NCBI GenBank assembly: GCA_014874455.1
Contig: JADBJL010000092.1
Location: forward strand, 1-32,056
Source of the DNA: Thermomicrobiaceae bacterium
GTDB taxonomy: Bacteria; Chloroflexota; Chloroflexia; Thermomicrobiales; Thermomicrobiaceae
Direction of reading: 5' to 3'
DNA: 32,056 nt
The translations under genes were made by a program, and so were the position numbers. Under the pieces are notes generated by a model. It had not been told where the DNA came from and made no database searches. It saw only the letters and a list, made by a program, of their open reading frames with translations. Position 1 is the first letter of the stretch, and each line of letters starts with the position of its first letter. Below, piece after piece: positions 1 through 32,056 of the stretch.

Positions 1-22
1 GAGGACACGCTTGAGCCGCTGA

Positions 23-1129
23 GCAGCGGCCCACCGCGGGCGGGTCGCCGGCATCGAGGCGGCGCTCGACGCCTTCTACCGGGGCGACATCGCGAAGGAG
101 ATCGTCGCCTTCGTCCAGCGGGAAGGCGGCTTCCTCGACGAGGACGACTTCGCCGACTTCTCCGCCGAGGTCGAGGAGCCGCCCGCGGTCACCTATCACG
201 ACATCACGGTCTACGGCTGCGGCCCGTGGTGCCAGGGGCCGGTGCTGCTCGAAGCGCTCAACATCCTGGAGGGCTTCGACCTGCAGGCGATGGGCCACAA
301 CTCGCCGGACTACATCCACACGGTGGTCAGCGCGCTCGACCTCGCCTTCGCCGACCGCGAGGCCTACATCGGCGACCCGCGCTTCGTCGACGTGCCGCTA
401 GCGACCCTGCTCTCCAAGGAGTACGCCGCCCGGCAGCGTGGCCGGATCCGCCCGGATCAGACCTGGGCGGAGATGCCGGCTCCCGGCCTCGGCACCGGGG
501 CGCGCCGGGCTCTTGCGGCAGGCGGAGCGGACACGCCGCCCCAGCCGGACACCAGCTACGTCTGCCTCGTCGACGCCGAGGGGAACGCTTTTTCGGCCAC
601 GCCGAGCGACGGCATCGGCAGCACGCCGGTGGTGCCTGGCCTCGGCCTGCTCTGCTCCGGCCGCGGCTCGCAGAGCTGGCTCGACCCCGACCATCCCTCC
701 TCGCTCCAGCCGCGCAAGCGGCCGCGGCTGACGCCTAACCCGGCGATGGCGTTCAAGGACGGCCGGCTCTTCATGGTCTTCGGCACGCCGGGCGCCGACG
801 TCCAGCCGCAGTCGATGCTTCAGGTCTTCCTCAACATCGTCGAGTTCGGCATGGATCCCCAGCAGGCGATCGAGGCGCCGCGCTTCGCTACCTACAACTA
901 CCCGGAGTCGTTCTGGCCGCACACCTACCGGCCTGGTCTCCGTCAGATCGAGAGCCGTGTACCCGAGAGTACCCTCGAGGAGTTGCGCCAGCGCGGTCAC
1001 CGGATCGAGCCCTGGCCCGAGTGGACGCGCGTGGCCGGCAACGTGTGCGTCATCCTGGTCGATCAGGCGCGGGAGACCCTGGCCGCGGGCGCGGACGCCC
1101 GGGCCGAGGCCTACGCGCTGGGTTGGTGA
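23..1129 (+). CDS. Gamma-glutamyltransferase family protein, 5' end missing
   Basis: C-terminal part of an Ntn-hydrolase precursor of the gamma-glutamyltransferase family, which cleaves or transfers gamma-glutamyl groups such as that of glutathione after self-cleavage at a Thr. The visible frame holds the family block AGIEAALDAFYRGDIA (from about 53), the nucleophile region with Thr at 551-553 (DTSYVCLVDAEGNAFS) and the GTPGADVQPQ glycine motif near 784. The residue after the nucleophile is Ser, where classical enzymes have Thr-His, so it may belong to the YwrD-like branch. The frame is closed by a TGA at 20-22, and the few residues before it (EDTLEPL) read in another frame. The gene therefore starts upstream of the window, with an apparent frameshift near positions 16-30, or the edge sequence is faulty. 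The DUF1015 gene follows after 6 bp, which suggests one transcript. Confidence 0.88.
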   Translation, partial: AAAHRGRVAGIEAALDAFYRGDIAKEIVAFVQREGGFLDEDDFADFSAEVEEPPAVTYHDITVYGCGPWCQGPVLLEALNILEGFDLQAMGHNSPDYIHTVVSALDLAFADREAYIGDPRFVDVPLATLLSKEYAARQRGRIRPDQTWAEMPAPGLGTGARRALAAGGADTPPQPDTSYVCLVDAEGNAFSATPSDGIGSTPVVPGLGLLCSGRGSQSWLDPDHPSSLQPRKRPRLTPNPAMAFKDGRLFMVFGTPGADVQPQSMLQVFLNIVEFGMDPQQAIEAPRFATYNYPESFWPHTYRPGLRQIESRVPESTLEELRQRGHRIEPWPEWTRVAGNVCVILVDQARETLAAGADARAEAYALGW

Positions 1130-1135
1130 GGTCGA

Positions 1136-2527
1136 ATGAGCGACGTGCCAGCGGGTGAGCGTCCCGGCCCGGTCTCCGGCTGCCAGCTCCTCCATCCCCC
1201 GGAAGCGCGCCAGCTCGATACGGTGGACGCTCGCCCCTTCCGCGGGCTGCGCTACCACCTGCCGCAGATCGGCGACCTGGGGGCAGTGCTCGGCCCGCCG
1301 GACGACGTGCTCTCCCGGTCGGCCGCGCTCGCGCTGGCTGCTGCCCATCCCCGGCACAGCCTCTACCTGGAGGTGCCCGACCCCGACGGCCTGCACTTCA
1401 GCGAGGCCGCCGCGCGCCTGCGGAGCTGGCAGGCCGAGGGGGTGTTGCGGCTCGACCCGGCTCCAGCGTTCTACCTCTACGAGCATGGCTATCGCTTCGA
1501 CGGCGAGCGCTACCGGCGGCTGGGCGTCTTCGCGGCGCTGCGCCTGGACGAGCCCGGCCGCTACAGCGTGCTGCCGCACGAGAGCGTCACGCCGACCGTG
1601 CTGGCGCAGCGGCTTTCCCTGCTCCGCACCGCCCGGGCCGACCTGAGCGCCGTCTACGCGCTGGCCCCGGCAGGCGGCCGGCTCGCGGCGCTGCTCCGGG
1701 AGATCGCGGCGACTGAGCCGGTCTCGGTCGCGACCGAGACCGGCTCCGGAGAGCACCGGCTCTGGGTGCTCTCCGATCCGGCCGCTATCGACGCGGTGCG
1801 TCAGGCGCTCGCTGGCTTCCCCGTCGTCATCGCCGATGGGCACCACCGCTACGCCGCCGCCCGGCGCTACCGCCAGGAGCTGCGGCAGGCCGGCTTCGGC
1901 CCCGGCCCGGCCGACTTCGTCCTGGCCCACATCGTCGATGCCGACGACCCCGGCATCCTCGTCCGCCCGATCCACCGGGTCGTCCGCGCCTTCGGCGAGG
2001 TCGCCTGGCCCGACTTCCTCGCGCACCTGCGGCAGCACTTCCTCGTCGAGACCGTGCCGCTCCCGGCGCCCGGCCACGAAGCGGCGGTGGGGGCAGCGGT
2101 GCGCGCGCTGGCGGCCGAGCGTGGGCTGCCGGTCTACCTGGCGCTGGCACCCGGCGGGCGGGCACTGCTCCGGCTGCGCCTGCACGGCTGGGCCGCCGTC
2201 GCGAGCCTGCTGCCGCGGCAACGGTCACAGACCTATCGCCAGCTCGACGCGACCGTCTTCGAGTCAGTCGTCCTCCAGCACCTGCTCGGGCTGGACGGGG
2301 CAATGCGCGAGACAGCGGTCGCGTTCACGCCAGAGGTCGACGAGGCCGTCCGGCTGGTGAGCCAGCATCCGGCGCGGGCCGCGTTCTTCCTGCGCCCGAC
2401 ACCGCTCCAGGACGTGCTCGCGGTAGCTCGGGCCGGCGAGGTGATGCCCCCCAAGTCCACCTACTTCTACCCCAAGGTTCCGCTGGGCCTGGTCTTCTAC
2501 GACCTGGCCGGCCCATCGCCAGCCTAG
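1136..2527 (+). CDS. DUF1015 family protein
   Basis: A 463-residue protein of the DUF1015 family, whose biochemical function is not settled. The signature VIADGHHRYAAARRY is present (D234-G-H-H-R238), with the family's N-terminal block near residue 25 (VDARPFRGLRYHL) and the C-terminal block PPKSTYFYPKVPLGLVFYDL. No signal peptide or membrane segment is visible, so it is probably cytosolic. The length is normal for the family. The start is the ATG 6 bp after the upstream stop; a weak GAGG lies just before it, so it may be translated with the preceding gene. In other bacteria DUF1015 genes often sit near serine and phosphoglycerate genes. That context is absent here and gives no clue to its role. 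Confidence 0.92.
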   Translation: MSDVPAGERPGPVSGCQLLHPPEARQLDTVDARPFRGLRYHLPQIGDLGAVLGPPDDVLSRSAALALAAAHPRHSLYLEVPDPDGLHFSEAAARLRSWQAEGVLRLDPAPAFYLYEHGYRFDGERYRRLGVFAALRLDEPGRYSVLPHESVTPTVLAQRLSLLRTARADLSAVYALAPAGGRLAALLREIAATEPVSVATETGSGEHRLWVLSDPAAIDAVRQALAGFPVVIADGHHRYAAARRYRQELRQAGFGPGPADFVLAHIVDADDPGILVRPIHRVVRAFGEVAWPDFLAHLRQHFLVETVPLPAPGHEAAVGAAVRALAAERGLPVYLALAPGGRALLRLRLHGWAAVASLLPRQRSQTYRQLDATVFESVVLQHLLGLDGAMRETAVAFTPEVDEAVRLVSQHPARAAFFLRPTPLQDVLAVARAGEVMPPKSTYFYPKVPLGLVFYDLAGPSPA

Positions 2528-2546
2528 CGGGCGCGCGCGGCTGCCT

Positions 2547-3047
2547 TTACCAGGACATCCGGTCGTTCTGGCGCTTCTGCATCAGGATTCCGTGCCGGTT
2601 GCGGCCGTAGTAGTGGCGCAGCTCGCTGACCGGCAGGTAGCCGGAACGGCGGTACAGCTCCTGCGCCCCCAGGTTCTTGTCCTCGACCATCAGCGTGTAC
2701 TGCTCGGCGGCCAGTACCTGCTCCACCGCGCCGAGCAGGGCCGAGCCGATCCCCTGTCGCCGGAACTCCGGCGCCACGCAGAGGTTCAACACGCGCCCCT
2801 GCGAGCGCTGCACGTCGCCGACCACGCAGCCGGCCAGGCGCTCGCCGACGCGCGCGACCAGGATCTCGACGCCGGGCCAAAAGTAGAGCACGAGCAGAGT
2901 GACCAGGCCGTAGGCCTGCCCATCGGGGAAGCAGCGACGTTGCAGCCAGGCCACCGGCGGCAGGTCGCGCAGCGTGGCACGCTGGATCCAGACCTGGTGT
3001 CCGGCCACGTCGTGCGTGGTGATGAGCCGAACCGTATACCCTGCCAC
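2547..3047 (-). CDS. GNAT family N-acetyltransferase (RimI-like)
   Basis: A 166-residue acetyl-CoA-dependent N-acyltransferase. The acetyl-CoA pyrophosphate loop is the RRQGIGSALL motif (R/Q-x-x-G-x-G/A), preceded by the strand LNLCVAPEF and followed by a helix. The C-terminal segment GAQELYRRSGYLPVSELRHYY matches the RimI-like 'A..LY...GF' pattern, which suggests acylation of a protein or peptide amino terminus, but the substrate is not readable. The open frame runs further upstream to 3302, but the GTG at 3047 is preferred: it has a GAGAGG Shine-Dalgarno six bases upstream, starts just before the conserved beta-1 strand, and leaves room for the divergent restriction gene. It converges with the DUF1015 gene, with 19 bp between the stops. 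Confidence 0.85.
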   Translation of the reverse strand: MAGYTVRLITTHDVAGHQVWIQRATLRDLPPVAWLQRRCFPDGQAYGLVTLLVLYFWPGVEILVARVGERLAGCVVGDVQRSQGRVLNLCVAPEFRRQGIGSALLGAVEQVLAAEQYTLMVEDKNLGAQELYRRSGYLPVSELRHYYGRNRHGILMQKRQNDRMSW

Positions 3048-3234
3048 CGCTCGCCTCTCAGAGCCCGCCCGCGGGCTCTCATGATACTCGCTCTCTCGGC
3101 ACGCGGGCAGCCAGCACGGGCGCCTGTACCGGTACCGGCCCTGCCTGCAGTTGACGCCGGTTCCTCGGCCTCCTATCCTTTCGGTCGAGACGCGCGCCTT
3201 CCGCAGCCGGTACCAGCCGTTCCGGGAGCCGGGC

Positions 3235-6081
3235 ATGGAGCGATCTGCCCTTGCGTTGACGCCCCAGGAGTTCGTCGCCAAGTGGTCGGACTCCACCCTC
3301 AAGGAGACGGCGGCCTACCAGGAGCACTTCATCGACCTCTGCCGCATGCTCGGCCAGCCGACCCCGGCCGAGGCCGACGCCCACGGCGCCTGGTTCACCT
3401 TCCAGAAGGGCGCGACCAAGACGACCGGCGACCCGGGCTTCGCCGACGTCTGGATGCGCGGCCACTTCGCCTGGGAGTACAAGGGCAAGCACCGAGACCT
3501 CGCCGCCGCCTACCAGCAGCTCCTCCAGTACCGCGAGGCGCTGGAGAACCCGCCGCTGCTGGTCGTCTGCGACTTCGAGCGCTTCGAGATCCACACCAAC
3601 TTCACCAACACGCCGAAGCAGGTCTACCGCTTCACGCTGGCCGAGCTGGATCGAGCGGAGAACCTGGCCGTCCTGCGAGCGCTCTTCACCGACCCCGAGC
3701 GCCTGCGGCCGGCCCGGACGGTCGAATCGGTCACCGAAGAGGCCGCCGCCCGCTTCGCCCGGCTGGCGCTGGCCCTCCAGGATCGGGGCGTCGAGCCCCA
3801 CCGGGCCGCTCACTTCCTGGTGCAGGCGCTGTTCTGCCTCTTCGCCGAGGACGTCGGCCTGTTGCCCAACAAGGTCTTCAGCCGCCTGCTCGAGTTCGCC
3901 CGGCGGCGCCCCGAGCTGTTCGCGCCCATGGTCGAGGAGCTGTTCACGGCCATGCGCGACGGCGGGGTCGTCGGCTTCGAGGAGATCCCGCGCTTCGACG
4001 GCGGGCTGTTCGCCGAGGTCGCGGCCGTGCCGCTGGCGCCCGAGGAGATCGCCACGCTGGCCGAGGCCGCCCAGCTCGACTGGGCCAGCATCGAGCCGGC
4101 GATCATCGGCACGCTGTTCGAGCGCTCGCTCGATCCGGCCCGCCGGGCCCAGCTCGGCGCGCACTACACCGGCCGGGCCGACATCGAGCGGGTGGTGGAG
4201 CCGGTGGTGATGACGCCGCTGCGGCGGCGCTGGGCCGAGGTGCGGGAGAAGGCCGAGCAGGTCGCCGCCGCCCGCCGGGCCGCGCAGGAGCGGGGCGACT
4301 ACCGCGCCCGGCGGCGGCGGGAAGAGGAACTGGCCAACCTGCTCTTCGGCTTCCAGGAGGAGCTGGCCACGGTGCGCGTCCTCGACCCGGCCTGCGGCAG
4401 CGGCAACTTCCTCTACGTGGCGCTGGCCAAGCTGAAGGATCTGGAGAAGGAGGTGGTGGCCTTCGGCGCGGCCAACGGGCTCCCCCAGATGCTCCCCCGC
4501 GTCGTGCCGACCCAGCTCTCCGGGCTGGAGATCAGCGCCTACGCCCGCGAGCTGACCCAGGCGATCGTCTGGATCGGCTACCTGCAGTGGATGACTGCCA
4601 ACGGTTTCCAGGTGACCCGCGACCCGGTGCTCGCGCCGATGGAGACGATCCGGCTCCAGGACGCGCTGCTCGACCGCGCTGACCCCGCGGGGCCGCGAGA
4701 GGCCGAATGGCCCCGGGCCGACTTCATCGTCGGCAACCCGCCGTTCCTGGGCGGCAAGCGCCTGCGGACGGAGCTGGGCGACGCCTACGTGGATGACCTC
4801 TTCGCCGTCTACGCGGGCCGGGTACCGCGCGAGGCCGACCTCTGCTGCTACTTCTTCGAGAAGGCGCGGGCCGAGATCGCCGCCGGCCGGGCCAGGCGCG
4901 CCGGGCTGCTGGCGACCAACTCGATCCGCGGCGGTGCCAACCGCCGGGTGCTGGAGCGGATCAAGCAGAGCGGCGACGTCTTCATGGCCTGGGACGACGA
5001 GCCGTGGGTGCTCGACGGCGCCGCCGTGCGCATCTCGATCGTCGGCTTCGACGACGGGAGCGAGCAGGAGCGGGTGCTCGACGGGCTGCCGGTGGCGACG
5101 ATCAACGCCGACCTCACGGCCTCGATCGACATCACCAAGGCCCGGCGACTACCCGAGAACGCCGGCATCGCCTTCATGGGCGACACCAAGGGCGGCCCGT
5201 TCGACATCTCCGGCGACCTGGCCCGGCGGATGCTGGCCGCGCCGCTCAACCCCAACGGACGGCCGAACAGCGACGTGGTGCGGCCCTGGGTCAACGGGCT
5301 GGACGTGGTGCGCCGCCCGCGGGACAGGTGGATCATCGACTTCGGGGTGGACATGCCGCTGGAGCAGGCTGCGCTCTACGAGTTGCCGTTCGAGCACGTT
5401 AAGCGGCACGTCCTGCCCGTGCGGCAGAAGTCGAAGACGACACGAGGGGAATGGTGGCTGCACGAGCGCCCGCGTGTCGAGATGCGCCAGGCCCTGGCCG
5501 GACTGTCCCGCTTCATCGGTACCGCCCGTGTCGCCACGCACCGCATCTTCGTCTGGCTCGACAGCCGCACGCTCCCGGACAGCCAGATCATCGTGTTCGC
5601 CCGGGAGGACGACTACGTCTTCGGCGTGCTCCACTCGCGGGCGCACGAGGTCTGGGCGCTGCGGATGGGTACGTGGCTCGGCGCCGGCAACGACCCGCGC
5701 TACACCCCGACGACGACCTTCGAGACCTTCCCCTTCCCCTGGCCGCCGGGCCAGGAGCCGCGGGATGACCCGCGCGTCGAGGCCATCGCGGCGGCGGCGC
5801 GCGAGCTGCACGGCCTGCGCGAGCGCTGGCTGAACCCCGAGGGGGCGAGCGAGGCTGAGCTGAAGCGCCGCACGCTGACCGCCCTCTACAACCAGCGGCC
5901 CACCTGGCTGGTGCAGGCGCACGCCCGGCTCGACCGCGCCGTCTGGGCCGCCTACGGCTGGGACGACCCCGACCCGGCCGCCGTGGACGAGGAGACCATC
6001 CTCGCCCGCCTCCTCGCCCTCAACCTCGCCCGGGCGGGGGCCAGCACGTGCGAGCTTGAGAGAGTGCCGCCGGCCCAGTAG
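3235..6081 (+). CDS. Single-chain restriction-modification enzyme, MmeI-like (type IIL/IIG)
   Basis: A 948-residue fusion of endonuclease, adenine methyltransferase and target-recognition domain. MmeI, the family prototype, is of similar size (about 919 residues). The N-terminal nuclease motif is D71-x9-E81-Y-K83 within GFADVWMRGHFAWEYKGK, at almost the same positions as the D70/E80/K82 I recall for MmeI. SAM motif I is DPACGSGNF at D384, and the amino-methyltransferase motif IV is NPPF at 501-504. A recognition domain follows at roughly 620-850, with a helical tail. In this family one polypeptide methylates its site on one strand and cuts downstream; the specificity cannot be read here. The ATG at 3235 is preferred to the in-frame ATG at 3151 because GGGAG lies just upstream and the homologous region starts there. 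It heads a three-gene + strand cassette; the next gene is 15 bp away. Confidence 0.9.
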   Translation: MERSALALTPQEFVAKWSDSTLKETAAYQEHFIDLCRMLGQPTPAEADAHGAWFTFQKGATKTTGDPGFADVWMRGHFAWEYKGKHRDLAAAYQQLLQYREALENPPLLVVCDFERFEIHTNFTNTPKQVYRFTLAELDRAENLAVLRALFTDPERLRPARTVESVTEEAAARFARLALALQDRGVEPHRAAHFLVQALFCLFAEDVGLLPNKVFSRLLEFARRRPELFAPMVEELFTAMRDGGVVGFEEIPRFDGGLFAEVAAVPLAPEEIATLAEAAQLDWASIEPAIIGTLFERSLDPARRAQLGAHYTGRADIERVVEPVVMTPLRRRWAEVREKAEQVAAARRAAQERGDYRARRRREEELANLLFGFQEELATVRVLDPACGSGNFLYVALAKLKDLEKEVVAFGAANGLPQMLPRVVPTQLSGLEISAYARELTQAIVWIGYLQWMTANGFQVTRDPVLAPMETIRLQDALLDRADPAGPREAEWPRADFIVGNPPFLGGKRLRTELGDAYVDDLFAVYAGRVPREADLCCYFFEKARAEIAAGRARRAGLLATNSIRGGANRRVLERIKQSGDVFMAWDDEPWVLDGAAVRISIVGFDDGSEQERVLDGLPVATINADLTASIDITKARRLPENAGIAFMGDTKGGPFDISGDLARRMLAAPLNPNGRPNSDVVRPWVNGLDVVRRPRDRWIIDFGVDMPLEQAALYELPFEHVKRHVLPVRQKSKTTRGEWWLHERPRVEMRQALAGLSRFIGTARVATHRIFVWLDSRTLPDSQIIVFAREDDYVFGVLHSRAHEVWALRMGTWLGAGNDPRYTPTTTFETFPFPWPPGQEPRDDPRVEAIAAAARELHGLRERWLNPEGASEAELKRRTLTALYNQRPTWLVQAHARLDRAVWAAYGWDDPDPAAVDEETILARLLALNLARAGASTCELERVPPAQ

Positions 6082-6096
6082 GAGACATCTCCCACT

Positions 6097-7053
6097 ATGG
6101 CGATCTATGAGGTCACGGTGCCGTTCGAACCGCTTATCGCTACGTCGATGGGATCCGCTCAGTGGTCGCGCCCACCGGATTCCTTCACGGTGGGCGAAAT
6201 AACGTGCCAGTACGACGCCGCGCGGATGACCTGCTCCGCCAAGCTGGAGATCGAAGCCGGTAATCCGACTGAGGCGAAGGAGAAGGCGGTTGGCGAGGTG
6301 CGCCGCGCGCTCGCCGCCTTCGCAGTTGAGGGTCACGCGTTTCGAGTCGTGTACGGTTCTGAGCTTCAGGCTAGAGTCAAACCGACCGAGCCTCCGGCCG
6401 CCGCAGAGCCCGATTCTGTAGATGCCGAGGGTGAGAGGGTGCTTGTAGCGAGCGCTGGTGATTACGTCATGCTAGGGGCAGAGGTGGCATTCGCGCTCGA
6501 AAAGGTGATCGGCTCCGTCGACTTTGCGCATCGGGTGGTTTCGCGATTCGAGGCGTTACCCGATGACCGGCTGAGGCGCGCGCTCGAATTGAACTACATT
6601 GCCGCTGTCACGCCGGAAGAGTGGGCTGCGTTCCTCGTCCGGTACGTAGCGCTGGAGCTGATCGTGGAGTACCTGGCGGGATCTGCAATCCCTTTGGTTA
6701 AAGCACGTCTCCAGAGCCCATCAAAAAGGCGCGACCTACGCCGCAGACTTCGTAAGACCCTCTCTCAGGACAGCATCTTCACAGGCCGCGAAATCGACAG
6801 GCTTATCGATATCTTGTTTAAGGTGGATCAGAGGTCGCGGCACGAGTGCTTTGTCGATGCCTTTCAGCGGGTGGGCATTGCCGCTGAGGATCGGGAAATC
6901 CGAATTGTCACCGATGTGCGCAATGCAATCGCGCATCAGGGAAGAACGCCGGAGACCAAAGACGAGGGCCTCGCTTTCGAGCGAGCCAGGAAGTGGGTGC
7001 AGGCGGCCCTGACCAAGCTTCTTTCTGAGGATACGCTGTCGACCACGCAATAG
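6097..7053 (+). CDS. Unrecognised protein with a C-terminal HEPN-like motif
   Basis: A 318-residue protein that I do not recognise as a whole. The N-terminal third (1-95) looks beta-rich, followed by a Pro/Ala/Glu linker (about 95-112) and an all-helical C-terminal half. Residues 275-280 read RNAIAH inside TDVRNAIAHQGRTP, the R-N-x3-H signature of HEPN ribonuclease domains, near the end of a four-helix-like region as in Swt1/ApeA-type HEPN. The inferred role is therefore an RNase effector or HEPN scaffold; no target is visible. The start ATG has AGGAGA eleven bases upstream, and the gene sits 15 bp after the restriction gene. Base composition is low: two sampled 60-bp lines give 55-58% GC, against 67-78% in the neighbouring genes, with many AT-rich codons, which suggests recent acquisition. 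Confidence 0.72.
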   Translation: MAIYEVTVPFEPLIATSMGSAQWSRPPDSFTVGEITCQYDAARMTCSAKLEIEAGNPTEAKEKAVGEVRRALAAFAVEGHAFRVVYGSELQARVKPTEPPAAAEPDSVDAEGERVLVASAGDYVMLGAEVAFALEKVIGSVDFAHRVVSRFEALPDDRLRRALELNYIAAVTPEEWAAFLVRYVALELIVEYLAGSAIPLVKARLQSPSKRRDLRRRLRKTLSQDSIFTGREIDRLIDILFKVDQRSRHECFVDAFQRVGIAAEDREIRIVTDVRNAIAHQGRTPETKDEGLAFERARKWVQAALTKLLSEDTLSTTQ

Positions 7054-7236
7054 GTGAGTCACCCCGGTCGAGTGGCGGGTCGACTCCTCACCGATCCATG
7101 CTCGCGTATCCATTGCCTGCCGCGCGTCTTGGCGGAAGACGGTTTCCACATATCGCTCAAGAAGGTCTGTACTGGTATGAGCGCTGACGAAGACGCGGGT
7201 TCTGCGGTAGTCGGGAGCGCGAGGAGAGGTGGCGAG

Positions 7237-8124
7237 GTGGCGGCGGACGAGCGCATCCCCTGGAAGCCGCTCGCGATCGAGCAGGGAGATCACCGTTATC
7301 CCTCACGCCTGGCGAAGGAAGGGAAGCCCAGAGGCAAGCGAGGCCGGTCGCGCACGCTCTACGCCTGGGAGGGAACCAACGTCGACCTGCTGAACGCCGA
7401 GGCGACAGTCGCGATCGTTGGCTCCCGCTCCGCTCCGCCGGAGTTCCTGGAATACGCACGAAAGGCAGGTGCCTATTTCGGTCGCTGCGGGCTGGTGGTG
7501 GTCACCGGCGGCGCGCGCGGTGTCGACCTCGCAGCGCTGCACGGCGCGCTGGAGGCCGGAGGACGGGCGATCGTCGTCCTGCCGATGGGGTTGGGGAGCA
7601 CCGAAGCCATCCGGTTCGCCAGGCGATACGAACGGTACCTCGCGACTGGGAAATTGCTGGTGTTGTCGGAGCAGCCTCCTCTGGAGCGCTGGCGCGCTCG
7701 TGCGGCGATGGCGCGGAACCGGCTGGTCGTGGGATTGGCCGATGCCGTGCTGGTCGTTCACACCGGGCTGAAGCACGTACCGCGGGAGCCGGGCAATCGC
7801 CGGGCACCGCGAGCTGCGCGTGGCGACGGTGAGCAGGCGAGCATGAGGCTCAGCGGGACATGGAACGCAGCCGAGCAGGCGCGCAGGCTGGGCCGTCCGC
7901 TGTGGGCGTTGGACAGTGATGCGGAGGGGAATCGAGCGCTCATCGCTGACCCGGAGATGACCGCCCGGCCGGTCAGCCGATCGGGCGACGAGTTCGAGTT
8001 CGAGGCCGTCCTGGCCGAGTCGTTCAGCGATAGGCACCGGCTGCCTTCGCGGTCGTCTTCCGGCGAGCCCGAGCCACCGGGGCGGGATACCGCTCGACAG
8101 GTCGAGCTGCCGTTGGCGGAATAG
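7237..8124 (+). CDS. DprA/SMF-like DNA-processing protein
   Basis: A Rossmann-fold protein of the DprA/SMF family, known for loading RecA on incoming single-stranded DNA; divergent members occur in defence loci. Visible family blocks in order: VAIVGSR, VVVTGGARGVDLAALHGAL (DprA 'SGxARGID'), IVVLPMGLG, LLVLSEQPP (DprA 'SExPP'), ARNRLVVGLADAVLVVHTG (DprA 'RNRIIAGLS') and GTWNAAEQARRLGRPLWAL (DprA 'GSLITA'). The usual C-terminal winged helix is not evident. Instead there is a disordered Ser/Glu-rich tail ending in QVELPLAE, which resembles the sliding-clamp motif QLSLPL of Hda. The GTG at 7237 is chosen for its GAGGAGAGG Shine-Dalgarno and because the domain starts there. An ATG at 7177 and a GTG at 7054 are in-frame alternatives (up to 356 residues). 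It is the last gene of the restriction/HEPN cassette. Confidence 0.8.
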   Translation: MAADERIPWKPLAIEQGDHRYPSRLAKEGKPRGKRGRSRTLYAWEGTNVDLLNAEATVAIVGSRSAPPEFLEYARKAGAYFGRCGLVVVTGGARGVDLAALHGALEAGGRAIVVLPMGLGSTEAIRFARRYERYLATGKLLVLSEQPPLERWRARAAMARNRLVVGLADAVLVVHTGLKHVPREPGNRRAPRAARGDGEQASMRLSGTWNAAEQARRLGRPLWALDSDAEGNRALIADPEMTARPVSRSGDEFEFEAVLAESFSDRHRLPSRSSSGEPEPPGRDTARQVELPLAE

Positions 8125-8261
8125 GGGGCGTCCGTCGGATTCCGAGCCCTCTTCCTTCGAGGCCGCTTCGAGTAAACCTGCTCGTATGGACGCGAGACGC
8201 CGCAGCGGGTTTCGGGTAGCCTTAGCTCCAGGCACGGAGCCAGCCCGGAGGACGATTCACG

Positions 8262-9110
8262 ATGCGCGAGATCCATGTCGACCAGATCGCCGCGGCGGTG
8301 CGGGAGCTCTGCCTGGAGGCCAACTACGTGCTGGGCGAGGATGTCCGCCGCGCTTTCGCCCTGGCCCGCGAGCGCGAGGTCTCCCCGCTCGGCCGCCAGG
8401 TGCTCGAGCAACTCCTGGAGAACATCGCCATCGCCGAGCACGACCGCGTGCCGATGTGCCAGGACACCGGCACCGTCGTCGTCTTCGCCGACGTGGGCCA
8501 GGACGTGCACATCGTCGGCGGCGCCTTCGAGGAGGCGATCGACCGCGGCGTGCGCGAGGCCTACAACGTCGGCTACCTGCGCAAGTCGATGGTCGAGCGG
8601 CCCTTCACCGCCCGGCGCAACACCCGCGACAACACCCCGGCGATCGTCCATACCCGGCTGGTGCCGGGCGACCGCCTCCGGCTGGCGCTCCTGGCCAAGG
8701 GTGGCGGGGCCGAGAACATGAGCCGGCTGGCCATGCTGACCCCTGCCGATGGCCGCGAGGGGATCAAGCGCTTCGTGCTGGAGACGGTGAAGCTGGCGGG
8801 GCCCAATGCCTGCCCGCCGGTGATCGTCGGCGTCGGCATCGGCGGCACCTTCGACTCGGTGGGCCGGCTGGCCAAGCGGGCGCTGCTGCGGGAGATCGGT
8901 AGCCTGAACCCCGACCCCGAGGCGGCCGAACTGGAGGCCGAGCTGTTGCAGGCGATCAACCGGCTGGGGATCGGCCCGCAGGGGTTCGGCGGGCGCGTCA
9001 CCGCGCTGGCGGTGCACGTCGAGACGTTCCCCTGCCATATCGCCAGCCTGCCGGTCGCGGTCAACCTCCAGTGCGGCCCGGCTGCCCGCCACCGCGTCGT
9101 CGAGCTGTAG
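8262..9110 (+). CDS. Fe-S fumarate/tartrate hydratase, alpha subunit
   Basis: A 282-residue protein matching the N-terminal half of class I fumarases and the TtdA subunit of L-tartrate dehydratase. These hydrate or dehydrate C4 dicarboxylates on an oxygen-sensitive [4Fe-4S] cluster. The three cluster cysteines are in place: C66 (VPMCQDTG), C184 (NACPPVIVGVGIGG) and C271 (LQCGPAARH). The substrate-binding segment RNTRDNTPA is present. GGAGG lies nine bases before the ATG. In two-subunit enzymes the beta subunit gene normally follows at once; here the next gene, 16 bp on, encodes a RraA-like protein. The beta subunit must be elsewhere, or this protein works with a different partner. Fumarate or a related hydroxydicarboxylate is the likely substrate, but the exact one cannot be fixed. 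Confidence 0.9.
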   Translation: MREIHVDQIAAAVRELCLEANYVLGEDVRRAFALAREREVSPLGRQVLEQLLENIAIAEHDRVPMCQDTGTVVVFADVGQDVHIVGGAFEEAIDRGVREAYNVGYLRKSMVERPFTARRNTRDNTPAIVHTRLVPGDRLRLALLAKGGGAENMSRLAMLTPADGREGIKRFVLETVKLAGPNACPPVIVGVGIGGTFDSVGRLAKRALLREIGSLNPDPEAAELEAELLQAINRLGIGPQGFGGRVTALAVHVETFPCHIASLPVAVNLQCGPAARHRVVEL

Positions 9111-9126
9111 GCGAGGGGAGGGAGAC

Positions 9127-9810
9127 GTGAGCGTCGAGATCGGGCCGATGCCACCGCCGCTGCCGGACGAGCTGCGCCAGCGCTACCTCCAGGTGGGCTT
9201 CGCCACGGTCGGCCACCTGATCGAGCACGGCTTCGCCGACCCGGAGATCCGGGCCATGGTCGAGCCGGTCAAGCTGGCCGGCCGGGCGATCACCGTGCGC
9301 ATCGCGCCGCCGGACTCGACGCTCGTCCACAAGGCGACCGAGTTGCTCGAGCCCGGCGACGTGCTGGTGATCGAGGCCAGCGGCGACCGCCGCCACGCGC
9401 CGGTGGGCGGGATGGTGGCGCTGGCGGCCCGCCAGCGCGGCGCCCTCGGGATCGTCGTCGACGGGGTCTGTACCGACCGCGCCGAGCTGCGGGAGCTGGG
9501 CTTTCCGGTGTTCGCCCGGGGCACCAGCCTCCTCACGACCAAGCTGGTGGAGACGCCGGGCGGCGCGCTGAACCTGCCGGTCTCCTGCGGCGGTGTGGTC
9601 GTGCACCCGGGCGACCTGGTGCTGGCTGACGAGAACGGGGTGCTCTTTCTCCGGCCGTCGGAGGCGGCGGCGCTGTTGCCCGAGGTCGAGGCGCGCGAGC
9701 GGCGGAGCGAGGAGCGGCAGCGCCGGCTGCTCGAGGGCGCTTCGCTGGCCGAGCTCTCCGGGGCCAACGCGATCCTGGAGCGCATGCTCGGGCGGCGGGG
9801 CGGAAGCTGA
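9127..9810 (+). CDS. RraA / HMG-aldolase family protein
   Basis: A 227-residue protein of the RraA-like fold, which includes 4-hydroxy-4-methyl-2-oxoglutarate/oxaloacetate aldolases and the RNase E regulator RraA. Visible blocks: LPDELRQRYLQVGFATVGHLIE, a GDVLVIEASGD strand, PVGGMVALAARQRGALGIVVDG (92-113) and FPVFARGTSL. In canonical aldolases the segment after VDG carries Arg-Asp, where Arg holds the pyruvate carboxylate and Asp the divalent metal. Here it reads VCTDRAEL, so the Arg position is Thr116 while Asp117 is kept. Aldolase activity is therefore uncertain. It follows the hydratase subunit by 16 bp, and GGGGAGGGAG gives a strong Shine-Dalgarno. The pair suggests hydroxydicarboxylate metabolism ending in pyruvate or oxaloacetate. 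Confidence 0.85.
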   Translation: MSVEIGPMPPPLPDELRQRYLQVGFATVGHLIEHGFADPEIRAMVEPVKLAGRAITVRIAPPDSTLVHKATELLEPGDVLVIEASGDRRHAPVGGMVALAARQRGALGIVVDGVCTDRAELRELGFPVFARGTSLLTTKLVETPGGALNLPVSCGGVVVHPGDLVLADENGVLFLRPSEAAALLPEVEARERRSEERQRRLLEGASLAELSGANAILERMLGRRGGS

Positions 9811-9837
9811 GTGCGGCGGCCTGCCGGCACTCGGCGA

Positions 9838-9855
9838 CTCTCCGCTGCGGGAGAG
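9838..9855. terminator. Small hairpin between convergent genes
   Basis: CTCTCC and GGAGAG form a 6-bp stem around a 6-base loop, 28 bp after the RraA-like gene and facing the convergent sir2 gene. No U-tract follows, so it is at best a weak or Rho-assisted terminator. The rest of the 152-bp gap shows nothing else I can name. Confidence 0.3.
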
Positions 9856-9962
9856 CGGGGGAACTCCTTTCCCCGGCGCGCGGCGAGCCACATCGGGGCA
9901 GAGGGCTGCTCGGCCGCTCTCCCGGTGGTTCACGTCAGGCGCCCAAGCGGTGAGCCATAGTC

Positions 9963-10727
9963 CTAGCCGGTCAGGAGCGAGGCCAGCTCGTCCAGCGCGG
10001 GGCCGGCCGGGGCGTAGAGCACGTAGCGGGCCTGGTTGTCGACCGGCGTCGGCTCGTAGTTGACCACGGCGAGGCTCGCGCCGCCCCGGAGTGCCCGGCG
10101 CGGCACGTAGGCTGCTGGGTAAACGCTCAGCGAGGTGCCGACCACCAGCAGCACCGCCGCGGTCTCGGCCAGCTCCAGCGCGCGGCGCAGCGTGTCCTTG
10201 TCCAGCGACTCGCCGAAGGAGACGGTCGCCTCCTTGACCAGCCCGCCGCAGAGCGGGCAGTCGGGCACCGTGCCCTCGGGGCCGGGGTCGAACTCCTCGG
10301 CCGGCCAGCGGGCCCCGCAGTCGAGGCAGCGGATCTGGTGGGCGGTGCCGTGCAGCTCGATGACGAGGGATGGGTCGGAGCCGGCCTTCTGGTGCAGGCC
10401 GTCGATGTTCTGAGTAATGATCTCCCGCAAGTAGCCGGCGGCCTGGAGCCGGGCCAGCGCCCGGTGCCCGGCGTTCGGCTGCGTCCGCGCCAGCAGCGGG
10501 TAGCGCTCGCGCCAGCGCTGCCAGTAGCGACGCCGCACCTCGAGGTCGGTGAGGAAGTCGCGGAACCTCGTCGGGTTCTGCTTCGACCACAGCCCGTCGG
10601 GGCCGCGGTAGTCCGGGATGCCGGACTCGGTCGAGATGCCGGCGCCGGTGAAGGCCAGCGCCGGCTGGTTGCGGTACAGCTCGTCGGCGAGCTGCTCGAT
10701 GATCTCCCGCTGCGCCTCGGTCAGCAT
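9963..10727 (-). CDS. cobB: Sir2-family NAD-dependent protein deacylase
   Basis: A 254-residue class III deacylase. It removes acetyl or other acyl groups from lysines using NAD+, giving nicotinamide and O-acyl-ADP-ribose. The NAD-binding block FTGAGISTESGIPDYRG (26-42), the QNIDG motif (106-110) and the catalytic His126 (ELHGT) are present. A zinc ribbon is formed by C134-x2-C137 and C157-x2-C160, and VGTSLSVYPAA marks the second NAD-binding strand. All catalytic elements are intact. The ATG at 10727 is preferred over an in-frame start at 10916 because GGGAGGG lies eight bases upstream and the family homology begins there. It is divergent from the flavin oxidoreductase gene, sharing a 145-bp promoter region. 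Natural substrates often include acetyl-CoA synthetase, which is not seen here. Confidence 0.94.
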   Translation of the reverse strand: MLTEAQREIIEQLADELYRNQPALAFTGAGISTESGIPDYRGPDGLWSKQNPTRFRDFLTDLEVRRRYWQRWRERYPLLARTQPNAGHRALARLQAAGYLREIITQNIDGLHQKAGSDPSLVIELHGTAHQIRCLDCGARWPAEEFDPGPEGTVPDCPLCGGLVKEATVSFGESLDKDTLRRALELAETAAVLLVVGTSLSVYPAAYVPRRALRGGASLAVVNYEPTPVDNQARYVLYAPAGPALDELASLLTG

Positions 10728-10872
10728 GCGAACGACCCTCCCACTTCGCTCCGGCCTCAATCCTACAGGGACACGCACGTCGCGCGAGCGAGCGGACGGC
10801 CGTTCCACCGGAGCGGCGGATCGCGTATCCTGGTGGGGAAGGCAGGCGTCACCGGCTGGAGCGGGGTTCCCG

Positions 10873-11991
10873 ATGCAGGAAAGCGCGGAGATCGCCATCG
10901 TCGGCGGCGGGATCATCGGCTGCGCGATCGCCTACCAGCTCGCGGCGCGCGGCCACCGGGGCGTGACGGTGCTGGAGCGCGACCGGGTAGGCGGCCAGGC
11001 GGCGATCGCCTTCGCCGGGCTGCTCGCTGGTGCTGCCCCCGGCCATCGGGCCGACCCCTTCAGCACGCTGGCCTCGGCCAGCCTGGAGCGCTTCCCCGGG
11101 GTGGCAGCCGACCTCCACCAGCGCACCGGGGTCGACCCGGAGCTACGCCACACCGGCGCGCTCTACCTGGCGCTGACGGCAGACGAGGAGACGGCGCTGC
11201 GGCTCCCGCCCGAGACGCTCCGGCAGTACCACCCCGAGTGCCGCTGGCTCGAGGCCAGGGAGCTGCGCGAGCTGGAGCCGGAGGTCTCGCCGCTCTTCCG
11301 CGGCGCGCTCTACGTGCCCTGGGAGTGGCAGGTGCTCAGCCCGCGGCTGGTACAGGCCTACGCCCGTGCGGCCGCGCTGGGTGGAGTTCACATCCGTGAG
11401 ACGGTCGAGGTGCGCGGGGTCGAGCGCGAGGGCGAGCGGGTGACGGCGCTCGTCACCAGCGACGGCCGGCTGGCGGTCGGGCAGGTGGTGCTGGCGGCCG
11501 GGGGCTGGAGCGGGCACGTGGGCCGGCTGTTCGGGCTCTCGCTGCCGGTGGGGCCGCTGCGCGGTCAGATCATCCGGCTGGCGGCCTGGGGACCGACGGT
11601 GCGCCGCTCCCTCTACCGGGGCGATCTGTACATCGGCGCCAAGGCGGACGGCACGGTGGCGGTGGGGTCGACCGAGGAGCTGGCCAGCTTCGACCGCCGG
11701 CCGACCGGCGCCGGGGTGGCTCTGCTCAGCCGCTTCGCGGTCGAGACGGTGCCGGCGCTGGGCCAGGCGACCTTCCTGGACGCCTGGGCCGGGCTGCGCC
11801 CGCTGTCCGAGGACGGCCTGCCGCTGATCGGCCGGGCGCCAGGGCTGGCGAACGTGCTGGTGGCGACCGGGCACGCCCGCAACGGGGTGCTCCTGAGCCC
11901 GATCACCGCCGAGGCGATCGCCGACCTGCTCGAGGGCCGCCCGCCGGCCGTCGACCTGGCTCCGTTCGACCCCGCCCGCTTCGGGCGGTAA
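10873..11991 (+). CDS. FAD-dependent oxidoreductase, DAO/glycine-oxidase family
   Basis: A 372-residue flavoenzyme of the D-amino-acid oxidase superfamily, which oxidises amines or amino acids such as glycine, sarcosine or D-amino acids. The N-terminal dinucleotide fold is IAIVGGGIIGCAIAYQLAARG (GGGIIG at 11-16), followed by VTVLERD for the ribose. The second FAD segment is VVLAAGGWSG, and the C-terminal FAD block is AGLRPLSEDGLPLIGRAPGLANVLVATGHARNG. The layout resembles ThiO glycine oxidase, but no thiamine gene is nearby, so the substrate is left open. The ATG at 10873 directly precedes the first beta strand; the open frame to 10618 overlaps sir2 and is rejected. There is no signal peptide. 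An Excalibur gene lies 160 bp downstream, probably in a separate unit. Confidence 0.9.
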   Translation: MQESAEIAIVGGGIIGCAIAYQLAARGHRGVTVLERDRVGGQAAIAFAGLLAGAAPGHRADPFSTLASASLERFPGVAADLHQRTGVDPELRHTGALYLALTADEETALRLPPETLRQYHPECRWLEARELRELEPEVSPLFRGALYVPWEWQVLSPRLVQAYARAAALGGVHIRETVEVRGVEREGERVTALVTSDGRLAVGQVVLAAGGWSGHVGRLFGLSLPVGPLRGQIIRLAAWGPTVRRSLYRGDLYIGAKADGTVAVGSTEELASFDRRPTGAGVALLSRFAVETVPALGQATFLDAWAGLRPLSEDGLPLIGRAPGLANVLVATGHARNGVLLSPITAEAIADLLEGRPPAVDLAPFDPARFGR

Positions 11992-12090
11992 CGCCCGCGC
12001 TGGGGAACATGCTTTTGGGCCCTCGACTAAGTCGGCGCGGCCGCTGAGGCGCACGGGCTGGTGGCGGAGTGCCCGCGTCGGCCCCGGGCA

Positions 12091-12109
12091 GACGCTCGGA
12101 GAGAGCGTC
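12091..12109 (+). terminator. Hairpin after the DAO-family gene
   Basis: GACGCTC and GAGCGTC form a perfect 7-bp stem with a 5-base loop in the 160-bp gap before the Excalibur gene. It lacks a U-tract. It could end the upstream transcript or sit in the leader of the next gene. Confidence 0.3.
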
Positions 12110-12151
12110 GATGTGTGCGAGTAACCTCGCTGACTGGAGAGGACGCGGCCG

Positions 12152-13228
12152 ATGCGCAGAGCACGTCGACTGAGCCCCGTGGTGATGCTCACCGCCCTCC
12201 TCGCGGTGCCGGCCGTGGTGGCGGAGCCGGTGCCGGTCGCGACCGGCGCGTTCGCCGGCACCTGGGCGCGCACCGACCGGCCAGTGCTCGAGGGTGCCGC
12301 TCGGCGAACCTGGATGTGGGGCCCCGGGCCGTTTACCGGGGCGATGGGTGAACCGTACGCGGAGGCTGCGGGTGGGGTCAGGCTCGTCCAGTACTTCGAC
12401 AAGACGCGCATGGAGCTGACCGACCCGGCCGCTGACCCGCGCTCGCCCTGGTACGTGACCAACGGCCTCCTGGCCAAAGAGCTCGTCACCGGCCAGCTCC
12501 AGCTCGGACAGGACACCTTCGAGGCCCACCCGCCAGCGGACGTCAACATCGCCGGTGACGCCGATGACCCGGACGGCCCGACCTATGCCACGTTCAGCGG
12601 CCTGCTCGGCGCCGCTCCCCTCACGGTCGACCAGGTCGTCACCCAGACAGTCGACCGTGGCGGGACGGTCGGCCAGAACCCTGAGCTGGCCGCCTATGGC
12701 GTCACGGCGGCGTATCTCGTGCCGGAGACGAACCACACGGTGGCCTCGGTCTTCTGGGCGTTCATGAACAGCGCCGGGCTGGTCTATGAAAACGGCCAGT
12801 ACGTCGAGGCGCGCCTCTTCGAGAACCCGTTCTACGCCACCGGCTTCCCGCTCACCGAAGCCTACTGGACGCGCATCCGTGTCGGTGGCGTCCAGCGCTG
12901 GGTGCTGGTACAGGTCTTCGAGCGGCGCGTGCTGACCTATACGCCGGACAACCCGGAAGGGTGGAAGGTCGAAGCCGGCAACGTCGGCCGGCACTACTAC
13001 GCCTGGCGCTACGAGCGCCTGGGCAAGCAGTCGGCGCCGCCCCCGCCCGGCTACCGGCCCCCACCCGACCCCGCCTGGCAGTGTGACCCGGCCTACCCGG
13101 ACGTCTGTATCCCCTCGCCGCCACCCGACCTGCGCTGTGCCGATATCCCCTATCGAGGCTTCCGTGTCCTGCCGCCCGACCCGCAGGGGTTCGATCGCGA
13201 CCAGGACGGGATCGGCTGCGAGGGCTGA
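12152..13228 (+). CDS. Secreted protein with C-terminal Excalibur domain
   Basis: A 358-residue exported protein. The N-terminus has a basic start (MRRARR), a hydrophobic core to about residue 24 and a likely signal peptidase site after VVA. The body (about 35-290) contains FAGTWARTDRPV, WMWGPGPF and VQYFDKTRMEL blocks, which I associate with secreted proteins of Chloroflexota; their function is unknown. A Pro-rich linker (PPPPGYRPPPDP) leads to an Excalibur domain at the end: Cys, a short hydrophobic stretch, then D-R-D-Q-D-G-I-G-C-E, a DxDxDG calcium-binding loop closed by the second Cys. The likely role is at the cell surface, possibly wall- or calcium-associated. GGAGAGGA lies upstream of the ATG. 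It converges on pyruvate kinase with only 16 bp between the stops. Confidence 0.85.
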   Translation: MRRARRLSPVVMLTALLAVPAVVAEPVPVATGAFAGTWARTDRPVLEGAARRTWMWGPGPFTGAMGEPYAEAAGGVRLVQYFDKTRMELTDPAADPRSPWYVTNGLLAKELVTGQLQLGQDTFEAHPPADVNIAGDADDPDGPTYATFSGLLGAAPLTVDQVVTQTVDRGGTVGQNPELAAYGVTAAYLVPETNHTVASVFWAFMNSAGLVYENGQYVEARLFENPFYATGFPLTEAYWTRIRVGGVQRWVLVQVFERRVLTYTPDNPEGWKVEAGNVGRHYYAWRYERLGKQSAPPPPGYRPPPDPAWQCDPAYPDVCIPSPPPDLRCADIPYRGFRVLPPDPQGFDRDQDGIGCEG

Positions 13229-13244
13229 GCGCCTCCGTGCCGCC

Positions 13245-14672
13245 TTAAAGCTGCCGCAGGTGCAGCGTGTCGGTGTGGCCGGGCTCCGGGAAGTAGCGCA
13301 GGCTCCCGGTAAAGACGACGTGGTCACCGGGCTGCGCGTAGCCGGCCTCGACGATCGTCCTCGCCATCCCGTCGATCAGTTCCTCGGTCGTCTCGGCGAA
13401 GGGAGCGACGACCGGATAGACACCCCAGACGAGCGCGAGCTGCCGCGCGACGTAGGGGTCGACGGTCAGCGCGATGATCGGCGTCTGCGGCCGCTCGCGC
13501 GCCACCTCGCGAGCGGTGAAGCCGGTGCGCGTGATCGCCCCGATGAGCTGGACGGCCTCCCAGCGCCGTGCGATATCGGTGGCTGCCCGGGCAATAGTCG
13601 AGGCGATGGTGGTCGGGGCCTCGCTGGCCAGTGCGGGAGTCGGCGGGAAGTGCCGCTCGGTCGTGCCGATGATCCGATCCATCATCGCGACCGCTTCCAC
13701 CGGGTACTGGCCGGTCGCGGTCTCGGCACTGAGCATCAACGCATCAGCGCCTTCGATGACGGCGTTGGCGACATCGGTCACCTCGGCGCGGGTCGGGATC
13801 GGCTGGTTGACCATCGACTCCAGCATCTGCGTCGCGATGATCACCGGCCGCCCGCAGGCCCGCGCGGCGGCGATGATCCGTTTCTGGGCGATCGGCACTT
13901 CCTCAGGCTGGAGCTGGACGCCCAGGTCGCCGCGGGCGACCATGATCGCGTCTGCCACGCGCACGATCTCGTCGATCCGCTCCAGCGCCTCCGGACGCTC
14001 GATCTTCGCGACCAGGTGCGCTCGCCCGCCGTAGCGCCGCAGTTCGCCGCGCACCGTCTCGAGGTCGTCGGCCCGGGTGACGAAGCTGACTCCCAGGTAC
14101 TCCAGCTCGTGCTCGGCCGCAAAGGCGATATCGGCCCGGTCGCGGTCGCTCAGGGTAAAGGGGCGGCCGCGGAGCCCTGGCACGGCGACGCCCTGGCGCC
14201 CGAGCAGTAGCCCGCCGCGGGCCACCCGCGCCTGGAGGTGCCGGCCTTCCCGCCGCTCGACCACGAGTTCGAGCAGGCCATCGGCGATGAGGACGCGGTC
14301 ACCCGGCTCGAGCTGCTCGGTGAGCGCCTCGTCCTCGATCGAGATGCGCCCGGGCGCCAGCGGCTGGACTCCGGGCGCGATCTCGACCTGTTGTCCCCGG
14401 CTGAGCCGGATCGGCTCATCACCGGCTAACGGCCCGGTGCGCGGTTTCCAGCCAGCGAGATCTTGCAAGATGCCGACGTAGCGCCCCTCTCGCTCGGCGA
14501 CCTCGCGGATCCGCGTGACGATCTCCTTGCGCTCCGCAGGGGTATTGTGCGCAGCGTTGACCCGCACGATGTTGGTTCCGGCTCGCAGGAGTTCGGCGAG
14601 GACTGCGTCGCCCCAGGACGCCGGCCCGATGGTGGCGACGATCTTGGCTCGCCGCACGGTCTGTTTGCGCAT
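13245..14672 (-). CDS. pyk: Pyruvate kinase, probable K+-independent type
   Basis: A 475-residue glycolytic enzyme converting phosphoenolpyruvate and ADP to pyruvate and ATP. Present are KIVATIGPAS (10-19), the catalytic barrel blocks VAKIERPEAL and MVARGDLGVQLQPEEVP, ATQMLESM, PTRAEVTDVANAV, MLSAETATGQYP, and a complete C-terminal regulatory domain. The K+ site is altered: the usual N-F-S-H reads N39-A-A-H42, so the Ser ligand is Ala. The block that reads DTKGPEIR in muscle enzyme reads D71-L-A-G-W-K76-P-R. The Glu117 position is Lys, which is known to mark K+-independent pyruvate kinases. The ATG at 14672 has GGAGG nine bases upstream. The gene is divergent from the alcohol dehydrogenase. 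Confidence 0.94.
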   Translation of the reverse strand: MRKQTVRRAKIVATIGPASWGDAVLAELLRAGTNIVRVNAAHNTPAERKEIVTRIREVAEREGRYVGILQDLAGWKPRTGPLAGDEPIRLSRGQQVEIAPGVQPLAPGRISIEDEALTEQLEPGDRVLIADGLLELVVERREGRHLQARVARGGLLLGRQGVAVPGLRGRPFTLSDRDRADIAFAAEHELEYLGVSFVTRADDLETVRGELRRYGGRAHLVAKIERPEALERIDEIVRVADAIMVARGDLGVQLQPEEVPIAQKRIIAAARACGRPVIIATQMLESMVNQPIPTRAEVTDVANAVIEGADALMLSAETATGQYPVEAVAMMDRIIGTTERHFPPTPALASEAPTTIASTIARAATDIARRWEAVQLIGAITRTGFTAREVARERPQTPIIALTVDPYVARQLALVWGVYPVVAPFAETTEELIDGMARTIVEAGYAQPGDHVVFTGSLRYFPEPGHTDTLHLRQL

Positions 14673-14737
14673 ACCTTCTCGCCTCCGTTGCGCTCGGTAC
14701 ATAGCTTGCGTCGAGCCATCGGATGGCTGAACGCCTC

Positions 14738-14767
14738 AGGATAACGGACTGGCCCGACCACTGCCAA
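14738..14767 (-). promoter_or_regulatory. Candidate sigma-70 promoter of pyk
   Basis: Read on the minus strand: TTGGCA, 18 bases, then TATCCT, about 65 bp before the pyk start codon. The fit to TTGACA/TATAAT is moderate. It lies in the 165-bp divergent region. A weaker TACTAT at 14786-14791 on the + strand could serve the dehydrogenase side. Confidence 0.45.
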
Positions 14768-14837
14768 CTCGCCGCACGCCGGTGCTACTATGGACGGCGC
14801 AGGCAATGCCTCGACGAGCCAAGCGAAGGAGGGAACG

Positions 14838-15881
14838 ATGCGCGCTGCACGCCTCCACCAGTACGACCCGGAGTTCCGGGGGCCGGACTACCTCTCCCTC
14901 GACGAGGTTCCTGAGCCGACCATCCGGGAAGCGGACGACGTCATCGTCCGGATCGATGGTGCAGGGCTCTGTCGAACCGACCTGCACATCATCGAGGGGA
15001 TCTGGCGCGGCAAGGTCTCGGTGGAGCTGCCGTACACGCTGGGACACGAGAACGCCGGCTTCGTCGAGGAGATCGGCCCCGGCGTGCGCGGGTTCCGGCC
15101 TGGCGACCCGGTCATCGTGCACCCGCTGATCACCGACGGCGTGTGCCCGGCCTGCCGGCGTGGCAACGACATGCACTGTGAGAACAGCCGCTTTCCCGGG
15201 CTCAACTGCGACGGTGGCTTTGCCGAGTATCTCCTGACGAAGGAGCGCAACCTCGTCCGGCTGCCAGATGGGCTCCAGCCACGGGCGGTAGCGCCGCATG
15301 CCGATGCCGGCCTCACCGCCTACCACGCGGCCAAGCGCGCCGCGCGCGTGCTGGAACCGGGGGCCTGGGCGGTGCTGATCGGGTTCGGCGGGCTCGGGCA
15401 CATCGCTTTCCAGGTGCTGCGGAACTTGAGCCCGGCTCGGATCATCGTCGTCGATCGCTCCGAGCTGGCGCTGAGCCTGGCACGCGAGCTCGGAGCGGAG
15501 CACGTGGTACAGGCCGGGCCTGAGACAGTCGCCGAGGTGCGCCGTCTGACGGGCGGCAAGGGGGCCGAGGCCGTGCTGGACTTCGTCGGTGAGGGCGGCG
15601 CCATCGAGCAGGGGCTGGCGATGACGCGCCGGGCCGGAACCTACTTCGTCATCGGCTACGGCGGAACCGTGCAGGTACCGGCCATCGACCTCATCGCCGA
15701 GGAGAAGAGCATCGTCGGCAACCTCGTCGGGACGTACGCCGACTTGCTCGAGCTGATGACCCTGGCCGGCGAGGGCAAGGTGCGGCTGGCGGTGGCATAC
15801 TACCCGCTCGAGCAGATCAACCAGGCGATCCGCGACCTGCACGAGGGGAAGGTCAAGGGGCGCGCCGTGCTGGTGCCCTGA
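14838..15881 (+). CDS. Zinc-dependent secondary alcohol dehydrogenase (Sulfolobus ADH-like)
   Basis: A 347-residue medium-chain dehydrogenase that oxidises alcohols with NAD+. Catalytic zinc ligands are C45 (GLCRTDLH), H70-E71 (GHEN) and D156 (APHADAG), with Asp in the place of the more common Cys, as known for Rhodococcus ADH-A. The structural zinc lobe reads D100-x2-C103-x2-C106-x7-C114. Its first ligand is acidic rather than Cys, like the Glu of Sulfolobus solfataricus ADH. The NAD fold is GFGGLG with VVDRSE, where Asp favours NAD+. The segments FPGLNCDGGFAEY and VGNLVGTYADLLELM also parallel the archaeal enzyme. The start is the ATG with AGGAGGG upstream, not the in-frame ATG at 14790. 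It is followed after 21 bp by the adenosine-kinase gene. Butanediol or another secondary alcohol is plausible given the E1/E2 genes downstream. Confidence 0.92.
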   Translation: MRAARLHQYDPEFRGPDYLSLDEVPEPTIREADDVIVRIDGAGLCRTDLHIIEGIWRGKVSVELPYTLGHENAGFVEEIGPGVRGFRPGDPVIVHPLITDGVCPACRRGNDMHCENSRFPGLNCDGGFAEYLLTKERNLVRLPDGLQPRAVAPHADAGLTAYHAAKRAARVLEPGAWAVLIGFGGLGHIAFQVLRNLSPARIIVVDRSELALSLARELGAEHVVQAGPETVAEVRRLTGGKGAEAVLDFVGEGGAIEQGLAMTRRAGTYFVIGYGGTVQVPAIDLIAEEKSIVGNLVGTYADLLELMTLAGEGKVRLAVAYYPLEQINQAIRDLHEGKVKGRAVLVP

Positions 15882-15902
15882 GGAGTGGCGGAGGAGGCAG
15901 CG

Positions 15903-16397
15903 ATGCCGATCGAGCTGGTGAGCGTGCGGATCGAGAAGCCGGACGAGGTCAACATCGTCTTCGGGCAGTCGCACTTCATCAAGACGGTGGAAGACCTGCA
16001 CGAGGCGCTGGTCACGTCGGTGCCCGGGATCAGGTTCGGCCTCGCCTTCAGCGAGTCGTCGGGGCCGAGGTTGGTGCGCTGGAGCGGCACCGATCCGGAA
16101 TTGACGGAGCTGGCGCGCCGCAACGTGCTCAACATCGCGGCCGGGCATTGCTTCCTGGTGATGCTGGGGAACGCGTACCCGATCAACGTCCTGCCGGCGA
16201 TCCGCAACGTGGCCGAAGTCTGCACCATCTTCTGCGCTACCGCGAACCCTGTCGAGGTGATCCTGGCTGATGTCGGCGAAGGGCGAGCGGTGCTCGGGGT
16301 CGTGGACGGGCTCAAGCCGCTCGGTATCGAAGCCGAGGCCGACGTGGCGAAGCGGCAGGAGTTCCTGCGGCGGATCGGCTATAAGCTTGGCGGGTAG
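15903..16397 (+). CDS. Adenosine-specific kinase (DUF355)
   Basis: A 164-residue protein of the small DUF355 family, described for archaeal and thermophile members as an adenosine-specific kinase. Characteristic blocks are VNIVFGQSHFIKTVEDLHEALV, FGLAFSESSGPRLVRWSG, HCFLVMLGNAYPINVLPAI and CTIFCATANPVEVI, followed by GRAVLGVVDG. It is full length with no signal peptide. GGAGGAGG precedes the ATG, which lies 21 bp after the dehydrogenase stop, so the two are probably co-transcribed. Its job beside alcohol and 2-oxoacid dehydrogenases is unclear; adenosine or AMP salvage is the simple reading. The family is most common in thermophiles, which agrees with the thermophile-like features of the neighbouring dehydrogenase. 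Confidence 0.9.
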   Translation: MPIELVSVRIEKPDEVNIVFGQSHFIKTVEDLHEALVTSVPGIRFGLAFSESSGPRLVRWSGTDPELTELARRNVLNIAAGHCFLVMLGNAYPINVLPAIRNVAEVCTIFCATANPVEVILADVGEGRAVLGVVDGLKPLGIEAEADVAKRQEFLRRIGYKLGG

Positions 16398-16414
16398 GTG
16401 TGATAACCTAGACT
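16387..16414 (+). promoter_or_regulatory. Candidate promoter before the E1/E2 operon
   Basis: TTGGCG, 16 bases, then TAGACT, overlapping the end of the adenosine-kinase gene. A start about 7 bases downstream would fall at 16420-16421, exactly at the 5' edge of the paired leader element. The hexamer match is only fair. Confidence 0.35.
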
Positions 16415-16420
16415 TGTATG

Positions 16421-16561
16421 TGGCTCGGCGCGGATGGTGTCGTTCGCCGGGCGATCCTCCGTGAGGAGGCTGGATGGCCCGCTGGAGACAGTGTGTGCGG
16501 GCCGAGCCAGTGGAGAGAAAGGCCGCACGGCGTGGGCACACGGCAGCGGCGCTCGTGTGCC
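16421..16561 (+). ncRNA. Candidate structured 5' leader of the E1-alpha gene
   Basis: The 218-bp gap before E1-alpha holds several perfect pairings. A 9-bp closing stem joins 16421-16429 (TGGCTCGGC) to 16501-16509 (GCCGAGCCA). Inside it, CGGGC 16448-16452 pairs with GCCCG 16477-16481 and encloses a 5-bp hairpin CCTCC-GTGA-GGAGG (16456-16469) with a GNRA-type loop. Competing pairings exist: 16423-16430 with 16445-16452 (8 bp, one GU), and 16476-16482 with 16497-16503 (7 bp). An 8-bp hairpin follows at 16535-16561. AGGAGGCTGG at 16464-16473 is repeated exactly over the Shine-Dalgarno at 16605-16614, so the CCTCC arm could pair with either. I do not match it to a known riboswitch class. In GC-rich DNA some of this is expected by chance. 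Confidence 0.4.
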
Positions 16562-16615
16562 AGGAAGTGGAGCGAGCCGCCTCTGGAATGTGGGGGCGGA
16601 AGGTAGGAGGCTGGC

Positions 16616-17629
16616 ATGACCAGTACGGTAGGTGGGCGCTCGCCGGGGCTGGCGCTGCCCAAGAGCGAGCTGCTCGAGATGTACCGGCAGATGGTCTTGA
16701 TTCGCCGGTTCGAGGAGGCGGCTGCCGAGCAGTACGCGCTCGGCAAGATCGCCGGATTCTTGCACTTGTATATCGGCGAGGAAGCCGTGGCGGTCGGCGC
16801 CATCCGCGCGATGGATCCACGTGACCACCTGGTGACCCATTACCGTGACCACGGGTACGCTCTGGCACTCGGACTGGATCCCGGCCGCTGCATGGCCGAG
16901 CTGTTCGGCAAGTCGACCGGGCTGGTCGGCGGGCGCGGTGGCTCGATGCACTTCGCGGACGCGAGCAAGAACTTCTGGGGTGGATACGCGATCGTCTCTG
17001 GCCACCTCCCGATCGCGGTCGGGTTGGGGCTGGCCAGCCAATACCAGGACGAGCGCCGCGTAGCGGTAGCCATCTTCGGCGATGGGGCGACCAACGCCGG
17101 GCCATTCCACGAGTCGATGAACCTGGCAGCGCTCTGGAAGCTGCCAGTTCTGTTTCTCTGCGAGAACAACCAGTACGGCATGGGCACCGCGGTCGAATAC
17201 GCGTCGGCGGTACGGGAGATGGCCAGGAAGGCCTGCGCCTACGATATGCCAGCGGAGCGCGTCGACGGCCAGGACGTGCTCGCCGTCTACGACGCCACCA
17301 AGGCGGCGCTCGAACACTGCCGCTCCGGCAACGGGCCGTTTTTCATCGAGGCCCTGACCTATCGCTTCCGTGGCCACTCGATGGCCGACCCGGAGATGTA
17401 TCGCTCCAAGGAAGAGGTCGAGGAGTACCGTCGCCAGCGCGACCCGATCGTGCTCTTCCGCACCCGGCTGACCCAGGAAGGGATCGCCGTGGCAACGGAA
17501 TTCGAGGAGATCGACCGGGAGATCGAGGAGGTGGTCGCGGCGGCGGTGCGGTTCGCCGAGGAGAGCCCGGAGCCCGATCCGGCGACGGTGATGGAGCATG
17601 TCTACGCCGAGCCAGTTCGCGTGAGCTGA
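16616..17629 (+). CDS. pdhA: 2-oxoacid/acetoin dehydrogenase E1 component, alpha subunit
   Basis: A 337-residue thiamine-diphosphate subunit of the pyruvate/acetoin dehydrogenase complex. Together with the beta subunit it decarboxylates the oxo substrate and reductively acylates the lipoyl group of E2. The TPP-binding motif runs from GDG at 155-157 to NN at 184-185 (GDGATNAGPFHESMNLAALW ... CENNQYGMGT). HYRDHGYALALG and the phosphorylation-loop-like block TYRFRGHSMADPEMYRS are also typical. The length is right for the two-subunit E1 of Gram-positive-type complexes. GGAGG lies six bases before the ATG and is duplicated in the structured leader upstream. With an alcohol dehydrogenase nearby, an acetoin dehydrogenase role (acoA) is as likely as pyruvate dehydrogenase. 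Sequence alone does not settle this. Confidence 0.93.
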   Translation: MTSTVGGRSPGLALPKSELLEMYRQMVLIRRFEEAAAEQYALGKIAGFLHLYIGEEAVAVGAIRAMDPRDHLVTHYRDHGYALALGLDPGRCMAELFGKSTGLVGGRGGSMHFADASKNFWGGYAIVSGHLPIAVGLGLASQYQDERRVAVAIFGDGATNAGPFHESMNLAALWKLPVLFLCENNQYGMGTAVEYASAVREMARKACAYDMPAERVDGQDVLAVYDATKAALEHCRSGNGPFFIEALTYRFRGHSMADPEMYRSKEEVEEYRRQRDPIVLFRTRLTQEGIAVATEFEEIDREIEEVVAAAVRFAEESPEPDPATVMEHVYAEPVRVS

Positions 17630-17648
17630 GGGCGGAGGAGCGAGGCGA

Positions 17649-18650
17649 ATGGCACGGGAGATCACTTATCGCGACGCGCTGCGCGAGGCGCTGCGCGAGG
17701 AGATGTACCGCGACGAGCGCGTCTTCCTGATGGGGGAAGACATCGGCCACTACGGCGGGTCATATGCGGTGACGCGCGGTTTCCTGCAGGAGTTCGGGCC
17801 CAAGCGCGTGCGGGATACCCCGATCGCCGAGCTCGGCATCGTGGGCGCCGGGATCGGTGCGGCCATCGGCGGCCTGCGGCCGGTGGTGGAGATCATGACG
17901 ATCAACTTCTCGCTGCTGGCGATGGATCAGATCGTCAACCACCTGGCCAAGCTGCACTACATGTTCAACGGGCAGTTCACTGCGCCGGTCGTCATCCGAA
18001 CCGCAGCCGGTTTCGGCCAGCTCGGCGCGACGCACTCCCAGACGTTCGAGGGGTGGTACGCGCACGTGCCCGGTCTGCGGGTGGTCATGCCGGCTGTGCC
18101 GAAGGACGCCAAGGGCTTTCTGAAGTCGGCCATCCGTGGTAACGACCCGGTGATCTTCATCGAGCACTCGCTGATCTACCGCAACCGGGGCGAGGTGCCG
18201 GACGACGAGGACTTCCTGTTGCCGCTGGAGGGCGCCGAGGTACGCCGCGAGGGCACCGATGTGACCATCGTGTCGTGGTCGCGTGGCTACTACCTGGCGC
18301 TGGGGGCGGCCGAAGAACTGGCCCGCGAGGGGATCGACTGCGAAGTGATCGATCTCCGGGTGCTGCGCCCGCTCGACATCGACACGGTGGTGCGCTCCGT
18401 CCAGAAGACGAACCGGCTGGTCGTGGTCGAGGAGGGCTGGCGCACCCTGGCGATGGGTGCTGAGATCGCGGCGGCGGTGCAGGAGCGCGCCTTCGATTAC
18501 CTCGACGCGCCCATCGCCCGGGTCGGCAGCCTGGAGGTGCCGATGCCGTACGCGCGCAACCTGGAGCGCCTGGTGGTGCCCAACAAAGATCGTGTCGTCG
18601 CGGCGGTGCGCCAGGTGCTGTACCAGAAGCAGCCGGTGACTGTCGGCTAG
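17649..18650 (+). CDS. pdhB: 2-oxoacid/acetoin dehydrogenase E1 component, beta subunit
   Basis: A 333-residue partner of E1-alpha that completes the TPP active site at the subunit interface. Family marks: ITYRDALREALREEM at the start, MGEDIGHYGGSYAVT, DTPIAELGIVG with E61 as the conserved TPP-activating Glu, TAAGFGQLGATHSQTFEGWYAHVPGLRVVMP, and the C-terminal transketolase-like domain with EVIDLRVLRPLDIDT and VEEGWRTLAMGAEI. GGCGGAGGAGCGAGG precedes the ATG, and the gene follows E1-alpha by 19 bp, so the pair is one operon. Nothing is missing or truncated. Confidence 0.95.
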   Translation: MAREITYRDALREALREEMYRDERVFLMGEDIGHYGGSYAVTRGFLQEFGPKRVRDTPIAELGIVGAGIGAAIGGLRPVVEIMTINFSLLAMDQIVNHLAKLHYMFNGQFTAPVVIRTAAGFGQLGATHSQTFEGWYAHVPGLRVVMPAVPKDAKGFLKSAIRGNDPVIFIEHSLIYRNRGEVPDDEDFLLPLEGAEVRREGTDVTIVSWSRGYYLALGAAEELAREGIDCEVIDLRVLRPLDIDTVVRSVQKTNRLVVVEEGWRTLAMGAEIAAAVQERAFDYLDAPIARVGSLEVPMPYARNLERLVVPNKDRVVAAVRQVLYQKQPVTVG

Positions 18651-18698
18651 CGGAAGCGAGAGCGCGTTCAGCCAGTCACGAGCGCGGAGGAGCGACTG

Positions 18699-20018
18699 AT
18701 GGCCAAGCCGATCGTCATGCCCCAGATGGGGTATGACATGACCGAAGGCACCATCCTGCGCTGGCTCAAGCGGGAGGGTGACCGCGTCGAGCGCGGGGAG
18801 CCGATCGCCGAAATCGAGACCGATAAGGTGAACATCGAGATCGAGTCGTTCGAGAGCGGCGTCCTTCTCAAGCTCGTCGCGCAGGAAGGGCAGACCGTTC
18901 CGGTGGGCCAGCCGATCGCCATCGTTGGCGAGCCGGGTGAGCAGGTCGAAGCCGCCGTCGGGCCGGCAGCCGCGGCGGACGGCAAGGCGCGCCGCGAGGA
19001 GCGGGCCGAACAGCCGGTCGGAGCGCCGGTCGCCCAGGCCGTGGAGGCGGTGGCCGAGCGCGCGCCGGGCGAACGGGTGCGCGCCTCGCCGCTGGTGCGC
19101 CGGCTGGCCGCCGAGCACGGGATCGACCTGAGCCAGGTTCGCGGCAGCGGCCCCGGCGGACGGATCGTCAAAGAAGATATCTTGCCGCTGATCGGCCGAC
19201 CGGCGGCCGTACCACAGGCTCCGCCGGTCGAGGTGGCCGCTCCGGCCCCTCCGGTCGCGCCAGCGGCGGCGCCGCGACCGGAGGTCGAGGTACCGCCGGC
19301 CCCGGTTATCCCCGGTCTGCCGGAGTTCGAGCTGGTCGACCTCAGCCGGATGCGGCAGACGATCGCCCGGCGCATGGCCGAGAGCCACCAGCAGGCGCCG
19401 CACTTCTACGTCACCACGGTCGTCGAGGTGGACGCCGCGCTGGCGCTGCGCAAGCAGATCAACGAGCAAGTCGACGAGGAGGCGGAGAAGGTCTCGATCA
19501 CCGACATGCTGGTGAAGGCCTGCGCGCTCGCCCTGCGCAAGCACCGCGGGCTCAACGCCAGCTTCGCTGGCACCCAGCTCCGCGTCTACAAGCGGATCGA
19601 CATCGCGATCGCGGTGGCGCTCGAGAACGGGCTCATCACGCCGTACATCGTCGATGCCGACCACAAGCCGCTAGGCGAGATCGCCCGGCTGAGCAAGGAT
19701 CTGATCAACCGGGCGCGCGCTGGTGAGCTGCGCCCCGAAGAGTACCAGGGCGGAACGTTCACGATCAGCAACCTGGGTATGTACGGGCTGGTCGAGCACT
19801 TCACCGCCGTCATCAACCCGCCGCAGGCCGCGATCCTGGCGGTCGGGAGCATCGTCAAGGAGCCGGTCTATCGGGACGGCGGCGAACTCGTGCCCGTCCA
19901 GCGGATGCGGCTGACGCTCTCGACCGATCACCGGGTAGCCGACGGCGTCGCCGCGGCCCAGTTCCTGTCCGAGGTCAAGCACCTGCTCGAACACCCGATG
20001 CTGCTGCTGGTGCGGTGA
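18699..20018 (+). CDS. pdhC: Dihydrolipoamide acyltransferase (E2)
   Basis: A 439-residue core subunit that carries the acyl group from E1 to coenzyme A. One lipoyl domain (1-80) carries the lipoylated K43 in IETDKVNIEIES. An Ala/Pro/Glu-rich linker is followed by a peripheral-subunit-binding domain at about 128-163 (RASPLVRRLAAEHGIDLSQV ... GRIVKEDI), a second Pro/Ala linker, then the catalytic domain with H411 and D415 in STDHRVADG. The order is standard for a single-lipoyl E2. It is third in the E1-alpha/E1-beta/E2 operon, 48 bp after E1-beta with a GGAGGAG site. A strong terminator follows. No E3 (lipoamide dehydrogenase) gene lies in the window, so E3 must come from elsewhere. Confidence 0.95.
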   Translation: MAKPIVMPQMGYDMTEGTILRWLKREGDRVERGEPIAEIETDKVNIEIESFESGVLLKLVAQEGQTVPVGQPIAIVGEPGEQVEAAVGPAAAADGKARREERAEQPVGAPVAQAVEAVAERAPGERVRASPLVRRLAAEHGIDLSQVRGSGPGGRIVKEDILPLIGRPAAVPQAPPVEVAAPAPPVAPAAAPRPEVEVPPAPVIPGLPEFELVDLSRMRQTIARRMAESHQQAPHFYVTTVVEVDAALALRKQINEQVDEEAEKVSITDMLVKACALALRKHRGLNASFAGTQLRVYKRIDIAIAVALENGLITPYIVDADHKPLGEIARLSKDLINRARAGELRPEEYQGGTFTISNLGMYGLVEHFTAVINPPQAAILAVGSIVKEPVYRDGGELVPVQRMRLTLSTDHRVADGVAAAQFLSEVKHLLEHPMLLLVR

Positions 20019-20045
20019 CTGCACCGCTGACCGTCGAGGGCGTGC

Positions 20046-20075
20046 GGGGGTGGCCTGATCAGGCCACCCCCTTGT
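20046..20075 (+). terminator. Rho-independent terminator of the E1/E2 operon
   Basis: A perfect 13+13 inverted repeat (GGGGGTGGCCTGA and TCAGGCCACCCCC, 20046-20071), 28 bp after the E2 stop, followed by a short T-rich TTGT. The stem is very stable. It separates the metabolic operon from the SOS-type dinB unit. Confidence 0.85.
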
Positions 20076-20115
20076 CGTGCCGCCGGATGTGAGGAAACCC
20101 CCTGGCGGGCGGCCC

Positions 20116-20144
20116 TTGACAGGGGCAGCGCCTCCGCGTAGAAT
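20116..20144 (+). promoter_or_regulatory. Consensus sigma-70 promoter of dinB
   Basis: TTGACA at 20116-20121, exactly 17 bases, then TAGAAT at 20139-20144. The -35 is perfect and the -10 matches 5 of 6. A start near 20151 would fall inside the adjacent LexA-type box, an arrangement suited to repression. Confidence 0.85.
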
Positions 20145-20145
20145 G

Positions 20146-20159
20146 CGAACAGATGTTCT
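20146..20159. promoter_or_regulatory. LexA (SOS) box, Gram-positive type
   Basis: CGAACAGATGTTCT matches the Bacillus-type LexA/DinR consensus CGAAC-N4-GTTCG at 13 of 14 positions when the central purine/pyrimidine preferences are counted. The core GAAC-AGAT-GTTC is a perfect dyad apart from the central two bases. It lies one base after the -10, over the expected transcription start, and directly upstream of a translesion polymerase gene. Both position and gene support an SOS operator. No lexA gene is in the window. Confidence 0.78.
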
Positions 20160-20185
20160 GATCCGGGTTTAGGGAAGGATCTGCT

Positions 20186-21439
20186 GTGGGGGTGGATGGG
20201 CAGCGCGTGGTGCTGCACGCAGACCTCGACGCCTTCTTCGCCGCAGCCGAAGTGCGCCGGCGCCCGGAGCTGGCCGGCAGGCCACTGATCGTCGGCGGTC
20301 GTCCCGGCGGGCGGGGAGTGGTCTCCTCGGCCAGTTACGAGGCCCGCCGCTACGGTATCCGCTCGGGCATGCCGGTCGTCCAGGCGGAGCGGCTCTGCCC
20401 GCAGGCGGTCTTTCTGCCGGTGGACTTCGCCTACTACCGCAGGCTGGCCGCGCAGTTCCGCGCCATCCTGGGCGAGCTCAGCGCGCTCGTCGAGCACCTG
20501 AGCATCGATGAGGCGTGCCTGGAGCTGGGGCCGGCGGCGCGCTGGCCCGACGAGCCTCTGGCAGTCGGCCAGCGCCTGCGCCGCCGGGTGCGTGTGGAAC
20601 TCGGTTTGAGTGTTACTGTCGGGATCGCCACGAACCGGACGGTGGCCAAAGTTGCGGCCGACCTCGCCAAGCCCGACGGTCTGAGCGTCGTCCTGCCTGG
20701 CCGGGAAGCGGCGTTCCTCGCCCCGCTGCCGGTCGAGTCTTTGCCGGGTATCGGCCCGAAGGCTGCCCGGCGGCTCCGGGAACTCGGCGTGCGGACGCTC
20801 GGCCAGCTCGCGCAGGTACCGCCGTACTGGCTGTGCATGGTCTTCGGCCGCCGCGCCGAGGAGGTACACCACCTAGCCCAGGGGATCGACCCGCGCCCGG
20901 TGGTGCCGGAGGAGCGCGCGCCGAAGTCGGTCGGACACGAGCGCACGTTCCACCGCGATCTCGCCGACCGGAGCGAGGTCGCTCGCGCACTGCGCGAGCT
21001 GTCGGAGAAGACTGCCAGGGAGATGCGTCGGCAGGGCCTGCTGGGGCAGGTGGTGAGCGTCAAGGTGCGCTTCGACGACTTCACGACGGTCGGCCGGCAG
21101 CGCCGGCTTCTCCGCCCGGCGTTCGATGGGCGCGAGATCGCCGAGGTGGCGCTCGGCCTCGCCTTCGAGCTCCTCGCGGAGTGGCGACGGCCTGTCCGCC
21201 TGCTCGGCGTCCGCATGAGCGGCCTGACGCCGCTGGCGGTGCAGCTCTCGCTCTTCGACCCAAAGGTGCTCCGTACGCTGCGGCTCATGCAGGCGCTCGA
21301 CCGGCTCGCTCCGCGTCTTGGCCCCGAAGATGGGGCTTCGCGGTGGCTGGGTGCCGGGTCAGGGTATCCGGTCGGGCCGGCCCGTCTCGTGCTGCCGGCC
21401 CTGGAGCGACGGTACGACGTGACGGAGGACGAACGGTGA
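20186..21439 (+). CDS. dinB: DNA polymerase IV (Y-family translesion polymerase)
   Basis: A 417-residue error-prone polymerase that copies past damaged bases. The first catalytic carboxylates are in VLHADLDAFFAAAE, and the second set is in SIDEACLEL, where Cys takes the place of the common Tyr. Further marks are SASYEARRYGIRSGMP, GIATNRTVAKVAADLAKPDG, the helix-hairpin-helix LPGIGPKAARRLRELGV, the little-finger domain, and a canonical sliding-clamp motif QLSLF at Q353. The start is GTG with AAGGA seven bases upstream. It has its own consensus promoter with an overlapping LexA box, so induction by DNA damage is likely. The stop overlaps the next start as GTGA, indicating translational coupling to the small zinc-ribbon gene. 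Confidence 0.96.
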   Translation: MGVDGQRVVLHADLDAFFAAAEVRRRPELAGRPLIVGGRPGGRGVVSSASYEARRYGIRSGMPVVQAERLCPQAVFLPVDFAYYRRLAAQFRAILGELSALVEHLSIDEACLELGPAARWPDEPLAVGQRLRRRVRVELGLSVTVGIATNRTVAKVAADLAKPDGLSVVLPGREAAFLAPLPVESLPGIGPKAARRLRELGVRTLGQLAQVPPYWLCMVFGRRAEEVHHLAQGIDPRPVVPEERAPKSVGHERTFHRDLADRSEVARALRELSEKTAREMRRQGLLGQVVSVKVRFDDFTTVGRQRRLLRPAFDGREIAEVALGLAFELLAEWRRPVRLLGVRMSGLTPLAVQLSLFDPKVLRTLRLMQALDRLAPRLGPEDGASRWLGAGSGYPVGPARLVLPALERRYDVTEDER

Positions 21440-21678
21440 ACCGCCGAGCAGGAGACGCGAGCGATCAGCCACCTCTCCGCTTCCGCTGGGTTTGTGACTG
21501 TTCTGCTCCACCGGTGCTGCTGGCCATCTACGACGAGACGGGGCGGATCGAGGTAAAGGTGCGCCAGCGGCGCTATGTCGCCCAGGGATGGCTGGAGGCA
21601 GTCTGCCCTCGCTGCGGCACCCGGCACGTCCTGCAACTCCGAACCCTGGACACGCCTGTTCCGGATCGCGCTGAATGA
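21436..21678 (+). CDS. Small zinc-ribbon protein coupled to dinB (Com-like)
   Basis: An 80-residue protein starting at the GTG that overlaps the dinB stop (GTGA). GGAGGA is placed six bases upstream, so it is co-translated. Residues 24-26 are Cys-x-Cys (WVCDCS), and a CPRCGT knuckle follows after a stretch containing IEVKVRQRRYVAQGWLEAV. The spacing of the two cysteine pairs and the basic middle resemble small zinc-finger proteins such as phage Mu Com, which binds mRNA, but similarity is only by eye. No enzyme motif is seen. Its place in an SOS-type transcript suggests a nucleic-acid-binding accessory of the damage response. That is inference from context. Confidence 0.7.
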   Translation: MNRRAGDASDQPPLRFRWVCDCSAPPVLLAIYDETGRIEVKVRQRRYVAQGWLEAVCPRCGTRHVLQLRTLDTPVPDRAE

Positions 21679-21754
21679 GCCTTCGTGCACCGGTGGCCGA
21701 TTACCCACCTCCCGTCCTTCGCTCGATCCCGGCCATGTCGTGGCAACGCGATGG

Positions 21755-21830
21755 GCGGGGTAACGGCGGGGCGAAGAGCCACTCCTCGGACTGAAGCCCC
21801 TCGAGGGTACGTCAGCAGTTCGGAGCGCAA
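21755..21830 (+). mobile_element. Possible IS200/IS605 right-end / omegaRNA relic
   Basis: The segment running through GCGAAGAGCCACTCCTCGG, ACTGAAGCCCCTCGAGG and GTACGTCAGCAG looks like the 3' end of tnpB elements, where a CCTCGG-ACTGAAG-CCGAGG hairpin and GGTACGTCA close the omegaRNA scaffold. Here the hairpin is decayed: CCTCG 21784-21788 still pairs with CGAGG 21802-21806. No tnpB frame precedes it, because the 257-bp gap between the zinc-ribbon gene and the sigma factor is too short. The resemblance is from memory of such elements and needs alignment. The rest of this gap shows nothing I can name. Confidence 0.38.
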
Positions 21831-21935
21831 CAGCGCCTCCCTTGCCGGCCCGGCGAGCAGCGGACGCGAGGGCCAGCAGCGGCGACGATGCGTCCGCCTC
21901 TGCCGCCCGGGCATGCCGAGATGGAGGCTCAGACG

Positions 21936-22595
21936 ATGACGGTCATCATCGAGGGGCACGCTGTTCCCCCCGACTTCGACCTGACACCGGAGCTCGATGC
22001 CGCACTCAACCGCCTGGCGCGCTGCGCGAAGGAGGATACCGCCGCGCGCAACCTGCTCTACGAGGCCTTCGCCTTCAAGATCGAGCGTTTCGCTCGTCGC
22101 GTCGCTCGTCGAGCGACGCTGCGCACCTGCGAGTTCTCCGATGTCCAGCAAGAAGCCTTCCTCGTTTTCTCCGAGATGATCCGCCGCTGGAAGGGCTCGG
22201 GAAGTTTCGCTGGCTATGTGTTTACCTGGTTTCCGACGATGCTCGAGCAGGCCATCGCCCGGCTGGAGCGCGGCCACCCGATCGGCGCGCTCGCGCTCGA
22301 CGATCTCGACCCGGTAGGAAGGGCGGAGACCCCTTCTCCGGCACTGCTGCTGGTGGAAGAGCTCGCGCATCTGCCCGAGCGGGAGCTCCTGGTGCTCGAG
22401 CTGCACGTGACTGCCGGGCTGCGCCTCAAGGAGATCGCGGCGCTCCTGGGCTGCCACCCGCGCACCGTTCGCCGCATCGTGCAGCGAGCCCGGCAGCGAC
22501 TCACCGGTACCGGGAGCGGCAGCGACGACTCCGCCCCGGCGCGGTCGAGTACCGGATGTATCGGTGCTGCAGGGGGAGCAGGTACCAGCGCCTGA
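21936..22595 (+). CDS. Sigma-70 family RNA polymerase sigma factor (ECF-like)
   Basis: A 219-residue sigma-like protein. Region 2 is recognisable as DVQQEAFLVFSEMIRRWKGSGSFAGYVFTWFPTMLEQAIARLERG, which covers core binding and -10 recognition. Region 4 is LPERELLVLELHVTAGLRLKEIAALLGCHPRTVRRIVQRARQRL, a helix-turn-helix for the -35. Region 1 and most of region 3 are absent, as in ECF factors. The C-terminal 25 residues are Gly/Ser/Ala-rich and look disordered. The ATG at 21936 is chosen because GGAGG lies eight bases upstream; in-frame ATGs at 21921 and 21888 have no clear site. No anti-sigma gene is adjacent, so how it is controlled is not visible. Confidence 0.85.
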   Translation: MTVIIEGHAVPPDFDLTPELDAALNRLARCAKEDTAARNLLYEAFAFKIERFARRVARRATLRTCEFSDVQQEAFLVFSEMIRRWKGSGSFAGYVFTWFPTMLEQAIARLERGHPIGALALDDLDPVGRAETPSPALLLVEELAHLPERELLVLELHVTAGLRLKEIAALLGCHPRTVRRIVQRARQRLTGTGSGSDDSAPARSSTGCIGAAGGAGTSA

Positions 22596-22618
22596 CTACG
22601 TGGTGGCATATCGCGCGT

Positions 22619-22654
22619 GAGCACAGCCAGTCCTGCCGATCGACAGGCGTGCTC
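22619..22654. terminator. Hairpin between convergent sigma-factor and phoU genes
   Basis: GAGCAC and GTGCTC pair around an inner CCTG/CAGG stem, within the 114-bp gap where the two genes converge. No U-tract is present, so it is only a possible bidirectional terminator. Confidence 0.35.
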
Positions 22655-22709
22655 CGTACCTCTCCGATCGCTGGTGGCAGCCTGAAGAGCTACGCTGGGC
22701 GGAGCGCTC

Positions 22710-23408
22710 TCAATCGTTCGGGTAGTCGGGTTCGACTTCGCCCGGGAGCGCGCGCGGGTCGCCGGTGATCACGAAGGCGATCCGCTCGCAGATATTGGTG
22801 ACCCGGTCGGCGATCCGCTCCAGGTTATGGGCTGTCCAGAGAAGCAGCGTGGCTCGCTCGATCGTCGATGGGTCGCTGATCATGTAGGTCAGGAGCTCTC
22901 GGTAGACCTGGTCGTAGAGCGCGTCCACCTCGTCGTCGCGCCGCCAGATCGCGCGGCAAGCCTCCAGGTCGCGGTCGATGAAGGCGTCGAGACTGCCCCG
23001 CAACATCTCGGTCGAAACCTCGGCCATCCGCGGGATATCGATCAGCGGCTTGAGTGGCGGCCGATCGGCGAGCCGCTGCGCGATCTTGGCGATGCCCTCG
23101 GCGTAGTCGCCGATCCGCTCGAGCTCGCTGATGATGAAGAGTGTTGCCGCGATGATCCGGAGGTCGGTGGCCAGCGGCTGCTGGGTGGCGATGAGGAGGA
23201 GCGCCTTCTCCTCCAGCGCATAGGTGCGCTCGTCGATCTCCTGGTCGCCCTCGATCACCTGCCTTGCCAGCTCGACGTCCCGGTTCTTGAGCGCCTGAAC
23301 CGCTCGTTGAACCGCCTTCTCGACCATGCTGCCGAGGTTGAGCACCTCCTCGCGCAGCGACTGCAGCTCGCGCTCGAACTCAGCTCGCGTGCGAATTGCC
23401 GTCCCCAT
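22710..23408 (-). CDS. phoU: Phosphate transport regulator PhoU
   Basis: A 232-residue cytosolic helical protein that links the state of the Pst transporter to the sensor kinase and shuts off the Pho response when phosphate is plentiful. It contains two three-helix PhoU repeats, each with its metal-binding signature: SELERIGDYAEGIAKIA in the first half and HNLERIADRVTNICERIAF in the second. The length is standard. The start is ATG at 23408; a GTG codon one position earlier (23411) is an alternative, with AAGGCAGGTGG upstream. It is the last gene of the leftward pst cluster, separated from pstB by 229 bp that contain a likely promoter of its own. Confidence 0.96.
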   Translation of the reverse strand: MGTAIRTRAEFERELQSLREEVLNLGSMVEKAVQRAVQALKNRDVELARQVIEGDQEIDERTYALEEKALLLIATQQPLATDLRIIAATLFIISELERIGDYAEGIAKIAQRLADRPPLKPLIDIPRMAEVSTEMLRGSLDAFIDRDLEACRAIWRRDDEVDALYDQVYRELLTYMISDPSTIERATLLLWTAHNLERIADRVTNICERIAFVITGDPRALPGEVEPDYPND

Positions 23409-23578
23409 CACCCACCTGCCTTGTCTAGCGTCGTCCTCATGCTAGCTGTATCGGCCCTCTGCCCTGCTGCATTCACCGGTACTCGCGAAGGTGCGCGACA
23501 ACGACAGAGAACCTTCCGGTTCGCCTCGCGTCGCTCCGCGAGTTCGCCACATCCGTCTGAGGCCGCACGGTTCGCCCT

Positions 23579-23607
23579 ATTGTACCACCAGCGAGTGGGC
23601 GTGTCTG
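23579..23607 (-). promoter_or_regulatory. Candidate promoter of phoU
   Basis: On the minus strand CAGACA, 17 bases, then TACAAT, about 170 bp upstream of phoU. The -10 matches 5 of 6 and the -35 matches 4 of 6. It suggests phoU can be expressed apart from the pst genes. I see no PHO-box repeat in this gap. Confidence 0.5.
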
Positions 23608-23637
23608 GGGTGTGCGACGCCGATCGGCGCCCACCGC

Positions 23638-24486
23638 TCAACCGATCTTGCCGGTGATGTACTCCTCGGTCTCCCGCCGCTTGGGATTGGTAAAGATCTG
23701 CTCCGCCGTATCGAACTCGATCAGGCGGCCGGTTCGTTCTTCGCCGGCCAGGAAGAATGCGACGTAGTCGGCGATCCGGGCGGCCTGCTGCATGTTGTGG
23801 GTGACGATGACGATGGTGTAGCGCTGCTTCAGCTCGGCGATTAACTCTTCGATGCGGTAGGTCGCGATAGGGTCGAGCGCGCTGGTCGGCTCGTCCATGA
23901 GCAGCACCTCTGGCTCGATGGCCACCGCCCGCGCGATGCACAGGCGCTGCTGCTGGCCGCCGGAGAGCGAAGAGCCTGGAGCGCCGAGCTTGTCTTTGAC
24001 TTCGTCCCACAGCGCCGCGGCCCGCAGGCTGCGCTCCACGATCTCGTCCGCCTGGGGTTTCGGGATGCGCGAGCGGTGCAGCCGGATTCCGGCGAGCACG
24101 TTGTCGTAGACGGAGAGGTGCGGGAACGGGTTCGGCTTCTGGAAGACCATCCCGATCAACTGGCGTACCCGAGCTGGGTCGATGGCTGGATCGTAGATAT
24201 CCACACCATCGAGCAGGACGCGGCCACTCACGCGGGCGCCGGGCGTCAGCTCGTGCAGGCGGTTGAGGCAGCGGATGAAGGTGGACTTGCCGCAGCCTGA
24301 CGGCCCGATGACCGCGGTGACCGCCGCGGGATGGATCGGGAACGTGATATCTGCCAGTGCTTGGAACTGCCCGTAGAACGCGCTGAGACGCTCCACGGTC
24401 ATGCTCGCGGCCACGGTCTCGCGCTGAGCCAGCGCTGGCTCAGGTTGCCGCTGGCGCACGGTGACGGAGACGAGGGGCTCACTCAT
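23638..24486 (-). CDS. pstB: Phosphate ABC transporter ATPase PstB (second copy)
   Basis: A 282-residue ATPase powering phosphate import through PstCA. Walker A is GPSGCGKST, with the PstB-specific continuation [19 protein letters not shown]. The Q-loop is in [10 protein letters not shown], the ABC signature is [14 protein letters not shown], Walker B is [12 protein letters not shown], and the switch His lies in [16 protein letters not shown]. An N-terminal extension of about 28 residues precedes the first strand and is not found in the other copy. The ATG has an AGGAG site. The two pstB genes are 113 bp apart and diverge clearly, so they are not a recent duplication. Confidence 0.96.
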
Positions 24487-24599
24487 CAGCCGTGCTCCTG
24501 TGCTCCTCGCCGTGGCTGGGGATCAGGCTCCGGCGGCTCACTCCGGCATTCAGCGAGACCCAGCCGACCGGTGACAGCCGCACGCGGCCGTCCTCGCTG

Positions 24600-25409
24600 C
24601 TAACCGATCCGCCCGGTAATGTAGTCCTCGGTCCGCCGGTCACGCGGGCGGATGAAGATCTCCCGCGTCGGCGCGTACTCGATAAGCTCACCGATCCGAT
24701 CCTCACCGGCTAGCATGAACGCTGTGTAGTCCGAGACTCGGGAGGCCTGCTGCATATTGTGCGTCACGATGACGATGGTATACGACTTCGCCAGCTCGCG
24801 CATCAGGTCTTCGATCCGCATGGTCGCCACCGGATCGAGCGCCGAGCATGGCTCGTCCATGAGCAGGATCTCCGGCTTGACCGCCAGCGCCCGCGCGATG
24901 CAGAGGCGCTGCTGCTGGCCGCCGGAGAGAGCGAGCGCGTTGGCGTGCAGCTTGTCCTTGACCTCGTCCCAGAGCGCGGCCGCGCGCAACGCCTGCTCCA
25001 CCTGCTCGGCCACGTTGCCCCGGTAGCCATTGACCCGCAGCCCGAAGGCGACGTTATCGAAGATCGACTTGGGAAACGGGTTCGGTCGCTGGAAGATCAT
25101 CCCGATGTGTCGGCGTACCCAGACCGGGTCGGTCGTCGGCGCGTAGAGGTCGATCCCGTTCCGCCAGACATGACCCGCCACCCGGGCACCGGGTGTCGTG
25201 TCGTGCAGCCGGTTCAGCGCACGCAGCAGCGTGCTCTTGCCGCACCCGGAGGGGCCGATGATGGCGGTGATGCTCCGCTCCGGAATGACCATCGAGATGT
25301 CGCGGACGGCTTGGTGGGCGCCGTACCAGACCGAGAGGTTCTCGAGGCGCAACGCGACGGAACCTGGGGGAACGACGATGTGGCGGCGCTCGGTCGTCGG
25401 CGCGGTCAT
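24600..25409 (-). CDS. pstB: Phosphate ABC transporter ATPase PstB (first copy)
   Basis: A 269-residue ATPase with Walker [30 protein letters not shown]-loop [13 protein letters not shown], signature [14 protein letters not shown], Walker [13 protein letters not shown] and switch region [13 protein letters not shown]. Cys replaces the usual Thr after DEP, a variant that also occurs in other PstB proteins. GAGAGGAAGG precedes the ATG. It lies 12 bp after pstA, so it is the ATPase most tightly tied to the permease pair. The second pstB copy follows. Both copies keep every catalytic motif, so either could power PstCA. Confidence 0.96.
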
Positions 25410-25421
25410 GCCCTTCCTCTC

Positions 25422-26327
25422 TCAGTCCCGGATCTGGCGCTGCAAGCGCGCGCGCAGCACGATCGCCAGCGCGTTGAAGCTCAGCAGCACCGCCAGCAAG
25501 ATGATGATGCCACCAGCCGCGAGCTGGTGGAACGCCGGCTGGGGCCGCGACACCCAGTTGTAGATCTGGATCGGCAGTACGGTGAAGGGATCGAGCAGGC
25601 TCTTCGGCGTGAAGGCGATGTAGGTGAGCGCGCCGATCGTGATCAGCGGGGCGGTCTCGCCGATCGCCCGCGAGAGCGCCAGGATAGTTCCGGTCAGGAT
25701 ACCGGGCATGGCTACCGGCAAGACGAACATCCGCACCGTCTGCCAGCGCGACGCGCCGAGCGCATAGCCGGCCTCGCGGATCGAGGGCGGCACGGCCCGC
25801 AGCGCCTCCCGGCTGGCGATGATGATGATCGGCAGGATCAGCAGGCTCAGCGTCAGGGCTCCGGCGATCACGCTCGGCCCGAGCGTCAACGCGCGCACGA
25901 AGATCCCGAGGCCGAGCAGCCCGTAGACGATCGACGGCACCGCCGCCAGGTTCGAGATGTTCAGCTCGATGAAGCTGGTCAGTCGGTTCTTGGGAGCGAA
26001 CTCTTCCAGGTAGACCGCGGCGGACACCCCCAGCGGGAACGCGATGACCGCGACCAGCACCATGACATAGACCGTGCCGATCAGCGCCGAGCGGATGCCG
26101 GCTTCGCTCGGCCGCCGCGAGGGGAAGTTCCGGATGAAGTCCCAGGAGAGCACCGACCAGCCGTCGCGCACCACGTCGACGATCAGCGTGCCGAGAGTCA
26201 GTAGCCCGATCGCCATCGCCACGACCGTCAACACGCCGAAGACGGCGCCGACCTTCCGGCGAAGGGAGAGCCGGGGCTGGAATTCGGTGTCAGTCCCCAC
26301 GGTCGGTCTGAGCTGCGTACCCGTCAC
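25422..26327 (-). CDS. pstA: Phosphate ABC transporter permease PstA
   Basis: A 301-residue inner-membrane permease with about six transmembrane helices, beginning with [22 protein letters not shown]. The cytoplasmic coupling loop is [44 protein letters not shown], the EAA-type motif of PstA. It forms the channel with PstC and is powered by PstB. The start is a GTG overlapping the pstC stop (GTGA), which implies translational coupling. The length is normal. Confidence 0.96.
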
Positions 26328-27331
26328 TGGTAGATCTCCCGGAAACGCCGCAGCAAGCGGAAGCTCAGCAGGTTCAGCACCATCGTGATCAGGAAGAGCG
26401 TCGTGCCGACGGCGAAGATCGTCTGGTACTCGAGCGTGCCGTGCGGCGTGTCACCCAGGCTGATCTGGACAATGTAGGCGGTCATCGCCTGCATCTGCTC
26501 CAGCGGGTTGAACGAGAGGCGCGGGGTGTTGCCCATCGCGATCACGACGATCATCGTCTCGCCCACTGCCCGCGAGACCGCCAGGATGAACGAGGCGACG
26601 ATGCCGGAGAGCGAGGCCGGCACGACCACTCGCCACACGACCTCGAGCTTGGTCGCGCCCAGCGCGTAGGCGGCTTCCCGTAGCGACTGCGGCACAGCCA
26701 GCATCGCGTCCTGCGAGAGCGAAGCCACCAGCGGCAGGATCATGATCCCCATCACCAGGCCGGCCGAGAGCACGTTGAAGACTTGCAGGTTGGGGATGAA
26801 GCGCTGGAGGAGCGGCGTCACGAAGAGCAGCGCGAAGTAGCCGTAGACCACGGTCGGCACGCCGGCCAGGATCTCGAGGATCGGCTTGATCACGCGTGCC
26901 AGGCGAAGCGGCAGGTACTCGGCCAGGCCGATGGCCGCCAGTAGCCCGAGGGGCAGCGAGACGAGCATCGCGATCGACGAGACCAGGAGCGTGGCAACAG
27001 CGAGCGGCGCGATCCCGAAGTGCTTCTCGGTGAACAGCGGTGTCCACTGGGTGTCGGTCAAGAAGTCGACGATCGAGACCCGTTGGAAGAAGTGGAACGT
27101 CTCGATGCCCAGGGTGTAGATGATCCCCGCGGTGGTCAGGACAGAGATCGCGGCCGCCAGGAAAAGGCCACCGGTAATGACGCTCTCGCGGATGCGCCGA
27201 CGGCGATCCTGTGCCAGCCCCCCTTGGAGCGTGCGCCGGATGCGCTCTTGCCGCTCGGCTACCACTGCCAAGCGGGCGGCTTCGGGTGTGTACGCTACGT
27301 CCGGAACGCCGTCCATCGCCAACGCCGGCAC
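26324..27331 (-). CDS. pstC: Phosphate ABC transporter permease PstC
   Basis: A permease of up to 335 residues with a long cytoplasmic N-terminus (about 50 residues) before the first membrane helix ([25 protein letters not shown]) and about six helices in all. The EAA-type coupling loop is [43 protein letters not shown]. It pairs with PstA to carry phosphate. The start is uncertain. The frame opens at a GTG at 27331 that lies almost on top of an AGGAGGG site; a TTG at 27322 and an ATG at 27316 are further choices and differ only by a few residues. PstS lies 74 bp upstream. Confidence 0.94.
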
Positions 27332-27405
27332 CCCTCCTGACGGCCGATTCTACTCATCCAGACGAGCGCCGCATAGCCTCCTAGTGCGCGGTGGCTCACC
27401 CCGCG

Positions 27406-28590
27406 CTACTGCTCGCGGCGCAGGACATCCTCGATCGAAACGCCGACTTCCACTCCCTGGAACACCGAGCCCGTCTTGCGCTTCTCGAACCGCTCCGCGG
27501 CAAGCTGGTACGCCTCGTCCGGCAGCGGGATGTAGCCCACCTCCTCGGACAGTGTCGCCGCGTTCTGGAGGTAGAACCGCACGAACGCGTCGACCTCCGG
27601 CCGCTCGACCGCCGTCATCGAGACATAGATGAAGATCGGCCGGGAGAGCGGCACGTACTGGCCGTTCTTCACCGTCTCCAGGCTGGGCATGACCGGCTCT
27701 CCGGTCTTCGGGTTGATGATGGGCACAATCTTGATCCGGCCCTCGTTCTGGACCGCGTAGGCGAGGCCGAAGTAGCCGAGCGCGTTCACGTCGCCAGCGA
27801 CGCCCTGAACCAGGACGTTGTCGTCCTCAGACGCGGTATAGTCCCCGCGGCTGGCCCCGCTCTTGCCCACGATCGCCTCGGTGAAGTAGTCGAAGGTGCC
27901 CGAATCCGTCCCGGGGCCGTAGAGGTTCAACGGGGCGTCGGGCCACTCCGGCCGGATCTGGTTCCAGCGGGTGATGGTTCCCTGTGCCTCGGGCGCCCAC
28001 ATCGTCTTCAGCTCCTCGACGGTAAGCTGGTCGACCCAGTCGTTCTGCGGGTTGACGACGACCGAGAGCCCGTCGAAGGCGACCGGCAACTCGATGAATT
28101 CGATACCGTTTTGCTGGCAGGTCTGGAGTTCCGAATCCTTGATCGGCCGCGAGGCGTCGCTGATATCAGTCTCCTTGGCGCAGAACTTCTTGAAGCCACC
28201 GCCGGTTCCCGAGATCCCGACCGTGACCTTCACCTCCGGGTACTGCTTCTGGAACTCCTCAGCCACGGCCTCGCTGATCGGGAAGACCGTGCTCGATCCG
28301 TCGATCGCGATCAGGCCGGAGAGCTTCGCGGCCGCGGCAGTCGGCGTAGCTGCTGGGGCGGTCGGCTTCGCGGCTGCAGTGGTCGGCGTAGCTGCCGGAG
28401 CGGTCGGGCTGGGCGCGGCGCCACCCGCTGCCGGCGTGGGTGTTGCCTCCGCCTGCCGGCAGGCTGCCAGCAGCGCCGCGACTATCGGAACCGAGAGCCC
28501 GGTGACCGCTGCGCGCCGGAGCAATGCCCGGCGGCTGAGCTGCTCGGTCGTCAACTGGCGAAAGGCTTGAGAGTTACGCCACGTCTCCAC
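27406..28590 (-). CDS. pstS: Phosphate-binding lipoprotein PstS
   Basis: A 394-residue extracellular phosphate receptor anchored by lipid. The signal region has twin arginines (R20-R21 in LSRRALLRR), a hydrophobic stretch and a lipobox LAAC with the lipidated C44, so Tat export is possible. An Ala/Thr/Pro linker (about 47-92) with a repeated [10 protein letters not shown] unit spaces it from the membrane. Phosphate-contact blocks are [23 protein letters not shown] and [12 protein letters not shown]. The start is GTG with GGAGGAGG seven bases upstream. It is 20 bp after phoB, so regulator and receptor are in one transcript under the PHO box. Confidence 0.95.
28328..28407. repeat. Tandem repeat in the pstS linker
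   Basis: Two imperfect copies of about 38-39 bp, at 28328-28365 and 28369-28407, share TCGGCGTAGCTGC and GCGGTCGG. They encode the repeated [10 protein letters not shown] unit of the lipoprotein linker. Copy number may vary between strains. Confidence 0.75.
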
Positions 28591-28610
28591 CGTACTGTCC
28601 TCCTCCCGTC

Positions 28611-29366
28611 TCAGGCATCAACCACTTCACTCACGTCCGCTACAAAGCGGTAGCCCACACCGTGCACGGTCTGGATCAGGTGCGATCCATCGGGCTCTCC
28701 TTCCAGCGCAGCGCGAATCCGCCGGATATGCACATCGATATTTCGTGGATCGACGATGACTTCGTTGCCCCACACCAGGTCGAGCAGCTCAGCGCGGCTG
28801 CAGGCCTGGCCAGCTCGCTTGACCAGCGCTGCCAGCAACGCGAACTCTTTCGGTGGAAGGTGGATCTCGCGGTCGTGATAGAGCACCCGGTGCTCGTCGA
28901 GGAAGACTGCCAACCGGCCAGCGGTCAAGACTCGCGGCTCGTCGCTCGGCGCCGCGGCCCGCCGCAGCAGTGCCTCCACCCGGGCCATCAACTCGCGGAC
29001 CCGGAACGGCTTGGTCAGGTAGTCGTCGGCCCCGAGCGCGAACCCAGCGACGACGTCCTCTTCGCTGTCGCGGGCAGTCAGGATCAGGATCGGCACGGAT
29101 GACCACTTGCGGATCAGGCGGCAGACGTCCCGGCCATCGATGCCGGGCAGCATCAGGTCGAGGATCACCAGGTCGGGCCGCACCGAGCGGACCAGCATCA
29201 GCGCCTGTTTGCCGTCGGCGGCAATCCAGGCGCTGTAGCCGTGTCGCTCGAGGTTGTAGCGCAGCAACTCTGCCAGCGTCCCGTCGTCCTCCACGATCAG
29301 CACGCGGTGCTGATCCCGACGAGCACCGCTCGAGCTGGGAACCGCTCGCTCACGCTGTCCGACCAT
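28611..29366 (-). CDS. phoB: OmpR/PhoB-family response regulator
   Basis: A 251-residue transcription factor. The receiver domain has the acidic pocket E26-D27-D28, phosphoacceptor D70 (VILDLMLPG) and K119 (DDYLTKPF). The winged-helix DNA-binding domain covers about 145-245, with [31 protein letters not shown] and [12 protein letters not shown]-type blocks ending in [10 protein letters not shown]. About 20 extra residues precede the receiver. The ATG has AGGA six bases upstream. It heads the pst transcript, and the 11-bp PHO repeats lie 66-131 bp upstream of its start codon, so it probably activates its own operon, as PhoB and PhoP do elsewhere. Confidence 0.94.
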
Positions 29367-29420
29367 CTGATTCCTGCTCCTCGACGAAGCCCTGGCTTGC
29401 TTCGCCTTCCGTCCTCTCTC

Positions 29421-29426
29421 ACTGTA
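29421..29426 (-). promoter_or_regulatory. -10 element of the phoB-pst promoter
   Basis: TACAGT on the minus strand, just downstream of the last PHO repeat. No -35 hexamer stands 17 bp upstream; that place is taken by the repeats, as expected of an activator-dependent Pho promoter. Confidence 0.5.
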
Positions 29427-29431
29427 CCGTC

Positions 29432-29497
29432 AGGGTGTTAACAGCATGCGAGCGGGGAATTAACGCGCGATTAACGCAGGGTGAACGCGAGCGTGAC
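29432..29497 (-). promoter_or_regulatory. PHO box: six 11-bp direct repeats
   Basis: Read on the minus strand, six units stand in strict 11-bp register: GTCACGCTCGC, GTTCACCCTGC, GTTAATCGCGC, GTTAATTCCCC, GCTCGCATGCT, GTTAACACCCT. Four of them begin with GTTMAY. This matches the 11-bp direct-repeat operators of PhoP in Streptomyces (GTTCACC units) and also the TTAACA repeats of Bacillus. It lies between the atypical receiver gene and phoB and faces phoB, so it is the probable operator of the phoB-pstSCAB operon. Confidence 0.8.
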
Positions 29498-29521
29498 CTG
29501 CCGGTGGCTGACAGCACACCG

Positions 29522-29911
29522 TCATCCACCCAGCACCCCAGCGACGGTACGCACCACATCATCGACGCTGAAGGGGCGAACCAGCACGCGGGCAGCCCGG
29601 GCCTCGAGGTCGGGCTGCCCGGCGAGCAGCGGGCTCTTCAGCACGATGACGGGAACCTCCGGCTGGCGACGGAGCAGTTCCAGGAAGCGTGGCCGCTCCT
29701 CAGCAGGCTGCCCGGTCAAGTCAAGAATGAAGAGGGTGGGTGTAATCTCCCACCGCTCCAAATAGGCGATCGCATCGCTCGGACTGGACAGGGCGACGAC
29801 CCATAGCCCCTCCTCCTCGAGCTGCGCCTTCAGGTAGGCGCGGGCCGGCCATTCGCGCTCGACGAGGATCACCGGCCCGATCTGGCTGGTGCTTCGTCGT
29901 TGTCGTGTCAT
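29522..29911 (-). CDS. Atypical stand-alone receiver-domain protein
   Basis: A 129-residue protein with the length and pattern of a single CheY-like receiver domain but no output domain. The phosphoacceptor position is kept as D64 (FILDLTGQ). The acidic pair that binds magnesium is E18-R19, where Asp-Asp is usual, and the conserved Lys of the KPF motif is Arg (VRPFSVDD). Phosphorylation is therefore doubtful; it may act as a phosphorylation-independent partner. A GTG two codons earlier (29917) is another possible start, and no strong Shine-Dalgarno is seen. It sits between the sensor kinase and the PHO box, all leftward, which suggests a role in phosphate signalling, by context only. Confidence 0.78.
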   Translation of the reverse strand: MTRQRRSTSQIGPVILVEREWPARAYLKAQLEEEGLWVVALSSPSDAIAYLERWEITPTLFILDLTGQPAEERPRFLELLRRQPEVPVIVLKSPLLAGQPDLEARAARVLVRPFSVDDVVRTVAGVLGG

Positions 29912-30014
29912 CGGCACGCCCCAGGCTCATCGGCCACGCCGGTGCCTCCCCCCCCCTCGTGGGGGCATCTCAAGTCAACCACGGAGACTCCACGAATAGA
30001 TCATTTCGCCTGCG

Positions 30015-30121
30015 CTCACCCCCTTCCCCTCTCCCGCGCAGTGCTGGAGAGAGGTGGCGAAGCTCCCCGCACCCCCAACCCCACAGAGTGGGAGAGGGGC
30101 GGCGAAGCCGAGGTGAGGGGG
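30015..30121. repeat. Intergenic inverted-repeat element (REP/MITE-like)
   Basis: The left arm CTCACCCCCTTCCCCTCTCCC (30015-30035) is answered by GGGAGAGGGG (30090-30099) and GGTGAGGGGG (30112-30121), interrupted by CGGCGAAGCCGA. GGCGAAGC occurs after both GAGAG blocks. This has the look of the dispersed CTCACCCC...GGGAGAGGGG intergenic repeats seen in many GC-rich genomes. It sits in the 448-bp gene-free stretch 29912-30359, which also holds a C-run at 29949-29956 and the hairpins listed next. Confidence 0.6.
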
Positions 30122-30158
30122 AGCCCGGACGGGGCCTGCACCCGAGCACGCACGGTGG

Positions 30159-30179
30159 AGAGCATGCCGCGCATGCTCT
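30159..30179. repeat. 9-bp hairpin in the gap after the sensor kinase
   Basis: AGAGCATGC and GCATGCTCT pair perfectly around the 3-base loop CGC. It is part of the gene-free region and has no U-tract on either side, so its role is unknown. Confidence 0.5.
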
Positions 30180-30216
30180 GCAGCGGGATGCTCTGGCCTT
30201 CGCGGAGAGCAGGGGA

Positions 30217-30247
30217 GGGCGGTGATGGTGGGGGGACATCACCGCCC
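30217..30247. terminator. 11-bp perfect hairpin downstream of the sensor kinase
   Basis: GGGCGGTGATG (30217-30227) pairs with CATCACCGCCC (30237-30247) around a 9-base loop, 113 bp beyond the kinase stop in the leftward direction. It is the strongest stem in this gap. It may end the kinase transcript or belong to the repeat element beside it. There is no clear U-tract. Confidence 0.45.
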
Positions 30248-30359
30248 GGCGTGAGGAGAAGTGGGAGGCTCGAGGGGAACATACCGCACGGCCCGGCCGC
30301 GGGCTGGAGGGAACCCGGTAGATCGCCCTCGAGCTCGAGCATAGCCTGCCGGTGAGTCG

Positions 30360-31703
30360 CTATTGTGAAGCGGCTGTGAAATCCACTGGCAGGGTGAAGC
30401 CGATAGTCGCTCCCGCGCGTGGCGGGCTCGCCGCCCAGACGGTGCCGCCGTGGAGCTGCACCAGGTGCTTCACGATCGCCAGCCCGAGCCCGCTGCCGCT
30501 GGCGGAGCGCGAGCGGTCGCCCTTGTAGAAGCGCTCGAAGATGCGATCCAGGTCGTCGGACGGGATCCCCGGCCCGGTGTCGCTGACGGCGACGCGGACG
30601 GCGTTCTCGGTTGCCTCCACACTCACCGTGATACGCCCACCCGGCGGGGTGAACTTGATGGCATTGTCGAGGAGATTAGAGAGCACCTGGCCGATCCGCT
30701 CCGGATCGCAGACGATGGTCGGGAGCGCGGAAGGCAGCCTGGTCTCCAGCTCCAGCTCCTTGGCGCGGGCGCGGGGCTCGAAGCGGGCCAGCGTCTGCTG
30801 GATGAGCACCGCCAGGTCGGTCGGCACCCGGTGGAGCGGGAGCTGGCCGGCCTCGGCGCGGGTGAGCTCGAGAAGCTGCGTGACGAGCCGGGTGAGGTGG
30901 TCGACCTCGGTCGCGATCCGGTTGAGGAAGTCGCGGGCCACCGAAGGGTCTTCGAGCGCGCCGTCGAGCAGCGTCTCGACGAGGGCCTGCAGCCCAGCCA
31001 GCGGCGTCCTGAGGTCGTGCGAGACGTTGGCGATGAAGTCGCGCCGGATGGCTTCGGTGCGCCGCAGCTCGGTGATGTCGCGCAGGATCAGCGTGACCAT
31101 CGGGCCGCTCGGGCCGGGTAGCGAGGAGGCCAGCGCCTGCACTGTCCGTCCCGGGCGTCCGAGCTCCACGAAGCGACTCGGCGGGCTGGTTGCCCCCGAC
31201 GCGGCGGCGCGCACCAGCTCGTCCAGTTCGTAGTCGCGCAGCACCTCAGGGTACGGGCGACCGATCGCCCGGCCACGTCCGGTGCTCAGCAGTTCGTGGG
31301 CAGCTCGGTTGAGGAGCCTGACCTTGCTTTGGGCATCGATGATCACGATCCCGTCGCTCAGGTGCTCGAGGATCCGGTGAAGCTGCTCTCGCTCCGCCTC
31401 GGCCAGCCGGCGCTGCTCTCCGGACACCCGGAGCGCGTCGTCGAGCTGCGCGCGCAGCCGCTCCAGCGGGTCGGGAAGCGCAACTGGCTCCCGTAGTGCT
31501 CGCGCCTCGGCGTGGTGCGCGGCGAGCTGGCGCTGGAGCGCCTCGATGCGGGCCGCGAGCTGGCGGCGATATCGCCAGCGCAGTACGAGCGCCGCCACCG
31601 CCATGCCCAGCGCGGCGGCGAGCAGCACAGCCAGAAGGTCTCCGGCCGCTGGCGAGAACTCGGCAAGCAGGATCGGAACGGATACGAGTACCGGAGCGGG
31701 CAC
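30360..31703 (-). CDS. phoR: PAS-containing sensor histidine kinase (PhoR-like)
   Basis: A 447-residue membrane kinase. One transmembrane helix lies at about 21-42, followed by a coiled-coil stretch to about 110, a PAS domain (about 110-215: ILEHLSDGIVIIDAQSKVRLLNRAA), the HisKA domain with H229 in FIANVSHDLRTPL, and the ATPase domain with the N box (NLLDNAIKF), G1 (DTGPGIPSDD), F box (IFERFYKGDRSR) and G2 (GSGLGLAIVKHLV). The single anchor without a large outer domain fits PhoR-type kinases that sense through PstSCAB-PhoU. The start is GTG with GAGGTGA upstream. It follows a second OmpR-type regulator by 122 bp, which may be its true partner. Confidence 0.9.
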   Translation of the reverse strand: MPAPVLVSVPILLAEFSPAAGDLLAVLLAAALGMAVAALVLRWRYRRQLAARIEALQRQLAAHHAEARALREPVALPDPLERLRAQLDDALRVSGEQRRLAEAEREQLHRILEHLSDGIVIIDAQSKVRLLNRAAHELLSTGRGRAIGRPYPEVLRDYELDELVRAAASGATSPPSRFVELGRPGRTVQALASSLPGPSGPMVTLILRDITELRRTEAIRRDFIANVSHDLRTPLAGLQALVETLLDGALEDPSVARDFLNRIATEVDHLTRLVTQLLELTRAEAGQLPLHRVPTDLAVLIQQTLARFEPRARAKELELETRLPSALPTIVCDPERIGQVLSNLLDNAIKFTPPGGRITVSVEATENAVRVAVSDTGPGIPSDDLDRIFERFYKGDRSRSASGSGLGLAIVKHLVQLHGGTVWAASPPRAGATIGFTLPVDFTAASQ

Positions 31704-31825
31704 GCGCTCACCTCGAAAAGACCGCCATCACCTCAGCACAATCGTAGAGACTCGGGCGCCTCCCGGATTGCCGGATCATGAACGGGACATCGGTGGCCAG
31801 GACAGCGCGAATCTCCTTGGCCCGT

Positions 31826-32056
31826 TTACGAGGTCGCCTGCGACGAGAGGCGATACCCGATCCCCCGCACGGTCTCGATGAGTCCAGGATGCCGGGGATC
31901 GTCTTCCAGCTTCTCGCGCAGCCCGTGGATGTGGACGGCCAGCGTTCGGGTATCGCCGTAGCCCTCGTAGCCCCAGACCGCGCGCAAGAGGCTCTCCGAG
32001 GTACAGACGCGGCCCTGGTGGCGAGCCAGGTAGACGAGCAGCTCGTACTCCTTCGG
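31826..32056 (-). CDS. OmpR-family response regulator, 3' end only
   Basis: The last 76 codons of a winged-helix response regulator; the rest lies beyond the window. The visible part reads PKEYELLVYLARHQGRVCTSESLLRAVWGY, then TRTLAVHIHGLREKLEDDP and TVRGIGYRLS, the recognition helix and C-terminal hairpin of the PhoB/OmpR fold. It precedes the sensor kinase in the same direction with a 122-bp gap, a normal order for a two-component pair. The locus thus has two OmpR-type regulators plus one atypical receiver. Which regulator is the phosphate regulator cannot be settled from this piece. Confidence 0.88.
   Translation of the reverse strand, partial: PKEYELLVYLARHQGRVCTSESLLRAVWGYEGYGDTRTLAVHIHGLREKLEDDPRHPGLIETVRGIGYRLSSQATS

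What the first reader, a model, noticed from the sequence alone, without database searches (positions are those of the whole stretch)
29421..29497. Six-unit PHO box replacing the -35 of the phoB-pst promoter
Six 11-bp units in exact register, four starting GTTMAY, end just before a TACAGT -10. The pattern combines actinobacterial (GTTCACC) and Bacillus (TTAACA) versions and can serve as a motif for the regulon.
Basis: partly seen in the sequence, partly recalled or inferred. Interest (0 to 1): 0.5.

Follow-up and report, generated by a model that had tools for sequence, protein, structure and literature searches.

The report
Phosphate-starvation switch before phosphate genes
A run of evenly spaced 11-letter DNA repeats next to a phosphate-uptake operon looks like a genuine docking site for a phosphate-starvation regulator; it is of a well-known kind, but the same design recurs in a whole class of bacteria for which I found no published description.

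Summary
On the minus strand, between a receiver-like gene and a PhoB-like regulator heading pstSCAB-pstB-phoU, four GTTMAY hexamers lie in one 11-bp register, the last starting 16 bp before TACAGT. Three or more in register never arose in 300 simulated windows. "Six units" is too many: relatives keep four plus the -10; the fifth (29476-29486) is weakly kept, the sixth (29487-29497) is not, and unit 29443-29453 keeps register but not consensus.

All 14 ortholog loci found (four genera) keep the block; 0 of 16 other response-regulator promoters have it. Of 60 pstS upstream regions from the wider class, 25 score at least 13 of 15 for the same geometry (none in 20 randomised rounds). A model trained only on pst-operon promoters then found PhoX, 5'-nucleotidase and phosphonate-transport genes. 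The 16-bp distance matches E. coli phoA, and no -35 is present.

It is a PHO box, part of what looks like a class-wide Chloroflexota type, nearest by eye to the cyanobacterial CTTAACCT box. In its own genome the motif marks only this promoter. Which regulator binds is unsettled: one genus keeps the box without the adjacent PhoB.

The parts
29465..29475 (-). core unit -4, GTTAATCGCGC
   Evidence: counterpart in all 14 ortholog promoters (G1, T3, A5, C7 invariant there)
29454..29464 (-). core unit -3, GTTAATTCCCC
   Evidence: GTT and A5 invariant in 14 of 14
29443..29453 (-). core unit -2, GCTCGCATGCT: in register, off consensus; covers the place where a -35 would lie
   Evidence: no -35 match
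29432..29442 (-). core unit -1, GTTAACACCCT; starts 16 bp upstream of the -10
   Evidence: T3, A4, A5 and the 16-bp distance invariant in 14 of 14
29421..29426 (-). -10 element TACAGT
   Evidence: TA-A-T invariant in 14 of 14
29476..29486 (-). outer unit -5, GTTCACCCTGC; accessory, weakly conserved
   Evidence: GCTCACC and GTTCCCC in the two genus mates
29487..29497 (-). claimed sixth unit GTCACGCTCGC; not supported
   Evidence: Not conserved even within the genus
28611..29366 (-). RR1, PhoB-like OmpR-family response regulator, first gene of the operon
   Evidence: Pfam Response_reg + Trans_reg_C; TIGR02154 PhoB 230 bits, under its 296 cut-off; helix [14 protein letters not shown] vs E. coli RTVDVHIRRLRKAL
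27406..28590 (-). pstS
   Evidence: TIGR02136, 322 bits, over cut-off
26324..27331 (-). pstC
   Evidence: TIGR02138 over cut-off
25422..26327 (-). pstA
   Evidence: TIGR00974 over cut-off
24600..25409 (-). pstB, first copy
   Evidence: TIGR00972 over cut-off
23638..24486 (-). pstB, second copy
   Evidence: TIGR00972 over cut-off
22710..23411 (-). phoU
   Evidence: TIGR02135 over cut-off
30360..31703 (-). histidine kinase, PnpS/PhoR-like
   Evidence: PAS, HisKA, HATPase_c; PnpS best hit, 316 bits, under its 400 cut-off
31826..32056 (-). 3' end of RR2, a second response regulator, cut by the contig end
   Evidence: Frame 0 reads PKEYELLVYLARH...RTLAVHIHGLREKL...GIGYRLSSQATS-stop; the contig is 32056 bases

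Best explanation
A PHO box: a tandem array of four 11-bp half-sites (plus one weak outer one) at which a phosphorylated PhoB-family regulator binds head to tail and activates the phoB-pstSCABB-phoU operon when phosphate is low. The last half-site lies 16 bp from the -10 and takes the place of a -35, so activation most likely works as at E. coli phoA, by holding sigma region 4 at a promoter without a -35. Because phoB is the first gene, the circuit is a positive autoregulatory loop that includes the transporter. Shown here: array, register, spacing, missing -35, conservation across the class, phosphate genes behind the same motif elsewhere. Inferred: binding, phosphorylation, activation, the low-phosphate signal. 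RR1 (28611-29366) is the likeliest binder; RR2 beside the kinase is a real alternative.
For: Statistics. Leave-one-genus-out matrix: 14 of 14 ortholog promoters found at the same place, 0 of 16 other response-regulator promoters. Spacing 16 in 14 of 14 (I set those anchors by eye, the matrix then found the same places). Class test: of 60 pstS upstream regions 25 score >=13 of 15 and 11 score >=14 at period 11 and distance 16; other distances at period 11 give 1-6 and 0-2; periods 9, 10, 12 and 13 give at most 1. Markov copies reach 13 in 0 of 20 rounds; the 25 collapse to 18 at 75% identity. Out-of-sample: model R3, trained on pst-operon promoters; of 40 further sites 14 precede phosphate genes (5 pst; 9 others: 3 PhoX, 5'-nucleotidase, two phosphonate-type binding proteins, phosphoesterase, phosphodiesterase, phytase-like). 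E. coli phoA gives 13 of 13 at distance 16 only. RR1 is one clade across the order (100/96), and an RR gene lies between the best-scoring box position and pstS in 22 of 34 order-level regions (box score >=12 in 10 of those 22).
Against: No binding or expression data. RR1 misses the NCBIfam PhoB cut-off, and MtrA scores marginally higher (233 vs 230 bits, both under cut-off). Three genomes of genus g4 keep the box directly before pstS with no RR1, so another regulator can probably read it. In the own genome no second target was found, and the low-stringency scan shows no clear excess over control (9 other sites against 6). R3 itself missed the own genome's box, probably because unit -2 is degenerate. 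35 of 60 class pstS regions stay under 13. Of the 40 extra sites, 9 first genes had no Pfam match and 11 have no clear phosphate link.
Confidence: 0.9

Rival explanations
1. The box is a PHO box, but its main reader is RR2, encoded beside the kinase and cut by the contig end; RR1 is a target gene or a modulator.
For: In g4 the order is RR2-kinase-box-pst with no RR1. Model R1, not trained on g4, put each g4 genome's best hit in the kinase-pstS gap (E 0.09, 0.22, 0.69). RR2's recognition helix is nearly constant, R-T-[LV]-A-V-H-[IV]-H-[GS]-L, while RR1's varies. RR2 adjoins the kinase in g1, g4 and g6.
Against: RR1 keeps the E. coli-like DVHIRR helix in g1 and g6 and follows the box in g1, g3, g5, g6, f3 and f5. 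RR2-type genes lack a box of their own: 15 of the 16 box-less promoters belong to regulators with the RR2-type helix. Unit position 1 is G in units -4 to -2 of all 14 RR1 loci but T or C in g4.
Confidence: 0.25
2. The array is a site for a non-phosphate OmpR-family regulator (MtrA-, WalR- or CtrA-like), since 11-bp direct repeats are common to that family.
For: RR1's best NCBIfam match is MtrA by 3 bits; all known OmpR/PhoB-family sites are direct repeats (PMC4832192, passages).
Against: It precedes pst across the class, and the same motif precedes PhoX, nucleotidase and phosphonate genes.
Confidence: 0.04
3. Chance or low-complexity repeat, or sequence kept only because the relatives are close.
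For: Within genus g1 the stretch is similar anyway, so conservation there alone says little.
Against: Never reached in 300 simulated windows; found with matrices that left the genus out; found in other families.
Confidence: 0.01

Closest known systems
Cyanobacterial SphR Pho box (CTTAACCT, 8 bp + 3 bp linker)
   Same: 11-bp period, three or more tandem units, TTAA core; a reported Anabaena phoA box, GTTAATCT-tca-GTTAACCT, is nearly the window's units (PMC1906773, passages read)
   Different: Different phylum; here four core units at a fixed distance from the -10, and G at unit position 1 in units -4 to -2 of the 14 RR1 loci
Escherichia coli PhoB pho box (phoA, phoB, pstS)
   Same: 11-bp repeats, no -35; at phoA the last core starts 16 bp before the -10; 'located 10 bp upstream of the -10' in PMC1906773
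   Different: Two units at phoA; core TGTCA instead of TTAA/TTCA
Streptomyces PhoP PHO box (GTTCACC, 11-nt direct-repeat units)
   Same: 7+4-nt units; window unit 29476-29486 begins GTTCACC exactly; consensus from PMC4415409, passages read
   Different: GTTCAC is the minority unit here and is not kept in the two genus mates
Bacillus subtilis PhoP box (TTAACA-type repeats)
   Same: Tandem TTAACA-like repeats (consensus recalled; my search for it found no paper); window unit -1 contains TTAACA
   Different: Not compared by a tool here

Membership tests
PHO box (PhoB/PhoP operator) | Two or more direct-repeat units of 11 nt, seven better and four less conserved | tested here: met
   definition from PMC4415409
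PHO box (PhoB/PhoP operator) | Located about 10 bp upstream of a -10 and in place of a -35 | tested here: met
   6-bp core ends 10 bp before TACAGT; no -35 in 14 of 14; E. coli phoA same distance
PHO box (PhoB/PhoP operator) | Precedes phosphate-acquisition genes, and the same motif marks other phosphate genes | tested here: met
   pst-phoU here; 25 of 60 class pstS regions; 14 of 40 further sites in other genomes
PHO box (PhoB/PhoP operator) | Marks a multi-promoter regulon in the same genome (usual, not strictly required) | tested here: inconclusive
   Only this promoter found in the window's genome; weaker boxes could be missed
PHO box (PhoB/PhoP operator) | Bound by the phosphorylated regulator | not testable with these tools
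   Needs footprint or gel shift
PHO box (PhoB/PhoP operator) | Promoter induced by low phosphate | not testable with these tools
   Needs expression data
PhoB (TIGR02154 equivalog) | Score over the curated cut-off | tested here: not met
   230.3 bits against 296.2
PhoB (TIGR02154 equivalog) | PhoB-like DNA recognition helix | tested here: met
   [14 protein letters not shown] against E. coli RTVDVHIRRLRKAL
Cyanobacterial SphR box | At least three tandem CTTAACCT-like 8-mers with 3-bp linkers | tested here: inconclusive
   Period and TTAA core agree by eye; no profile comparison was run

The most novel reading that the evidence does not exclude
A class-wide Chloroflexota PHO operator whose geometry (four 11-bp units, 16 bp to the -10) is held fixed while the regulator that reads it is exchanged: RR1 with diverging recognition helices in most of the order, RR2 or another regulator in genus g4, which has no RR1 but keeps the box. 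In the window's family the regulon appears to have shrunk to this one self-amplifying promoter.
Probability: 0.35. Interest if true: 0.55.

Novelty: new member of a known kind. Interest (0 to 1): 0.4.

Why it matters
It gives a computationally tested cis-motif for phosphate control in a class with few genetic systems, so the Pho regulon there can be read from sequence. It also offers a natural case of one operator kept while its regulator changes. In four paper searches pairing pho box, Pho regulon, PhoB or phosphate-regulon terms with Chloroflexi or Thermomicrobi terms, no listed title described such a box; most subscription papers are not held, and searches listed only the top of 471 and 39 papers.

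Tried and rejected
Six units: rejected, because the outermost is absent in genus mates and the next one is weak.

Exact GTTMAY scans as a regulon finder in the own genome: one extra two-unit site, C51:12443; I looked at its surroundings and saw nothing phosphate-related. The three-unit scan with 3 mismatches gave 14 matches, 5 of them at the box itself, so 9 others against 6 control matches; for C64:46504 and C84:5901 I saw no evident phosphate gene beside them, the other seven were not followed. TTMAY x3 occurs once in the own genome; in family mate G004 it precedes a membrane phosphatase-like gene, which I named from its sequence by recall, not by a family search.

Models R1 and R2 reach the window's family only (18 of 21 genomes at E <= 3.3e-5, most of them in the training set; 0 of 40 other genomes of the order at E <= 0.01); the broader R3 was needed. 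R2 over 80 named loci gave one hit, L035. R3 at its strict filters missed the window's own genome.

Of 82 R3 hits at E <= 0.011 (my count of the list) I followed 40. The other 42 are box sites of pst or RR1 loci known from earlier calls, many used in training, the PhoX site in G021 already seen, and two not looked at (G055:C122, G047:C270). Hits above 0.011 were not followed. The 'first gene' was chosen mechanically as the longest open frame starting within 700 bases. Five of the 40 turned out to be pst genes after all.

Of the 60 pstS regions, chosen by me from the longer list, several genomes gave two, some were cut by contig ends (L190 is 316 bases, L200 is 673), and near-duplicates exist (25 sites make 18 groups at 75%). 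In f2, L168 and L176 were read by eye first; L168 leads to PhoX. L172's displayed strand was not the matched strand, so I make no claim on it.

The tree leaves the order of RR1, RR2 and outside regulators unresolved near the root; E. coli PhoB is a long branch.

Full report
What is there. On the minus strand, in the 155-bp gap between a receiver-like gene (29522-29917) and a PhoB-like regulator (28611-29366), lies an 11-bp array: GTTCACCCTGC GTTAATCGCGC GTTAATTCCCC GCTCGCATGCT GTTAACACCCT, then GACGG and TACAGT. Behind the regulator (RR1) follow pstS, pstC, pstA, two pstB and phoU, each over its curated NCBIfam cut-off. Upstream on the same strand are a PnpS/PhoR-like kinase and, cut by the contig end, the C-terminal part of a second regulator, RR2. 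The window is the entire contig C23 of a 3.37-Mb genome.

Is it more than chance? Three or more GTTMAY in 11-bp register never occurred in 300 simulated windows. In the whole genome, TTMAY three times in register is found only here.

Conservation. A search of the 21 genomes of the family gave 14 loci with RR1: the window itself and 13 orthologs at 54-89% identity. All 14, from genera g1, g3, g5 and g6, have four units in register with the last starting 16 bp before TA-A-T. I set those anchors by eye; a matrix trained without the genus under test then picked the same place in 14 of 14. None of 16 other response-regulator promoters had a convincing match (the best, L033, reached z 2.9 at a negative score). 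No promoter of the 14 has a -35 better than 3 of 6.

The class. From a PstS-family search in 140 genomes I fetched 60 upstream regions. Scored generically (T, T, A in each of four units, TA---T at the -10, maximum 15), 25 of 60 reach 13 and 11 reach 14 at period 11 and distance 16. At period 11, other distances give 1-6 and 0-2; periods 9, 10, 12 and 13 give at most one; the reverse strand gives 3 and 1. Randomised copies reach 13 in none of 20 rounds; the 25 sites make 18 groups at 75% identity. The remaining 35 regions stay under 13.

Other targets. Model R3, trained on 25 pst-operon promoters, was run over the 140 genomes. Of 40 further sites that I followed, 14 precede phosphate genes: four PstS, one PstC, three PhoX, a 5'-nucleotidase, a phosphonate-binding protein, a 2-aminoethylphosphonate-binding protein, a phosphoesterase, a phosphodiesterase and a phytase-like protein. 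Three more match glycerol-3-phosphate permeases below cut-off, three are family-4 glycosyltransferases, nine have no Pfam match, and eleven have no clear link. PhoX is rare (67 of 140 genomes, mostly one each), so three in 40 is far above a random draw. A further PhoX site was seen in G021 with model R2.

Mechanism. Half-sites repeat at about one DNA turn, as known for tandem PhoB/PhoP binding (PMC4832192, passages; PMC4415409, passages). In E. coli K-12 phoA the last TGTCA starts 16 bp before TATAGT, the only distance with a full score; phoB and pstS fit 16 but not uniquely. I align TGTCA with GTTAA at the same place in the unit; this is my choice. So the window's promoter most likely works as a PhoB-dependent promoter without a -35 and, with phoB first in the operon, as a positive loop. 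Binding and induction were not tested.

Which regulator? RR1 forms one clade in families f1, f3 and f5 (support 100/96). An RR gene lies between the best-scoring box position and pstS in 22 of 34 order-level regions; the box score is 12 or more in 10 of those 22, and one of the 22 resembled RR2 more than RR1. But genus g4 has RR2-kinase-box-pst without RR1; one such genome is in two contigs and 99% complete. In G003 the box also directly precedes pstS, though that genome is 70% complete. RR1's recognition helix varies (DVHIRR, DVHIHR, DVHVRL in f1) while RR2's hardly does. Hence RR1 is favoured and RR2 stays open.

Known or new? The kind is known. Of the published consensuses, the cyanobacterial CTTAACCT box is nearest by eye (PMC1906773, passages). 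The paper searches listed nothing on a Chloroflexota box; for those I saw listings only.

Noticed in passing
window 29522-29917 (-): Short receiver-like protein just upstream of the box, below Pfam thresholds and apparently lacking the acidic pair and the conserved lysine (read by eye); kept in genera g1 and g5 before RR1.
   Followed up: partly
L168 (G021:C288), site about 1501-1555: Four clean units and a TATCCT -10 at 16 bp, upstream of a PhoX alkaline phosphatase in another family of the order.
   Followed up: yes
L176 (G021:C186), L275, L290, L293: The same box precedes family-4 glycosyltransferases in several genomes; may be phosphate-saving membrane-lipid remodelling.
   Followed up: partly
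L160 (G004:C321:5473-5499, -): Three TTMAY units before a membrane phosphatase-like gene (name by recall); the -10-like TACTGT is 14, not 16, bp from the last unit.
   Followed up: partly
L153 2561-2615 (-), G003:C43: Box directly before pstS with one base missing between two units and no RR1 between.
   Followed up: partly
window 24600-25409 and 23638-24486: Two adjacent pstB genes in one operon, also in g4 and g5 relatives.
   Followed up: no
window 31826-32056: Second response regulator of the cluster is cut by the contig end, so the window shows only its DNA-binding tail.
   Followed up: yes
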